DNA from: Terriglobus sp. RCC_193
Lineage (GTDB): Bacteria > Acidobacteriota > Terriglobia > Terriglobales > Acidobacteriaceae
DNA: 64,000 nt
Reading direction: 5' to 3'
Assembly (NCBI RefSeq): GCF_041355105.1
Contig: NZ_JBFUPK010000002.1
Span: 1,184,037-1,248,036, forward strand
The position numbers and the translations under genes are program-made. The notes beneath the pieces are model-generated. The model did not search any database and had not been told where the DNA came from. It saw only the letters and a program-made list of their open reading frames with translations. How positions within the stretch are numbered: the first letter of the stretch is position 1; every line of letters begins with the position of its first letter. Shown here one piece after another: positions 1-64,000 of this stretch.

Positions 1-1
1 C

Positions 2-565
2 CTGTCGTTCTGGCAGGCGGGGCCTTTCTCAAAACATCTTGTGATTCGAATAGCGGCGGATCCGAGCACCATTGTTGCCGGAGTGGAGCGGGAAGTGCGC
101 AGTGTGGACCCTTCTGCCGCGATTGAGAATGTGAAGACGTTGGAACAGATTCGCGACGACTCACTTGCATCACGCACCTTCGTTATGCGTCTGCTGGTGG
201 GTTTTTCGATTATTGGAAGCGTGCTGACGCTGGTGGGAATTTACGGTGTGCTTTCGCTGTCGGTGATTTCGCGGCGTCGGGAACTGGCGATTCGCGCTGC
301 GGTGGGAGCGCAGCAGAGCGATCTTCGTCGACTCATTTTCAATGAAGGCATTCGGGTGATTGGAGGCGGCGTGTTTTTTGGCGTCGTCCTGGCGCTGATC
401 TCATCGCAGGTGTTGAGCGCGTTTCTGTATGAAGTACGACCGACCGATCCTGTCACCCTGCTCGTTGTGGGGCTGTTGTTTTTAGGAGTGGGGCTGCTGG
501 CGTGCTGGGTTCCGGCGTGGCGCGCGGAAAAAGTGCATCCCATTGAAGCTTTGCGGTATAGCTGA
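2..565 (+). CDS. ADOP/MacB-type ABC transporter permease, C-terminal fragment
   Basis: The reading frame is already open at the window edge, so only about 187 C-terminal residues are present and the gene starts upstream. The visible part has the MacB/FtsX permease ending: a soluble stretch, then a transmembrane helix (GFSIIGSVLTLVGIYGVLSL), the basic RRRELAIRAAVGA cytoplasmic motif, and two more helices ending in WVPAWRAEKVHPIEALRYS. That ending is nearly identical in style to the full ADOP permease at 23997-26744 (PSRRAAAIDPMVALRYE). In acidobacteria such proteins usually sit downstream of a padR gene and are thought to act in efflux or envelope export; the regulator would be outside the window. 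The substrate is unknown. Confidence 0.85.
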   Translation: MSFWQAGPFSKHLVIRIAADPSTIVAGVEREVRSVDPSAAIENVKTLEQIRDDSLASRTFVMRLLVGFSIIGSVLTLVGIYGVLSLSVISRRRELAIRAAVGAQQSDLRRLIFNEGIRVIGGGVFFGVVLALISSQVLSAFLYEVRPTDPVTLLVVGLLFLGVGLLACWVPAWRAEKVHPIEALRYS

Positions 566-572
566 ATCTCGT

Positions 573-609
573 CTTTGTGTAGTTAGGTAACTTACCTAAC
601 TACACAAAG
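573..609. terminator. Perfect 18-bp inverted repeat between convergent genes
   Basis: Two 18-base arms (573-590 and 592-609, beginning CTTTGTGTAG) are exact reverse complements separated by one base. It lies 7 bases after the permease stop and 10 bases before the 3' end of the GNAT gene on the other strand. The position suggests a bidirectional terminator. The arms are AT-rich and no long T-run follows, so an alternative is a protein-binding palindrome or a remnant of a mobile repeat. Confidence 0.55.
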
Positions 610-619
610 AGGTATCGAT

Positions 620-1147
620 TTAAACTTCGCGTGCCATGACGGCGTCGTGATGGGTGGTGCTGCCTACGGTGAAGAAGCGTTCGCCGATCTGGGTGAAGCC
701 AGCCTTTTCATAGAAGCGGATGGCGGCGTGGTTCTTGCCGTAGACGCCAAGGATCAGGCGTTTGCGACCGAGTTCGCGGGTGTAGTCGATGGCGCGATCC
801 ATCAGCGCTTTGCCGATGCCAAGTCCCTGGAAGCGGTGCAGCAGGTAGATGCGGCGCAGTTCATAGTCGGTGGGAAGTGTTTCGATGGGGAAGTCTGGTT
901 CGCAGCAGATGATGTAACCCACGGGGACATTGCCCGGTGGAACTTCTGCGACGGCGACGCGGCCGGTGGGCATGGCCATGTACTTCGCATACATCTCCGG
1001 CGAATGGTTTTTGTGGAAGTGGGCAAGGATGTCGTCCGCATCCAGCACGTCGGCAAAGGCCTCAAGAAAGCTGGCGCCGCCTACCAGCGACAGCATCGGT
1101 TCATCGCCCGGGCCACACTGGCGCAGGCGGAATGGAGTCTCGCTCAT
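620..1147 (-). CDS. GNAT family N-acetyltransferase
   Basis: This 175-residue protein transfers an acetyl group from acetyl-CoA to an unidentified amine. The acetyl-CoA pyrophosphate-binding motif A is visible as QGLGIG (residues 107-112), preceded by the beta strand ELRRIYLL and followed by the alpha helix KALMDRAIDYTRELG. The usual C-terminal part follows: LILGVYGKNHAAIRFYEKAGF. Length is normal for a single GNAT domain. It is monocistronic and converges on the upstream permease across a perfect palindrome. The substrate cannot be told from sequence. Confidence 0.9.
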   Translation of the reverse strand: MSETPFRLRQCGPGDEPMLSLVGGASFLEAFADVLDADDILAHFHKNHSPEMYAKYMAMPTGRVAVAEVPPGNVPVGYIICCEPDFPIETLPTDYELRRIYLLHRFQGLGIGKALMDRAIDYTRELGRKRLILGVYGKNHAAIRFYEKAGFTQIGERFFTVGSTTHHDAVMAREV

Positions 1148-1177
1148 TCGTTTAGGATAGCGGTTCCTGCACGATAT

Positions 1178-1252
1178 GGCCGGGGCTGAAGCCCTTGCTT
1201 TCTTCTCGTTGTTTCAGGGATCTGAAGCCCCTGCTCTAATCCTGTATCGCTC
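1178..1252. repeat. Palindromic intergenic repeat with GGGCTGAAGCCC core
   Basis: Upstream of the GNAT gene lies a short repeat with two related cores: GGGGCTGAAGCCC near 1181-1193 and a second TGAAGCCCC about 40 bases later, separated by a T/C-rich stretch. The same GGCT(G/A)AAGCC palindromic core occurs as a pair inside the M14 peptidase gene at 31206-31260. It looks like a dispersed REP-like element rather than a gene. Confidence 0.6.
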
Positions 1253-1277
1253 CCTTCCATGAGAAGGCCCGCCCATA

Positions 1278-2066
1278 TCAGGTAGATTCGACCGCAGAGT
1301 TGTCTTGTTTGCGGGCGAGCACAATCGGTTGATAGAACGTTGTCGCTTCTGGCATCAGCCATTCGATTTCTTTGAAGCCGTGGGATCCAAGAGCCTGCGT
1401 AAGCTCGGCACGCGTTATGGCGCGATATCGAGACGCATAATGCCTGCTTGTCCAGAGTGAGGCTGATTTCCAGGTGAGGTAGAGATGAACGTCGTATTGG
1501 TTCCCATCCCAGTCCCACACCTGATGAACAATGCGCCGGGTCTCATTCTCTGAATAAAAAGTGGGACCTTGAAAGGATGGACGGGTGGATAGCAGGCTGT
1601 CATAGTCGCGAACCGTGGCGAGCAGAACGCCTCCAGGTTTTAGTCGCATGGAGATATTCTCCAGCGCCTGGCTCAAATCCTCATCGGACAACAGGTGAGG
1701 CAGAGCATTATCCCCAACCAGTACCGCGTCGAACTCTGACCTGGGCAGAGCGAAAAGATCTCGCATGTCGGCCACATGGAATTTGATATCCACGCCTAAT
1801 TTGCGCGCTTCACGGGCTGCTCGCCTTACTGCCGCTTTGCTTAGATCAGTGGCAACCACCGTATGACCGCGTTGGGCAATCCCGATGGCTTGTGTTCCGA
1901 TCCCGCAGGCACAGTCGAGTATCTTGAGAGGGCCTGGAGTCAGCCTGTTTTCGAGCAACGGCCCGAGCGTAGCCGCCTGTCGTTGAATCGAGCGATCCCA
2001 ATCCTCAAAGATCAAATGATAGTGTTCTGCCAGATCATCGTAGAATCCCGCGGTATCCGTACTCAT
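1278..2066 (-). CDS. Class I SAM-dependent methyltransferase
   Basis: A 262-residue Rossmann-fold methyltransferase. The SAM-binding motif I is ILDCACGIGTQ (residues 49-59), followed by the acidic motif II region VVATDLSKAAVRRA and the later strand FDAVLVGDNALPHLL. The N-terminus (FYDDLAEHYHLIFEDWDRSI) is typical of small-molecule methyltransferases. The ATG is preceded by GAGGAGC at good spacing. It is separated from the GNAT gene by a repeat-containing spacer of 130 bases, so the two are probably not strictly co-transcribed. The methyl acceptor is unknown. Confidence 0.88.
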   Translation of the reverse strand: MSTDTAGFYDDLAEHYHLIFEDWDRSIQRQAATLGPLLENRLTPGPLKILDCACGIGTQAIGIAQRGHTVVATDLSKAAVRRAAREARKLGVDIKFHVADMRDLFALPRSEFDAVLVGDNALPHLLSDEDLSQALENISMRLKPGGVLLATVRDYDSLLSTRPSFQGPTFYSENETRRIVHQVWDWDGNQYDVHLYLTWKSASLWTSRHYASRYRAITRAELTQALGSHGFKEIEWLMPEATTFYQPIVLARKQDNSAVEST

Positions 2067-2127
2067 GGTGCTCCTCGACTGTGGCGTGACGATCTGGTGT
2101 TGCTCTGCGTAGTTCTTCGTGTCTGGC

Positions 2128-3135
2128 TTACTTGCCCGTAGACTTCGTGGTTTCTGATGTGTTGGGATCCGGAGTTGCGCCGAGTGCTCTGCCTACGGCG
2201 TGAAACGAGCGCGACAGTGCATGGCCGGTTGCCTGGGTTGCTGTGCCGAGTGCGCCGCCAGTGTGGTTTCCCGCGATGGCGATGGCCGTGTCTGTGGAAC
2301 GCACGCCTGTGAGTGCGCCGTCGATGGCGGCATTGCCGCCCAGAATGGCTCCCTGCGCGGGACGCTTCTCGGGGGTGGCCCACGCCACGTCCGTTGTGGG
2401 TAATCGCGACAGGCGGTTCAGTCGTGCTTCGGTGAAGTCACTTCGACTTACCTTGTCCATGAGCGGCCATTGTGTCGAAGTCATCCATCTGGCGCCGTTC
2501 ATCACTGCGCCGGGTTCGCCAAGATTCACCACAGGCAGACGTGGTGCTGCGTAGCTGTTTCGGCAGATATCGCCGCCACAGCCGTGATTGCAGAGCTCGG
2601 CGTTGAGGAACGATGCGTGTTTGCCGTCGGAAACCCAGATCATGGTGCCGTCGTGTTCCGCGTGCAGGGTGGAGGCGCGGGTGATCTGACTGGCGTCGCA
2701 GACTGTGTCCTCGTGTGCTGCCGCGTACCAGAACTTCGCTTTCCACATCTTCGGATCATCGTGCTGTTTGCCTTCGGGAAGCAATAGAGCCGCTACATGT
2801 TCGGTATCCAGTGTGTGACCCAGGCGGCCACAATCTCTGCGCCACAGATGGTAGAAGTGCAGCTCGATGGCGTTCTGACCGTTTACGCGGCGTGGTGTGG
2901 CCTGCCCGTAGAGAGTGCCGTTATCGGCTTCCGGGGTGGGAATTGCGATGCCGGGCATGAAGCGTGCGGGGAGTGCGGAGCAGTCGCTGGTGCTGACCAT
3001 TAACGTTGGTGCGAATTGCTGGAGAAGTGCTGTTTCCAATGCGTCGGGCAAGCCATCGTGATCACTGTCGATGGTTTGTGCGTGCGACAACAGGCACGTT
3101 GCCAGCAGAGCGCAGGCCAGAAGAAGAGATCGCAA
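2128..3135 (-). CDS. Secreted hypothetical protein with calcium-binding-like N-terminus
   Basis: I do not recognise the family. The 335-residue product begins with a clear signal peptide (MRSLLLACALLATCLLSHAQ) read from a TTG start; GAGG lies six bases upstream. Right after the cleavage site comes DSDHDGLPD (residues 23-31), a calcium-loop-like motif of the dockerin or thrombospondin-3 kind, leading into DALETALLQQFAPTLM. The middle region is rich in Cys, His and Trp (for example LWRRDCGRLGH and CNHGCGGDICRNS), suggesting a disulfide-stabilised extracellular domain. The C-terminus is Gly/Ala/Thr-rich and low in complexity. A lipid- or membrane-binding Vps62-like fold is a guess only. Confidence 0.75.
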   Translation of the reverse strand: MRSLLLACALLATCLLSHAQTIDSDHDGLPDALETALLQQFAPTLMVSTSDCSALPARFMPGIAIPTPEADNGTLYGQATPRRVNGQNAIELHFYHLWRRDCGRLGHTLDTEHVAALLLPEGKQHDDPKMWKAKFWYAAAHEDTVCDASQITRASTLHAEHDGTMIWVSDGKHASFLNAELCNHGCGGDICRNSYAAPRLPVVNLGEPGAVMNGARWMTSTQWPLMDKVSRSDFTEARLNRLSRLPTTDVAWATPEKRPAQGAILGGNAAIDGALTGVRSTDTAIAIAGNHTGGALGTATQATGHALSRSFHAVGRALGATPDPNTSETTKSTGK

Positions 3136-3357
3136 TGAGGGCCTCGTTCGGGGAGATCGCGGCGCAGCAGTGTGCTGCCCATGTGCTTACTGATGATAGC
3201 CCTCACCCGTAGGTGGTATCGCTGTGTTTGCGGCGTGTTATGACATATGCCACAGAGGATTCCTGCAGGTAGCTTTTGGTGAATGGTGATGATGTTTGTT
3301 CGGCGCGATTCTTATCTTGTCAGAGAGGGCAGTTCCTCTCAGGAAGTGAGAAACGTT

Positions 3358-3447
3358 ATGCATGATCTGATTGTTGCCTTCGCGTTTATCTCCATGATGA
3401 TGATTCCGTGTGCTGTGGCTACTTTCTCCGGTAAGGCCGAGGTATAG
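3358..3447 (+). CDS. Possible small membrane protein (29 aa)
   Basis: A short frame opens with ATG at 3358 and ends at TAG 3445-3447. It encodes MHDLIVAFAFISMMMIPCAV followed by a polar tail, which is one hydrophobic helix. An AGGAAG sequence lies about 12 bases upstream, and a hairpin terminator follows at 3537. It could be a genuine small membrane protein, or the region could instead be a non-coding RNA that ends at that terminator. Nothing else supports a function. Confidence 0.35.
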   Translation: MHDLIVAFAFISMMMIPCAVATFSGKAEV

Positions 3448-3536
3448 TCGCAGGATTTTGCTTTCACCGCCTGTCTCTGACCGTCTCCTCCAAGCGGTTT
3501 CACAGAGCAAAGGCGTAACTCCTCCCCTTGGGAAAT

Positions 3537-3563
3537 AGGCCCGGTGAAAGTTGCCGGGCCTTT
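3537..3563 (+). terminator. Hairpin terminator upstream of the M2 peptidase gene
   Basis: AGGCCCGG (3537-3544) pairs with CCGGGCCT (3554-3561) around a nine-base loop, followed by a short T stretch. It sits 36 bases before the M2 peptidase start and closes the preceding transcript, which contains the 29-residue frame. Confidence 0.6.
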
Positions 3564-3599
3564 GTCGTTGCCAGAGGAATCTTTGTGTAGACTCCGGGC

Positions 3600-5528
3600 A
3601 TGCGTATTTCCGCCGTTGTTCTTGCCTGTTCGCTTGCTGTCTCCGCTGTTGCTCAGAAGCCTTCCACCGCACCGCCCACTGTTGCAGAGGCGAAGGCGTT
3701 TCTGGATCGCGCGAATGCTGCGTTGTTGAAGGCTGCAACGGATGGCAGTCATGCGGAGTGGCTGGCGGAGACGTACATCAATGAAGACAGTGAAGCGACG
3801 ACGGCGCTGCTGAATGAGCAGTCGTCGAAGCTGTCGTTGGATCTGATTGCAGAGAGCCATCGCTTTGACAAGCTGACACTGCCTGCTGAGATGCGTCGGC
3901 AGATGATGTTGTTGCAGGTGGGTGCGCCTGCTGCGCCGCATGATCCGAAGTTATTGGCGGAAGAGACGAAGCTGGCAGCTTCGTTGACCGGCGCATATGG
4001 CAAGGGCACATACTGCGATGCCGCGGGCAAGTGCATGAGCGTGGACGACGTGGATACGTTCATGGCGAAGACTCGCGATGCGAATGAACTGACGAAAGTG
4101 TGGGTGGGTTGGCACAGTGTGGGTGCGCCCATGCGCAAGGATTACCAGCGCTTCGTGGAGCTGCAGAACATTGGCGCGAAGGAGCAGGGATACAAGGACA
4201 CGGGCGATCTGTGGCGCGCGGGCTATGACATGACTCCTGCGCAGTTCTCTGCAGAGGTGAATCGTGCGTGGGCGCAGTTGGAACCGCTGTATCGCGAGTT
4301 GCATACGTATGTGCGTCATCGGTTGATTGCGAAGTATGGTGCTGCGGCGGATCGTAAGGACGGCATGATTCCCGCGCAGTTGCTGGGGAATACGTGGGCG
4401 CAGGAGTGGGGCAATATCTATGACGTTGTTGCGCCTGCTGATCCTAAGCTGTCGCAGTACAGGCCGGTGAATCTTGAGGACAAACTGCAATGGGCGATTG
4501 CGGACAAAAATAAGGATGCGGCGGCCGTCTTTACATGCATTAGGACCAAGAAGCAGGGGTATGTATCAGGAGTTCTACCGGAAGCATGCATGACTGCAAA
4601 CTCGGATGAGTACTATTCCGGACAGTTGGCTGCAGCGAAGGCGATGGTGAAGTATGGCGAGAGCTTCTTTACTTCACTTGGCTTTCAGCCGCTGCCGAAG
4701 ACATTCTGGGAGCGGTCGCAGTTTGTGCATCCGCGGGATCGTGATGTGGTGTGTCATGCCAGCGCGTGGGACGTGGACCAGGTGGATGATCTGCGCGTGA
4801 AGATGTGCATCGAGGTGAATGACGATTACTTCACCACGGTGCATCACGAACTGGGTCATAACTTCTACGGCCGTGCGTATAACCAGCAACCGATGATCTT
4901 CCGCAATGGGGCGAATGATGGCTTCCATGAGGCCATTGGTGATGCCATTGCTTTGAGCATTACGCCTGCGTACCTGAAACAGATTGGCTTGACGGACAGC
5001 GAGCCGCCTGCGGAAGCGGACATTCCGCTGCAGCTTCGCACGGCGCTGGATAAGATTGCGTTCCTGCCGTTTGCGCTGGCGCTGGATACGTGGCGTTGGC
5101 AGGTGTTCAGCGGCGAGATCAAGCCTGCGGATTACAACAAGGCATGGTGGCAGTTGCGCGAAAAGTATCAGGGCGTGGCGCCGCCGGTGGAACGCAGCGA
5201 AGCAGATTTCGATCCGGGTGCGAAGATGCATGTGCCGGCGAACGTGCCGTATGTGCGTTACTTCCTGGCACGGATTTATCAGTTCCAGTTCTACAAGGCG
5301 ATGTGCGATGCCAGCGGTTACAAAGGGCCGCTGAATCGCTGTTCGTTCTATGGATCGAAGGCGGCGGGCGACAAGTTGAACACGATGTTAATGGCGGGGC
5401 AGTCGCAGCCGTGGCAGCAGACGCTGAAGACGATGACCGGCAGCGATCATCTGGATGCGGGGCCGATGATGGATTACTTTGCGCCGCTGTACCACTGGTT
5501 GAAGCAGCAGAACGCGGCGGCAAAGTAA
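3600..5528 (+). CDS. M2 family peptidyl-dipeptidase (ACE-like metallopeptidase)
   Basis: A 642-residue exported zinc dipeptidyl carboxypeptidase of the angiotensin-converting enzyme family, expected to remove dipeptides from peptide C-termini outside the cytoplasm. The signal peptide is MRISAVVLACSLAVSAVA. The zinc site is HELGH at residues 416-420, with the third ligand Glu444 in GFHEAIGD. The flanking family motifs FFTSLGF, FWERS and VVCHASAWD are present. Length fits bacterial M2 enzymes. Between residues about 300 and 345 there is extra sequence including FTCIRTKKQGYVSGVLPEAC, with two cysteines and codon usage unlike the surrounding gene. The neighbours give no pathway context. Confidence 0.93.
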   Translation: MRISAVVLACSLAVSAVAQKPSTAPPTVAEAKAFLDRANAALLKAATDGSHAEWLAETYINEDSEATTALLNEQSSKLSLDLIAESHRFDKLTLPAEMRRQMMLLQVGAPAAPHDPKLLAEETKLAASLTGAYGKGTYCDAAGKCMSVDDVDTFMAKTRDANELTKVWVGWHSVGAPMRKDYQRFVELQNIGAKEQGYKDTGDLWRAGYDMTPAQFSAEVNRAWAQLEPLYRELHTYVRHRLIAKYGAAADRKDGMIPAQLLGNTWAQEWGNIYDVVAPADPKLSQYRPVNLEDKLQWAIADKNKDAAAVFTCIRTKKQGYVSGVLPEACMTANSDEYYSGQLAAAKAMVKYGESFFTSLGFQPLPKTFWERSQFVHPRDRDVVCHASAWDVDQVDDLRVKMCIEVNDDYFTTVHHELGHNFYGRAYNQQPMIFRNGANDGFHEAIGDAIALSITPAYLKQIGLTDSEPPAEADIPLQLRTALDKIAFLPFALALDTWRWQVFSGEIKPADYNKAWWQLREKYQGVAPPVERSEADFDPGAKMHVPANVPYVRYFLARIYQFQFYKAMCDASGYKGPLNRCSFYGSKAAGDKLNTMLMAGQSQPWQQTLKTMTGSDHLDAGPMMDYFAPLYHWLKQQNAAAK

Positions 5529-5721
5529 TCGCTTACGGGTCAGGATGTGGACCTTTGTACAGCACATGGTTGCGCCATCGCGAAGCATCCAGCTGCTTTT
5601 TGCTTGCGTCTGGTCTGTTTCTCAGCGGATAATCCCCGGCACGGCACCTGCTGTTTTCATCCCCTTGTTCCTCGCGTTCACTTTGGGGTCAGCGGTTGCC
5701 GGGAAAGCAAAGGTTGCTGTT

Positions 5722-6648
5722 ATGAGTCGTCAGGCATGCACCATCGGAGTTGTTCTTTCCAAGCGCATCCTCGCGGGTTTACTGGGGCCGGATGGGACGC
5801 TGGACCGCATTCATTCCTACCCGGAAGATGAGTTGTATGAAGACGCGCTGGTGGAGATGCCGCGCGAACACCTGACTGCCGCCCTGTGCGACCAGATTCT
5901 TGCCGTGATCAAGGCCAATCCGGATGTGGTGCTGGAAGGCATTGGGGTTGCGCTGCCCGGACTGGTGCGACATGGTGTGGTGGAGGATTCGCCGAATCTG
6001 CCGCAGATGAAAGGCGCGCGGATTGTGGCGGAGATCTGCCACCTGCTGAAGGAGCATGGCATTGACCTGCCGGTAACCGCTGTGAACGATGCGGACGCGG
6101 TGGCTGCCGGTCTGGCACATCAGCAGGGCAAGCTGGACAGCATGATCCGCGTGTGGACGATTGGCACCGGTATCGGCTTTGGGCGCTATCCGCTGGTGGA
6201 GGGTGTTGGCGAGGGTGGCCATACCGTTGTTACGCTGGATGATCGCGAAACCTATTGCGGATGCGGTGGGCGCGGCCATATGGAAGGCATCATGGGCCAC
6301 CGGGCGATGCGTCTGCGGTTCCTGGATATGGAGCCAGAAGATGTTTTTGAGGCGGCAGACAACGGCGACCAGCGCTGCATTGAGTTCAAGAAGCTATGGC
6401 ACAAGGCGTTGGCAGCGGGAACGGCCAGCTCCATCCACATCAGCGGCGCGGGCAAGTTTTACCTGACGGGCTACAACGTCCGCTTCGTGGAACTGCCGCT
6501 GTTGAACCACTACATCCAGCAGATGGTGCGGTTGAGCCCCCTGCAGGCGTTCTCGGTGGAGATTCATCCACATAACCCGGAAACAGTGGTGACGGGGGCG
6601 GCTGTGATTGGGCGGACAGCTTCGCTGGTGCCGACGGCGGCGGCATAA
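5722..6648 (+). CDS. ROK family protein (sugar kinase-like)
   Basis: A 308-residue ROK-family protein; most enzymes of this family phosphorylate hexoses such as glucose or N-acetylmannosamine. The frame is open further upstream, but ATG 5722, with AAAGG upstream, gives the normal ROK N-terminus (CTIGVVLSKRILAGLLGPDG). The ROK core is visible in VNDADAVAAGLA, TIGTGIGFG and GEGGHTVV. The zinc-binding element reads CGCGGRGH, so the usual third cysteine is replaced by histidine. The N-terminal phosphate loop is weak compared with the DxGxT consensus, so kinase activity is inferred rather than certain. The gene follows the M2 peptidase gene after about 190 bases. Confidence 0.85.
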   Translation: MSRQACTIGVVLSKRILAGLLGPDGTLDRIHSYPEDELYEDALVEMPREHLTAALCDQILAVIKANPDVVLEGIGVALPGLVRHGVVEDSPNLPQMKGARIVAEICHLLKEHGIDLPVTAVNDADAVAAGLAHQQGKLDSMIRVWTIGTGIGFGRYPLVEGVGEGGHTVVTLDDRETYCGCGGRGHMEGIMGHRAMRLRFLDMEPEDVFEAADNGDQRCIEFKKLWHKALAAGTASSIHISGAGKFYLTGYNVRFVELPLLNHYIQQMVRLSPLQAFSVEIHPHNPETVVTGAAVIGRTASLVPTAAA

Positions 6649-6836
6649 TCCGCCGTTTGACCGCGAAGGAACAGTGCGGGATATAATCGGTGCATTGCGC
6701 GCGACCTCCCCGGACGCCCCATTTTGGTGCGTCTTCGGGAACCACGGCCACCGCGGCAAGGGCTAACGGCGACCGCTTCCACGGCGTCGGGCCTTCGACG
6801 GACCTTCAGGTGTCCCAAGGAGCTTTACCAGATCTC

Positions 6837-7499
6837 ATGAACCGTGTCTCGAAGTTTGCGACGCTCGCCGTCGGCCTCATCACTTTTGTGTCCTCTCCCG
6901 CTGTTTTCGCGCAGGCCTCGCCCGCACCGGCAGCGCCGGCTGCAGTGAAGCCCGAAGCCATTCCGGCGAAGGTTGGCCTGATCGCCTTTGAACAGGCTGT
7001 CTTTGCCACCAACGAAGGTCAGCAGGCAGTTGGCGCCCTGGGCAAGAAGTATGAGCCCCAGAAGGCCAAGATCCAGGCTGAGCAGACGGAAGTGGAGAGC
7101 CTGCAGAAGCAGCTCCAGGCCGCAACCACCCTCTCCGACGATGATCGTCAGAGCCGCGTACGCACCATCGACGCGAAACAGAAGCAATTGCAGCGCGACG
7201 GTGAGGATGCCCAGGCCGCCTACCAGAACGATCTGCAGGAAGCCTATGGACGCATTGCCGGCAAGGTAAATGCCGTGATGCAGAAGTACGCTTCTGAGAA
7301 TGGCTTCACCCTGGTGCTGGATGTCAGCGGACAGCAGAGCAATGTCCTGTGGGCTGCCGAGAAGACGGACGTAACCCGCGCTGTGATCGAAGCGTACAAC
7401 GCGCAGGCTGGCGTTGCGGCTCCGGCAGGCGGAGCATCTGCTCCGTCGGCACCGCGTGCGACAACTCCGCGTCCGGCTGCGAAGACACCCGTGAAGTAA
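6837..7499 (+). CDS. OmpH/Skp family periplasmic chaperone
   Basis: A 220-residue exported protein of the Skp/OmpH family, which holds unfolded outer-membrane proteins in the periplasm. The signal peptide is MNRVSKFATLAVGLITFVSS followed by PAVFAQA. The mature protein begins with the family strand KVGLIAFEQAVFATNEGQQA, continues as a long charged coiled coil (about residues 60-130) and closes with the strand FTLVLDVSGQQSNVLWAAE. The tail is Ala/Pro/Thr-rich and probably unstructured. ATG 6837 has AAGGAG upstream. The gene stands alone and ends at a strong hairpin terminator. Confidence 0.9.
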   Translation: MNRVSKFATLAVGLITFVSSPAVFAQASPAPAAPAAVKPEAIPAKVGLIAFEQAVFATNEGQQAVGALGKKYEPQKAKIQAEQTEVESLQKQLQAATTLSDDDRQSRVRTIDAKQKQLQRDGEDAQAAYQNDLQEAYGRIAGKVNAVMQKYASENGFTLVLDVSGQQSNVLWAAEKTDVTRAVIEAYNAQAGVAAPAGGASAPSAPRATTPRPAAKTPVK

Positions 7500-7520
7500 A
7501 CTGCGTCATCCGCAACAAAA

Positions 7521-7553
7521 ACGGGGAGCAGAACTTATGGTTCTGCTCCCCGT
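7521..7553 (+). terminator. Strong hairpin terminator after the OmpH gene
   Basis: Fourteen perfectly complementary bases (7521-7534 and 7540-7553, ACGGGGAGCAGAAC and its complement) enclose a five-base loop. Only scattered Ts follow. It lies 21 bases after the OmpH stop codon. Confidence 0.8.
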
Positions 7554-7811
7554 TGTCGTGCCCGCATGGTTGCTCCCGCAGAGATGGTTTTCTGTGGAAA
7601 AAACTGTGGAAGACGGGCGGCAGGATAAGTCACTTCCAGGCCCTTAGGCTTCGTCGATGTTCACGACCTGTCAGAATTTGCGTGGAAGCTGCACGTAACA
7701 AGTGGGTTATACGAAGCTCTCGAATTGCATCCAATCTGTGGCAAAGTTACAGTTCCGTGAAGCGATAAAGACGCTTTCCACAGATCACCACAGGCTTCCT
7801 CAGGAGTCTTC

Positions 7812-8966
7812 GTGCGATTTTCGCTTGCATTTCTGGTTTTGGTGGAGTTATTTGCGGCTCGTAGCGGACTGGCGCAGAAGCAGCCGGAGTTGTCCGTGGG
7901 GCAGCGCCTGGCAGCCGATCTGACCTGGACGCAGGATCAGCGGGACCAGCGTTTTGCGCACATGGATCGCATCTTTCCGGTGCATCGGGTGGCTCGAGGC
8001 GGGGTGGTTCGACCGCTTCCTGCCGAGAAATCGCTGCTGCCGGATTCACAGGTTGGCGATCTGATGCTGGCGGAGCATCTCTCCGGCGTGCTGATGCTGC
8101 AGGACGGACGCATCCGGAATGAGCGGTACGGCCTGGGATTGACACGTGCGGGGCACTGGACGAGCTTTTCCATGACCAAGGCGGTTACCGACACGCTGGT
8201 GGGTGTGGCATTGCGGCAGGGAAAACTACACTCGCTGGACGACGATGTGACGGCGTACCTGCCGGAGATGAAGGGCAGCGCCTATGATGGCGTGACCGTC
8301 CGGCAGTTGATGACCATGACCAGCGGTGTTCGGTGGAATGAGAATTACACCTCGACCGATGCGGACAATGTTCGGCTGTACACGACGGCTGTGGCACGGG
8401 GGAAAGACTCCACGGTGGAGTACATGCGGACGCTGACGCGTGGTTCCGCACCGGGGACGGCCTGGCATTACAACACGGGTGAGACGGACCTGCTGGGGGT
8501 GCTGTTGCGTCGAGCGACGGGCAAGACGCTTGCCGCGCAGTTATCCGGGGCCATCTGGAGCCATGCGGGGATGGAGCAGGACGCTACATGGATCGCAAAT
8601 GATGCTGGTTCGGCGGGTGCGGAGTTTGGTGGGTCGGGATTGTCGGCTTCGCTGCGTGACTTTGGACGGTTGGGGCTGTGGGTGCTGGATGACGGCGGAT
8701 CGCAGGTGCCCGAGGGCTGGTTTGCGGAGGCGACGAGGCCGCAGGTGAAGGCAGGGGGAGCAACGTATGGCTACGGTTGGTGGCCGCAGCCCGACGGCAG
8801 TTTTGCGGCGCTGGGTATCTTCGGTCAATCGATCCTGATCGATCCGCAGCGAAAGCTGGTGGTGGTGATGCTGGGGGACTGGGATCAGGCTACCGGCAGC
8901 GAACACAGCACGGCACGCGCTGCCTTCTGGCACACGGTGCAGCAGGCCGTGGACGCGGAGCGTTAG
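7812..8966 (+). CDS. Serine hydrolase, class C beta-lactamase/NylB-like fold
   Basis: A 384-residue exported serine hydrolase. The start is GTG 7812, supported by AGGAG six bases upstream and an immediate signal peptide (MRFSLAFLVLVELFAARSGL). The catalytic SxxK motif is SMTK at residues 120-123. The second active-site tyrosine lies in WHYNTGETDLLG, which resembles the 6-aminohexanoate-dimer hydrolase (NylB) subgroup more than true AmpC. The C-terminal region has YGYGWWPQPDGSFAALG, near the place of the KTG-type motif. Likely substrates are esters, amides or peptides; resistance to beta-lactams should not be assumed. Its stop overlaps the convergent glycogen phosphorylase stop by three bases. 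Confidence 0.88.
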   Translation: MRFSLAFLVLVELFAARSGLAQKQPELSVGQRLAADLTWTQDQRDQRFAHMDRIFPVHRVARGGVVRPLPAEKSLLPDSQVGDLMLAEHLSGVLMLQDGRIRNERYGLGLTRAGHWTSFSMTKAVTDTLVGVALRQGKLHSLDDDVTAYLPEMKGSAYDGVTVRQLMTMTSGVRWNENYTSTDADNVRLYTTAVARGKDSTVEYMRTLTRGSAPGTAWHYNTGETDLLGVLLRRATGKTLAAQLSGAIWSHAGMEQDATWIANDAGSAGAEFGGSGLSASLRDFGRLGLWVLDDGGSQVPEGWFAEATRPQVKAGGATYGYGWWPQPDGSFAALGIFGQSILIDPQRKLVVVMLGDWDQATGSEHSTARAAFWHTVQQAVDAER

Positions 8967-11470
8967 CCGACGGGAAGTTCCCAGATGTCGTGGCAATACT
9001 CTCGGATGGTGCGGTCGGAGGAGAACTTGCCGGAGCGAGCGGTGTTCAGCAGTGACATTCGGCCCCAGGCCTTTGGGTCGCGATAGACATCGCTTGCCAG
9101 TGCATGCGCGCTATCGTAGCTGTCGAAATCGGCGAGCGCAAAAAACGGATCCCAGTTCAGAAGGTTATCCACCAGCGGTGTAAAGAGCGCGCTGTCGCTG
9201 CCAAAGAAGCGGCCTGAGGAGATGCCATCCAACACCTCTTTCAGAAGAGGGCTACGTTCGTAAAACGTGCGTGACCGATAGCCGTTGTGCAACGTCTCAG
9301 CGATCTGCGGCGCAGTGAGCCCGAAGAGGAAGAAGTTTTGTTCGCCAGCCTCTTCCCGAATTTCGATGTTGGCTCCATCCAGCGTTCCCAGCGTCACGGC
9401 GCCATTCATCATCATCTTCATGCAGCCGGTGCCGCTGGCTTCCTTGCCTGCCGTGGAGATCTGTTCCGAGAGATCGGCGGCGGGATAGATGTGCTGGCCC
9501 AGTGACACGGAATAGTTTGGTAAGAAAACTACCTTCATGAGGTCGCGCGTGGCGGGGTCGTGATTGACCAGGTCCGCGACACTGCACACCAGCTTGATGA
9601 TGAGTTTTGCCATGATGTAGCTGGGAGCAGCTTTGCCACCGAAGAGGTAGGTGGTGGGCGTGGGATTCTTCAGCGTTCCTGCTTTGATCTGACAGTAGAG
9701 CGAGAGGATGTGCAGGGCTTTCAGGTGCTGGCGCTTGTACTCGTGAATGCGTTTCACGTGTACGTCAAACATGGACGTGGGATCGACTGCGATGCTGAGG
9801 TTCTGCGCGATGTATTTTGCGAGGCTTGTCTTGCAGCCTTCCTGCGCCTGTCGCCAGCGGGCGAGGAAGTTGCTGTCTTCTGCGAAATGCTCCAGTCCGC
9901 GCAGTCCGTACAGGTCTTTGTGCCATCGCGTTCCGATGGTTTCGTTGATAAGTTCAACCAGATTCGGATTAGTGAGCATTAGCCAGCGGCGAGGTGTTAC
10001 ACCGTTCGTTTTGTTACTGAACCTTTCCGGGAAAACTTCGTAGTAATCGTGCAGTGTGTCCTGTTCCAGGAGTTGCGTGTGCAGTTCCGCGACGCCGTTG
10101 ACGGCTTTGCTGCCGACGACGGCAAGTTTCGCCATCTGCACGCTACGGCCACCTTCTTCGCCGATGATGCTCATGCGTCGCATCCGCGCATCGTCGTTGG
10201 GGTAACGCAGACGCATGTCGGCGAGGAAGCGCGCGTTGATCTCGTAGATGATTTCCAGGTGTCGCGGAAGCAGGCTACCAAAAAGCTCCAGTGGCCAACG
10301 TTCCAAAGCTTCCGGCAGAAGCGTGTGATTCGTGTAGCCGAAGGTTTTCTGCGTGACGTTCCATGCGTCCTGCCAGGAGAGTCTGTTCTCGTCCATCAGA
10401 AGGCGCATCAGCTCTGGAATGCCGATGGAGGGATGTGTGTCATTGAGCTGGATGGTCCACTTCTCGTGGAAGGTGGTGAGTTTTTCGCCGCGCATGCCGT
10501 GCAGGCGCAGCATGTCCTGCAGTGAGCAGGAGGTGAAGAAGTATTGCTGCATCAGGCGCAGGCGTTTGCCCTGCATCTGATCGTCGGACGGGTACAACAC
10601 TTTGCTGATGGTTTCGGATTCCATCTTCTGGCGGACAGCTCCCATGTAGTCGCCGCTGTTGAACATGCCGAGGTCGAAACTGTCGACGGCCTCTGCCTTC
10701 CATAGCCGCAGGCGGTTCACAGTACGCGTCTGGTAGCCAGGGATTGGTGTGTCGTACGGGATGCCTTTTATGGTCTGGTCCGGAACCCATCGATGGCGCA
10801 GCAAGCCATGCTCGTCGTTGTAAGTTTCTGTGTGACCAAAGAAGCAGACTTCATAGCTTGTGGACGCGGCGATCTCCCAGGGATTGCCGTACTGCAACCA
10901 CTTATCAGATTTTTCCACCTGCCAGCCATCGACGATCTCCTGGCGGAAGATGCCAAATTCATAACGCAAGCCGTAGCCAAGAACAGGTACGTCCAGTGTA
11001 GACAGCGAGTCCATGAAACATGCGGCGAGACGGCCAAGGCCGCCGTTGCCCAGACCCGGCTCCGGCTCCTGTGCCGCGATGGTGTTCAGATCAAGCCCCA
11101 GATTTTTTAATGCCTCTTCCATCTGGGGTCTTAGTTCAAGATTCACCAGCGCATTTTCAAGATGTGGACCGAGGAGATATTCCGCGCTGAGATAGCCGAG
11201 CACACGGACATTGTGTTGCTTGTACTTTTCAATGGTCTCCAGCCATTGATCCATCATGCGGTCGCGCACGACGGCGGCCAGTGCGTGGTACTGATCCAGC
11301 AGGCTGCTGTTTTCCAGCGGGCGACCCACTGTGTGCGTCATGTGGTTATGGAAGGAGATCTCAAGGTCTTTCGCAGAGGTGCCTGCACGGTTTTCGCTGG
11401 GGTGCGTCTGCGCCTGCTGTTCTGTCTGGAACTGTTGCGGGTGCGGTGCTTCCTGGTCCTGAAGGGGCAT
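8963..11470 (-). CDS. glgP: Glycogen/alpha-glucan phosphorylase
   Basis: An 835-residue PLP-dependent phosphorylase that releases glucose-1-phosphate from glycogen or maltodextrin ends. The frame stays open upstream, but ATG 11470 has AGGAG in front of it and gives the right length. Family landmarks are YLSAEYLLGPHLENALVNL, GNGGLGRLAACFMDSLSTL, the glucan-binding middle, and the cofactor region EASGTGCMKMMMNGAVTLGT, which carries the PLP lysine. In that motif the usual Asn before Met-Lys is Cys. The gene is divergent from thiE and converges on the serine hydrolase. No other glycogen genes are nearby. Confidence 0.95.
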   Translation of the reverse strand: MPLQDQEAPHPQQFQTEQQAQTHPSENRAGTSAKDLEISFHNHMTHTVGRPLENSSLLDQYHALAAVVRDRMMDQWLETIEKYKQHNVRVLGYLSAEYLLGPHLENALVNLELRPQMEEALKNLGLDLNTIAAQEPEPGLGNGGLGRLAACFMDSLSTLDVPVLGYGLRYEFGIFRQEIVDGWQVEKSDKWLQYGNPWEIAASTSYEVCFFGHTETYNDEHGLLRHRWVPDQTIKGIPYDTPIPGYQTRTVNRLRLWKAEAVDSFDLGMFNSGDYMGAVRQKMESETISKVLYPSDDQMQGKRLRLMQQYFFTSCSLQDMLRLHGMRGEKLTTFHEKWTIQLNDTHPSIGIPELMRLLMDENRLSWQDAWNVTQKTFGYTNHTLLPEALERWPLELFGSLLPRHLEIIYEINARFLADMRLRYPNDDARMRRMSIIGEEGGRSVQMAKLAVVGSKAVNGVAELHTQLLEQDTLHDYYEVFPERFSNKTNGVTPRRWLMLTNPNLVELINETIGTRWHKDLYGLRGLEHFAEDSNFLARWRQAQEGCKTSLAKYIAQNLSIAVDPTSMFDVHVKRIHEYKRQHLKALHILSLYCQIKAGTLKNPTPTTYLFGGKAAPSYIMAKLIIKLVCSVADLVNHDPATRDLMKVVFLPNYSVSLGQHIYPAADLSEQISTAGKEASGTGCMKMMMNGAVTLGTLDGANIEIREEAGEQNFFLFGLTAPQIAETLHNGYRSRTFYERSPLLKEVLDGISSGRFFGSDSALFTPLVDNLLNWDPFFALADFDSYDSAHALASDVYRDPKAWGRMSLLNTARSGKFSSDRTIREYCHDIWELPVG

Positions 11471-11578
11471 TGTGTCGGATTCTCCTGCGAAGGTCTGTCG
11501 TATGTGGGATGCAGGGAACGCAGGAAGGAAACAGGAAAGACGTGCGGAGAGGCTGCCAATCGACGTATCGTGAAAGTC

Positions 11579-12154
11579 ATGTTGCGATATGCGATTACGG
11601 ACAGGCAGATGTTTCCAGGTGATGAACGCTCGCGCGAGGACGCGTTGATCACGCAGGTGGCGCGGCTGGCGAGCGAAGGCGTGGACTATATCCAGATGCG
11701 TGAGAAGGACCTGGGTGAAGCAGCGCAGGCGGATCTTGCGCGGTCGCTGATGCAGGCGATTCGCGATGGCGGCGGCGAGACGAAACTGCTGCTGAATGGA
11801 ACAGCCGCGCTGGCGCAGTGGGCCGGGGCAGATGGTGTACATCTGTCGTCCACCACGTTCTCGCAGAATCTGCAGTCGCATCATGGACTGATCGTCAGCG
11901 TCTCATGTCATACGCTTAGCGATGTTCACCGCGCTGCGGAGTTTGCGGAGCTGATCCTGTTTGCGCCGGTGTTTGAAAAACGTGTGCGTGGGGAAGTGGT
12001 GACAGAGGGCGTTGGGCTGGATGCGCTGCGCGAGGCGTGTGATGCAGCGGCGGGTATTCCGGTGCTGGCGCTGGGCGGTGTGACGGAAGCGAATATGCAG
12101 GCGTGCGTGGATGCAGGGGCTGCGGGTGTGGCTGGGATTCGGTTGTTTGTTTGA
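11579..12154 (+). CDS. thiE: Thiamine-phosphate synthase
   Basis: A 191-residue TIM-barrel enzyme that joins the pyrimidine diphosphate and the thiazole phosphate to make thiamine phosphate. ATG 11579 gives the usual N-terminus, LRYAITDRQMFPG; the long upstream frame is antisense to glgP. Conserved features are IQMREKDLGEA (pyrimidine pocket), LLLNGTAALAQWAGADGVHL (usually reading ND rather than NG), VSCHTLSDVHRA and the phosphate-binding end VLALGGVTEANMQACVDAGAAGVAGIRLF. I see no TPP riboswitch in the 108-base gap to glgP. No other thiamine genes are in the window. Confidence 0.92.
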   Translation: MLRYAITDRQMFPGDERSREDALITQVARLASEGVDYIQMREKDLGEAAQADLARSLMQAIRDGGGETKLLLNGTAALAQWAGADGVHLSSTTFSQNLQSHHGLIVSVSCHTLSDVHRAAEFAELILFAPVFEKRVRGEVVTEGVGLDALREACDAAAGIPVLALGGVTEANMQACVDAGAAGVAGIRLFV

Positions 12155-12155
12155 T

Positions 12156-12971
12156 CTACTTCTGGCAGGTTTTGCAGAAGTGCGTGGATCGTCCGCCTAC
12201 GACAATTTTCTGGATGGGTTTGCCGCAATTCATGCATGGTTCGCCGGTACGGCTGTAGACGCGGTGCTCCAGTTGGAAGAAGCCGCGGACGCCGTCGGCA
12301 TCGACGTAGTCGCTGACGGAGGAACCGCCGAGTTTGATTGCGTGATGCAACACGGCTTGTAGTGAGGTGTGCAGTCTGTCAAGCTCCGCGCGTTTGATGC
12401 GGCCTGCGTGGCGTGTGGGGCGGATGCCTGCGCGGAAGAGGCTTTCGTCCGCGTAGATATTGCCTACGCCGTGCAGTAGCGATTGGTTCAACAGCGCGGC
12501 TTTGATGGCTGTCTTGCGGCCTGCGAATAACGCGGCGAAGTCATCTGCGGAGATGGTCAGCGGCTCTTTGCCTGGGCCTTCGTAGGTGGTGCCTTCGTCG
12601 ACGATGCCTACGCGGCCGAAGCGTCGCGGATCGACGAAGCGGACATCGCGACCATCGTGCAGATGCAGAGTGACATGCGTGTGCGGAGGCACGGGAACGT
12701 CGCGCTGCGAGACAAGCAGACGTCCCGTCATGCCGAGGTGGATGGTGGCCTGTGCGGACTTGCCGTTGCGCTGCTTCACGTCCATCACGATGGTTTTGCC
12801 CACGCGGTGGACACGCTCGATCTTTGCGCCGGTCAGCGTAGTTTCGATGTGCGATGGCGTGGACTTCAGCGGCTCTTTGTGCGGGCCGATGGTGACGGCA
12901 TCAATGCGCTCACCGCGGACGCGCTCGTTTACGCCATTGGCAACGGTTTCGACTTCGGGGAGTTCGGGCAT
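12156..12971 (-). CDS. mutM: Formamidopyrimidine-DNA glycosylase
   Basis: A 271-residue bifunctional DNA glycosylase/AP lyase that removes 8-oxoguanine and other oxidised purines. The mature N-terminus MPELPEVETVANGV carries the catalytic Pro and Glu. The helix-two-turn-helix region LLNQSLLHGVGNIYADESLF is intact, and the C-terminal zinc finger is CMNC followed by HFCKTC. One base separates its stop from the convergent thiE stop. All key residues are present and the length is typical. Confidence 0.97.
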   Translation of the reverse strand: MPELPEVETVANGVNERVRGERIDAVTIGPHKEPLKSTPSHIETTLTGAKIERVHRVGKTIVMDVKQRNGKSAQATIHLGMTGRLLVSQRDVPVPPHTHVTLHLHDGRDVRFVDPRRFGRVGIVDEGTTYEGPGKEPLTISADDFAALFAGRKTAIKAALLNQSLLHGVGNIYADESLFRAGIRPTRHAGRIKRAELDRLHTSLQAVLHHAIKLGGSSVSDYVDADGVRGFFQLEHRVYSRTGEPCMNCGKPIQKIVVGGRSTHFCKTCQK

Positions 12972-12989
12972 ACCAGAACATTAGACGCG

Positions 12990-13250
12990 ATAAGGGGATT
13001 GTTCGGAGCACTCTACGACGACGGCTCAAGGCGAAAGCGTAGTTGTGGGAGAAGAGAGCAGATCCTTCGACTTGCTCAGGATGACGGTCTTCGACCGTAT
13101 GAGCTTCGCCTTGCGAAGCTGGTTTGGGTTGGTGGCTGGAAAGGTTGCAAAGGTCTTGGCAGGATGAGAGTTCGTCGGGATTCTTCGCTCCGCTCAGAAT
13201 GACGGGGCCTGGCTGTTGGGGTTGCGCTCACGGTGACGAACTTCGTTCGT
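12990..13250. repeat. Intergenic repeats with TTCG/TCAGGATGACG units
   Basis: This gene-free stretch upstream of efp is made of low-complexity palindromic units. One copy of the CTTCGACTTGCTCAGGATGACG type starts near 13067, followed by GGTCTTCGACCG and AGCTTCGCCTTGCGAAGCT hairpins. A second unit near 13180 reads CTTCGCTCCGCTCAGAATGACG. The same family recurs at 45790-45812, 54670-54759 and 54897-54987. I see no convincing gene here. Confidence 0.65.
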
Positions 13251-13253
13251 AAG

Positions 13254-13296
13254 ATCGCGCTTTGCGCGATGCCCAGGTGAGCTTCGCGCACCTGGG
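13254..13296. repeat. Double-hairpin repeat element, copy 1
   Basis: Hairpin A is ATCGCGC-ttt-GCGCGAT (13254-13270). Hairpin B is CCCAGGTG (13272-13279) and CACCTGGG (13289-13296) around the loop AGCTTCGCG, followed by GCACCCGGTT. Copies 2 and 3 at 34929 and 54779 keep both stems even where the bases differ, so the structure rather than the sequence is conserved. Confidence 0.65.
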
Positions 13297-13428
13297 GCAC
13301 CCGGTTTCTGTTCGGCACGGGTACACGGATGTTGGTTCAACATCTGGCCCCTGCTTCAATACGGCACCCGGCTCTGCTTTACGTGGGCACCCGGTCTCTG
13401 TTCAGCGCGGGCACACGGATGTTGGTTC
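13295..13428. repeat. Two 44-bp direct repeats upstream of efp
   Basis: The blocks 13295-13338 and 13385-13428 both start GGGCACCCGGT and end ACGGATGTTGGTTC, with only a few differences between them. The second copy ends 44 bases before the efp start codon, so it may overlap the efp promoter region. Confidence 0.7.
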
Positions 13429-13472
13429 CGCTATGCTGGATGAGGCTTATAAGCATTCAGGAGACAAGCAAC

Positions 13473-14048
13473 ATGGCAGGATTGATCGAAGCCATCGACG
13501 TTAAGCGCAAGATGTATTTCGAGCTGGAAGGCGTGCCGTATCACTGCCTGGATAAGGAAATCTCCACGCCCACGGCGCGTGGCGGGCAAACGCTGGTTCG
13601 TCTGAAGATGCGCAATCTGCTGACGCGCGCAGTTTTCGACAAGACCTTCAAGGCAGACGAGAAGTTCAAGGAACCTGACCTGGAAGATGTGGAGGCGACG
13701 TTCCTCTACAGCGATAACGATGGCGCATACTTCCTGGACCAGACCAGCTTTGAGACGCTGCAGTTGAACAATGAGATGCTGGGCGATGCGTTGGACTGGC
13801 TGCTGGAAGGCACGGCTGTTCAGATTGAGAAATTCGAAGGTAATCCCATTGGTATCCAGTTACCGATTCATGTGGAGCTGGTGGTGAAAGAGACAGAACC
13901 GGGCTTCAAAGGCGATACAGCGACCGGAGTTACGTATAAGCCTGCGACGCTGGAAACCGGCGCGGTGGTGCAGGTGCCTGCGTTTGTGAAAGAGGGCGAC
14001 AAGATCAAGGTGGCGCCGGAAACAAAGGAATTCGCAGGCCGCGTCTAA
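13473..14048 (+). CDS. Elongation factor P with EfpL/YeiP-type loop
   Basis: A 191-residue EF-P family protein that binds the ribosomal E site and rescues ribosomes stalled on polyproline. The domain order is an N-terminal KOW-like domain (IDVKRKMYFELEGVPYHCLD), then two OB domains, with the family motif GDTATGVTYKPATLETGAVV and the end KVAPETKEFAGRV. The tip loop that carries the modified residue reads STPTARG (residues 31-37). This matches the YeiP/EfpL loop (SPTARG), with Arg36, rather than the PGKG lysine loop of classical EF-P. ATG 13473 is preceded by CAGGAGA. A standard EF-P may exist elsewhere in the genome. Confidence 0.9.
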   Translation: MAGLIEAIDVKRKMYFELEGVPYHCLDKEISTPTARGGQTLVRLKMRNLLTRAVFDKTFKADEKFKEPDLEDVEATFLYSDNDGAYFLDQTSFETLQLNNEMLGDALDWLLEGTAVQIEKFEGNPIGIQLPIHVELVVKETEPGFKGDTATGVTYKPATLETGAVVQVPAFVKEGDKIKVAPETKEFAGRV

Positions 14049-14256
14049 AGTATTTTTCCCCTGATGCGGTGGCTTGCCAACACAGCCAGACACGTCTGCT
14101 CTCGACCATGCACCGTCAAACGGGCATGATGGTGATAGTCCATCGGTCCTCCGAAGATCACTGCTTGCTCGACACAATCAGCTTCTTCGTTCTTGGTCCG
14201 ATGGACAACAGCCTATTGAAACTTCACATCTAGCCGCGTTTTCAGGAGCTCCGTTC

Positions 14257-14616
14257 ATGGCAGATTCGCCGCATGATGATCCGGGCATTTACCTGGCCGC
14301 GGAGCGCACATTTCTTGCGTGGATACGTACAGGCCTGGCGATGATGGGCGTGGGCTTTGCGATTGCGCGATTTGCGCTGTTTCTGCGGCAGATTCGCGGC
14401 GATGAGTGGACAGGACCTTCTGTCTACGTCGGCGATGCGGTGGTTGTGCTGGGCGTGATGGTACTGGTGGTGTCCGTTGGGCAGCACCTCCAGCTCATTC
14501 GCCAGTTGCGCGAAGGATCATGGAAGCCAGTGGTGTCGCGTATGGCGGTTGTCGTTGCAGTGCTGCTGGCTCTCATTGGAACCATCATGGCGGTTTATCT
14601 TCTGGTGTCGCGTTGA
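14257..14616 (+). CDS. DUF202 family small membrane protein (YidH-like)
   Basis: A 119-residue inner-membrane protein. The frame is open further upstream from a TTG, but ATG 14257 with AGGAGC eight bases upstream gives the family N-terminus. The DUF202 signature YLAAERTFLAWIRTGLAMMG opens the first helix; two more helices follow (VYVGDAVVVLGVMVLVVSVG and VVVAVLLALIGTIMAVYLL). The function of the family is unknown. It follows efp after 208 bases, in which I see no gene. Confidence 0.88.
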   Translation: MADSPHDDPGIYLAAERTFLAWIRTGLAMMGVGFAIARFALFLRQIRGDEWTGPSVYVGDAVVVLGVMVLVVSVGQHLQLIRQLREGSWKPVVSRMAVVVAVLLALIGTIMAVYLLVSR

Positions 14617-14620
14617 GCGG

Positions 14621-15778
14621 TTACAGGATTTCGTAATCGGGACGGAAGTCGTTGCTTCCCGGAAATGCGACGCCGATGGAGCGTGCCACTGTTCCGTGCC
14701 GCGCCATCCTCACTGCGCGTACTCCGAGTAAGAGCGGAAGCGGCGGCTTGCCACCTTCCCACAGTTCGCTCATGGGACGCATCACACCTTCGCGGTCTTT
14801 GTGGAAGGCGCGCTCGTCCCAGCGCTGCCATCCCGGCATGAAATCGGGATAGTCGGTGACCGCGTCCAGCGTGGAGCTAAGGATGCGGCGTTTCCACGGC
14901 TGCGCATACTGCGGCATGAACAGTACGTGGCTGAGCCGTTCCACGCGAATCTCATGCACAAATTCGTGGAAGTTCTGTGCGTGGGTCAGGTTGATGTTTG
15001 CGTTGGGTTCCAGGCCGTGACGGTCGCCGCCGCTGATGAGCAGATGGCCGGTGGAGCGTGCCAGCGCGCTCACCTGTCGATTCTCGCTGGCATGGCGCAG
15101 GCCGTTGAGTTCCATCGCGTGCATGCAGTCGCCGACTGCAGCGAGGAATCTGTGTACTTCTGCCATGTGGATCCCGTTGCCTACGGAGTAGAGGTCCCAC
15201 AGCGGATGATTGAAGATGAGAAGCACCTGCGGGATGGCGTGCAGGTCGCGGAGGATCGACTCGACTTCGGATTCATCCGTGCTGGCGGTGGCGTTGCTCA
15301 GACGATCCATCCATGCGCGTGCATCGGCTGTAGGCAGATTGTGAATGCCCAGGTGAAAGCAGGTGCGTCCCCACGGCGCGGTCCATTCCACGGAGACGGG
15401 CACGGTGCGGGCGTGTGGCACCATGCGGATTTGCAGCGGCGCGTCGATGTTGTCGTGATCGCTGATGGAGACCAGAGGCTTCAGTCCCAGCCTGGTGATC
15501 TGGTTTTCTTCCAGGTCATACGCCATCAGGGGACGAAGCGGCGGACGCCAGTGCGCGCTTTGAAAATCCAGGGTGAAGCCATACTGGTCGCGGCACTTTG
15601 CGATGTAGTGATCGAACACCTTCCGGACCAGCGGCAGACCCTGGCTCATGTCGTGAATGAAGGAGAGACTCTCCTCTGACATGCTGGTGTGGCTGTGAAG
15701 GGAAACGCCCGCGGTGTACGCGTAGGATGCTTCCTTGTTCTTCCAGAGGCACGAGATGGTCGAGTGCGTCGCTTTCAT
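14621..15778 (-). CDS. PHP-like metal-dependent hydrolase/phosphoesterase
   Basis: A 385-residue protein with the polymerase-and-histidinol-phosphatase type metal pattern: SLHSH (HSH at residues 28-30), then ISDHDN, IFNHPLWD and a later ISGGDRHG. These are the expected histidine and aspartate ligands of a di- or trinuclear metal site. ATG 15778 is preceded by GGAGGAGC; the frame extends upstream without a good start. Between the ligands is a beta-strand segment (VPVSVEWTAPWGRTCFHLGI). The substrate could be a phosphoester. It is convergent with the DUF202 gene and separated from it by four bases. Confidence 0.75.
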   Translation of the reverse strand: MKATHSTISCLWKNKEASYAYTAGVSLHSHTSMSEESLSFIHDMSQGLPLVRKVFDHYIAKCRDQYGFTLDFQSAHWRPPLRPLMAYDLEENQITRLGLKPLVSISDHDNIDAPLQIRMVPHARTVPVSVEWTAPWGRTCFHLGIHNLPTADARAWMDRLSNATASTDESEVESILRDLHAIPQVLLIFNHPLWDLYSVGNGIHMAEVHRFLAAVGDCMHAMELNGLRHASENRQVSALARSTGHLLISGGDRHGLEPNANINLTHAQNFHEFVHEIRVERLSHVLFMPQYAQPWKRRILSSTLDAVTDYPDFMPGWQRWDERAFHKDREGVMRPMSELWEGGKPPLPLLLGVRAVRMARHGTVARSIGVAFPGSNDFRPDYEIL

Positions 15779-15944
15779 GATGTGCTCCTCCAGGCCGAGT
15801 CGCTGTCTGCATTCAGCTTGCGCAGAATGTGCGAATGGGAGGTCACCAGAAAACGAATGCTTGCACAAAAGTCGGTGCAAGGGATGTAACGGGAAGATGG
15901 ACGCCGGATGAATGCGGTTGGTGGAGGAAGGCTTTCAGGAGGCG

Positions 15945-16271
15945 TTAGTGAGCGCTCTCGTGTGCGAGCAGGCGCAGGACGGCCTCGGCTTCCTCACGCG
16001 TGAGACCCAGCGTGGTCTCGGCGTTTTCCCCGGCAAGCGTCATCGCCTGGCGGCAGGCGGTGGCCAGCAACTTCTTGTCTTCCTTTGGCAGGGCGTGGAG
16101 ACGGGTAAGCATTTCGTCGGGCGGGAAGTCTTTCAGCTCTTCCTCAAGCCGCACCAGGTGGTCCCGCACGGTGGGGTCTGCGAAAGCATCCGGGGAGACA
16201 CCGTGTAGCAGAAGATTCAGCGCGTTGCCGGTAAGAATCCAGGCGTGAAAGCTGGTTTCGGGTGTCTCCAC
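15945..16271 (-). CDS. Conserved-looking small soluble protein
   Basis: A 108-residue hydrophilic, mostly helical protein without a recognised domain. I chose GTG 16271, because AGGAGA lies seven bases upstream and the upstream extension reads as non-protein-like. The N-terminus VETPETSFHAWILTGNALNL is followed by leucine- and glutamate-rich helices (DHLVRLEEELKDFPPDEMLTR and GLTREEAEAVLRLLAHE). It is divergent from purA, with about 156 bases between the starts that must hold both promoters. Confidence 0.6.
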   Translation of the reverse strand: METPETSFHAWILTGNALNLLLHGVSPDAFADPTVRDHLVRLEEELKDFPPDEMLTRLHALPKEDKKLLATACRQAMTLAGENAETTLGLTREEAEAVLRLLAHESAH

Positions 16272-16277
16272 GGTTAA

Positions 16278-18034
<1,757 letters not shown>

Positions 18035-18220
18035 CCAGGTTTGGCGATTGCGCCATGCGTTCGTGCGAAAGCATTGGACGCGGCGTTGGATTTGCGTCAG
18101 GATGGCGATACGCACTTGATCTGTGATTGTTGGGAAATGGCTGGCCAAATTCGCTGGTCAGCCGCTGTCTCACGCAGTTCCGTGCAACTGTTTTGACGAA
18201 ACCGGAATCCCCCGAGTAGG

Positions 18221-18799
18221 ATGCGATTCTCAATGCACTGGCGCATGGACATCCCGTCTCGTTCCACCCACGCGGTCGCCGCCGTTCTGTGCCTGCTCCT
18301 TTGCGGCAGCGTGGTGCTGAGTGCCTGCGCTGACAAGCCGGCAAAACCGAAGAAGGAAAACCGTCGCGCCGAGTCGCACCAGATTGAAATGCTGGAGCAA
18401 AGCTGGCTGCAGGCACTGACGAAAGCGGATACTGCGGTGCTGGAGAAGTTGATGGCGGAGGACTTTCTGGCCATCTCTGCAAACGGAACACTTTCTGACA
18501 AGCAGCAGTATCTGCAGCGTGTGAGCACGGGAGTTAACAGCTTTCGATCCATTGATGTGATGGACATTAAGGTGCGGATGCAGCCATCTGCCGCAGTGGT
18601 GGTGTCACAGGTGCGCGTGCTGGGGCAGTTGGACAGTCATCCGGTCAATGCCGTCTTCCGCTATACCAAGGTGTATGGGCGGGCGTCGAATGGACAATGG
18701 CGTGTGCTGAATCTGGAGGCAACACGTGTCTCCGGACCGGACGAGATGGGCATGCACCGCGGGATGCCGTTGAGCCGGAAACCCAGCCCGGAGCATTGA
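18221..18799 (+). CDS. NTF2-like (DUF4440) lipoprotein
   Basis: A 192-residue probable lipoprotein. The signal segment ends in the lipobox-like VLSAC, followed by a charged linker (DKPAKPKKENRRAE). The rest has the SnoaL/DUF4440 fold pattern: IEMLEQSWLQALTKADTAVLEKLMAEDFLAISANG, then the strand-rich part VRMQPSAAVVVSQVRVLGQL and the GQWRVLNLEATRV ending. DUF4440 proteins are usually uncharacterised binding or hydrolase-like domains. Internal methionines at 18233 and 18245 are alternative starts. It ends at a strong terminator shared with a convergent small frame. Confidence 0.8.
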   Translation: MRFSMHWRMDIPSRSTHAVAAVLCLLLCGSVVLSACADKPAKPKKENRRAESHQIEMLEQSWLQALTKADTAVLEKLMAEDFLAISANGTLSDKQQYLQRVSTGVNSFRSIDVMDIKVRMQPSAAVVVSQVRVLGQLDSHPVNAVFRYTKVYGRASNGQWRVLNLEATRVSGPDEMGMHRGMPLSRKPSPEH

Positions 18800-18829
18800 T
18801 TTTCGACCTATCGGATTTGAAGACAAGAA

Positions 18830-18858
18830 AAGCCCCGCATGTGCTGCGGGGCTTTTTT
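18830..18858. terminator. Bidirectional rho-independent terminator
   Basis: AGCCCCGCA (18831-18839) pairs with TGCGGGGCT (18845-18853) around a five-base loop. A run of Ts follows on the plus strand, and a TTTTCTTG stretch follows when read on the minus strand. It serves the DUF4440 gene and would also end a minus-strand transcript from 19133. Confidence 0.85.
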
Positions 18859-18884
18859 CGTACCCAGGGGGAGGGTCGGTCCGT

Positions 18885-19133
18885 CTAAGCCACCTTCAGA
18901 GCCGTAACGGGCTGGGAAGAGGCAGAAGCGACGGGCTTAAGGTTAAGGGCCAGCAGACGGCGATCGAGGGAGCGCGTCATGCCGGTCAGTTGTGCATCTT
19001 CTGGTTCAGACATGGCAATGGCGGAACGGCGTCCCGGAAGGGAAGCGGCCATCTCGGAGGAGTCCTGCCGGCGAAGAGCGGAGCCGGGTCGGATGCCTGC
19101 ATCGGTGCGCCAGGAACGTTTCGTCCCGATCAT
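18885..19133 (-). CDS. Possible small basic protein (82 aa)
   Basis: A minus-strand frame begins at ATG 19133, with GGGAGA five bases upstream, and ends 27 bases from the shared terminator at 18830-18858, which would serve it. The product is polar and arginine-rich, beginning MIGTKRSWRTDAGIRPGSAL, with a leucine-rich stretch SLDRRLLALNLKPV near the end. I recognise no domain. The ribosome site and terminator favour a real gene; the lack of a recognisable fold keeps confidence moderate. Confidence 0.45.
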   Translation of the reverse strand: MIGTKRSWRTDAGIRPGSALRRQDSSEMAASLPGRRSAIAMSEPEDAQLTGMTRSLDRRLLALNLKPVASASSQPVTALKVA

Positions 19134-19328
19134 AAAAATCTCCCGACTGTCAGAGTTGGAGCAGCACGCGTCCACAAGAGATTGGGATGGACGAAGCAGC
19201 AATGGAGTTGCCCTGGTGCTGACGCCCTGGGTTTTGTGTCGCCAAATGCCGTGCGGGCGAGAAATTCAAAAAGCGGCTCACGCAAATGTGATACAAAAGC
19301 GCTAACCACCATAAAACAAACAGTGATA

Positions 19329-19952
19329 ATGAAATCAGTGAAGCCTGTCTTTTTCTTTCTTGCCCTTCTTTTTTTGATGAGCCTAAATTTCGAGGCCGTT
19401 GCGCAGGCTAATCAGCCTACTGCGGTCCGCACACTTGTACCCTCTGCCTTCGTGATGGTGGGCGGAACTGCTACCGGGGTTGCTGGTCGCTCGCAGGCGT
19501 CGCTCACCGATGGCGGCAAGAACCTGACACTTACGGGTGGTCTGGATCTGGGATTTCATACCTTCGGACACTACCTGCTAGCCGCGGAAGTGCGTGGCAG
19601 CTACCCGCTGGATAGCGGCAAGATCGTTGGCGAAAAAGATATTCTCGGCGGCGCGCGGCTGTCCTACGAGACGGGCCGATTATTTCGTCCGTACGTGGAT
19701 GGTCTGTTCGGGCGTGGCCAGATGACCTATCAGAACAAGGGCTATGCCATAGGGAATCTGCTGTACACGCAGACCGCGTCGAACATTTACGCTGCCGGTG
19801 GCGGTGTGGAACTGGATATTGCACCCTGGATTTCCTTGAAAGCGGATGTTCAGGCTAAGCACTGGAATACGCCGGTGTTGCAGAGCGGTTCCACGTGGAG
19901 TGGCCAGGTGTCCATTGGTGCAGCCTATCGGTTTGGCGCAGGACAGCGGTAG
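19329..19952 (+). CDS. Outer-membrane beta-barrel protein, OmpA-like barrel
   Basis: A 207-residue exported protein. The signal peptide is MKSVKPVFFFLALLFLMSLN and a few further residues to VAQA. The mature part is a series of alternating hydrophobic strands with glycine turns (LTLTGGLDLGFHTFGHYLLAAEVRG, GGARLSYETG, YAAGGGVELDIAPWISLKADVQ) and ends in VSIGAAYRFGAGQR, like small eight-strand porins or outer-membrane attachment proteins. No periplasmic domain is present. ATG 19329 fits the signal peptide; the Shine-Dalgarno is weak. The function is unknown. Confidence 0.8.
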   Translation: MKSVKPVFFFLALLFLMSLNFEAVAQANQPTAVRTLVPSAFVMVGGTATGVAGRSQASLTDGGKNLTLTGGLDLGFHTFGHYLLAAEVRGSYPLDSGKIVGEKDILGGARLSYETGRLFRPYVDGLFGRGQMTYQNKGYAIGNLLYTQTASNIYAAGGGVELDIAPWISLKADVQAKHWNTPVLQSGSTWSGQVSIGAAYRFGAGQR

Positions 19953-19957
19953 GGTCT

Positions 19958-20155
19958 CTATTCGTCCTGTTTGCGGCGGCGTAAAAACGCAAAGCCGCGG
20001 ATGCCGCAGGATGCGCACAGAAGCGCAATAGCGCCCACGGTCCCCAGAGCAATTAAAAGCACTGGAACCAGGTGCGACAGGATGGCCACTGCCAATGCGG
20101 CAATCGCGGCAGCGATGGCGTGAATCAGATATGTGATGACACGAAAGATAGCCAC
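19958..20155 (-). CDS. Possible small membrane protein (65 aa)
   Basis: The last part of a minus-strand frame encodes a strongly hydrophobic segment (YLIHAIAAAIAALAVAILSH, then LVPVLLIALGTVGAIALLCA) ending in the basic tail FLRRRKQDE. This is a plausible two-helix membrane protein with positive-inside topology. A GTG at 20155 starts just before the hydrophobic part, but no clear ribosome site precedes it. It converges on the barrel gene with a five-base gap. Confidence 0.4.
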   Translation of the reverse strand: MAIFRVITYLIHAIAAAIAALAVAILSHLVPVLLIALGTVGAIALLCASCGIRGFAFLRRRKQDE

Positions 20156-20257
20156 TGATTGTCCGAACCCTGTGCTTGCATGGGATGCAGATCGTCGATT
20201 TCGGGTCTCTTGCACGCCTGCGGAAAGATGAACCACCACGCTGACTATACTGCGGTG

Positions 20258-20833
20258 ATGGACAGGCTTTGGACTCCGTGGCGCTACGCATACATTACCG
20301 GCGATAAGAAGAGATTGCGACAGGGCGTCCCCGCGGAACTGGATGGCTATCCTGAAGATCACCGTTCCGTCTTCCTCAACATGATTCGTTCTGTCCGTTG
20401 GGCAATTCACGCTGGTGTCATGCCAGCGGCCCAGGCAGAAAAGGCGGCGGGTGTGCTTCTGCAGGCAGAACATAACTTCGTCTGCGTGAATGCGTTTCCT
20501 TATACTTCAGGCCACGTGATGGTGGTGCCGTATCAGCAACTGGATTCGCTGGCGAGCCTGCCGCCCGAAGCGGCTACGGAGATGATGGCGCTGGCGCAAC
20601 GGATAGAGACGGCGTTGCGTGCCACCTATCGTCCTGACGGCATCAACCTGGGCATGAATCTTGGCGAAGCGGCAGGTGCCGGTGTGGCGGAGCATCTTCA
20701 TCTGCATGTGTTGCCACGCTGGTTTGGCGACAGCAACTTCATGACGGCGACGGCTGAGACGCGTGTGTTGCCAGAATCTCTCGACATTACATGGGAACGC
20801 CTGCGTGAGGCGCTTGGATTGCCCGTGGCATAG
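20258..20833 (+). CDS. HIT family nucleotide hydrolase/phosphorylase
   Basis: A 191-residue histidine-triad protein. The triad is in EHLHLHVLPRW. Upstream are the family strands FVCVNAFPYTSGHVMVVPYQ and the nucleotide-binding NLGMNLGEAAGAGV. The start MDRLWTPWRYAYITGDK at ATG 20258 is the usual N-terminus of the Ap4A-phosphorylase-like branch; a second ATG at 20228 with GGAAAG directly upstream is an alternative. Such proteins cleave dinucleoside polyphosphates or related nucleotides. A conserved protein of unknown function follows after 53 bases. Confidence 0.9.
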   Translation: MDRLWTPWRYAYITGDKKRLRQGVPAELDGYPEDHRSVFLNMIRSVRWAIHAGVMPAAQAEKAAGVLLQAEHNFVCVNAFPYTSGHVMVVPYQQLDSLASLPPEAATEMMALAQRIETALRATYRPDGINLGMNLGEAAGAGVAEHLHLHVLPRWFGDSNFMTATAETRVLPESLDITWERLREALGLPVA

Positions 20834-20886
20834 TGCATTCCCCATGTCATACGGCGGAATTGCAGCTTTGTGCATCCATCGCTGCA

Positions 20887-21954
20887 ATGGATTTCCGACG
20901 TTGGCGTGTGTTGGTTATTGCAGGGGTTCTGGTCTTGCTGGCACTTGCCTTCTGGCTGGGCCGCAGGACAACGCGCACCGTTACGGTGACGCAGACTGTT
21001 CCAGAGCCGATCGAAGCTGATCGCACGACACCCGACAGCCAGCAGACACGCCTGTGGGCACACAATGTGTTGCTGCACAAAGGAGCACACTTCCGCGTCT
21101 ACGTGCGGTGGATTCGCGGCCGCATGATGCGCACGGAACGGAATCGTGTGCCGGACTTCGATGTGCCGGAGTCCTTTGTGCTGGAGATTGAGAAGGGTAT
21201 GGTGGATGCCAAACTCTCTGATATCGCGGAGTTCTTGAACTCTGGCCAGCGAGGCAATCCGCCTCTGAAAAATCTCCGGGTGGAGAACCATGACGGCGAA
21301 GTGCAGATCATGGGAACAGCCCATAAAGTCATCTCCGTACCGGTGCGGCTGGATGCGGAATTGTCGCCGCTTCCCGATGGACGGCTGAAGCTGCATGTGA
21401 AAAAGCTGAACGTGCTGAAGGTGCCGATGAAGGGATTGTTTGGCCTGTTCCATCTGAAGCTGGATGACCTGATGCCAAAGACGAGCATCGCCGGAATGCA
21501 GGCTTCCGGCGATGATATTTACCTGGACACGCAGACGCTTCTGCCACCGCCGCATATTCACGGCCACATCACTTCTGTGCAACTACTGAACGACCGTGTA
21601 CGAGTGATCTATGGAGGGGCCACGGAAAGCGAGGAACAATTGGCGCAGTGGCATAACTTTCTGCGGCTCTCCGGCGGAACTGTTTCGTTTGGAAGACTAA
21701 CTATGCAGCAGGCCGACCTGACACTGGTGGATGCAGCCAGCGATGAGTGGTTTGACCTGGACCTGGCGAACTATCAGACGCAGCTTGTGTACGGAACCAT
21801 GCGCACCACTCCGCAGGCGGGTGTTGAGATGTACATGCCGGATCTGGACCACCTGCCGCCCGGCGCGGCAGCGGCAGCGCAGGGCGTTTCGCTGGAATGG
21901 CTGAAGAATCGCAATACCACGCCGCCGCTGGAAGTGGCGCACACAAAACGATGA
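20887..21954 (+). CDS. Membrane-anchored protein of unknown function, possible lipid-binding beta domain
   Basis: A 355-residue protein with a single N-terminal membrane helix (WRVLVIAGVLVLLALAFWLG) and a long periplasmic part. That part is rich in beta strands with patterns such as LKNLRVENHDGEVQIMGTAH and PVRLDAELSPLPDGRLKLHV, somewhat like DUF2993/LmeA or other lipid-binding sheet domains, but I cannot assign a family. A proline patch (LLPPPHIHGHI) separates two halves. It follows the HIT gene in the same direction and may share its transcript. Confidence 0.7.
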   Translation: MDFRRWRVLVIAGVLVLLALAFWLGRRTTRTVTVTQTVPEPIEADRTTPDSQQTRLWAHNVLLHKGAHFRVYVRWIRGRMMRTERNRVPDFDVPESFVLEIEKGMVDAKLSDIAEFLNSGQRGNPPLKNLRVENHDGEVQIMGTAHKVISVPVRLDAELSPLPDGRLKLHVKKLNVLKVPMKGLFGLFHLKLDDLMPKTSIAGMQASGDDIYLDTQTLLPPPHIHGHITSVQLLNDRVRVIYGGATESEEQLAQWHNFLRLSGGTVSFGRLTMQQADLTLVDAASDEWFDLDLANYQTQLVYGTMRTTPQAGVEMYMPDLDHLPPGAAAAAQGVSLEWLKNRNTTPPLEVAHTKR

Positions 21955-21964
21955 GTTGCGAAGG

Positions 21965-23851
21965 TTAACCGCGAACGAAGGCGCGCACACCTTCCAGTAC
22001 AGAGGCTGGGGCCTGATGATCGTGGATCGCATGCCCCAGCAGGCCGGAGACGTATGTGTTGCTCGCGGAGAACTTCCATCCCGCGGTCTGCATGTACTGC
22101 CTGCCAAGTTGCTTCAGGCGCGTGAAGTAACGATCACCCGCGGCGAACTCTTCCTCTGAGATGCGACTGCCCTTGCTGTCCGTAACGTGGATCATTGTCA
22201 TCAGGCTGCCGGCAATACTGCTGTTCAGCACCAGCATGGGAACAACGACGCTGGCTTCACAACCCAGTTCGAAGAAGCTGGTGAATTCTTCGGTGTTGTA
22301 GATGACGTTGGTGGAACGGTTTTCGGGGAGTCCCAGCACATCGCGCCCGGTGCCGTGCATTCGTGTGCGGCGGCTTTGTTCTGTGGCCTTCTCGTAGTGA
22401 CGCTTCGCAAGCTGCAGGAAGCTGCGTGTCATGGTGATTTCCATGTAGCGGTTCAGCGTCTTCACGAGAAATTCGACGACGTTCAAAATTACATCGACCA
22501 ATGCGCCAGCTCCAAGTGTGACAAGTTGTGCACCCAGGCTGGCGCCACCGCGCAGTACGTCCTTCAGGCCCATGCCAATGTTCCAGTTCATCTGGGATTC
22601 AATAGCATCGGCGATGGCGGAGGGATGGCCTTCCATAATGCGGATCTTGCGACGGTCCATCCATGAAGCAACTTTGACGCAGACGGCATCGGTGGTGCGT
22701 GCAATGCCGGTTGCCACGGCGAGGCTGGCTCCCAGAAAGGGAGTCGCGGCCAGCACTAATGCATCAATGGCCGCGCCGATGATTGCCTTGATGGGGCCCG
22801 CGATCAGACCAATGGTCTGCGATGTATCCAGCTTGAACCGCTTCTCGATCTGGTGCGCGATTTTTGCAAAGAGAGCTTCGAGTTGCTGGATGAGCCAGGC
22901 CTTTGCCTCAGACGCAGCACCGCTGATGGCTGTTCCCGCGGATGAGAGTGCATCGCCGACGCGCTCCATGCGTGTTGGCAGCGGAGGCAGGGCAGGCGCT
23001 TCGCGTTCAAACTGTGGGATGGGTGTGGGAGGCAGAGCTCCGCCACCCGAACGAGGCCGCATGGGCATGCGATGATCGCCCGTAGAGAGTCCGCCACTGC
23101 GACCGCGGCCTGATGCGGGACTCAGATCGGGGCGCACGCTGTGAGAGTAGGCGGGAAGATGCGTGGTCGTTCCATCTGAGCTGTTGACGGCTCCGATGAG
23201 GGTAATGCCGACACCGCCACCACGAATAGGAAGTGCTGCCGTCAGTCCGCTGCCGATGCTATCGCTGGCCAGCACGTTGCCGGTGGCGGAAACGCTGCTG
23301 TGCGATGCGCTCATGTGGGTGGTGCCGAGTGTCGCGCCCATGACGGCGGCTTTACCCAGGCCGTCGATGATGACGCCCTTCAAGTCCACTTCGACGTCAA
23401 TGTTGGCCAGCAGGAAGAGCACACCCATGCGTGCATTGGGAATGTCCACGTCTTCCAGCGCTTCCACGGCATCGCCAATGCTCCTGGAGCTTGTAACCAG
23501 AGGGGCAGTTGGAGGAGGAAGTGGCACAGGAGGAGCGAGTTCGGCCACACCGCGATATCCGGTCAGATCACTCTTCAGGCCTTCGTAGAAGATCTGCATG
23601 ATGCCGGCGTTGGACTTGTTGCGATTGACCTGATTCCAGTCACGCGTGCCGCTGCTCTTTAGCATCATGTAGTCGTGCAGTTCGCGGAGGAACTTGAAGG
23701 CGTAATCGTTGGCTGTGGGGGCACGCTGATAGAGGTAAAAGAGATCGTGAGCGGCGTCCAGCTTCAGCGTGTCTGCGGTGCGTTTGCCAAAGGTGAGTTT
23801 CGTGCGCTCGCGCCATTGCGCAGGAGTGAGTGTGGGAACGCTGAAGGGCAT
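21965..23851 (-). CDS. Large orphan protein with Pro/Gly/Ser-rich linker and hydrophobic core
   Basis: I do not recognise this 628-residue protein. It has four visible parts. Residues 1-110 form a soluble helical domain (LTPAQWRERTKLTFGKRTAD). Residues about 110-310 are rich in Pro, Gly and Ser, with repeated small-residue stretches. Residues about 320-480 hold amphipathic or hydrophobic helices (IGLIAGPIKAIIGAAIDALV, FLGASLAVATGIA, LGAQLVTLGAGALVDVILNV). Residues 490-628 form a mixed soluble domain. There is no signal peptide. The hydrophobic block in an otherwise soluble protein recalls pore-forming or membrane-inserting effectors, but no secretion genes or immunity gene are nearby. The Shine-Dalgarno is weak. 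Confidence 0.7.
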   Translation of the reverse strand: MPFSVPTLTPAQWRERTKLTFGKRTADTLKLDAAHDLFYLYQRAPTANDYAFKFLRELHDYMMLKSSGTRDWNQVNRNKSNAGIMQIFYEGLKSDLTGYRGVAELAPPVPLPPPTAPLVTSSRSIGDAVEALEDVDIPNARMGVLFLLANIDVEVDLKGVIIDGLGKAAVMGATLGTTHMSASHSSVSATGNVLASDSIGSGLTAALPIRGGGVGITLIGAVNSSDGTTTHLPAYSHSVRPDLSPASGRGRSGGLSTGDHRMPMRPRSGGGALPPTPIPQFEREAPALPPLPTRMERVGDALSSAGTAISGAASEAKAWLIQQLEALFAKIAHQIEKRFKLDTSQTIGLIAGPIKAIIGAAIDALVLAATPFLGASLAVATGIARTTDAVCVKVASWMDRRKIRIMEGHPSAIADAIESQMNWNIGMGLKDVLRGGASLGAQLVTLGAGALVDVILNVVEFLVKTLNRYMEITMTRSFLQLAKRHYEKATEQSRRTRMHGTGRDVLGLPENRSTNVIYNTEEFTSFFELGCEASVVVPMLVLNSSIAGSLMTMIHVTDSKGSRISEEEFAAGDRYFTRLKQLGRQYMQTAGWKFSASNTYVSGLLGHAIHDHQAPASVLEGVRAFVRG

Positions 23852-23996
23852 AGAGAGAAGAATCCAGATGAAGCGGCGGTGCCACCCATGCTACGCGTGC
23901 TTATCGGTTTCGCGGCCAAAATTCCAGCGGGAAATAAATGGATGAAGAGAGCGTGCAGATATCTTCCCGTAGGACGAGATCGCTGCACGCTCAAAC

Positions 23997-26744
23997 TTAC
24001 TCGTAGCGCAGGGCCACCATGGGGTCAATGGCCGCGGCGCGTCGTGAAGGCAACCATGCGGACACGATGGTTACGGCGACGATGCCAACAGTGGCAGCGA
24101 CAAACACCACTGGATCAAACGGACTCATCTGGTACAGCTGCGATCGCAGAAAGCGCGCGGCGATCACGGTAATGGGAAGTCCGATCAGCAACCCGGCCAC
24201 CAGCAGAAGGAACGATTCACGAAGCACCATCCATTGCACGCCTGCGTTGCTGGCGCCCAGGGCCATGCGAATGCCAATCTCGTTGGTGCGTCGCACCACG
24301 TTAAAACTCATCACACCGTAAAGACCAATGGCTGCGAGAAGAACGGCAAGCGCGGCAAAGGCTATCGTCAACCGCGCAATCAACGTTTCGGTGCTGGTGA
24401 AATCGCCCAGGTGCTCCTGGATGGTCTGTATCTTCAGCAGTGGCAGATTCGGGTCGACAGAAGCAATCGCGCTCCGCAGCGTATGTGTCATGTCCGCCGG
24501 ATCGCCTGCAGTGCGGACCAGGATGGTCGGTGCGATCACGTCGTGAGCGCCGGTTAGTTGAAAGAGCGGAAGGTAAATCAGAGGTTCCGGGACGGTGCGC
24601 AGATCGAGTGAGCGTGAGTTGTGTGCGATGCCCACAATGCGCCATGGGCCAGGCGTATTCAGGTCGATCTGCAGCGTCTGACCGATGGCGTTGCCATGCG
24701 GGTAGTACTTGTTGGCAAGGGCCTGGTTGATCACTGCAACCTTCATGCTGGTGGCAGTATCGGTAGGGATGATGCTGCGTCCTGCAACGATGTCGCTGCC
24801 AATGGTTTCAAAGTACTGGCCGGTAACGCGCCTCAGTGTGGAACCCATCTCCTCACGTGGGCCCGGTGTGTAGTTAGAGGGATGGAAGCTGGAACGCCAC
24901 GATCCAGTGCTGATCGGCGGACCGTCGGCAAGCGCAGCGGATCGTACGCCGGGAATTGCGGTAATGGTTTCCAGAAGTCGCTGGTTGAGTGCAGGAAGGC
25001 GTTCCGGCGTGTAACCAGCGATGTCGGGCTGTACCTGTGCCAGCAGCAAATGGGTGCGTTCAAACCCCAGGTCCTGACCCTGCAGATTGCGCAGTGTGCG
25101 TAAGAACAGGCCTGCCACCACGAGTAGCAGAAGCGCCATCACCACCTGCATGGTGATCAACGCCTTCGGCCAGAAACGCGCGGAACCACCTCCGGCGCTG
25201 GCGGATGTTCGTGCGGCTGGCGCAAGTGTTGCCACGTCTGAGGAGCGCGCGAACTGCAACGCCGGCGCCAATCCGAAGAGAAGGCCCGCGAAGACAGAGA
25301 TGGCAAAGGTAAAGACAAGCACCGCTGTATCGGGGCGTGCGCTCAGAATGCTGGCGGGAACGCCGTGCATCACAAATGCAATGAGTGCGCGCGTGGCGAG
25401 AAATGCCAGTCCAAGACCCAGTGCGCCGCCGGTGAGCGACAACAGCAGCGCCTCCAGAATGCTCTGGCCAAGGATGCGTCCACGGCTGGAGCCCAATGCC
25501 AGGCGAGTGGTGACTTCGCGCTGGCGGGCAATCGCGCGTGCCAGCAGGAAGTTGGCCAGGTTGGCGCATGCAATCAGCAGCACCACCGCGACGATGACCG
25601 CAAGGATCAGCAGGGAATCGCGATAGCGGCTGCGGAGGTACGAGAGGCCCTTTGCCGCAGGCACCAGGCGTACGGTCAGGTGTTCGATCTCCTGCTCACG
25701 GGCCGGGGGGATGTTTGTGCCACTGGCCGTGCGTACCTGGGTGCGGATCTGTCGGTCAAACCACTGCTGGTCGGCACTGAGTGCATTCCGCGGATTGCGG
25801 CGGGCCACCATGTCCAGGAAGAAGTGATCCGGCTGCAGGATCTCGTTCTGCACCATGATGGTGGCCGCCATGGTGAGAGGGAACCAGAAGTCATTCTGGC
25901 GCGCTCCCTGCTTCAGGTCGTGGAAGGCCTCCGGCATGACGCCAACGATGGTGAAGGGGAGGCCGTTCACCGTGATGCTCTTGCCGATGGCGTTAGCGTC
26001 GGCGGACAGGGACTGTACCCAGAAGTGGTAGCTGATGACGGTTACGGCGTTGCTGCCGGGGGCGGTGGCGTCATAGCTCTCGATGGTCCGGCCGAGTAGC
26101 GGCGTGGCCTGAAGTACCTGGAAGAAGTTGCCGCTGACGAGTTTGCCGGGTGCCTGGATGGCTGTGGCCAGGCCGGGGATGCGGACGTTTACGGTGGGGG
26201 CGAAGCTGCTGTAGCTGGCGACTCCCTGGAATGGGCCGGGGTCCTTCTGCAGTTGGCGGGCGAAGTCGTAGGTGAACAGGTCTGCGGTGCCCATGTCCAC
26301 ACCGCCAAGGATACCGGCAGACTCGCCGGTGCCGAAGGAGACCAGTTCCTGCGGATTGCGGACGGGTAACTGCTGCATCACTACCTGTCGCAGCAGCGTG
26401 AAGATGGCGGTGTTGGCGCCGATGCCGAGTGCGAGTGAGAGGATGGCGACCGCGGTGAACCCCGGGCTGCGCAGCAGTGTGCGGATGGTGTAACGAAGGT
26501 CTTGCAGCAGGTTCTCCATGCGTGTCTCCCATCCCACGGAACGTATGTGGTGCTTCACGGTGTTGGTGCTGCCAATCTCCACGCGGGCGAGACGTTCGGC
26601 CTGCTGCGGCGAGTGGCCGTTGCGCTGCTTGTCGGCGATGGACTGGTCGAGGAAGCCCTGTAACTCGTCGTCGAGGTCGCGCTCCACATGGGCGGAACGC
26701 AGCAGGCTCTTTACTCCACGGATCAGGTTGGTAAGCATCGGCAT
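23997..26744 (-). CDS. ADOP family MacB-like permease
   Basis: A 915-residue acidobacterial duplicated-orphan-permease type protein. ATG 26744 follows AGGAGC. It starts with the ADOP N-terminal segment (LIRGVKSLLRSAHVERDLDDELQGFLD), then the first membrane helix in the MacB motif LLRSPGFTAVAILSLALGIGANTAIF. A large MacB periplasmic domain, a middle block of three helices, a second periplasmic domain and three C-terminal helices follow, ending PSRRAAAIDPMVALRYE. No ATPase is fused or adjacent. It is 14 bases downstream of a padR gene, the standard pairing, so repression by that regulator is likely. The substrate is unknown. Confidence 0.93.
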   Translation of the reverse strand: MPMLTNLIRGVKSLLRSAHVERDLDDELQGFLDQSIADKQRNGHSPQQAERLARVEIGSTNTVKHHIRSVGWETRMENLLQDLRYTIRTLLRSPGFTAVAILSLALGIGANTAIFTLLRQVVMQQLPVRNPQELVSFGTGESAGILGGVDMGTADLFTYDFARQLQKDPGPFQGVASYSSFAPTVNVRIPGLATAIQAPGKLVSGNFFQVLQATPLLGRTIESYDATAPGSNAVTVISYHFWVQSLSADANAIGKSITVNGLPFTIVGVMPEAFHDLKQGARQNDFWFPLTMAATIMVQNEILQPDHFFLDMVARRNPRNALSADQQWFDRQIRTQVRTASGTNIPPAREQEIEHLTVRLVPAAKGLSYLRSRYRDSLLILAVIVAVVLLIACANLANFLLARAIARQREVTTRLALGSSRGRILGQSILEALLLSLTGGALGLGLAFLATRALIAFVMHGVPASILSARPDTAVLVFTFAISVFAGLLFGLAPALQFARSSDVATLAPAARTSASAGGGSARFWPKALITMQVVMALLLLVVAGLFLRTLRNLQGQDLGFERTHLLLAQVQPDIAGYTPERLPALNQRLLETITAIPGVRSAALADGPPISTGSWRSSFHPSNYTPGPREEMGSTLRRVTGQYFETIGSDIVAGRSIIPTDTATSMKVAVINQALANKYYPHGNAIGQTLQIDLNTPGPWRIVGIAHNSRSLDLRTVPEPLIYLPLFQLTGAHDVIAPTILVRTAGDPADMTHTLRSAIASVDPNLPLLKIQTIQEHLGDFTSTETLIARLTIAFAALAVLLAAIGLYGVMSFNVVRRTNEIGIRMALGASNAGVQWMVLRESFLLLVAGLLIGLPITVIAARFLRSQLYQMSPFDPVVFVAATVGIVAVTIVSAWLPSRRAAAIDPMVALRYE

Positions 26745-26758
26745 CGCGCTCCTGTAGA

Positions 26759-27106
26759 TCAGGCTTCCGAACTGGCGTTGGCGCTGGCCTGCATGATGCG
26801 GGCGATGGCGGAGACCTGGCGGTTCCATGTCTCCTGCTCCGTGGTGAGCGCTTTGCGGCCGCGGGCGGTGAGCTTGTAGTACTTGGCGCGGCGGTTGTTC
26901 TCGCTGGTGCGCCACTCGCTCTTGACGCTTCCGGCCTGTTCCATGCGCGCCAGCGCGGGCAGCAGCGATCCGGGATTAACGCGGAAGACGCCCTGACTGA
27001 CCTGCTCAATGCGTGTGGCGACACCGTAACCGTGCGTCGGTTCCAGAGCGAGGGTTTTGAGGATGAGCATCTCCAGCGTGCCCTGAACAACGTCGTGCTG
27101 ACCCAT
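26759..27106 (-). CDS. PadR family transcriptional regulator
   Basis: A 115-residue winged-helix repressor. The start ATG 27106 has GGAGGAAG upstream. The family core is DVVQGTLEMLILKTLALEPTHGYGVATRIEQ (winged helix), VNPGSLLPALARMEQAGSVKSEW (recognition helix and wing) and RAKYYKLTARGRKAL, followed by a C-terminal dimerisation helix. It forms an operon with the ADOP permease gene downstream. Two palindromes immediately upstream (27128-27187) are probable operators, implying self-regulation. Confidence 0.93.
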   Translation of the reverse strand: MGQHDVVQGTLEMLILKTLALEPTHGYGVATRIEQVSQGVFRVNPGSLLPALARMEQAGSVKSEWRTSENNRRAKYYKLTARGRKALTTEQETWNRQVSAIARIMQASANASSEA

Positions 27107-27127
27107 GTACAGCTTCCTCCCGATAAC

Positions 27128-27187
27128 CAAGAGGAGTCTCCTCTTGATGGTCAAAGGGTCGCAGAGTTCCTCTTGATGGTCAAGAGG
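27128..27187 (-). promoter_or_regulatory. Two palindromic PadR operators
   Basis: Upstream of padR are two related palindromes. The first is CAAGAGGA-gtc-TCCTCTTG (27128-27146) and the second CCTCTTGA-tgg-TCAAGAGG (27169-27187), each with 8-base arms and a 3-base centre. A 15-base direct repeat, CCTCTTGATGGTCAA, occurs at 27140 and 27169, a spacing of 29 bases. The sites cover the likely padR promoter and leader, as expected for autoregulation. Confidence 0.75.
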
Positions 27188-27255
27188 TGGTGGAAGGAAT
27201 TTTTCTTTTTTACGCGCGTATCACCATGGGGTGGGTACCCCCTCCCCCTGTTTTT

Positions 27256-27345
27256 GCAAAATCGTCTTTCGATTGGACTTACGGCGCTGGTGGCTGCAAA
27301 ATCGTCTGTCCATTGGGGTTAGGGGCAAAATCGTCTTTCTAAAGG
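27256..27345. repeat. Three imperfect GCAAAATCGTC repeats
   Basis: The unit GCAAAATCGTCTTTC(x)ATTGG(G)GTTA appears three times, starting at 27256, 27296 and 27325, with small variations. No gene is visible. On the minus strand the repeats make a spurious arginine-rich reading frame. They lie between the padR operators and the retron island. Confidence 0.7.
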
Positions 27346-27356
27346 GGTTAGTTTTT

Positions 27357-27395
27357 ACAGGGAACAGGGAACAGGGAACAGGGAACAGGGAACAG
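27357..27395. repeat. Heptanucleotide tandem repeat (GGAACAG)5
   Basis: Five exact copies of the seven-base unit GGAACAG (27361-27395) follow a partial copy at 27357. Seven-base tandem repeats mutate by slippage and are a feature of some cyanobacterial and acidobacterial intergenic regions. The remaining DNA up to the reverse transcriptase gene at 27566 holds no gene that I can see. Confidence 0.85.
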
Positions 27396-27565
27396 CGGAG
27401 CGGCGAGGCCTGAAGACAGCCCCTGGCTTCTATTGTAGTGAGGCTGGAGGGGAAACATGCCAACTGTATTTGGATTGGAATGAGTGGATTAGGTGGTTTG
27501 GGGGCTTGACAGGAATTCGGCAGCGGGACATTTACCGGTATTGATCGTCAGCACACAGAGCTATG

Positions 27566-28684
27566 TCAGGGCCAATCAATCTCATTGAACCGGTGGAGAA
27601 GAGGACTAGCGTAGCTGCTGTCAACCATGTTCGCGAAATCAATTAGGCCTCTGATATGTCTTCGCATGCCGGAGATGCTATCGAATTGTCTTTTCCGTGC
27701 GTGTTTGGCTACATCGTCTTCTAGGTAATGAAAATGCTGCCTAAGAAGAGATTTGAATTCTCGAGGTAGTGCAGGAGTTACACCATCGACAAGCAAGCCC
27801 AATACAACCTTGCGGGAGCCAGGTGGCGTGATTGTAGTTTTCGTAGCCTTTAGGCGAAGCCCCTCGGATACGAGGCATTTTTGAACTTTCTTTTGTAAAG
27901 CTTTGGCTTGGGCGCGAGAATACTTCGTACTTTTAGTGGAAAATGTCAGGTCGTCCGCATATCTCGTATAGACAAGACCGTGCTCCTTGCCGATGAGCAT
28001 CAACACTTCATCCAGTTCTCGCATGACCAAATTAGAGAGCATGGGGCTAGTAGGTGCTCCCTGCGGTAGATACCCAATCCCCTTGTGCTCATAAAAATCG
28101 ATGTTGGATTGATGCCAATTTCTCCAAGCACCTAGTTCATAGCGAGGACTCATCTCCGGCGCGAAGGTGCAGATTCGGGAGAGCTCAAAGGAAACGAGAC
28201 GCCCATAATTCAAAGATCTGAACACGCGATAGACTTGGATTTCAGAGATGGAGGTGAAGAAGTCTCTGACGTCAAACTTTATTAACCACTGAGCTCCACA
28301 ATGCTTTGAAGCACATTTGACGATCGATGATCCCGGAGAAAAGGCAAAGCTGCGCCGATGGACTTGGATTAAGTTGAGAAGATGCTCCGTAATCCATCGC
28401 TGAGCTTTCAGGAGTTCAGGTTCAGGAACAAAAATTAATCGAGCGCCTCCCGCACGTTTTCTTATGTAGAAATGGCGATAAGCTTTCTGGTCATGTGAAA
28501 CGAAGCGTCTTAAGCTTGAGTAAGAAACATCTGCTCTAGTCGCAAAATGCTTCAGCGTCAAGAGAGCTGGAGGATGCGGGATAGGCTCAATTACTGCCTC
28601 GATCTGCTGCACTGCCGCTTCTAGAATCTCATCTGAGATTCCTTGAGACTTGCCTAGCTTGGTGTAAAGCTGAGAAGACCACAT
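27566..28684 (-). CDS. Retron-type reverse transcriptase
   Basis: A 372-residue reverse transcriptase that should copy part of the adjacent RNA into msDNA. Palm motifs are clear: HFYIRKRAGGARLIFVPEP, WLIKFDVRDFFTSI (first catalytic Asp), LPQGAPTSPMLSNL (retron form) and RYADDLTF with YADD at residues 242-245, then GLRLKATKT. There is no maturase or endonuclease domain, so it is not a group II intron protein. The region-Y VTG motif reads VLG (KVVLGLLVDG). The assumed ATG 28684 lacks a good Shine-Dalgarno and lies inside the a2 arm of the RNA; the frame is open upstream through the RNA. Base composition is clearly lower in GC than neighbouring genes. Confidence 0.92.
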   Translation of the reverse strand: MWSSQLYTKLGKSQGISDEILEAAVQQIEAVIEPIPHPPALLTLKHFATRADVSYSSLRRFVSHDQKAYRHFYIRKRAGGARLIFVPEPELLKAQRWITEHLLNLIQVHRRSFAFSPGSSIVKCASKHCGAQWLIKFDVRDFFTSISEIQVYRVFRSLNYGRLVSFELSRICTFAPEMSPRYELGAWRNWHQSNIDFYEHKGIGYLPQGAPTSPMLSNLVMRELDEVLMLIGKEHGLVYTRYADDLTFSTKSTKYSRAQAKALQKKVQKCLVSEGLRLKATKTTITPPGSRKVVLGLLVDGVTPALPREFKSLLRQHFHYLEDDVAKHARKRQFDSISGMRRHIRGLIDFANMVDSSYASPLLHRFNEIDWP

Positions 28685-28890
28685 AGGGCTACTTTGACGC
28701 TTCGAAGCGGAGAGTACGAGGACGAATCCGCCTAAGGCATGCGAGGGAATGAGGATTTGTCCTCGTCCTCTGCTATGCCTAGGCACTTCCATAGGGTTTC
28801 GGTAAATCCTAGCCCCCGCATGCAGAAATTGATCTGCATGCCTTTGTTCGGTCTTTCGACCGACCACTAGCGACTATGTGGTCTTTCTCA
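28671..28890 (-). ncRNA. Retron msr-msd non-coding RNA
   Basis: Between effector and reverse transcriptase the minus strand is framed by a long inverted repeat: a1 at 28890-28874 (TGAGAAAGACCACATAG) and a2 at 28686-28671 (CTATGTGGTCTTCTCA), complementary over 16 bases with one bulged A. Inside, reading 5' to 3', are a TCGGTC-gaaa-GACCGA hairpin (28863-28848), a 9-bp GCATGCAGA hairpin (28841-28818), and a longer arm pairing GAGGACGAGGAC (28770-28759) with GTCCTCGTACTC (28723-28712) in 11 of 12 positions plus an inner ATCC/GGAT pair. This is the layout of msr followed by msd. The branching G is probably in the TAGTCGCTAG just after a1. Exact ends are inferred. Confidence 0.78.
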
Positions 28891-30097
28891 ACATTTGAGG
28901 ATAATAACCGTCATTACCGAGAGGCGCAATTACTTTAACACGCTCGCTCCGTTGAGCGGCCCTCAGTTCAGCTGAACCAGAAGACGTGAGTCGAAGCCGT
29001 TGCGTCAATAAACCCCAATTCATGCAACTTTTTAGATGAGTGGCACACTCGCTCTCTGTTAAGCCAGTCGCAAAGCTGAGCGCTCCAGGAGTTCTGATCC
29101 CTTTCTCGGCAAAGGCAAGTATGAGAAGGGTTTCTTGGCTGAGAGATAAATTTGCCGGAAGAGTCCCAGCAAGTCGGGTCTGACCTGCATCAATCAACAG
29201 GTCGAGGGGATCTCGTCTCACAATCTCAAGTGGGAAGGCAGAAGTCTCTGGTGGGAGGACTGCTTTTGAAGGGAAAAGCGGAACCCATTGTTTATTTTTT
29301 GCAGGATCGCTCCATAGAATCGCAGGGACATTATTGGGACATCCGTGCTCGAAGATGAGCAGGGCGGAAGAGCGACGAAACCCCAAGATAAAACTTTTTG
29401 CGGCTACACGAGCGCCATATTTCTTGCAAATGCCGCTCACGAGGTCTTTTTTACTTTCAAACCATGGAACTGTTCGCAATGTGGGACAAATTCGTCCGTA
29501 AATAACTTCTGGGGCACACTTGTGCTTTGATACTCGATCAAGGCCAGCTTCCGTAACTGCATATGCAAGTATGATGAAGCGGATATCACTTCTAGACTTC
29601 CATGAACGCAAACTGCGGTTATCCCATAAAGCATCCAGATAGCTGCATACACGCTTACCCGAACCGATCAGGTCATCCACAACGATGATCGCGTCACACT
29701 GTGATGCCACCATCTCTGCTTTGTTGGGGTGATTTAGAAGCTGACTAGGATTTGTCTTGCATAAAGATCGAATCGTCGCTGCGACTCTCGCTTCGCTTCC
29801 AAGATCATGCCCAGGGTTAACACCATCCACTTCAGAGGGGCCCTCAGCAGCATTAAGCTTTTTCGCGAAATCACATATATCTTCGATCTCACGAGCGGAA
29901 AAAAACGCCACAGGTGCTCCAACCTTAGTCGCCGTATCAAGGATTCGACGGCTAAGGTCCCTTTGGAAAGAAGAATGAGATACGAGAGTTAACGCCCAGA
30001 CAAGTTGCGACGCCGCTTCGACATCTTCGTCATCGAATTGTCCAACCCACTGCTGCCCGCGCTCCGTTAGGAGCAACTTTTGATTTATCTCTCTCAT
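28874..30097 (-). CDS. Retron effector: phosphoribosyltransferase-like protein with C-terminal winged helix
   Basis: A 407-residue protein. The PRPP-binding-type loop is IIVVDDLIGSGKRV (residues 137-150), the hallmark of PRTase-fold proteins, within an alpha/beta core. The C-terminal part from about residue 322 (LSQETLLILAFAEKGIRTPG and CMNWGLLTQRLRLTSSG) has the pattern of a winged helix. PRTase plus winged-helix effectors are known with one group of retrons (type III in the Mestre scheme, from memory). Its stop codon lies inside the a1 arm of the RNA. ATG 30097 has GGAG seven bases upstream, 46 bases after the M14 gene. The GC content is low, like the reverse transcriptase. The toxic reaction is unknown. 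Confidence 0.85.
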   Translation of the reverse strand: MREINQKLLLTERGQQWVGQFDDEDVEAASQLVWALTLVSHSSFQRDLSRRILDTATKVGAPVAFFSAREIEDICDFAKKLNAAEGPSEVDGVNPGHDLGSEARVAATIRSLCKTNPSQLLNHPNKAEMVASQCDAIIVVDDLIGSGKRVCSYLDALWDNRSLRSWKSRSDIRFIILAYAVTEAGLDRVSKHKCAPEVIYGRICPTLRTVPWFESKKDLVSGICKKYGARVAAKSFILGFRRSSALLIFEHGCPNNVPAILWSDPAKNKQWVPLFPSKAVLPPETSAFPLEIVRRDPLDLLIDAGQTRLAGTLPANLSLSQETLLILAFAEKGIRTPGALSFATGLTESECATHLKSCMNWGLLTQRLRLTSSGSAELRAAQRSERVKVIAPLGNDGYYPQMLRKTT

Positions 30098-30143
30098 GAG
30101 AAGGCTCCGGCTTTCTTAAGAAAAACCTCCGTCGAAGAGCATT

Positions 30144-32255
30144 TCACCAAATCTTAGTCCAGACTTCTGCGATGGGGTATTTGTTTACTGCTGGGGGTTG
30201 GTAGTTGCTGCGTTCGATCCACCATTTTAGGCGGGCGTCGGGGTCTTTGGCGAAGGTTGGGTCGGTGTCTACTTTGGTCTGGAATTCTTTCCAGAGTTCG
30301 GGATGGTCGGCGGCTTCTTTTGTTGCGATCGGGACGCTTAGGTATTCGGCTGCGCCGATGCGGCCGCCGGGTCCGAAGACGGCGTCGAAGAAGCCCCAGC
30401 GGAGGAGTGCGTCCGGTGCCTGCGGGTGGAGCATGGCCATGATGATGCGTGCGCGGGGCTGGTTCATGGGGATGTAGTAGCTGCCTGCGGGCATGTGCAT
30501 CTTTTCCTTGACCGGCATGGGTGTGTAGTCGGTAAAGGTGCGGCCTTCGAAGAGGGCGGTCTGCTTCTTGACGTCGGTGAAACGCCAGGTGTCGAAGGTC
30601 TGGTCGGAGAGGTCCCTGGTGGTGCGCTCCATGGTGACGCCCTGGAGTGCGAGCAGTTCTGCGATGTTGCTCCATGCGGCGGGGATGAGGAAGCCGGTGG
30701 GGACGGGCGCAGAGGCGGTGGTGTCGACGCCGTCGTGCATGTTGACGGTGAAATCGTCCTTCTCTGCTGTGAAGTGTTGCACGGGTTTGCCAGTGATGGG
30801 GCTTACTTCCGTACCGCGCTTGAGGGAGTGGTAGGTGATGGGGTGCGACTCGGCGCTGGTTTTGCCGCCGAGGAACATCTTTTCGTTCTTGTTGCCGGCG
30901 AGGGCTGCGTCTGCGGCGTCGCTGTCACGCACGGCTTTGCGCAGTGCCTGTGGGTCTTCTGTGACGATGTCGATGGAGTGGACCATGATGTCGTAGTTGG
31001 ACCATGCGCGGGTTTTGGGGAGTTTGAGCGAGTGCGTTTCGACCAACAGGCATGGGCGATTGCGCGCGCCGGACCAGTAGTGGGAGTAGCGCGGGGAGAA
31101 GACTTCGACCATGAAGTCTCGCTGGCCGTTGGTGCTGGCTGGGGCCTGGCGTGCGGCGCGGTCGTCGCCACTGGGGGCGCTGGAAGGGGACCTGGGCGTT
31201 CCCTCAGCGGCTAAAGCCGCTTGTTCTGGTTGGGTTTGACGGCCCGGCTGAAGCCGGGCCCCTTCAGAGCTTCCGTTGTTTGTGTTGTTACCGCTGTTTG
31301 CGTTGTTGCGGCGGGCTGGCTGGCCTCCTGCTGCTGGTGGTGCTAGTGGGCTGCCGCCGCCACCGGCGAAGCCCATGCCGTCACCTCTTAAAGCGCCGTA
31401 GGGGCTGACGAGATGGCCGTCGGCTTCCATGCGTTTGTTGAGTTGCGGGATGAAGCGCGAGTTGACCCAGTCGCGTGAGCCGGGGCCGATGTCGTCGTGG
31501 TGGGTCATATCCCAGGTGACGTCGTACTGGTAGTCGGCGCCGTCGGTGACGTGGTTGTCGAACATGAAGTCAGGCAGCCAGGTGTTGTAGAGCTTGAGGA
31601 AGGCGCGGGTTTCGGGCGCGTCGGCCTTGATGTAGTCGCGGTTGAGGTTGAGCTGCTGCTCCTGCGGGCGGGTGCCGGTGATGTCGGGGCCATTCTGGTT
31701 GGCGCGGTTGTAGGGGCTGCGGTCTTCGTGGCCGTCGATCTCATAGACGGGGATGACGACGAAGATGGCCTTGTCGAGCCACGCAGCCTGCTTGGGGTGG
31801 TTGGTTACTGCCATGTCGCGCATGAGCATGAGCGCGGTGTCCTTGCCTTCGATTTCGCCGGAGTGAATGCCGCTCTGGATGAGGATGACGGCCTTATCGG
31901 TTTTGTGTGCGGCTTCGGGTGTGAAGGCCTTGTCCTTGCTGATGATGGCGGCGTACATGGTGCGGCCTTCAGGCGTGGTGCCGAAGGGGATGACCTTGAT
32001 GAACTTGCTGCGCTTCTCGTAGAGACGCATCATGGCGACGGTTTCGTCGTAGCGGCCGGTCTTCTCCCAGTTGGTTTTTTCGCCGGTGGTGAGCTCGTCC
32101 TGCGGGACGCCCTTTGTTGAGTCGGCGAGGGATTTTGCGGCGGATGCGGCGGGTGGCTCATACATGCTGTGCGGGCGGAGCTGCGTGGTCTGCGCGAGAG
32201 CGGCGATGGGCATGAGCAGAACGGCGGTGCGAGCGAGTGACGTGGCGCGAAACAT
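30144..32255 (-). CDS. M14 family zinc carboxypeptidase, exported
   Basis: A 703-residue exported metallopeptidase. A signal peptide (MFRATSLARTAVLLMPIAAL) starts at ATG 32255 with GGAAGGAA upstream. The M14 zinc motif HxxE is HSGEIEG in ILIQSGIHSGEIEG; conserved substrate-site sequence QNGPDITGTRPQEQQLNLNR follows and a later DNHVTDG may give the third ligand. The enzyme probably trims peptides outside the cytoplasm. In the middle, after a Gly/Asn-rich linker, about 27 residues (SEGARLQPGRQ to AAEGTPRSP) are the translation of a palindromic intergenic-type repeat at 31188-31270 that keeps the frame. The retron effector gene follows 46 bases downstream. Confidence 0.88.
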   Translation of the reverse strand: MFRATSLARTAVLLMPIAALAQTTQLRPHSMYEPPAASAAKSLADSTKGVPQDELTTGEKTNWEKTGRYDETVAMMRLYEKRSKFIKVIPFGTTPEGRTMYAAIISKDKAFTPEAAHKTDKAVILIQSGIHSGEIEGKDTALMLMRDMAVTNHPKQAAWLDKAIFVVIPVYEIDGHEDRSPYNRANQNGPDITGTRPQEQQLNLNRDYIKADAPETRAFLKLYNTWLPDFMFDNHVTDGADYQYDVTWDMTHHDDIGPGSRDWVNSRFIPQLNKRMEADGHLVSPYGALRGDGMGFAGGGGSPLAPPAAGGQPARRNNANSGNNTNNGSSEGARLQPGRQTQPEQAALAAEGTPRSPSSAPSGDDRAARQAPASTNGQRDFMVEVFSPRYSHYWSGARNRPCLLVETHSLKLPKTRAWSNYDIMVHSIDIVTEDPQALRKAVRDSDAADAALAGNKNEKMFLGGKTSAESHPITYHSLKRGTEVSPITGKPVQHFTAEKDDFTVNMHDGVDTTASAPVPTGFLIPAAWSNIAELLALQGVTMERTTRDLSDQTFDTWRFTDVKKQTALFEGRTFTDYTPMPVKEKMHMPAGSYYIPMNQPRARIIMAMLHPQAPDALLRWGFFDAVFGPGGRIGAAEYLSVPIATKEAADHPELWKEFQTKVDTDPTFAKDPDARLKWWIERSNYQPPAVNKYPIAEVWTKIW
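31188..31270. repeat. Palindromic repeat embedded in frame in the M14 gene
   Basis: Two hairpins lie inside the coding region: AGCGGC-taaa-GCCGCT (31206-31221) and GGCCCGGC-tgaa-GCCGGGCC (31241-31260), joined by TTGTTCTGGTTGGGTTTGA. They share the GGCT(G/A)AAGCC core with the intergenic element at 1178-1252. The insertion preserves the reading frame. Confidence 0.75.
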
Positions 32256-32351
32256 GCGGATTCCTTCCGTGGTGCGAGAGAACGTAAAGCGCAGGCCGTG
32301 GCTATGGCTATGGCTGCGGTGGTGCGCGCTTATCGGTGCGCGCTTATGGGT

Positions 32352-32392
32352 GCTGCTTTTCTGCGGTATGACGAAGATGCTACAAACAGTTC
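32352..32392 (+). promoter_or_regulatory. Promoter region shared with the second cytochrome operon, copy 1
   Basis: From GCTGCTTTTCT to TACAAACAGTTC this 41-base block matches 35242-35282 upstream of the paralogous operon at the same internal spacing, while surrounding DNA differs. It ends 28 bases before the GTG start of the cytochrome. It probably contains the promoter or a regulator site. Confidence 0.6.
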
Positions 32393-32420
32393 ACCCCAAA
32401 ATGGAAGCGCCAAAGTCGTT

Positions 32421-33269
32421 GTGATTCGAATTAAGTTAAGTTGTGCGTTGGCTGTGGCGCTGCTGTGCGTTGGTGCGCGGGCGCAGCAGGGTGCGGTGTC
32501 GCATACGGAGGCGACGCATGAGGCGGCTCCGTTTGGCGTGGTGGCGTATCCGGATCGGCCTGTGCAGCCGAAGGAAGTGCTGGATCGCGGCAAGGCGGCG
32601 TATAGCGTGAACTGCTCGTTCTGCCACGGGGCGGATGCGGCGGGTGGGTCGGTGGGGCCGAACCTGTTGCGCAGTGAGGTGGTGCTGCGCGATGTGCATG
32701 GCGAGCTGATTCTGCCGATTGTGCATGGTGCGCGTCTGGCGCAGGGGATGCCGAAGATTGATCTGCCGGATCTGACTGTGGCGGATATTGCGGCGTGGCT
32801 GCACAGTTTGAAGACGGGCGGGAATATGACGCCGACGGAGCAGATCAACATTGTGACGGGCGATGCTGTGGCGGGGAAGGTGGCGTTTACGCGGCGGTGT
32901 GCGGGTTGTCACTCGATTGATGGTGATCTGAAGGGATTTGCTGCGAAGTTTGCGCAGCCGTTGCAGATGCAGCAGACGTGGATTTCGCCCGGAGTGATCA
33001 AGGGGCCGGGGATGCCTGCGCTGCATGTGCCTTCGGTGACGGCCACGGTCGTTTCCAAGGGCAGGAAGATCACCGGGAAGCTCGGGGCTTATGACGACTT
33101 CTCTGTCGCCATTACGACGACCGATGGTGTTGTGCATACGGTGGCGCTGGATAACGGTGTGCCGCGTGTTGTGGTGCATGATCCTTTGAAGGCGCATCGG
33201 GAGATGTTGCCGACGTTGAAGGATGCGGAGATTCATGACATTACGGCGTACCTGGAGTCGTTGCGATGA
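32421..33269 (+). CDS. Diheme c-type cytochrome (operon 1)
   Basis: A 282-residue exported cytochrome with two heme-binding motifs, CSFCH and CAGCH. I chose GTG 32421 because it gives a clean signal peptide (VIRIKLSCALAVALLCVGAR then AQ); the upstream methionines do not. Between the hemes are VGPNLLRSEVVL and GMPKIDLPDLTVADIAAWL, and after the second heme is a beta-rich domain (TTTDGVVHTVALDNGVPRVV) ending DITAYLESLR. It is expected to accept electrons in the periplasm, presumably with the PQQ-like protein encoded next, whose ATG overlaps its stop by four bases. Confidence 0.9.
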   Translation: MIRIKLSCALAVALLCVGARAQQGAVSHTEATHEAAPFGVVAYPDRPVQPKEVLDRGKAAYSVNCSFCHGADAAGGSVGPNLLRSEVVLRDVHGELILPIVHGARLAQGMPKIDLPDLTVADIAAWLHSLKTGGNMTPTEQINIVTGDAVAGKVAFTRRCAGCHSIDGDLKGFAAKFAQPLQMQQTWISPGVIKGPGMPALHVPSVTATVVSKGRKITGKLGAYDDFSVAITTTDGVVHTVALDNGVPRVVVHDPLKAHREMLPTLKDAEIHDITAYLESLR

Positions 33270-34885
33270 TGCGTTTTTTCTATGCAGCGATGATGGCCGT
33301 GTGTGCGATGCCAGCGGTTGCGCAGTCGCTTGATCCTTCGTCGATGCTTCATCGCGATGTGAAGGCATGGCCTACTTACTCTGGCGATTACACGGGGCAG
33401 CGGTTTAGTCCGATTGCGCAGATCAATACTTCGAATGTTAAGGGGCTTGCGCTGGCGTGGTCGCAGAAGCTGCCTGCTGAGGTGACGCATACAGGTGGCG
33501 TTGGGACGACGGTTGCTCCGTTGGGGCGTGTTTCGGGATCGATTGCGGTGGTGGATGGCGTTTTGTTTGTGACCACGCCGGACAACGTGTGGTCGATGGA
33601 CGCTGCGACGGGTAAGGTGCTTTGGCACTATCAGTGGAAGACGCGCGGCGGTACGCACATTGGCAACCGTGGTGTGGGTGTGTGGCGGGATCGCGTGTTC
33701 TTTGAGACGCCGGATAATTATCTTGTTGCGCTAAGTGCGAAGACCGGCGAAGAGATATGGCACAAGGAAATTGCTTCGTTTGATCTGCAGTATTTCTCCA
33801 CGATGGCTCCGCATGTGGTGGGCGACCACTTATTAGTTGGCACTGGTAATGACCTGGATGAGCCGGGGATGTTGCAGAGCTTTGATCCGCGCGATGGTCA
33901 TGTGGAGTGGGCCTGGTACGCCACGCCGATGAAGAAGGGCGATGCCGGGCTGGAGACGTGGGCCAGCGTAGATGCGTCGTCACATGGTGGCGGCAATGTG
34001 TGGGTGAATGGATCGTATGATCCGGAGACACACCTGTACATCTTTGGTACGGGCAATCCGAGTGCCGCGTTTACATCGCAACTGCGTGGGCCTGGCGCGA
34101 ACCTATACACGTGTTCGACGGTTGCGGTGAATGTGGATACGGGCAAGCTGGCGTGGTATTACCAGACGTCGCCGCATGATACGCACGATTACGATTCTGC
34201 GCAGACACAGGTGCTGGTGGATGGAACGTGGCAGGGCAAGCCACGCAAGTTAGTGATGACCATGGCGCGCAATGGTTATTTCTTTGTGTTGGATCGTGTG
34301 ACGGGTGAGCATTTACTGACTTCGAAGATGTTTGCTTCTACGAACTGGGCTGAGTCGACGCTGGATGCGAAGGGTGCGCCGGTGCGGATTCCGGCAAAGG
34401 ACTTTGATTTTGCCGGAGCGTTGGTATCGCCTTCGACGCAGGGTGTTGTGAACTGGCAACCGCCTGCTTATAGCCCACAGACGGGTTTGTTCTATGTGAA
34501 TACTTCAGAGACGTGGGAGATGTTTTACCTGACGACGACTGATCCGCGCGGAGCGATGGGATTGGGCGGCGAGCAGTTGATGAATCTGCCGTCGAATGGC
34601 GGATGGTTGCTGGCGATTGATTACACGACGGGGAAGCCGCGGTGGAAGCATCGGTATCCCGGAGTGACGGGCGGGCTGGCGGCGGGTGTGATGACGACTG
34701 CCGGGCACCTGCTGTTTGCGCCGGATATTCATGGCAACCTCATTGCATACAACGCGGCGACGGGGCGGCAGTTGTGGCATCAGCATATCGGCGCATCGAA
34801 TGCGCCGGAGACGTTTGTGCTGAATGGTAAGCAGTATGTGCTGGAAGCTGGCTGCGATACGTTGTACGCGTTTCGTTTGCCGTAA
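33266..34885 (+). CDS. PQQ-dehydrogenase-like beta-propeller protein (operon 1)
   Basis: A 539-residue exported eight-bladed propeller related to quinoprotein alcohol dehydrogenases. The W-motif repeats are visible (GKVLWHYQW, GEEIWHKE, GKLAWYYQTSPHDTHDYDSAQ, GRQLWHQH), as are GTGNP and NLYTCSTVAVNVDTGK. The pair of adjacent cysteines that forms the ring disulfide in active quinoproteins is missing. That fits the acidobacterial group named in NCBI models, from memory, as acido-empty-quinoprotein, so real PQQ binding is doubtful. A signal peptide MMRFFYAAMMAVCAMPAVAQ opens the protein. It is coupled to the upstream cytochrome by a four-base overlap. Confidence 0.88.
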   Translation: MMRFFYAAMMAVCAMPAVAQSLDPSSMLHRDVKAWPTYSGDYTGQRFSPIAQINTSNVKGLALAWSQKLPAEVTHTGGVGTTVAPLGRVSGSIAVVDGVLFVTTPDNVWSMDAATGKVLWHYQWKTRGGTHIGNRGVGVWRDRVFFETPDNYLVALSAKTGEEIWHKEIASFDLQYFSTMAPHVVGDHLLVGTGNDLDEPGMLQSFDPRDGHVEWAWYATPMKKGDAGLETWASVDASSHGGGNVWVNGSYDPETHLYIFGTGNPSAAFTSQLRGPGANLYTCSTVAVNVDTGKLAWYYQTSPHDTHDYDSAQTQVLVDGTWQGKPRKLVMTMARNGYFFVLDRVTGEHLLTSKMFASTNWAESTLDAKGAPVRIPAKDFDFAGALVSPSTQGVVNWQPPAYSPQTGLFYVNTSETWEMFYLTTTDPRGAMGLGGEQLMNLPSNGGWLLAIDYTTGKPRWKHRYPGVTGGLAAGVMTTAGHLLFAPDIHGNLIAYNAATGRQLWHQHIGASNAPETFVLNGKQYVLEAGCDTLYAFRLP

Positions 34886-34928
34886 GTCAGCGAGGTCAGT
34901 GAGTCAGCGAGTTCAGTGAGGCGGCGGG

Positions 34929-34973
34929 ATCGCGCGTTGCGCGATGATCCCAGGTGAGCTTCGCGCACCTGGG
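34929..34973. repeat. Double-hairpin repeat element, copy 2
   Basis: Hairpin A is ATCGCGC-gtt-GCGCGAT (34929-34945); hairpin B is CCCAGGTG (34949-34956) with CACCTGGG (34966-34973) and the loop AGCTTCGCG, followed by GGCACCCGGTT. It lies 44 bases after the first propeller gene. The rest of the gap to 35073 contains further small palindromes (CTGGGCCTTCGGCCCAG near 35040). Confidence 0.65.
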
Positions 34974-35072
34974 GCACCCGGTTCTGTGGCGGGAAGATAG
35001 GGCGGGCCTTTGGCCCTTGCGTTTGAGGCTGTGCCCTACCTGGGCCTTCGGCCCAGGCTAATATGTGGTCGC

Positions 35073-35165
35073 GCCTTTGGCGCTCAGGCCTGAGTCGTGG
35101 CCTTTGGTGCTCAGGCCTGAGTCGTGTCTTTGGTGCTCGGACCTGAGTTGTGCTTTTGGTGTTTA
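35073..35165. repeat. 27-bp tandem repeat
   Basis: Units at 35073-35099 and 35100-35126 (GCCTTTGGCGCTCAGGCCTG followed by AGTCGTG) differ at a single base. A third, diverged, 26-base unit (35127-35152) and a partial fourth follow. There is no gene in the 428-base spacer between the two cytochrome operons. Confidence 0.75.
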
Positions 35166-35241
35166 TCACGGCCAGATAGTTTTGGTGAGAAAGTGTTATT
35201 CGCCATGCGGCCTGAGCGGACGTCCGTTCGTCTTTGAGGCA

Positions 35242-35282
35242 GCAGCTTTTCTTCTGTAGAGAGAAGGTGTTACAAACAGTTC
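35242..35282 (+). promoter_or_regulatory. Promoter region shared with the first cytochrome operon, copy 2
   Basis: This block (GCAGCTTTTCT to TACAAACAGTTC) is the counterpart of 32352-32392 and lies 31 bases before the ATG of the second cytochrome gene. Conservation limited to this block suggests a retained promoter or common regulator site. Confidence 0.6.
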
Positions 35283-35313
35283 GCATAAAAAAGAAAGCCT
35301 GAAAGCGGGGTTT

Positions 35314-36327
35314 ATGCGGTTTCCTTTGAATCGTCTTTGCAAAGGTGCTGTATCCAGTGCCTTTGTAGGAGTGGGAATTCTGGTGCTGGGGTATGCGGTG
35401 CGACCGTCGATGGCGGTCCATGCGCAACAACAGCAGCCACGCGGAGGCGGACGTCCTGGCGGATCGGAACGTCCTACAGGTGGTGCCGCTGCCGGACCGA
35501 ACGAAGGTGCGCAGGCGCAGTCGGCGGACCAGTCGCATGGCGCCGCGACGCAGCAGGCCGCACCGTTTGGCATTGTGGCTTACCCGGATCGTCCTACGGC
35601 GCCGAAAGAGGTTTTGGATCGCGGCAAGACGGCGTTCAGCGTGAACTGCGCCTTCTGTCATGGATCGGATGCGGGTGGCGGATCGGTGGGACCGAATCTG
35701 CTGCGCAGTGAAGTGGTGCTGCAGGATGCCGCGGGTGAGAAGATCATGCCGATTGTGCACGGTGCGCGTGCAGAACAGGGGATGCCAAAGATTGATATTC
35801 CCGACAGCAGCGTGGTGGACATTGCGGCGTGGCTGCATAGCCTGAAGACCGGTGGCAATATGCGCTCCACCGAGAAGATCAACATCGTTGTCGGCAAGGC
35901 GGATGAGGGTAAGGCGGCGTTTGGTCGACTATGCGCTTCATGCCACTCCGTAGATGGTGATCTGAAGGGGTTTGCTGCGAAGTATGAGGATCCGCGCGGT
36001 ATGCAGCAGGCGTGGATGTTGCCCGGTGTGGCTGCGTTTGGAAGGCGTGGCGGCGGTGGGCCTCCTCCTCCGCAACTTCATGTGCCGCCGACGACGGCGA
36101 CGGTGACGCTGGCCAGTGGGAAGAAGGTGACCGGGCGACTGGGCGTGCTGGATGACTTCTATGCGGAGATCATCACGGACGACGGCGTGGTGCATCGCTT
36201 CACGCTGAACAACGGTGTGCCGAAGGTGGAGATTCACGATCCGCTGAAGGCGCATCGCGCGATGTTCCGCACCATTACCGATAAAGATATCCACGACATC
36301 ACGGCGTACCTCGAGTCGCTGAAATAA
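35314..36327 (+). CDS. Diheme c-type cytochrome (operon 2)
   Basis: A 337-residue paralogue of the cytochrome at 32421, with hemes at CAFCH and CASCH and long identical stretches (VGPNLLRSEVVLQ, WLHSLKTGGNM, VDGDLKGFAAKY). It differs by a longer N-terminal membrane segment (AVSSAFVGVGILVLGYAV) and a low-complexity Gln/Gly/Pro linker (QQQQPRGGGRPGG) before the heme domain, plus a GRRGGGGPPPP insertion later. The C-terminus DIHDITAYLESLK matches its partner. The next gene begins 11 bases downstream. Confidence 0.9.
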   Translation: MRFPLNRLCKGAVSSAFVGVGILVLGYAVRPSMAVHAQQQQPRGGGRPGGSERPTGGAAAGPNEGAQAQSADQSHGAATQQAAPFGIVAYPDRPTAPKEVLDRGKTAFSVNCAFCHGSDAGGGSVGPNLLRSEVVLQDAAGEKIMPIVHGARAEQGMPKIDIPDSSVVDIAAWLHSLKTGGNMRSTEKINIVVGKADEGKAAFGRLCASCHSVDGDLKGFAAKYEDPRGMQQAWMLPGVAAFGRRGGGGPPPPQLHVPPTTATVTLASGKKVTGRLGVLDDFYAEIITDDGVVHRFTLNNGVPKVEIHDPLKAHRAMFRTITDKDIHDITAYLESLK

Positions 36328-36338
36328 AGGACAGCCAC

Positions 36339-38030
36339 ATGCGTATTCTTCGCAAGATTCAATGTGCCGCTGCTCTGTGCGCGGCGATGACGATGGTGAC
36401 CACCGCGCTGAACGCGCAGTGGCTTGACCCGAAGGACATTCTTAAACCCAAGCCGGATAGCTGGCCTACGTATTCGGGTGATTACAGCGGGCGCCGGTAT
36501 AGCTCGTTGACGCAGATCAATTCGCTGAATGTGAAGGGGCTGACGCTGGCGTGGGCGCAGCGTTTGACCGGTGGTGAAGGTGCTCCGGGTGGCGGTGGGC
36601 CTCCGGGATTTGGGCCGGCTGCGGTGCCGACGAATGTTGGCGGTGTGGGAACCGCGGTGGCGCCGATGGGTTCGATTAAAGGCGCGATTCTGCAGGTGGA
36701 TGGATACCTGTTTGTCAGCACGCCGGATAACGTGTGGGCGATGGATGCCATGGATGGGCATGTACTGTGGCACTTCCTATGGAAGACGCGCGGCGGTACG
36801 CACATTGGCAATCGCGGGGTGGCGATGTGGCATGATCGTTTGTTCCTGGAGACGCCGGACGATTACCTGGTGGCCATTGATGCAAAGACGGGCAAGGAGA
36901 TCTGGCATAAGGAAATTGCATCATTCGATCTGCAGTACTTCTCGACGATGGCTCCTGTGGTGATTGGCGATCATCTGCTTGTTGGCACGGGCAATGACCT
37001 GGACGAGCCGGGTATGTTGCAGAGCTTCAGTCCGCAGACGGGCGAGGTGGAGTGGAAGTGGTTTGCCGTGCCGATGAAGAAGGATGATCCGGGCATGGAG
37101 ACATGGCGCAACGTGGATGCGGCTTCGCATGGTGGTGGCAATGTGTGGGTGAACGGGTCGTATGATCCGGAGACACATCTCTACATTCTTGGCACAGGCA
37201 ATCCTACGGCGGCGTATACGTCGCAGATGCGTGGACCGGGCGCGAACCTATACACATGCGCCACGGTGGCGATCAATGTGGATACCGGCAAGATGGCGTG
37301 GTATTACCAGACGTCGCCGCATGACACGCATGATTTTGATTCGGCACAGACGCAGGTGTTAGTCGATGGCATATGGAAGGGCAAGCCGCGCAAGATGGTG
37401 ATGACTGCGGCGCGCAACGGCTACTTCTTTGTGCTGGATCGCACTACGGGCGAGCATCTGTTGACGAGCAAGCTGGTGGATTCGCCGAACTGGGCGGAGG
37501 AGAAGCTGGATAAAAACGGCGCTCCGGTGCGCATTCCGGCGAAGGACTTTGACTATGGCGGTGCGCTGGTTTCGCCTGCGAATGGCGGCATTGTGAATTG
37601 GCCTCCACCGGCGTTCAGTCCGCAGACGGGCTTGTTCTATGTGAATGCGAACGAGAGTTATGCCATGTATTACCTGGCCACGACGGACCCGCGCGGTGCG
37701 ATGGGGCTGGGTGGTAAGGATGAGGTTGGGCTGGGCACGCTGGGAACGTATCTCATCGGCATGGATTACAAGACGGGCAAGGCTGCATGGAAGCATCGTT
37801 ATCCCGGCGTCGGTGGCGGTTCACTGATTGGTGTGACGGCAACAGCGGGACGGCTGTTGTTCAGCGGCGATCAACATGGAAACCTGGTCGCGTATGAATC
37901 GGCAACGGGCAAGCAGTTGTGGCACACGCGGATTGGTGTCAGCAATGCGCCGGAGACGTACATGCTGGATGGTCATCAGTATGTGCTGGCCGGTGCGGGT
38001 GACATGGTGTACGCGTTCCGTTTGCAGTAG
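36339..38030 (+). CDS. PQQ-dehydrogenase-like beta-propeller protein (operon 2)
   Basis: A 563-residue paralogue of the protein at 33266, with the same W-motif blades and the shared segments DNVWAMDAMDG, RGGTHIGNRGV, ASFDLQYFSTMAPV, GTGNDLDEPGMLQSF and PHDTHDFDSAQTQVL. It too lacks adjacent cysteines. It has a glycine/proline-rich insertion (GGEGAPGGGGPPGFGPAAVP) in the first blades that copy 1 lacks. The signal peptide is IQCAAALCAAMTMVTTALNA. It is co-transcribed with the cytochrome 11 bases upstream, and a DinB-like gene follows after 18 bases. Confidence 0.88.
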   Translation: MRILRKIQCAAALCAAMTMVTTALNAQWLDPKDILKPKPDSWPTYSGDYSGRRYSSLTQINSLNVKGLTLAWAQRLTGGEGAPGGGGPPGFGPAAVPTNVGGVGTAVAPMGSIKGAILQVDGYLFVSTPDNVWAMDAMDGHVLWHFLWKTRGGTHIGNRGVAMWHDRLFLETPDDYLVAIDAKTGKEIWHKEIASFDLQYFSTMAPVVIGDHLLVGTGNDLDEPGMLQSFSPQTGEVEWKWFAVPMKKDDPGMETWRNVDAASHGGGNVWVNGSYDPETHLYILGTGNPTAAYTSQMRGPGANLYTCATVAINVDTGKMAWYYQTSPHDTHDFDSAQTQVLVDGIWKGKPRKMVMTAARNGYFFVLDRTTGEHLLTSKLVDSPNWAEEKLDKNGAPVRIPAKDFDYGGALVSPANGGIVNWPPPAFSPQTGLFYVNANESYAMYYLATTDPRGAMGLGGKDEVGLGTLGTYLIGMDYKTGKAAWKHRYPGVGGGSLIGVTATAGRLLFSGDQHGNLVAYESATGKQLWHTRIGVSNAPETYMLDGHQYVLAGAGDMVYAFRLQ

Positions 38031-38048
38031 TTCGAACCGGGAGGCGCA

Positions 38049-38543
38049 GTGTCAGCAGGATTGAGTGGGGAAGAACTGCTTGCGTGGAGCGACGCTACCT
38101 TCATCCGATGGATGGAGTTGGTGAAGCGTCATCCTGAGATACTGCGCCTGCCGTGCGATGTGTATAGCGTTGCGGATATCAATGGCCTGCTGCACCACAT
38201 TGTTGCCGTGGAACTGCGTTATGCGCAACGGCTTTGCGGCGAGGCAGAGACTTCGTATGAAGAAATTCCCGCGGATGTGGCGGGGATGGAAGCGGCACAT
38301 GTTGGAATGCTGAATCGCATTCGCGCACTGCTGGCGGATGCCGCGTTCGATTGGGAACAGATCATTCCATTCCAAACGCGAAGCATGGGAGTGCTGCGGG
38401 CTTCGCGACGTACGGTGTTGAACCATACTGTGCTGCACGGAATCCGGCACTATGCGCAGATGGCCATGCTTGTGCGGCAGGCGGGTATTGCTCCGGGATG
38501 GCCTATGGACTATCTGTTTATGGGAGTTGTGGGGAGGGAATAG
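38049..38543 (+). CDS. DinB family protein
   Basis: A 164-residue four-helix protein of the DinB/YfiT-like superfamily, which often carries a His-triad metal site and acts as a thiol-dependent S-transferase or is uncharacterised. Potential metal histidines are in INGLLHHIVAVELRYAQRL and in TVLNHTVLHGIRHYAQMAML, which is the usual C-terminal HxxxH pattern. The GTG start has GGGAGG five bases upstream. It is close behind the second propeller gene and may belong to that operon, though no functional link is known. Confidence 0.85.
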   Translation: MSAGLSGEELLAWSDATFIRWMELVKRHPEILRLPCDVYSVADINGLLHHIVAVELRYAQRLCGEAETSYEEIPADVAGMEAAHVGMLNRIRALLADAAFDWEQIIPFQTRSMGVLRASRRTVLNHTVLHGIRHYAQMAMLVRQAGIAPGWPMDYLFMGVVGRE

Positions 38544-38658
38544 GGAATGGATTATTTCTCGGAAGACGACATAGCGTTACTAATCCTCACACAAGCCCAT
38601 AGCCTCGGCGACGCCTAAGTTTTGTCGAGCAGAGTCGCTTGGTTCAAGATCGTCGCGT

Positions 38659-39900
38659 TCACTTGAGCGAAATGCGCATGGCGTGAAAGTCGAAGGTCAA
38701 CTGGTTACCTTGTCTTAGAACGTCCATACCCAAATTGCCTGCCAGCGTTTCGCTGCCTTCAAGACTCGGCTTCAGGAACACTCTTGCCGGTGAGAGAACA
38801 ACGGGATGCCCTGCCAAAGTGAATGCCACGGCTTTGATCGTGACGACCGGGAAATCCTGGGTGCTGCCGATTCCTTTTTGTGTGAAGGTTTCCTTGCTTC
38901 CGCTAGTCAACAAATCAGAGAATTCGCTGGCAAAAAGGGGGTATAGGTCAGTGTGGGTTGCGCCTGTGTCAAGAGCAAACGTCAACGGTTTGCTCTCATG
39001 TGTGAGTTCGACATTCAGAGTTGAGCCATAAGCGCAGATATTCGCAGCATCACGTGTGTACCGGGCAGGCTTATACCCGATATCAAAGACACCATCGTGC
39101 ATGCGCAGCGTTTCTGCCGCGAGCAGGACAGGCAAGCCAAGGATTCCACGTTGGCCAATCGGCATTTCGACGAAGGGTTCGGCATCGTCGCCGACCACAA
39201 GAAAGGCGACATTTTTCAGTTCCACGTTTCCCAACCGCAGACTGGTGGCAGTTGTGACGCAGAAACCGATTTTCGCTCCCGTTACGACGTTCATCCTGGC
39301 ATCGACAGCATGGACCTCAAGACCCAGCAACTTTGCTTGACCTTCGCTGATGACGGAGACGTTCGCTCCGGTATCAAAAATGAAGGCCGTCGAGCGCCCG
39401 TTGACCAGAATTTTCGCCCCGACGTTCCCATCGAACTGTACGACGGAGGCCTGTCCGCGCCTATGCCGCACCACCCGCTGATCTCCAGATGTGGTGAGGG
39501 CCCCGAAGAAGGCCTGCGCATTTTGCGCATCCTTGTCCGTTGGACGCAGCTTCAGCAACGCCTCGACTTGCTTGAGGGCTTCGCTGTAGTGTCCGTCCGC
39601 AAGTGCATCCTGAGCCAGCAGCGAAGTCGCTTCCCATACTTCATCTGCAGAGGTGCTCTGCCTTTGAACCTTGGAAAGTTCCTTTGCGCAACGCGATTCT
39701 CGAAAATTGCAGGCCGCGACGGCGCGGTAAAACAAGGGCGTATTGGATGCATGTACCTTCTCCCTCATCTGGAAGCAGGAATGTGCGTCATATAGCTTCT
39801 TCAACTCTGCTGAGCTCTGCTGGCAGTTCGCCACGCCTGTACGCAGAAAGAAGGAACAGAGCAATAAGACTTTGGGAAGAAGGCGCGTCACAGAATCCAT
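38659..39900 (-). CDS. Exported retropepsin-like aspartic protease, two-domain
   Basis: A 413-residue secreted or periplasmic protein. I chose ATG 39900 since the signal peptide MDSVTRLLPKVLLLCSFFL starts there; its Shine-Dalgarno is close and weak, and the frame extends to 39966. An N-terminal helical TPR-like part (EVWEATSLLAQDALADGHYSEALKQ) precedes two aspartic-protease halves, each with DTG: FIFDTGANVSVI and FALDTGATHTDLYP, with a hydrophobic-Gly motif GILGLPVLL after the first and GNLGMDVL after the second. This is the pepsin/retropepsin fold in one chain. The substrate is unknown. Confidence 0.85.
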   Translation of the reverse strand: MDSVTRLLPKVLLLCSFFLRTGVANCQQSSAELKKLYDAHSCFQMREKVHASNTPLFYRAVAACNFRESRCAKELSKVQRQSTSADEVWEATSLLAQDALADGHYSEALKQVEALLKLRPTDKDAQNAQAFFGALTTSGDQRVVRHRRGQASVVQFDGNVGAKILVNGRSTAFIFDTGANVSVISEGQAKLLGLEVHAVDARMNVVTGAKIGFCVTTATSLRLGNVELKNVAFLVVGDDAEPFVEMPIGQRGILGLPVLLAAETLRMHDGVFDIGYKPARYTRDAANICAYGSTLNVELTHESKPLTFALDTGATHTDLYPLFASEFSDLLTSGSKETFTQKGIGSTQDFPVVTIKAVAFTLAGHPVVLSPARVFLKPSLEGSETLAGNLGMDVLRQGNQLTFDFHAMRISLK

Positions 39901-40092
39901 ATCCTTTTTATAAGGCTTGCATGGGCTTCTGAAATGATCGGTCCCGTGAAATGCACTTTTCGTCACTTGATTTCAGGTGTATTTGAGCAGTTTCTATCGC
40001 AGAGGTTTCCCCTGCGGGATATTGTCGAGTTCCATATCGGTCCGTGGGTGATTTACCTTCTCTTCATCTGAATGCTCCATGGTGGACATGCT

Positions 40093-41265
40093 ATGAACTT
40101 TCGACTTTCTGCTGCTGTTTTTCTTTTTGCCACTGCGCCGCTTGTTGCGCAGCAGGCCGCATCTACCTCAGGTATGGAGAATCCGTGGATCACGTTGATG
40201 ACGAAGGCCGCCGCACATGCGAAGCAGCATGGCGGGCGTATGCCGCTGCTGTCGCCGCTGGATCGCACGGTGGTGCGTTCGCCGGGTTTGCCAGCGGATA
40301 TGCCACTGGTGCCGGTGAAGCAGTTGCAGGCCTTGGGCATTCACGTGGTGCCGTGGACGACGAATGATCCGGAACAGATACGCGCGGTGATTCGCACGGG
40401 TGTGGATGGATTGATCAGCGATCGTCCAGACCTGTTGCAGCAGGTGTTGAAGGAAGAGCGTGCTGCGAATCCTGATAACGAAACGTTGGAGCGGTTTGTC
40501 GTGAGTGCGCATCGCGGCGGACGTGGGCTGCGTCCGGAAAATACGTTGCCTAGTTTTGAAAGTGGGCTTGATCAGCTTGCAACCGAACTGGAGACAGATA
40601 CAGGTGTTTCTACAGATGGCATTTCCACCATCTGGCATGACCAGTTCTATAACCCGCAGGCGTGCCGCAAGGCCGATGGTTCGGCTTACACGATGGAGAA
40701 CCGTATCTACCTCCGCGATATCTCTTCAACCGATGCGGCGAAGACACTGATCTGCGACAAGATCCATTTTGGCGATATGCAGAAGAACGATGCTGCGCTG
40801 TCGCCGGTGACGGTGGCGTTTGCGAAGAAGGATGGTATGCCGTCGATCTATGCGCCGACAAATGTGCCGCAGCTTTTCCGCTTTGTGAAGTTTTATGTGG
40901 ATTACTACACGACCGGTGCAGGGAAGAGCGATCCTCATGCGAAAGAGCGCGCCGCGAATGCTCGCACCGTGCACTTCAACATTGAGACGAAGATCGTTCC
41001 GGATGTGAGCATCAGCAGCCAGGGACGTCCGGTGCCAAAGGGTTTTGAGAATCATACGAAACCGCCGCAGGCGTTTGTGGATGCGCTTGCGGGAACGATT
41101 GCGAAGGAGCACATGGAAGGCCGCGCGGCCATTCAGAGCTTTGACTTCCGTACGCTGCAACTGATCGAAGAACAGTATCCGAAGATTCAGACGTTCTATC
41201 TGACAGAGAGCCCGAAAACACTTAGTTCGGACTTTGTGCCTGAGGCATTGCGGGTGAAGCCTTAA
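40093..41265 (+). CDS. Glycerophosphodiester phosphodiesterase, apparently circularly permuted
   Basis: A 390-residue exported GDPD-family TIM barrel that would cleave glycerophosphodiesters. The signal peptide is MNFRLSAAVFLFATAPLVAQ. The catalytic start is VVSAHRGGRG (HRG at 140-142), ENT at 150, ETDT near 167 and WHDQ near 181. The element that normally ends a GDPD barrel (LGIHVVPWTTNDPEQIRAVI, then GVDGLISDRPDLL) instead sits at residues 80-115, before the catalytic region, and the C-terminus stops at FYLTESPKTLSS without it. This looks like circular permutation of the barrel. ATG 40093 was chosen for the signal peptide. Confidence 0.85.
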   Translation: MNFRLSAAVFLFATAPLVAQQAASTSGMENPWITLMTKAAAHAKQHGGRMPLLSPLDRTVVRSPGLPADMPLVPVKQLQALGIHVVPWTTNDPEQIRAVIRTGVDGLISDRPDLLQQVLKEERAANPDNETLERFVVSAHRGGRGLRPENTLPSFESGLDQLATELETDTGVSTDGISTIWHDQFYNPQACRKADGSAYTMENRIYLRDISSTDAAKTLICDKIHFGDMQKNDAALSPVTVAFAKKDGMPSIYAPTNVPQLFRFVKFYVDYYTTGAGKSDPHAKERAANARTVHFNIETKIVPDVSISSQGRPVPKGFENHTKPPQAFVDALAGTIAKEHMEGRAAIQSFDFRTLQLIEEQYPKIQTFYLTESPKTLSSDFVPEALRVKP

Positions 41266-41326
41266 ATCCACGGATGGCGCAAAGCTGCCTTTGACATGGC
41301 AGGCGAGGCGGCCTACAGTGCTTGCG

Positions 41327-42235
41327 ATGAAAACCCTGGCCGCTTCGCTGTTGTGTATTGCATTGGCATTTGCCGGAATGCGGGTATCTGCCGCAGAGAC
41401 AAAGCGCCCCGCCATCACGGGTATTGCATTCGCTCGTTTCTATGCATCGGATGCGAGTGCCGCACAGCATTTCTACGGCGACACGCTGGGCTTGAAACGG
41501 GTGACGGAAGATTCACGTTCGGTGTATCCCGTGAATGCGCTGCAATGGGTGGAATGGATTCCGCTGACCGATCCATCGCTACATTCCCGCATGGCGGCGA
41601 TCGGCTTTACCACCCGTGACGCGAAGGGACTGCAGCGCTACCTCACAGAAAAAGGTGTGGCCATCGCCGAGCCGCTGAAAGACGGCGCGTTTGCCGTGCA
41701 TGATCCTGATGGCTACCTTGTCTATTTTGTCCAGACCGGATCGAATCGTGCCGTTGCGAAGGCTTCGTTGTCTTCGAATGCTACTGCCTCTCGCATTATC
41801 CATGTGGGGCACGTGGTGAAAGACCAGGCGGCCGAAGACAAGTTTTATCGCGAGTTGCTTGGTTTCCGTCCGTACTGGCATGGAGGCCGTCATCCGGAGC
41901 GCGCGGACTGGGTGAGCTTACAGGTTCCGGATGGGACCGACTGGATTGAATACATGCTGAACATCCCGCCGGACGCGAGCCTGAAGTCCGTGGGAGTACA
42001 GGACCATTTTTCGCTTGGCACTGCAAAGATGGATACCGTACTGGCGCAGTTGAAGGCGAACGGCTGCACGGAGGCGCAGTGCAGCAAAACGCAGATCGGC
42101 CTTGACGGCAAGATGCAGTTAAACCTGTATGACCCGGACCTGAGCCGGCTGGAATATATGGAATTTACACCGCGGGAAAAGCCATGTTGCTCAGAGTTTA
42201 TGGGGCCGCAACCCACCGCGGTTGAGAACCGTTGA
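41327..42235 (+). CDS. Exported VOC family protein (two glyoxalase-like modules)
   Basis: A 302-residue protein with a signal peptide (MKTLAASLLCIALAFAGMRV) and two vicinal-oxygen-chelate modules. Module one runs IAFARFYASDASAAQHFYGD to HDPDGYLVYFVQT; module two runs IIHVGHVVKDQAAEDKFYRE, continues LLGFRP, and ends with LNLYDPDLSRLEYMEF. Candidate metal ligands are HVGH and the C-terminal Glu of each module. VOC proteins include glyoxalases, dioxygenases and binding proteins; the chemistry cannot be assigned. It follows the GDPD gene by 61 bases. Confidence 0.85.
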   Translation: MKTLAASLLCIALAFAGMRVSAAETKRPAITGIAFARFYASDASAAQHFYGDTLGLKRVTEDSRSVYPVNALQWVEWIPLTDPSLHSRMAAIGFTTRDAKGLQRYLTEKGVAIAEPLKDGAFAVHDPDGYLVYFVQTGSNRAVAKASLSSNATASRIIHVGHVVKDQAAEDKFYRELLGFRPYWHGGRHPERADWVSLQVPDGTDWIEYMLNIPPDASLKSVGVQDHFSLGTAKMDTVLAQLKANGCTEAQCSKTQIGLDGKMQLNLYDPDLSRLEYMEFTPREKPCCSEFMGPQPTAVENR

Positions 42236-42352
42236 AGCAGTGGGGGCCGATGCATGAGGAGTCGCGATATCTCAAACGGCATCCTTCGTCTGTTACGTTG
42301 TGTTCACACGTGTTTCACAAGACGTTTACTAGTCTGCCCTAGCGTAGCTGGC

Positions 42353-45300
42353 ATGCGATCCCAAAAGATTTCTTCTCTCTGCCTGGCCGCAGTGTGTTTC
42401 AGCATGCCGGTTGCCTCCCTTGCGCAGTATGAAAACGGCAGCGTGGTTGGAACGGTTCGTGATGCATCGGGTGCGGTGATTGCGAACGCCACGATCACGG
42501 TGACGAATCGTGCCACGGGCGTTGTAAGCACGCGTCAGTCGGACGATCACGGTGCTTATGAAGTTCCTGCTTTACGTGTGGGCCAGTACGACGTGCAGGT
42601 GACCAAGGAAGGGTTCGCCGTGGCGAATGCCACGAACATCACCGTCTCGGTTGCGGCACGCCAGCGCGTTGACCTGACTTTAGGGGTAGGTTCCACCAGC
42701 ACGACAGTGGAAGTGAGTGACGTTGCATTGCGCGTGGAGACGGATACGAGCCAGCGTGGCGAAATTGTGACGCAGCATCAGACGGCGAGCCTGCCACTGG
42801 TGGGCCGTAACTACTCTGACCTTGTGGGATTGGCTCCTGGTGTTCGTCAGACGGGCAATGCGATTTCCACCACGAGTAACACGGGGCTTGTACGCGAAGG
42901 CTCATTCAATGTGAACGGTCAGCGTTCCATGTTTAATAACTATCTGCTGGACGGCATGGATAACAACGCTTACGGCGAATCCAACCAGGGTTTCAGTAAC
43001 CAGATTATTCAGACGCCGCCGGATTCCGTTGCTGCCTTCCAGGTGGTGACCAACAATGAGAGTGCGGAGTATGGACGTGCGAGTGGGGCCACCATCAATG
43101 TGGCTTCGGCGCAGGGTACGAATACGTATCACGGTCGCGTGTATGAGTTCATCCGTAATACCGATCTGAATGCGATTGGGTTCTTCGCGCCTCCGGGTGG
43201 TAAGAAGCCGCAGTTTAACCGCAACCAGTTTGGTGGTAATGTTGGCGGCCGCATTGTTCGTGACCACGCGTTCTTCTTCCTGGATTACGAGGGACTGCGC
43301 CAGGTGCGTAAGCAGGTGAGCTCTGCCACGCTTCCCACGCCTACGCAGTTGAATGGCGTGTTCAGCAAGACCGTATATGACCCCTATAACAGCACAGCCT
43401 ATGCTGCGGGTACGTCGATTCTTACTTCGTCGAATATCTCGCCCATTGCGCGCACGATTGCGGGCTATATCAGGAACCTGAATCCGGGCACTGCCGCTGC
43501 GTCTAACTTCACGACGCTGCAGCGTTCGAATAACCGTACCGACAAAGGCGACCTTCGTCTGGATTACGCGTTTAATCAACGCAACTCGATGTTCGTGCGA
43601 CTTTCGCAGTTGAAGACAAATGCGCTGGATGCACCTGTGTTCGGCCTGCCTCTGGATGGCCAGTCAAACGGTAACCAGCGCATTATGGATCAGCAATTAG
43701 CCGCGGGTTACACGCGTGTGATTGGTGCGAACCAGTTGCTGGATGTGCGTGTGGGCATCTCAAAGACGAAGGCCGGTAAGTACTCTACTTCTATCGGGAC
43801 CAATCCGGGATTCACATTTCCTGGGCTTCCGACGGATCCTACGGTTGCGGGTGGTATCCCGGGTATCGGTATTACTGGCTTTGCTGCACTGGGACGTCAG
43901 ACGACGAATCCGCAGTTCCAGAATCCCGCAGTATTTAATCCAAAGGTGAATTACTCGTGGCTGCGCGGCAATCACTCGCTGAAGTTTGGTTATGAGTATC
44001 AGAAGGTTTGGATGGATGTGCAGGATACCAATCCCCTGTATGGCGGCTTCACTTTTGGTGGCGGTTACTCGCGTTATCAGAATGGTGTTGCGCAAGGTAC
44101 AGCGAACAGCGATAACTACTTTGCGGATTTCCTCTTTGGGGCAACCAGCGTGTATTCGCTGTCCAGCTACTTTGTTGCAAAGCTGCGCACCAATGGAAGC
44201 TTTGCGTATGTGCAGGATGACTGGAAGGTTTCGCCTAACCTGACCATTAACGTGGGTGTGCGTTATGAGTATGTTTCGCCTTACTCGGATGCGCAGAACC
44301 GTTTGACAAACTTCGATCCGACATCAGCTGGTGCTGCTACGGGTTCTATCTCGGCATTTGTTCCTGCGACCAATGGTAATAAGTACGGCTTCAGCCCGGA
44401 CTTCAACAACTTTGGACCACGTGTTGGCTTCTCATACGCACCGGATGCGAACACGACGGTGCGTGGTGGCTTTGGCATCAGCTTTGCTCACTACGACCGC
44501 GCAGGTTCGGGTAACGTACTGGCCATTAACCCGCCGAATGCGTTGTTTACCAACGCTTCGCAAGCGGCGCCGGCGGCAGGTGGAAGTGCTGCAACCTATG
44601 TTCGCTTCGATCAAGGTTTCCCGTCGACGACACTTACCTTTAACCCGATTACGGCGAACCCGAGTTATATCGATGGCAAGCGCTATCGCGATAGCTATGT
44701 GGAGAGCTACTACCTGAGCGTGCAGCGCCAGCTTGCAAAGAACACACTGCTGGATATTGCGTATGTCGGCAATCATGGTCTGAAGTTGTTGCAGCTTGCG
44801 AACTTTAACCAAAAGGACCCGAACAACAACTTTGCGCGTCCACTGCCTGCGTTTGGCGATATCACGTATCCCATCCGCGAAGCTTATTCTCACTACGATT
44901 CGATCCAGGTGAAGTATGAGCAGCAGATGGTGGCGGGGCTGACGCTGTTGAACAGCTTCACGTATGGCCATGCGCTGGATAATGCAGGTGCGTCGCTGGA
45001 GAGCAACACGCCCGCGCCGCAGGATATCCGTAATCTAGCCGCTGACTATGGCAACAGCGATTACAACCAGCCGCTGTACAACGTTACCAGCCTTGTGTAT
45101 GAACTGCCGTTTGGTAAAGGGAAGCGCTACATGAGTGGTGGTGGACTTACGAATGAGCTGGTGGGTGGATGGCAGATTTCCGCAATCAACTCCGCTGCCA
45201 GCGGTTACCAGTTCAACATTACGGATACGCCCGCAGCGAACCTGCAGGTGACGGCGAGCAGTGTGCCGACGTATCGCGGTGGCAATATCTATCGCCCGAA

Positions 45301-45685
45301 TCGCATCAATCGTTCGGCTCCGTTGTACACGCTGGATAAGAAACGCTCGACTGGAACGTCGTTGCAGTATCTGAATGTGGGTGCTTACACGCCTGCAAGC
45401 GGGCCTGTGCTGGCGATCCCAACGACCACGCCGTTCGGTAACCTTGCCCGCAATGCTGGACGGTCGCCTGCGATCAACTTCCTGAACCTTGCTATCAATA
45501 AACGGTTCGCTGTGACGGAACGCGCGAACATTGAGTTCCGCAGCGAGTTGTACAACATTTTGAATCACACTAACTTCACGACTGCGGGTGGCGTTGCAAA
45601 CAGCGGCAACACGCAGACGGGTGGAACCATTACTTCAACACTCGATCCGCGTATTGTGCAGTTTGGCCTGAAGGTGATTTTCTAA
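42353..45685 (+). CDS. TonB-dependent receptor, Oar-like, with carboxypeptidase-regulatory N-domain
   Basis: An 1110-residue outer-membrane receptor. The signal peptide is MRSQKISSLCLAAVCFSMPV then ASLAQ; upstream residues in the open frame read as non-coding. Residues about 25-110 form a CarboxypepD_reg-like Ig domain (GSVVGTVRDASGAVIANATI). The plug region (LPLVGRNYSDLVGLAPGVRQ) and a large barrel follow (FVRLSQLKTNALDAPVFGLP, FRSELYNILNHTNF, ending IVQFGLKVIF). The many Asn/Gly turns are normal for this acidobacterial type. The ligand is unknown. A GH92 gene converges on it, so carbohydrate uptake is possible but not shown. Confidence 0.92.
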   Translation: MRSQKISSLCLAAVCFSMPVASLAQYENGSVVGTVRDASGAVIANATITVTNRATGVVSTRQSDDHGAYEVPALRVGQYDVQVTKEGFAVANATNITVSVAARQRVDLTLGVGSTSTTVEVSDVALRVETDTSQRGEIVTQHQTASLPLVGRNYSDLVGLAPGVRQTGNAISTTSNTGLVREGSFNVNGQRSMFNNYLLDGMDNNAYGESNQGFSNQIIQTPPDSVAAFQVVTNNESAEYGRASGATINVASAQGTNTYHGRVYEFIRNTDLNAIGFFAPPGGKKPQFNRNQFGGNVGGRIVRDHAFFFLDYEGLRQVRKQVSSATLPTPTQLNGVFSKTVYDPYNSTAYAAGTSILTSSNISPIARTIAGYIRNLNPGTAAASNFTTLQRSNNRTDKGDLRLDYAFNQRNSMFVRLSQLKTNALDAPVFGLPLDGQSNGNQRIMDQQLAAGYTRVIGANQLLDVRVGISKTKAGKYSTSIGTNPGFTFPGLPTDPTVAGGIPGIGITGFAALGRQTTNPQFQNPAVFNPKVNYSWLRGNHSLKFGYEYQKVWMDVQDTNPLYGGFTFGGGYSRYQNGVAQGTANSDNYFADFLFGATSVYSLSSYFVAKLRTNGSFAYVQDDWKVSPNLTINVGVRYEYVSPYSDAQNRLTNFDPTSAGAATGSISAFVPATNGNKYGFSPDFNNFGPRVGFSYAPDANTTVRGGFGISFAHYDRAGSGNVLAINPPNALFTNASQAAPAAGGSAATYVRFDQGFPSTTLTFNPITANPSYIDGKRYRDSYVESYYLSVQRQLAKNTLLDIAYVGNHGLKLLQLANFNQKDPNNNFARPLPAFGDITYPIREAYSHYDSIQVKYEQQMVAGLTLLNSFTYGHALDNAGASLESNTPAPQDIRNLAADYGNSDYNQPLYNVTSLVYELPFGKGKRYMSGGGLTNELVGGWQISAINSAASGYQFNITDTPAANLQVTASSVPTYRGGNIYRPNRINRSAPLYTLDKKRSTGTSLQYLNVGAYTPASGPVLAIPTTTPFGNLARNAGRSPAINFLNLAINKRFAVTERANIEFRSELYNILNHTNFTTAGGVANSGNTQTGGTITSTLDPRIVQFGLKVIF

Positions 45686-45716
45686 GTCACTTATTACTGC
45701 TTACTGTGACAAATGT

Positions 45717-45757
45717 AAATGCCTTCCCAGGGGAGAAATCCTGTTCGGAAGGCATTT
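45717..45757 (+). terminator. Hairpin terminator after the TonB receptor
   Basis: AAATGCCTTCC (45717-45727) pairs with GGAAGGCATTT (45747-45757) around a 19-base loop, 32 bases after the stop. A repeat of the TTCGCTTCGCTCAGGATGAC family follows at 45790-45812, before the GH92 3' end. Confidence 0.7.
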
Positions 45758-45828
45758 GCATTTGTCGCTGCGTCAGAGTGCGTTGGGGTCCTTCGCTTCG
45801 CTCAGGATGACAAGGTCTGTTTTGTTTG

Positions 45829-48144
45829 TCAGTGGGTCATGGAGTAGGGTGCGGTGTGGTTCTTCATGGACCATGCTGCTTTTTCCTTGGTGCTCATCAC
45901 GAAGTGGAGTTCGCCTCCGGCCATCAGTTCTTCGTGGGTGAGGAAGCTGCGATCGAATGACTTGCCGTTGAGCGTGATGCTTTGTACGAAGGCGTTGGTG
46001 TCGTTCAGGTTTTCGGCGGTGATGGTGAATGTTTTGCCGTTGGGAAGATGCATGACTGCGTGATCAACAAACGGTTTGCCGAGGACGTATTCGTTGCTGG
46101 CGGGTGCTATGGGATAGAAGCCGAGCGATGTGAAGAGTAGCCATGCCGACATTTGGCCGAGGTCGTCGTTGCCGACGAGACCGTCAGGTGTGGGTTTGTA
46201 TTGTGAGTCGACGATCTGCTTGAGGCGCGCTTGTGTGCGCCAGGGCTGGCCGGCATACATGTAGAGATAGGGAAGGTGATGGCTTGGCTCGTTGCCGTGG
46301 ATGTACTGGCCGATCATGCCGGAGATATCTTCTACGTCGGCGTACTTTGCGGGGTCTACTTTCTGGTCGAACATGTCGTCGAGCTTTTCGACTAACTTAT
46401 CCGGGCCGCCGAGTAACTTAACGAGGCCGAGTTCATCCTGCGGCTGATACCAGGAGTATTGCCATGCGTTGCCTTCGGTGAAGCCGCTGTTTGCGCCTGC
46501 CCTGGTGGGGTCGAAGGGCGTGCGGTAGTCACCGTTAGCGAGGCGCGGTTCGACGAATCCGTCTTTCGTGTTGAAGTTATTGCGCCAGTATTGTGCGCGC
46601 TTGTAGAACTCGGTGGCGATGTCTTTGCGGCCGAGTTTTTCTGCGGTCTTTGCGATGGTCCAGTCGTCGAAGGCGTATTCCACGGTCTTGGATGCGGCTT
46701 CCTGATCGTTGTCCACGGGGACATAGGCGAGCTTCATGTATGCGCCCAGGTTGCCGTAGGGCGCGTACTTTGCGGATGCGACCATTGCATCGAGTGCGGC
46801 GTTTTTGTCGAAGCCGGGAATGTCTTTTGCGATGGCATCGGCGAGGATGGGCACTGCGTGATAGCCGATCATGCACCAGGTTTCAATGCCCTGGAACTGC
46901 CACACGGGCAGGATGCCGAAGGGGCTTTCCCGCTGCGAAGCGAGCATGGAGTTGGCGAAATCGCTGGTGCGCGATGCTGGTTGCAGCAGCGTCATCAACG
47001 GCTGTTCTGCGCGATAGGTGTCCCACAACGAGAGGCTGCTGACGAAGTTGAAACCATTTGCTTTGTGGACCTGATTGTCGGGGCCGCGATAACTACCGTC
47101 GACATCCATGCTGATGGAGGGTGCAAGCAGCGTGTGATACAGCGCGGTGTACAGGCTTTTACGTGTGGCTTCTGGTGCGGTGATTTCAAGCGCGCCCAGA
47201 GCTTTTTCCCACTGCGCGGTGGCTGCGCGATGTGCGGCTTCGAAGTCGAATGCGGGAACTTCTGCGTCCATGTTGGCGATGGCGTTGTCTTCGCTGACGG
47301 GCGAGATAGCGACTTTGACCAGCACGTTGGAATGCGTTGCCTGGCCGAAGTCGAAGACGCCGATGAGACCGCGGCCCTCTATACTCTGCGTGTCTTCCGG
47401 TGTGTTGCCGGGAGTTTTGAAGCCTTTGTAATCGATGGGCATCGGTTCGCGGTTGTAGAGATGATGCCCCTTGATCGGTGCCGAGAAGCGGATGGCGAAG
47501 TAGAGTTGGCGTCCAGGCGCCCAGCCTCGTGTTTCACGCATACCCGTGATGGTGCCGTCGTTGCGTACGCGGATGCGTGACCACAGTACTTTGCCGGGAT
47601 AGTTGTAGATGCTGGAGCGCAGGTCGATGAGGATGTGACGCCTGCCGGAAGGGAAGGCATAGCGATGCACCCCAACGCGCGTGGTGGCCGTGAGTTCTGC
47701 GCGGATGCCGTAGTCTTCGAGCGTTACAGCGTAGTAGCCGGGCGAGGCTTTTTCTGATGTGTGGCTGAACTTCGAGCGATAGCCGGGATGATCTGCATCG
47801 CCGGGTTCGAGGTTTACATTATCGCCGCTGATGGGTTGCAGCAGGACATCACCTAAATCCGAGTGGCCCGCGCCGGAGAAGTGCGTGTGCGAGAAGCCGA
47901 GGATGGTGGTGTCTTCATAGCGATAGCCCGCGGCCCACTTGTAACTCTGTTTGAAGGGGCGAATCTGCGTGTCGGGTGAGAGCTGCACCATGCCGAAGGG
48001 CACAGCGGCGCCGGGGAAGGTATGGCCTTCGGTGCCGGTGCCGATGAAGGGATCGACCGCAACAACGGGCGATTGCTGAGCGTGAGCCGCAGCCAGAAGA
48101 AACAGGCTGCACGCGACGAATGTGCGAAGAGATGAGAAACGCAT
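45829..48144 (-). CDS. GH92 family glycosyl hydrolase (alpha-mannosidase)
   Basis: A 771-residue exported glycosidase of family GH92, calcium-dependent exo-mannosidases. The signal peptide is MRFSSLRTFVACSLFLLAAA. Family motifs include DPFIGTGTEGHTFPGAAVPF, LGFSHTHFSGAGHSDLGDVL, LWDTYRAEQPLMTLLQP, the substrate loop GNEPSHHLPYLYMYAGQPW and GNDDLGQMSAWLLFTSLGFYP with the catalytic-region acids. The length is standard. It is convergent with the TonB receptor gene and divergent from the RcnB-like gene, so it is probably a single-gene transcript. Confidence 0.95.
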   Translation of the reverse strand: MRFSSLRTFVACSLFLLAAAHAQQSPVVAVDPFIGTGTEGHTFPGAAVPFGMVQLSPDTQIRPFKQSYKWAAGYRYEDTTILGFSHTHFSGAGHSDLGDVLLQPISGDNVNLEPGDADHPGYRSKFSHTSEKASPGYYAVTLEDYGIRAELTATTRVGVHRYAFPSGRRHILIDLRSSIYNYPGKVLWSRIRVRNDGTITGMRETRGWAPGRQLYFAIRFSAPIKGHHLYNREPMPIDYKGFKTPGNTPEDTQSIEGRGLIGVFDFGQATHSNVLVKVAISPVSEDNAIANMDAEVPAFDFEAAHRAATAQWEKALGALEITAPEATRKSLYTALYHTLLAPSISMDVDGSYRGPDNQVHKANGFNFVSSLSLWDTYRAEQPLMTLLQPASRTSDFANSMLASQRESPFGILPVWQFQGIETWCMIGYHAVPILADAIAKDIPGFDKNAALDAMVASAKYAPYGNLGAYMKLAYVPVDNDQEAASKTVEYAFDDWTIAKTAEKLGRKDIATEFYKRAQYWRNNFNTKDGFVEPRLANGDYRTPFDPTRAGANSGFTEGNAWQYSWYQPQDELGLVKLLGGPDKLVEKLDDMFDQKVDPAKYADVEDISGMIGQYIHGNEPSHHLPYLYMYAGQPWRTQARLKQIVDSQYKPTPDGLVGNDDLGQMSAWLLFTSLGFYPIAPASNEYVLGKPFVDHAVMHLPNGKTFTITAENLNDTNAFVQSITLNGKSFDRSFLTHEELMAGGELHFVMSTKEKAAWSMKNHTAPYSMTH

Positions 48145-48236
48145 GCCGCTACAGGGTAAACCTGTGGGTCATAAATGGAACATGGCAGAGGCAGTCAGGA
48201 GAGATGGTTCTGCATCCAACCAACGGGAGTAAGAAC

Positions 48237-48677
48237 ATGACCTTTGATCGAAAGCATTTGTTTTGTGCATTTGCCTTGGCTGCTGTAATCGTTGCGCCTT
48301 CACAGATGAATGCACAGCCTGGACACGGGGGGCCGCCGCCGGGACAGGCGAAAAAAGGAAATTATCCGCCGCCGGGGCAGGGCGGTCCAGGTCGCCAGGA
48401 TTTTCGCATGGATCGGAACTATCGCGATCAGGTTGCGCGGCACTATCGTTCCGATGCGCAACGGTGGAATAATCGCAAGCGTCCTGCGTTTGCGCCGGGG
48501 TATGCGATTCCGCGCAATTATTCGATTCGTCCGGTTCCTTCGTCGTATTGGCGCGGGATGCCACCACCGCCGAGGGGATACCAGTATGGCTACTATGACG
48601 GCTACATGGTTGCCTATGATCCGACCACGCGCATCATCGCGGACGTGATGGATCTGGTGACAGCCTTCGCGCACTAA
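48237..48677 (+). CDS. RcnB-like small exported protein
   Basis: A 146-residue exported protein. The signal peptide is FCAFALAAVIVAPSQMNA. A Gly/Pro/Gln-rich segment (PGHGGPPPGQAKKGNYPPPG) precedes a domain resembling the Ni/Co homeostasis protein RcnB: NYSIRPVPSSYW, then PPPPRGYQYGYYDGYMVAYD, and an Ile-rich end TTRIIADVMDLV. A metal role is inferred from the family only. ATG 48237 has CGGGAG upstream. It is followed by a hairpin shared with egtD. Confidence 0.75.
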   Translation: MTFDRKHLFCAFALAAVIVAPSQMNAQPGHGGPPPGQAKKGNYPPPGQGGPGRQDFRMDRNYRDQVARHYRSDAQRWNNRKRPAFAPGYAIPRNYSIRPVPSSYWRGMPPPPRGYQYGYYDGYMVAYDPTTRIIADVMDLVTAFAH

Positions 48678-48700
48678 CAGGATATTTGTTGCAAATGTTT

Positions 48701-48722
48701 GGGCTGTCTTTCGGGGCAGCCC
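48701..48722. terminator. Hairpin terminator between convergent genes
   Basis: GGGCTG (48701-48706) pairs with CAGCCC (48717-48722). It is placed between the RcnB-like gene and the 3' end of egtD and probably ends both transcripts. Confidence 0.55.
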
Positions 48723-48726
48723 ATTC

Positions 48727-49749
48727 TTATTCGGGTGTGGCTAATGTGACGGCAAACCAATGTTGCTCGTCTGTCCATTGTTCCACCGGCGCATAGCTTG
48801 CGTTGTGTAGCAGCGAGGCGATGGATGTGCCGGTGAACTTATAGCTGTTTTCCGTATGGATGGTTTCGCCCTTGGCGAAGTGGAATGCTGCATTCAGCGC
48901 GGGGATACGTACCGTTTGTTCGCGCAGCGATTGCAGGTGCATTTCAATGCGTGACTGTTCTTCATTCCACAGTGCTACGTGGCGATAACGTGCGAGGTCA
49001 AAGTTGGCGCGCAGGTCGCGGTTGATGCGGCGCAGCAGATTGAGATTGAAGGCTTCAGTGATGCCATCGTGATCGTTGTATGCAGCTTCGAGCCTGCGGC
49101 GGTCCTTCACCATGTCTGTGCCCAGCAATAGCGTGTCGCCCGGCTGTAATTGACTGCGCAGATTACAAAGGATGGTAGCGGCTTCTTCCGGATCGAAGTT
49201 GCCGATGCTGCTGCCGATGTAGAGCGCCATGGTTGGACCGTTGTGCTGCGGGATCTCAAGCGCATCGGTGACGTAGTTGGCTACCTGTGGCGCTACCGTG
49301 ACACCGCTTTGCACGCGTTCCATGGAGGCGCATGCTTCGGCCATCGCCGATTCGGATACGTCAATGGGAAGATATTCCGTCTGGCCCTGCCGACGCACTG
49401 CGGCATCGAGCAGGATGCCTGTTTTGGTTGCCGTTCCTGCGCCGAGTTCGAGGACGCGGAGACGACCACTGCGACCGGGATGAATTTGTTGCCATGTGCG
49501 GATGGCGGTGTCGATGATGCCGTCGGCGTAACCCGTGAAGATGGCGCGTTCGGTGCGCGTGGGGTAGTACTCCGGCAGCGTGGTGATGCGTTCAAACAGG
49601 CGTGAACCTTCCGCATCGTAAAACAGCCAAGCGGGCAGCCACTTTGGTGCGCAGGACAGGCCCTCACGTACGGCTGTGGCCACGGCATCGAGCGCGGGGT
49701 TAACAAGGGGTGGCGCGAAGCGCTCAGGGGAGGGAAGAGATGTGCTCAC
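48727..49749 (-). CDS. egtD: L-histidine N-alpha-methyltransferase
   Basis: A 340-residue SAM-dependent enzyme that trimethylates histidine to hercynine, the first step to ergothioneine. GTG 49749 with AGGA upstream is chosen; the open frame beyond is antisense-like and overlaps egtB. Motifs are LFYDAEGSRLFERITTLPEYYPTRTE, the SAM site LRVLELGAGTATKTGILLDA, ALYIGSSIGNFDPEEA and the C-terminal GETIHTENSYKF. It lies eight bases after egtB in the same operon. No egtC or egtE is next to it. Confidence 0.95.
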   Translation of the reverse strand: MSTSLPSPERFAPPLVNPALDAVATAVREGLSCAPKWLPAWLFYDAEGSRLFERITTLPEYYPTRTERAIFTGYADGIIDTAIRTWQQIHPGRSGRLRVLELGAGTATKTGILLDAAVRRQGQTEYLPIDVSESAMAEACASMERVQSGVTVAPQVANYVTDALEIPQHNGPTMALYIGSSIGNFDPEEAATILCNLRSQLQPGDTLLLGTDMVKDRRRLEAAYNDHDGITEAFNLNLLRRINRDLRANFDLARYRHVALWNEEQSRIEMHLQSLREQTVRIPALNAAFHFAKGETIHTENSYKFTGTSIASLLHNASYAPVEQWTDEQHWFAVTLATPE

Positions 49750-49757
49750 CGATGGTC

Positions 49758-51077
49758 CTATTCGTTTCGTGAAGAAAAAGGGCGTGCGAGGCGGATGCCG
49801 GAGAACTGCCAGCGTGTGCCCGGCATGAAAAAGTTGCGATAGGCGGAGCGGATGTGGCTTGCGGGTGTGGCGACGGAGCCTCCGCGAAGCACCATCTGGC
49901 TGGACATGAATTTGCCGTTGTATTCGCCGAGCGCACCGGGTAGTGGGGCGTAGCCGGGATAGCCGGTGTAGGCAGATGCGGTCCATTCCCATGCGTCGCC
50001 CATCATTTGCGTCAGGTCATTGGAGGTGGCGACCGAGGGATGGAGCCTGCCTTGTTCGAGCAAGCCAGTTGTTTCCATAGGGGCTTCGTTTGCTGCGTGT
50101 TCCCATTCGGCTTCGGTTGGGAGTCGACAACCACGCCAGCGCGCGTAGGCATCGGCTTCAAACAGGCTTACGTGGCACACCGGCGTGGCGAGCATGGTGG
50201 AAAGACCACGCCATCCACCCAGGGTGAAGATGCGCCAGCCCGTGCTGTCGTCGGTACATCGTTGCCAGTACAGCGGAGCTTCCCATCGCTCATGCTCAAT
50301 GATGTCGAGACCTTCGCTGAGCCAGAGTTCGGCGCGCGTATAGGCGTTGTCATTCATGAAGGCGAGATATTCACCGCAGGTGACGAGGCGGTTTTCCAGC
50401 GCGTAGGGCTGCAGATACACGCGATGTCGCGGGGTTTCGTTGTCAAAGCAGAAGTCAAGCGGGTCTGCTTCGTTGAGGGCGTATCCGATTTCGTGCAGGC
50501 CACCTTTGAACTCAATCCAGCGCGAGGGGATCGCTTTTGCGTCTGTGGTGTTTTTTGTTTCGCGATAGATGGGGTGCAGCGGATTGGTGAAGAAGGCGTG
50601 CTTGATGTCGGTCAGCAACAACTCCAGATGCTGCTGTTCATGCTGAATGCCGAGCACGATGCGGCGCAGTGCATCGTCAGGGACGTTGTCCTGCTGCAGC
50701 AGTTGCTCGATGTGGCGGTTTACATGCGCGCGGAAGGCGACGATGGTTTCCAGAGACGGGCGCGAGAACGATGCACGCAGTTTTTTCTCAGGAATTTCAT
50801 TGCCCAGGCTGCGGTAATAACTGTTGAACAGCCAATGAAAATCCGGATGGAAGGGCTGATAGCCACGGAGAAACTGCGTCAGCACGAAGGTTTCAAAGAA
50901 CCAGCTTGTATGGGCCTGATGCCACTTGGTGGGGCTGGCTTCCGGGCAGGACTGCACCATCTGGTCCTCTGTGGTCAGCGTGCGGCAGGCATCTTCCGTT
51001 GCCTTCCGCGCGGCCAGAAACCGTTGCAGCAGCGTGGTTTGCACGGCGTTCGCGTTTGAGACAACAGTGGCGGCCAT
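49758..51077 (-). CDS. egtB: Ergothioneine biosynthesis sulfoxide synthase
   Basis: A 439-residue iron-dependent enzyme that joins hercynine to a thiol donor. The N-terminal DinB-like domain carries the iron ligands in KWHQAHTSWFFE and the HxxxHxE motif HEQQHLE. The C-terminal formylglycine-generating-type domain has HRVYLQPYALENRLVTCGEY, CRLPTEAEWEHAANE, GDAWEWTASAY, VLRGGSVATPASHIRSAYRN and RWQFSGIRLAR. The thiol donor (gamma-glutamylcysteine or cysteine) cannot be decided by eye. egtB precedes egtD on the same transcript. Confidence 0.95.
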   Translation of the reverse strand: MAATVVSNANAVQTTLLQRFLAARKATEDACRTLTTEDQMVQSCPEASPTKWHQAHTSWFFETFVLTQFLRGYQPFHPDFHWLFNSYYRSLGNEIPEKKLRASFSRPSLETIVAFRAHVNRHIEQLLQQDNVPDDALRRIVLGIQHEQQHLELLLTDIKHAFFTNPLHPIYRETKNTTDAKAIPSRWIEFKGGLHEIGYALNEADPLDFCFDNETPRHRVYLQPYALENRLVTCGEYLAFMNDNAYTRAELWLSEGLDIIEHERWEAPLYWQRCTDDSTGWRIFTLGGWRGLSTMLATPVCHVSLFEADAYARWRGCRLPTEAEWEHAANEAPMETTGLLEQGRLHPSVATSNDLTQMMGDAWEWTASAYTGYPGYAPLPGALGEYNGKFMSSQMVLRGGSVATPASHIRSAYRNFFMPGTRWQFSGIRLARPFSSRNE

Positions 51078-51436
51078 TTCGCATGAACCTCAGGGAAGGG
51101 ATGGGGTACGTACACACATTGGGTAGAGAGGAAGATGTTGCCGCAGGTGGTTTGGATGCAGATTTGGCGCACCATGTTCTCCCTTTCCGTGGAGCTTGCG
51201 CCAGAAAAAAGTCGGAGTGGGCGAGATTCGGAGGCAGGGTAGGCGGAATCTTTTCGGATTCTCAGGCGGTGTGGCTCTATCGCCAGAGGCGCAAAGCGGC
51301 ATATACTTCGGTCAAATACATCCCATGCCGTCCCGGGGCCGGGCGTTCCGGTTTTTTCAGGGATTCGGAGGGGATAGTATCAGCGAGGTGCGTCTTCCCT
51401 GAGACGTTGTACGCAGGTCATGAATCCGAAGTGACA

Positions 51437-52348
51437 ATGGCAGCTGATAGTCCTTCCTGCGCCATAGATTTCGTCTCGCCCCGTTCGCTGTTCCGCTCCG
51501 CTCTTCATTCTGCGATCGCTTTCCTTGCACCTGCGCGATGCCGGCTGTGCCGTGTTCAGCCGCTGGCGGACGGACGGCTGGCGCCGCTATGCGACGGGTG
51601 CAGGGGGTTCCTGGAAGATTCCCGGCTTGGCCTTAGCTGCTATTTTTGTGCGGAGCCGCTGGGGTATGAGCCTTCCTATGCGGCGACCTTAACCGGAACT
51701 CTGTGTGCTCCGTGCAGGGTGACAGCCCCTGTTTTCGTTCGGGCTACGGCTTTTGGTTCTTACGAACTGATGCGGGGTACGCTGCGGCTCTTCAAATTTG
51801 GAAACGTGCGTTCGCTGGCGCGGCCCATGGGAGCGTTGCTGGCAGAGGCGATCCTGGCCCAGGCAGAGGGGATGCCGGCATCACTGCTGGTGATTCCGGT
51901 GCCGCTCTTCAGGCGTCGACGTTTGTATAACCAGAGCCACCTGCTGGCACATGCTGCGATGCGTGTGGTTCGCCGTCATCACCCGCACTGGAAGATGGAG
52001 CTGGCTCCTGGGCGCATGAAGCGCGTGCATCACAAGGAGTCGCAGTATCGTTTGTCGCCCGACGAGCGTCGCGAGAATGTGCGGGGTGCGTTTCGGGTGC
52101 GGGGCGCTGTTCGCGGACGCCATGTCCTGCTGGTGGACGATGTGTATACCACCGGCGCCACCGTAACGGAATGTACGGAAGTGTTGTTGGCCGCAGGAGC
52201 AGAGAGTGTGCGTGTGGTTACGCTTGCGCGTGCCGGTAGCCAGATTCCTGTGCTGTGGACCGCACCGACAGCAGCTATCGATAGCACGATGTACGAGTCG
52301 CACAATCGTTTTGAGAACCGATTTATCCACACTCGGCCCGCTGGTTGA
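51437..52348 (+). CDS. ComF family phosphoribosyltransferase-like protein
   Basis: A 303-residue ComF-type protein, related to competence protein ComFC/GntX. An N-terminal zinc ribbon has the four pairs CRLC, CDGC, CYFC and CAPC. The PRTase domain follows: LLVIPVPLFRRRRLYNQSHL, then the PRPP loop VLLVDDVYTTGATVTEC. ATG 51437 is the first good start of the family; the upstream frame is antisense to egtB. ComF proteins are needed for DNA uptake in naturally competent bacteria, but this role is not proven in acidobacteria. Confidence 0.9.
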   Translation: MAADSPSCAIDFVSPRSLFRSALHSAIAFLAPARCRLCRVQPLADGRLAPLCDGCRGFLEDSRLGLSCYFCAEPLGYEPSYAATLTGTLCAPCRVTAPVFVRATAFGSYELMRGTLRLFKFGNVRSLARPMGALLAEAILAQAEGMPASLLVIPVPLFRRRRLYNQSHLLAHAAMRVVRRHHPHWKMELAPGRMKRVHHKESQYRLSPDERRENVRGAFRVRGAVRGRHVLLVDDVYTTGATVTECTEVLLAAGAESVRVVTLARAGSQIPVLWTAPTAAIDSTMYESHNRFENRFIHTRPAG

Positions 52349-52430
52349 TCGCCGAGTGTAAAGAGACGTAAGAACGACAGGCAAGCACGAACAGATCGAA
52401 TTCACCCCTTCGCAAGGAGCAGTGCTCGAG

Positions 52431-53048
52431 ATGCATTCCGCCAAAGCCCGTAAGCAGAAGTCGCTCGCCAAGTGCCACACCCTTACTCCGCCCGGTGAGG
52501 ATCCGCGTCCGCGCCGTGGAGGAACCACGTTGCAGACACCGGTGCTGGTATTGAACGCCTCCTATGAACCCATCAATATCTGTGGTGCACGTCGTGCGCT
52601 GGTGCTGGTGCTGAAAGGTGTGGCCCGCACCGAAGAGGAACAGGGACACACGCTGCACGCCGCGTGCATCCGCATACCCATGCCATCTGTGATTCGGCTG
52701 CTGGAGTATCGTCGTATTCCACACCAGACGCGTGCGCTGTCACGTAAGAACATTCTTCTGCGTGACCGGAATACATGCCAGTACTGCGGCTGTATTCTAA
52801 CTGCCAGTGAACTTACGCTGGATCATGTATTGCCACGTTCGCGCGGAGGTACTTCGACGTGGGAGAACCTGGTGGCTTGCTGCCATGACTGCAATCGCCG
52901 CAAGGGGAACCAGCTCCTGCATGAGTTGCAGGACATGAAGCTGATGCGCGAGCCAAGGCCGTTCTCATTGCATACTTCGCGTCACATTATGCGGATGTTG
53001 GGATCCGGCGATGCAGCGTGGCGAAAATATTTGTACTTTGAGGCATAA
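52431..53048 (+). CDS. HNH endonuclease
   Basis: A 205-residue protein with a classic HNH nuclease domain in its second half: CQYCG, then [20 protein letters not shown] and [10 protein letters not shown]. These give the zinc-binding CxxC pairs, the catalytic His and the Asn. The N-terminal half begins [20 protein letters not shown], common to a widespread acidobacterial and actinobacterial HNH family. ATG 52431 and GTG 52422 are both possible; AAGGAG lies just upstream. It follows comF by 82 bases. No restriction or phage partners are nearby, so a housekeeping role is as likely as defence. Confidence 0.92.
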
Positions 53049-53393
53049 AAAGTATCGAAAGTGATACCAGACAGCGCTTCTTTGTGGAGGAGTGCTGATC
53101 TTTTTGGTAAGTTCTTTCTAATATCTCCCTGTCTTCACCTAAAGACTTGCACGACACTGCCGATAAGAGCAGCAAGCTTCTTCTCTTTGATTTCTGAGTC
53201 GCGAGCTTCGCCGGGTGTGCACCGGTCACTAAGAGGTTGTGGATGTGCGCAGGGATTACTCCGTTATTACATAGTGTTTTATCGTGTGTGTTTTCCCCTC
53301 TGTGTTGTGAAATGACTTCGGTAACTGCGCATATTGTAGGCATTGTTATGTCTTCGGAATGAATGGACGTCCCATCCCCTGTCACTTAGGGTA
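53049..53393. other. Gene-free AT-richer spacer
   Basis: This 345-base stretch between the HNH gene and a small secreted peptide has no convincing gene on either strand. It is less GC-rich than its surroundings, with T-rich runs such as CTTTTTGGTAAGTTCTTTC and GTGTTTTATCGTGTGTG. It may carry promoter elements for the gene at 53441; I cannot place them with confidence. Confidence 0.5.
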
Positions 53394-53424
53394 ACTCTTG
53401 CCCGGATGATTTTCCGGCAAGAGT
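53394..53424 (+). promoter_or_regulatory. Leader hairpin before the small secreted peptide gene
   Basis: ACTCTTGCCCGGA (53394-53406) pairs with TCCGGCAAGAGT (53413-53424) with one bulged C and a six-base loop. It ends seven bases before the TTGGAGGA ribosome site of the next gene, so it may be a regulatory leader structure or a terminator. Confidence 0.55.
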
Positions 53425-53440
53425 CTTGGAGGACTGCCAA

Positions 53441-53620
53441 ATGAAAAAGACCGTTGTTACCTCTGCCGTGATGTCGCTTTTGCTGATGCTGGGCGCTGCT
53501 TCTACCGGATCTGCAAACGCGCAGACCACCACCAAAAAGAAGGTGACCGCGACCGCCGCGTCGATCCCGCCGCCGACCTGCCCTCCGGGAGACCCGAACG
53601 GCTGCGGTATCTACGACTAA
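53441..53620 (+). CDS. Small secreted peptide (59 aa)
   Basis: A 59-residue protein with an excellent ribosome site (GGAGG, eight bases before ATG) and a textbook signal peptide (MKKTVVTSAVMSLLLMLGAA, ending SANA). The predicted mature part is about 32 residues: a Thr/Lys-rich start, then SIPPPTCPPGDPNGCGIYD with two cysteines able to form one disulfide. I know no family. It could be a secreted signal, a small structural peptide or a modified-peptide precursor. It lies 61 bases before a multi-pass membrane protein gene in the same direction. Confidence 0.7.
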   Translation: MKKTVVTSAVMSLLLMLGAASTGSANAQTTTKKKVTATAASIPPPTCPPGDPNGCGIYD

Positions 53621-53681
53621 GTTTTCTTGGGCCAGCCGGTACGCTGCTCCTTGATATGCTCTTGCTCAAGGAGATTTCCCG

Positions 53682-54566
53682 GTGTCCACGTTCCCGCTCT
53701 ACAACACGCTCAGCGCGATCGAAATTGCGCTGAGCGTTGTTGCTTTAGTGTTCCTGATTCGCGCGCGGGAATTGAAGACCTATTGGCCCATGCTGATCGT
53801 CAGCAACTGGCAGACGATTCCCTTTTTTACGTTTGAGTGGCTGCGGGCACACGGGCGTGAGCATGGCATCAGCGCAAAAATCGCCTACATTATCTATTTC
53901 TATTCCTTCTGGATATGCTTTGCTCTGCAGGCTCTGTTTGCGGTGCTGATGACCTATTTCGTGTTGCGTGAGGCCATGCGCCCTTTGAAAGGGCTTCAAC
54001 AGCTTGGCAACATCGTGTATCTATGGATTCTTGCCATCACTATATTTTTGGCATTTGACGCATCCCATACGACCTATGTGCATGGCGAACACGTTATGGT
54101 GGGGCTGGTGAGCGAGCTGCAGCGTATCAGCGGAACGATTACCATCAGCCTGGTAATCTTCGTTTGTCTTGCCATTCGTCCCATGGGGCTTTCCCTACGT
54201 AGCCGAGTCTTTGGCACGAGCTTCGGCCTGGCGCTGACGTCGCTGATGAATACGCTGCAGGCCCCTTACTTCTTCCAGACTCACTATCTGTATCGTCCCT
54301 ACGCAATCGTGCAAATTGTATCCAACTGTGTGGCAGAGTTGATCTGGATCTGGTATTTCAGCCACCCCGAGCCGAAGCGTAAGTTTGTGCTGCTTTCCAC
54401 GACTTCGCCGTTCCATGCGTGGAACCGCATCGCGGAGCAGTTTGGTGCGGAGCCGGGTTATGTTGCCATTGGGGGAGTTCCGCCGGATGCCTTTGCCGCG
54501 GCTGAGATCGAGATATTTCATCGCGCGTCGGCGAAGATGAATACTTCGGAGGAGAAGGAAAAATAA
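53682..54566 (+). CDS. Multi-pass membrane protein of unknown function
   Basis: A 294-residue integral membrane protein. The start is GTG 53682, with AAGGAGA seven bases upstream. About seven hydrophobic helices can be seen, for example IEIALSVVALVFLIRA, ISAKIAYIIYFYSFWICFAL, LGNIVYLWILAITIFLAF and TITISLVIFVCLAIRP. The C-terminal 70 residues are soluble (PKRKFVLLSTTSPFHAWNRI). I do not recognise the family; seven-helix acidobacterial proteins of this sort are mostly uncharacterised. The close upstream secreted-peptide gene suggests possible co-expression. Confidence 0.75.
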   Translation: MSTFPLYNTLSAIEIALSVVALVFLIRARELKTYWPMLIVSNWQTIPFFTFEWLRAHGREHGISAKIAYIIYFYSFWICFALQALFAVLMTYFVLREAMRPLKGLQQLGNIVYLWILAITIFLAFDASHTTYVHGEHVMVGLVSELQRISGTITISLVIFVCLAIRPMGLSLRSRVFGTSFGLALTSLMNTLQAPYFFQTHYLYRPYAIVQIVSNCVAELIWIWYFSHPEPKRKFVLLSTTSPFHAWNRIAEQFGAEPGYVAIGGVPPDAFAAAEIEIFHRASAKMNTSEEKEK

Positions 54567-54657
54567 GCTGCGGACTTGTTTCCTGCGGATGGATCTACGG
54601 GCTACTTCTGCCGCTGGATGAGAAGTGGCTTTCCGGTGAATTGTAGCGAGGGAGAAG

Positions 54658-54987
54658 AATGCAGGTCCTTCAGCTTCGCTTCGCTTCGTTCAGGATGACG
54701 AACTTCGACCGTTTGAGCTTCGCTGGATGACGGTCTTCGACTGTAGGAGCTTCGCTGGTTCACGCTTTCGCGTGAATGGAGCGGCTTTGCCGCTCGGCCC
54801 AGGTTAGCTTCGCGAACCTGGGGCACCCGGTTTTTGGGTGCTGGTTTGTTTTGGGTTTCCTGGTGCGTTGTAGAGGGTTGAGAGGAATGCAGGTCCTTCA
54901 GCTCCGCTTCGCTTCGTTCAGGATGACGAACTTCGTTCGTATGAGCTTCGCTGGATGACGGTCTTCGACCGTAGGAGCTTCGCTGGT
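54658..54987. repeat. Two 102-bp direct repeats of the TTCG/GGATGACG family
   Basis: Blocks 54658-54759 and 54886-54987 are nearly identical, starting AATGCAGGTCCTTCAGCT and ending GGAGCTTCGCTGGT, with a handful of substitutions. They contain small hairpins such as GGTCTTCGACCG. This is the largest repeat cluster of the window, in a gene-free spacer of 556 bases between the membrane protein gene and rpsA. Confidence 0.8.
54779..54822. repeat. Double-hairpin repeat element, copy 3
   Basis: Hairpin A is GAGCGGC-ttt-GCCGCTC (54779-54795); hairpin B is CCCAGGTT (54798-54805) with AACCTGGG (54815-54822) and the same AGCTTCGCG loop, followed by GCACCCGGTT. Compared with copies 1 and 2, both stems differ in sequence yet remain fully paired. 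Confidence 0.7.
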
Positions 54988-55072
54988 GCGTTGCTTTCTT
55001 GATAAGAGGTTTGTGTAGCCTGCCAACGACAGGCAAGTCTGTGGTGATCGTCGGAACAGATCGTGTAAGCAG

Positions 55073-55099
55073 AAGGGCCACCCTTTGCGGGTGGCCCTT
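55073..55099 (-). terminator. Hairpin terminator after rpsA
   Basis: AAGGGCCACCC (55073-55083) and GGGTGGCCCTT (55089-55099) form an 11-bp stem with the loop TTTGC, 24 bases downstream of the rpsA stop on the minus strand. Confidence 0.8.
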
Positions 55100-55123
55100 G
55101 CTGATGTTGCGTGGAGACGAGAG

Positions 55124-56953
<1,830 letters not shown>

Positions 56954-57198
56954 GGTTTCCAGTTGGGTGCTCAGGGGTTTGCTCTCAGTTTCAGAATTTA
57001 GCGAGGAGTGGCGTTCGGGTAGCCACTCAGCTATTGACGCTCCGCAGTGCCTTTAGGATTCAGGGGCCACTACCGGCAGTGCGCTGAAACGTGTTTCGAC
57101 GTGTGAGTAGACGACGCGGGAGCGCCGGCTGGTTGAAACCGCAAGAGCGAATTGTCCAAGGTAGCCCGCGCAATCCTGAGGCGCCAGAGCTTGCTATA

Positions 57199-57228
57199 AG
57201 TATAGGACTCAGAAAGCCTGTGGGTCAA
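57199..57228 (-). promoter_or_regulatory. Sigma-70-type promoter of rpsA
   Basis: On the minus strand TTGACC (57228-57223) and TATACT (57204-57199) are separated by 18 bases, close to the housekeeping consensus. Transcription would start near 57192 and leave a leader of about 240 bases before rpsA. Such length allows autoregulation by S1, known for rpsA in enterobacteria. The other side, 57229-57501 before msrA, shows no gene. Confidence 0.7.
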
Positions 57229-57501
57229 TGAAATCAAGCCTCTCAAGACAAGCGCCAGAAACTGCCAGAGAGGATAACGTGGGGAGAGGAGGCCGGATTG
57301 CCAGAGAAATCAGGGGGGTCTGGCAGGGAGCTGTCATCCCCCACCGATTCGCGTTTTCCCGTCGCCGGGGCAGAATTTACTGGAAAAACACTCTCCATCG
57401 GCATCGACGCAACTTGCTGCGGGCCGGGGGGGGTCCGGGAAGAACCACATAAAAGAGGCCTTCGCGGCACCATGCACGTCCAATCCGTTGTGAGGTTCGC
57501 C

Positions 57502-58170
57502 ATGCGTCGATTCATCCGTGTTGTCCTGGCTGCTGCCCTGCTTTCTGTTACGACCGCCTGTTTCGCGGTGGATCGCGGCACATTCCCGGTGCCCAAGGTG
57601 GATGCAACCCGGGCACCGGGCAAGCTGCAGACCGCAGTCTTTGCAGGCGGCTGCTTCTGGGGAACGCAGAGTGTGTTTGAGCGTGTGAAGGGCGTGAAGA
57701 AAACGGTTGTGGGGTATGCCGGCGGTAAGGCATCCACCGCAACCTACGATCAGGTGACGACTGAGACCACGGGGCATGCCGAAAGCGTGGAGGTGCAGTA
57801 CGATCCCGCCGTGATCACCTACGGCGAGCTGTTACGCATCTTCTTCTCCGTCGCACATGACCCAACGGAACTCAACCGGCAAGGGCCGGATGTGGGGACG
57901 TCCTATCGTTCTGCCATCTTTTTCATGACGCCGGAACAGCAGCAGATTGCCCAGGCATATATTGCGCAACTGGACGCTGCGCATATCTTCAAAGCGAAGA
58001 TTGTCACCGAAGTGACACCGCTGAAAGGCTTCTACCGCGGAGAGGATTATCACCAGGATTACGCGCTGAAGAACCCCAACAACCCGTACATCCTGGTGTG
58101 TGACCGTCCTAAGATCAGCGCGTTGAAGAAGCAGTATCCAGACCTGTTCGTGGAATATCACGGGCAGTAA
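57502..58170 (+). CDS. msrA: Peptide methionine sulfoxide reductase MsrA, exported
   Basis: A 222-residue enzyme that reduces methionine-S-sulfoxide in proteins. ATG 57502 with GAGG seven bases upstream gives a signal peptide (RFIRVVLAAALLSVTTACFA), so this copy acts outside the cytoplasm. The catalytic motif is FAGGCFWGTQSVFERVKGV, followed by VGYAGGKASTATY, TTGHAESVEVQYDP, DPTELNRQGPDVGTSYRSAI and GEDYHQDY. An earlier ATG at 57472 is possible. No msrB is fused or adjacent. Confidence 0.95.
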   Translation: MRRFIRVVLAAALLSVTTACFAVDRGTFPVPKVDATRAPGKLQTAVFAGGCFWGTQSVFERVKGVKKTVVGYAGGKASTATYDQVTTETTGHAESVEVQYDPAVITYGELLRIFFSVAHDPTELNRQGPDVGTSYRSAIFFMTPEQQQIAQAYIAQLDAAHIFKAKIVTEVTPLKGFYRGEDYHQDYALKNPNNPYILVCDRPKISALKKQYPDLFVEYHGQ

Positions 58171-58284
58171 GCGATTCCTCTGACCAGCGAGTCATTTTCT
58201 CGGTCGCGCAGACATACATGGTGATAGGCTCTTCCCACACCATGCGAGCTACATTTTGTAGCCGTAAAGGAGAGCCTTCCCACC

Positions 58285-60054
58285 ATGCGACTTTCTCTTG
58301 CAGTGCTTTTCTCCGCCCTGATCCCTTTTGCTGCCGGCGCACAGGAGAGCCCGATCACGCTGCGGACAGAAGTGCGCCTGACCACTGTCGATGTTGTGGT
58401 GCTGGACAAAAAAGGTGTGCCCGTCTCCGGCTTGACGAAGGAGGATTTCGCTGTCCTCGAGAACAAGCAGCCGCAGACCATCCGCAACTTTGAAGAGCAT
58501 GTGGGAGGTCCTACGGTCTACGATGCTCCTCGCCCCGGTGTGTTTACCAACGCGACAGCCGCGCGCGGAGGAGTCAGCAATGTGCTGCTGATCGACTGGC
58601 TGAATACGCCGCCTGCAGATCAGCAGTTCATGCGCGACCAGCTTGTGAAGTTTGTAATGACACAGCCAGCCGGAACGCGCACCGCAATTTTTTCCATGGG
58701 CACGAAGGTAACGCTGCTGCAGGATTTCACCGCCGACCCGCGTGTGCTGCAGGAAGCGCTCAGAACGTTGGGGACGAAGTTTTCGCCCCTGATATCGAAG
58801 TACACCAGCCCGGCCAACCAGAATATGGTTGCGATGGAAACCCTGTATGAGTCGGCCAGCGATCCCTCCATACAGGCCATCATTGCGGGTCTGATGCAGG
58901 TGGCCAACGATAGAAACACACGCCAGTCCTCCGTCGTCACGCGCAATAACGCGCTCTACACCATGCAGTGCCTGCACGACGTGGCGCAGTATCTTACCGG
59001 CGTAAATGGACGCAAGAACCTTCTCTGGGTTTCCGGTTCGTTCCCCGCATTCATCCAGCGCGACGTGCAGACAACCGGCAATCCCTTCGTTGGAAATGAA
59101 TCGATGGACCGCGAGATGCGAGCCACACAAAACCTGTTGGCAAGCGGCCAGATTGCCCTGTATCCCATAGATCCCAGGGGCGTTCCGGTACCCCCGTCGC
59201 AACTGCCTGACTCTGACGACATCACCACCAGTCTGGCCGCACAACGGCGTATGACGGGCAGCAATAGCGCCTCGCCCAAAAACACGGACTATTACCAAAG
59301 CCAGTTTGCGGAACACGCCGCCATGGAAGAGTTGGCAGATGCCACCGGAGGCAAAGCCTTCTTCAACACAAACGATATCGCTGGCGCCATGCACCAGGCA
59401 GTGGATGACGGTTCACGCTTCTACACCTTGAGCTATACGCCGCCGTCCGGCGTAAAGCCGGACCAGTTCCGCGATATTGCCGTCACTGTCAAAGGCAAAG
59501 GTCTTCATCTGGCTTATCGCCGTGGTTACTATGCTCTAAAGTCCACCGACGGTAAACCAGTTGCTCTCAATACCGCAAAGACCTCACGCGCCATGCAGCC
59601 CATGGCGCCGCAAAGCAGCGAAGTGCTCTTTCAGCTTGAAGTATCAAAACCTGCGGTGAATGTTGAAAGCGCAAAGGTGATTGGTGCGCCGGTCTTTGAA
59701 GCGCTGCCGCATGGCATGTATCAGTTGAATGCGCTGGTGGACTTTTCGACCTTGCAGTTCTCACCCGATACCGATGGAAAAATGCACGGCGTGGTGGATG
59801 TTGCCACTGTGATCTATGACAAGAACGGTAAGGTGCTGGACTCTCGCAGCGACCGTGCCACGCTTGCACTGGACGACGCGCGTTATCAGGCCATGCGGAA
59901 GACCGGCATGCGTTATCACCAGGTGATTGCGCTGCCGGACAAGGGTGATGGCTATGTGCGCGTTGCCGTGCATGATGCCACGACAGACAAGCTGGGCACG
60001 GTACAGATCAGTATGGCCAACCTGCGCGAATCCGGCGTGAAATCCAAACCGTAG
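58285..60054 (+). CDS. VWFA-related Acidobacterial domain protein
   Basis: A 589-residue exported protein of the acidobacterial VWFA-related family (TIGR03436 in my memory). The signal peptide is MRLSLAVLFSALIPFAAGAQ. The family N-terminal motif TEVRLTTVDVVVLDKKGVPV and the linked SGLTKEDFAVLENKQPQTI are clear. A von Willebrand A-like fold follows (NVLLIDWLNTPPADQQFMRD, then TRTAIFSMGTKVTLLQDFT and KNLLWVSGSFP), with a C-terminal beta domain (TDGKMHGVVDVATVIYDKNG). The MIDAS Asp is weakly matched by LIDWLNT. A protein-binding or envelope role is likely. AAAGGAGA precedes the ATG by 13 bases. Confidence 0.92.
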   Translation: MRLSLAVLFSALIPFAAGAQESPITLRTEVRLTTVDVVVLDKKGVPVSGLTKEDFAVLENKQPQTIRNFEEHVGGPTVYDAPRPGVFTNATAARGGVSNVLLIDWLNTPPADQQFMRDQLVKFVMTQPAGTRTAIFSMGTKVTLLQDFTADPRVLQEALRTLGTKFSPLISKYTSPANQNMVAMETLYESASDPSIQAIIAGLMQVANDRNTRQSSVVTRNNALYTMQCLHDVAQYLTGVNGRKNLLWVSGSFPAFIQRDVQTTGNPFVGNESMDREMRATQNLLASGQIALYPIDPRGVPVPPSQLPDSDDITTSLAAQRRMTGSNSASPKNTDYYQSQFAEHAAMEELADATGGKAFFNTNDIAGAMHQAVDDGSRFYTLSYTPPSGVKPDQFRDIAVTVKGKGLHLAYRRGYYALKSTDGKPVALNTAKTSRAMQPMAPQSSEVLFQLEVSKPAVNVESAKVIGAPVFEALPHGMYQLNALVDFSTLQFSPDTDGKMHGVVDVATVIYDKNGKVLDSRSDRATLALDDARYQAMRKTGMRYHQVIALPDKGDGYVRVAVHDATTDKLGTVQISMANLRESGVKSKP

Positions 60055-60079
60055 CCGCAACCTCTGCTACTCTGCTGCC

Positions 60080-60715
60080 ATGCTTGATGTCCATGCCCCG
60101 GAGCACCCCATCCACGGAGTGCGAGAGTTCCTGATCCATCTGTTCACCATCACCGTGGGCCTGCTCATCGCGCTTGGGCTTGAGAACATGGTGGAGTGGC
60201 GACATCACGTCCATCTGAAGCATCAGGCGGAAGAAACCATGCGCCTGGAGATCCGAGCCAATCAGAAAGATCTTCAGGAAGTGGTTGCCGCCATTCCGCA
60301 CGAACAGGAATCGCTCAAGCAGATTGAGGCCTTCTTACAGGCGCGCGTCGCCGGCAAGACACCGGAAGTACATAGCCTGCAGACCGGCATGATGCAGGCA
60401 ACACCGCAGAATGCAGCATGGCAGACGGCATCCGCCACCGGAGCCCTCAGTTTCATGGATTACGACGAGGTTCAGCGCTTTTCTTCAGCATATGAATTGC
60501 AGGCGAAGTTCGAACGCTTTGAAGATGCATCCTTGTCACCCATCCTGGGCATCATGGCCTCGCTTGCCACCACAGACAAGCCGGAAACCATGACACCAAG
60601 GCAGGCGGAAGATGCACTGAAAGACGTCCACCTGGCCATGGCCCATCTGTACGCAACCAAGGGGCTGGCCAACGACGTGAATAAGATCTACAACGAAGCC
60701 CTGAAAGAAAAATAA
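60080..60715 (+). CDS. Membrane-anchored protein, paralogue of 61617-62342
   Basis: A 211-residue protein that starts MLDVHAPEHPIHGVREFLIH, has one membrane helix (FTITVGLLIALGLENMVEW) and then a long helical soluble part with coiled-coil character. The opening is shared with the minus-strand gene at 61617-62342 (MEVHVPEEPVMTWRQFFIHM, then VLGLLIALSFEQSAEW), which fixes them as one family. I know of no function. The ATG lies 25 bases after the VWFA gene stop, so co-transcription is likely. Confidence 0.75.
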   Translation: MLDVHAPEHPIHGVREFLIHLFTITVGLLIALGLENMVEWRHHVHLKHQAEETMRLEIRANQKDLQEVVAAIPHEQESLKQIEAFLQARVAGKTPEVHSLQTGMMQATPQNAAWQTASATGALSFMDYDEVQRFSSAYELQAKFERFEDASLSPILGIMASLATTDKPETMTPRQAEDALKDVHLAMAHLYATKGLANDVNKIYNEALKEK

Positions 60716-60719
60716 GCAG

Positions 60720-61586
60720 CTACCGAGCCAGCCAGTAAGGTTCGCCTGCCGGGATGAAATCCACGCGCATGCCGGGCATGGTCTTGCGCAACCAGTTCGC
60801 AAAGTTATCCATGCCAGGTTCTTCGCTGGTGTAATGCCCCATCAGGATCAACGCCTTGTGTCGTCCCTGCTGCTGTGCATCCCACGCGTATGCGATTGTC
60901 TCCCACTCGGGAATCTCGCCGCCAATGAGCACCTCCACATCATCGCGTTCCAGGGCCGCAATCTGCGGTGCGGGGCCGGGAGCTCCCGGTGCATAGGCAA
61001 TCTTCGTCACCTTCAGATTCGGATCACCAATCACACGCACCACCTTTGCGCCCGTCTTCGCACGCAACGCATCGGCGAGCGCACGCACCGTTGTGGGTGT
61101 TGTCGTGTACAGCATTGGCTCACGCGGATTGCGCTGCGCAGATGTCCATCCCGCCTTCTGCTTCCAGCCTTCCATGATGAAGTCGGGCTGATGCATATGC
61201 GCGCCATCATGCCAGCGGAAGACCACCAGCTTATGATCCTGGATGTACTTCAGCTTCTCCTGGTACACGGGGTCGTTCTTGACCAGCGTGTCCTGATCCA
61301 GGTGGTTGTAAAACGTGGGTTCATGCGTGATGACAAGGTTGTCGTGCGCGGCAACTGCCTTGCGCAACACATCCATCGTGGGCGTGATGGTCGTCGCAAC
61401 ACCGGTGACTATCGTCTGCGGATCACCCGCCTTGATGGTGTCCACAGTATTGGGTCCCGGCACAATCCCCGCGGCTTCGCGCATCTTTGCGATGAACTGT
61501 TCCGCGGTGAGCGACTGCTGCGCATACATGCCCGTGGAAGCCAATAACAGCGCCACTAACCACGATTGTTTTCTCAGTGAATGCAT
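60720..61586 (-). CDS. Exported Nif3-like dinuclear metal protein
   Basis: A 288-residue protein of the Nif3/NGG1p-interacting-factor family but with a signal peptide (MHSLRKQSWLVALLLASTGM then YAQQ), which is unusual for this normally cytoplasmic family. The family pattern is present: TPTMDVLRKAVAAHDNLVIT, THEPTFYNHL, VFRWHDGAHMH, KIAYAPGAPG and IPEWETIAYAWDAQQQGRHKAL with a C-terminal LMGHYTSEEPGM, holding the His/Glu/Asp metal ligands. A GTG just upstream is a less likely start. It lies 30 bases downstream of the paralogue gene 61617-62342 and probably shares its transcript. Confidence 0.85.
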   Translation of the reverse strand: MHSLRKQSWLVALLLASTGMYAQQSLTAEQFIAKMREAAGIVPGPNTVDTIKAGDPQTIVTGVATTITPTMDVLRKAVAAHDNLVITHEPTFYNHLDQDTLVKNDPVYQEKLKYIQDHKLVVFRWHDGAHMHQPDFIMEGWKQKAGWTSAQRNPREPMLYTTTPTTVRALADALRAKTGAKVVRVIGDPNLKVTKIAYAPGAPGPAPQIAALERDDVEVLIGGEIPEWETIAYAWDAQQQGRHKALILMGHYTSEEPGMDNFANWLRKTMPGMRVDFIPAGEPYWLAR

Positions 61587-61616
61587 CACTACGTGTCTCC
61601 CATTGCCGGAAGCATG

Positions 61617-62342
61617 TTACTGCATATGCTGCAGCGCTTTCAGGTACGCTTCGTTTTCCGCCTTGTAGATGGTCTGCAGATCACGCTCGCCGTGCACCGC
61701 CTGCTCTGCAATCGCGTGAATCGTGGCAAAGTTAAGCGCAATGCTGCGCGCCTGATTCTGCTGCGCCGCCAACGCGGCCATGTAACGACGCACATCATCC
61801 GGCGTTGCATCCTTCCATGTATTTTCAGTTGCGCCCGGCATACCGAAGCGTGCCGAGAATTCATTCAGGCTGCTGCCCGCCTCATCCAGCACGTTAAACG
61901 CTGTCGTCAGATTCTGAATAGGACCATCCACCTCGGAAAAGACACGAATCTCATCCTCGGACAGCAGCGCCAGTCGGCCACTTGCCTTTGCCGCCTGATA
62001 GGAGGGATCGTTCGGCTGATCCCAATCCGCCACGCCCGGCACCGCCGGCAATTCCGGTATTGCAGTGTGGCGCAGAAACGCATCCTGCGTCTGCCGAATC
62101 ACGCGAGCGTCGCGCATGACCATCGCCTCGTAATAACGCTGCGCACCTTCAGCGTTTGTCGCGATGATCTCCAGATCGCGCTGAATGCCTTCGCGCACTT
62201 CATGCCGCTGATGCCGACGGTGCAGCCACTCCGCGCTCTGCTCAAACGAAAGAGCAATCAGCAGGCCAAGCACAACAATACCCATGTGAATGAAAAACTG
62301 TCGCCAGGTCATCACCGGCTCTTCCGGCACATGCACTTCCAT
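61617..62342 (-). CDS. Membrane-anchored protein, paralogue of 60080-60715
   Basis: A 241-residue protein beginning MEVHVPEEPVMTWRQFFIHM, followed by a membrane helix (IVVLGLLIALSFEQSAEWLH) and a mainly helical soluble part (REGIQRDLEIIATNAEGAQR). It is the same family as the plus-strand gene at 60080, with conserved VHxPExP, FxIH, GLLIAL and EWxH positions. Its C-terminus IYKAENEAYLKALQHM also resembles the partner ending KIYNEALKEK. The function is unknown. It precedes the Nif3-like gene by 30 bases in one operon. Confidence 0.75.
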   Translation of the reverse strand: MEVHVPEEPVMTWRQFFIHMGIVVLGLLIALSFEQSAEWLHRRHQRHEVREGIQRDLEIIATNAEGAQRYYEAMVMRDARVIRQTQDAFLRHTAIPELPAVPGVADWDQPNDPSYQAAKASGRLALLSEDEIRVFSEVDGPIQNLTTAFNVLDEAGSSLNEFSARFGMPGATENTWKDATPDDVRRYMAALAAQQNQARSIALNFATIHAIAEQAVHGERDLQTIYKAENEAYLKALQHMQ

Positions 62343-62418
62343 TTGCTTGCGGGCTCCTCATGAAACGGGGATTCTCAGATTCAAGATACGCGATGGCGTT
62401 TCCGATACACTCCCGTGT

Positions 62419-62670
62419 ATGAAAAGTAGACTCATCGGCGCTATGTCATGTGCGCTTCTGGCTCTTGGGGGATGCAGTGCAACAAGTGTTGTTGCGGGCC
62501 AGCGATTTACATTGGTGAACGATCCCTCTGGAATTTCAGACAAGATTCCCAACGGCGCATTGGCCCTGGATACGCGAACCGGACAACTCTGCTACACGAT
62601 CAGTGGAAACTTCACGGGAGCGCCCGCGCTGCCCATGTGCAGTGATCTGGCGCAAAAGAACCATGAATAG
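62419..62670 (+). CDS. Small lipoprotein (83 aa)
   Basis: An 83-residue predicted lipoprotein: MKSRLIGAMSCALLALGGC contains the lipobox LGGC, and the mature part has TLVNDPSGISDKIPNGALAL, then TRTGQLCYTISGNFTGAPAL and PMCSDLAQ with two further cysteines. I recognise no domain. The stop codon lies inside the left arm of a strong terminator. Confidence 0.7.
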   Translation: MKSRLIGAMSCALLALGGCSATSVVAGQRFTLVNDPSGISDKIPNGALALDTRTGQLCYTISGNFTGAPALPMCSDLAQKNHE

Positions 62671-62702
62671 CAGAAGGCCCGGATCGCTCCGGGCCTTCTG
62701 CT
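62669..62702. terminator. Bidirectional hairpin terminator
   Basis: Fifteen perfectly paired bases (62669-62683, AGCAGAAGGCCCGGA, and 62688-62702) enclose a four-base loop TCGC. It overlaps the lipoprotein stop codon and lies 17 bases from the 3' end of the aconitase gene, so it can end both transcripts. Confidence 0.85.
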
Positions 62703-62718
62703 GTTTGCGATGCTTTGT

Positions 62719-64000
<1,282 letters not shown>

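Follow-up and report, generated by a model that had tools for sequence, protein, structure and literature searches.

The question raised by this locus is whether the effector-like gene, the structured RNA and the reverse transcriptase (RT) that lie together in the window (the whole 64,000-nt stretch of Terriglobus sp. RCC_193 DNA that was analysed) form a complete retron, and if they do, of which type and with what likely role. A preliminary description had claimed a complete tripartite retron with the minus-strand order effector, RNA, RT. Direct reading and the open reading frames place the effector at 28874-30097, the RNA (220 nt) at 28671-28890 and the RT at 27566-28684, all on the minus strand; both frames and the RNA are where that description put them, and the three parts belong to the PRTase-associated type III class. 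The features are as follows.

27518-30145, minus strand: variable segment filled by the retron, between borders shared with its two closest sequenced sister species (blastn and border alignment)
28874-30097, minus strand: fused effector of 407 aa, ATG 30097 to stop TAG 28876-28874
29270-30055, minus strand: PRTase-CE domain, residues 15-276 (Pfam PF24390, 4.5e-25)
29648-29689, minus strand: PRPP-type loop IIVVDDLIGSGKRV, residues 137-150 (homologue alignment)
28886-29128, minus strand: winged-helix domain (wHTH-PRTase_assc), residues 324-404 (Pfam PF24409, 3.3e-18)
28671-28890, minus strand: msr-msd non-coding RNA, a1 to a2 (fold and covariation, 19 homologues)
28874-28890, minus strand: a1 arm TGAGAAAGACCACATAG, overlapping the 3' end of the effector gene with its final codons and stop (direct reading)
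28867, minus strand: candidate branch (priming) G in conserved UAGUG, by likeness to known retrons
28818-28841, minus strand: msr stem-loop GCATGCAGA/TCTGCATGC (fold; the equivalent helix 3 covaries)
28716-28766, minus strand: msd stem-loop, arms 28766-28753 and 28729-28716 (ACGAGGACAAATCC / GGATTCGTCCTCGT; consensus helix 7)
28698-28709, minus strand: short 3' hairpin CGCTTCGAAGCG before conserved AAGTA (fold and alignment)
28671-28686, minus strand: a2 arm CTATGTGGTCTTCTCA, which includes the start codon of the RT, ATG 28684 (direct reading)
27566-28684, minus strand: retron RT of 372 aa, from ATG 28684 (PADLOC RT_III-A PDLC02944, 1.1e-164)
27950-27961, minus strand: YADD catalytic motif (direct reading, motif table)

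The effector-RNA-RT order on one strand is that of retron III-A, as is the combination of a PRTase-CE effector with a winged helix, fused or adjacent (Pfam, PADLOC). Two features general to retrons were also found: an RT of retron lineage (PADLOC, NCBIfam, PDB profiles, tree and Foldseek) and a structured, a1/a2-bounded msr-msd RNA beside it. Judged by its sequence, the locus is almost certainly a type III-A retron; it is a genuine and complete member of the fused III-A subgroup and probably functional.

Effector and RNA

The preliminary description had seen a PRPP-type loop and a C-terminal winged helix in the effector, and both are present, the loop at residues 137-150 and the PF24409 domain at 324-404. 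The comparison with PRTase-CE and retron profiles that it had called for gave PF24390 at 4.5e-25 and an end-to-end match to PADLOC PRTase_III-A (PDLC02933, 2.3e-104, residues 5-406). Within the loop, D142, G145 and G147 are invariant among 36 homologues. The PRTase domain matched no solved structure by sequence in a profile search of the PDB. The AlphaFold2 model of the effector (pLDDT 82.6, pTM 0.77) had uracil and xanthine-guanine PRTases as its best Foldseek matches, weakly (E 4.5e-3), which supports a PRTase fold in a divergent domain.

The weak PDB sequence matches of the effector profile in the winged-helix region were MarR/ArsR-type regulators. This could suggest that the effector acts through its winged helix as a transcription regulator, controlling its own operon or host genes, and not as a released toxin. 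However, a retron RT accompanies the PRTase and winged helix in fused and split forms alike and the PRPP loop is conserved, and such a regulator seems very unlikely. The PF24409 profile itself carries no information on the partner that the winged helix binds. The fusion of PRTase and winged helix in one chain had been presented as a notable feature. This part of the preliminary description does not hold, as the same fusion occurs in about 50 fetched loci and PADLOC already models fused forms at full length as well as split forms.

The claim of a structured RNA framed by an a1/a2 inverted repeat is borne out by its fold, by covariation and by the pairing of its own arms. The a1 arm (28890-28874) pairs with a2 (28686-28671) over 16 bp with one bulged A, and the minimum free energy (MFE) of the RNA is -103.1 kcal/mol compared to -66.9 +/- 4.75 for shuffled sequences (z -7.62), with none of 200 shuffles as good. 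In an alignment of 19 homologous intergenic regions (264 columns), the RNAalifold consensus contains 38 pairs, and compensatory changes occur at 23 of these. Under this consensus structure 91.2% of pairing cells can pair and the covariation score reaches 0.530, compared to 74.6% and 0.231 in shuffles. When partners were slid by 1-3 columns, pairing was 41-49% and the covariation score 0.12-0.14, a comparison that favours the consensus structure because it was derived from the same alignment. The msd stem (helix 7) has compensatory both-side changes at 10 of its 11 pairs, and helix 3, the msr stem-loop, covaries at 6/6 pairs. The single-sequence MFE fold of the window pairs the msd region differently from the consensus, and for that reason it was replaced by the covariation-supported stem.

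Across 43 loci, the duplex of a locus's own a1 and a2 averages -35.4 kcal/mol versus -22.2 for mismatched arms. It is the best of all candidates in 20 of these loci, the window included, where the own duplex beats 42/42 foreign a2 partners. Since the stop codon of the effector lies within a1 and the start codon of the RT within a2, the conserved protein termini (LR... and MWSSQ) double as RNA arms. The RT was assigned the start ATG 28684 because its homologues start there (MWSSQ...) and the PADLOC profile aligns to the long ORF from residue 62 onwards; the GTG start at 28867 (ORF 27566-28867) was rejected, its extension overlapping the RNA and being absent from the profile. At the candidate branch site TAG is invariant in the 19 homologues, followed as TAGTG in 17 and TAGCG in 2. 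A conserved AGC has been described at the priming G of known retrons (PMC6868368), whereas this RNA and its homologues keep the AG and usually have U in place of the C. An Rfam search of the locus returned no family up to E 1, and in a promoter scan of the locus promoters were no more frequent than chance.

The reverse transcriptase and its signatures

YADD and LPQGAPTSP, both reported from the first reading of the RT, are present and intact. The possibility that the enzyme is a group II, DGR, Abi or DRT protein, and the locus no retron, was refuted by profiles, PDB search, Foldseek and tree, and its probability is practically nil. After RT_III-A the next PADLOC profile is type XIII (3.1e-72), and retron profiles match from 1e-164 to 1e-62 compared to 1.6e-18 for group II and 1.8e-11 for Drt2 (PADLOC; NCBIfam). 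A PDB profile search gave retron RTs at 3e-64 to 1e-16, Ec86 first (3e-64) and then Kva2, Ec83 and Ec78, with group II enzymes at 5e-15 or weaker. Foldseek with the AlphaFold2 model of the RT (pLDDT 90.8, pTM 0.85) likewise gave Ec86 (6e-23), then Eco7, Eco2 and Ec78, versus 7e-12 for group II and 1.8e-8 for DGR. Retron Ec86 (Eco1, type II-A) is thus the closest solved RT by both profile and fold and shares the tripartite layout, but its RT signatures differ from those of the window RT. The partner effector of Ec86 is nucleoside deoxyribosyltransferase-like, not a PRTase.

A maximum-likelihood tree of 62 RTs, together with PADLOC and Foldseek, answers the phylogenetic check proposed at the outset: the RT falls among PRTase-associated retrons, apart from group II-type enzymes. 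In this tree, which does not resolve the deep splits between retron types, the window RT groups with that of the nearest relative, L068 (100/98), within a fused III-A clade of 34 rows that has moderate support (86/96). Five RTs of related genomes, whose motifs are not those of retrons (TPQGGIISP and others, group II-type by eye), form a separate long branch.

The RT hallmarks NAxxH (region X) and VTG (region Y) are not found in the window RT, which has CASKH and VLG instead. According to the motif table, the N of NAxxH is lost across the 34-row clade (C/A/T/V-AxxH), as is the T of VTG (VLG or ILG, and VPG once). Both signatures, NAxxH and VTG, are kept in another fused group (L056-L065) and in L055, and in the split forms the N of region X and VTG/ITG are kept. 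It should be noted that both signatures vary in verified retrons, for example Eco6, and in retron-like RTs, and that only 47-59% of a 2014 RT set keep them (PMC6868368, PMC4244168). The signatures are therefore a hallmark and not a requirement, and the locus stays among the retrons.

These changes, and the fact that the retron's RT is the only one in the host genome, could instead be the marks of a real but decayed retron, in which msDNA synthesis has stopped and the effector is silent or stands alone. However, both frames are open, the YADD and LPQGAPTSP motifs are intact, RNA pairing is maintained, and the published variation in NAxxH and VTG applies here as well. As changes of the CASKH/VLG type are common to the 34-row clade, they are ancestral rather than a sign of decay, and we regard a decayed retron as highly improbable. 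The most unusual feature of the locus is this change of RT signatures across the clade, which includes a T-to-L change in the msr-recognition region. A stronger proposal is that the clade is a functionally distinct III-A branch, in which xAxxH, VLG and AGU might go with an altered chemistry of priming or msr recognition and the winged helix of the one-chain effector reads msDNA and gates an undescribed PRTase toxin activity; this is decidedly improbable.

Relatives and genomic setting

Relatives were collected by tblastn in plasmids, which gave 14 records (13/14 with a query coverage of 80% or more), and by alignment-based scans, which gave 42 loci in GTDB genomes and 2 in IMG/VR. A GTDB scan with the effector as a single sequence found no relatives; one-sequence patterns are too specific, as the alignment query gave the 42 loci. 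Viral contigs scanned with the RT alone and a phage collection scanned with the effector gave no match. In total, about 50 loci, mostly from Alpha-, Beta- and Gammaproteobacteria, have a fused effector and an RT in the same order, and nearly all have the fused effector, then about 150-200 nt, then the RT. The window copy is 48% identical to L068 in the effector and 54-56% in the RT. Among 396 genomes sampled from the phylum, a full-length fused effector was found only in the window's own genome, which suggests that it is rare in the phylum.

The window locus shares with the fused III-A form (PDLC02933/PDLC02944) the full-length effector, RT, gene order and RNA position. With the split form (L101 Vagococcus, L105 Priestia, L107 Acinetobacter) it shares the PRTase-CE domain and a III-A RT, but there the PRTase is followed by a separate winged-helix gene of about 105 aa and then the RT, whereas in the window these are one chain. 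The PRTases of L101 and L105 best match shorter PADLOC PRTase_III-A models, and their winged-helix genes match WH_III-A. PRTase-CE-like proteins were also seen at L024:3980-4981, L005, L006 and L007, where the fetched stretch yielded no III-A RT, and these may be part of other systems.

The retron has a GC content of 0.48-0.51 compared to about 0.58-0.60 in the flanks. The segment it fills is bordered on the left by the sequence from about 27517 (TTCCTGTCAAGCCC, minus strand) and on the right by the stop codon, at 30146, of a conserved peptidase-like gene (30144-32255) that directly precedes this variable-cargo site. The corresponding segments of the sister species, with shared borders, are L094:7569-10674 and L096:7519-10535. 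Each sister species has about 3 kb of cargo at the site: G031 carries genes for a glycosyltransferase 61 and a polysaccharide flippase, and G166 has unnamed ORFs along with a second copy of the peptidase 3' end. A search for an empty site found none, the sister species holding other cargo, and no RT was detected in G031 or G166. In G166 the duplicated stretch (L096:8247-8340) corresponds to the terminal ~94 nt of this peptidase-like gene, with 92.6% identity, as if an insertion had regenerated the end of that gene. In another genus member (G576, L097:6297-7679), a Schlafen AlbA_2/RecG-C-type gene directly follows the same peptidase-like gene, and its product resembles a pAgo-linked PADLOC model. 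Downstream of the window RT, at 27255-27402, a 30-nt unit (TGCAAAATCGTCTTTC...) occurs as three direct repeats that are 70-83% alike, with a short ACAGGGA tandem run nearby; this region is conserved in two sister species.

We infer that the retron was acquired horizontally; no integrase was seen beside the window copy, and any route of transfer is therefore conjectural. On its IMG/VR contig the L068 retron lies 2-4 kb from phage terminase genes, with HNH genes also nearby, and on the other side of it is a protein with relatives in the window's taxonomic family. This makes phage carriage in related hosts plausible, and the contig is probably a prophage of a related host.

That the nearest relative adjoins terminase genes and that many relatives sit on conjugative or mobilizable plasmids would also suit a toxin-antitoxin module, in which the PRTase kills on loss of an RT-msDNA antitoxin and so keeps the carrier element in place. 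The behaviour of two III-A retrons in E. coli points the same way: Retron-Ppe1 could not be transformed, and Retron-Bpu1 made RT-DNA with no defence against 12 phages (PMC12548924). However, the window copy is chromosomal, with no plasmid or phage genes seen in its immediate flanks, and a role purely of this kind is unlikely. As retrons of other types serve both as toxin-antitoxin systems and in defence, it is in any case compatible with a defence role.

Proposed function

At the level of sequence, the parts of a working system are in place: the catalytic residues of the RT and the PRPP-type loop are intact, and the msr-msd covaries. The RT would prime from the 2'-OH of G28867 and copy the msd hairpin into msDNA. 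The resulting RT-msDNA complex would hold the PRTase half inactive, perhaps via the winged-helix half, though direct contact of the winged helix with msDNA is a doubtful detail. Phage damage to or modification of the msDNA, or of a guarded host process, would then free the PRTase, which would use PRPP or nucleotide substrates and bring about cell arrest or death (abortive infection). Type III-A identity and an effector restrained by RT-msDNA are, taken jointly, quite probable, and an abortive-infection role is, by analogy, reasonably likely.

In other bacteria, RT-DNA of type III-A has been detected (PMC12548924). The anti-phage role named in the preliminary description is the one to be expected, but among published type III-A retrons Bpu1 gave no defence and Ppe1 could not be transformed (PMC12548924). 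Defence against T7 and lambda is described for a DprA-PRTase pair, in a paper whose authors call the mode of action of the retron PRTase unknown (PMC9122126). By its described role that pair resembles the present locus in having a PRTase as probable effector alongside a nucleic-acid sensor, but its sensor is a protein, with no RT or RNA.

As a discovery the locus is ordinary, since this retron class has been catalogued before; it is a well-formed additional member that is rare in its host group. Its one-chain effector and well-defined RNA make it a convenient test case for the PRTase class, and the set of about 50 loci with a covarying RNA allows mutational predictions for the PRPP-loop aspartate, the winged helix and the msd stem.
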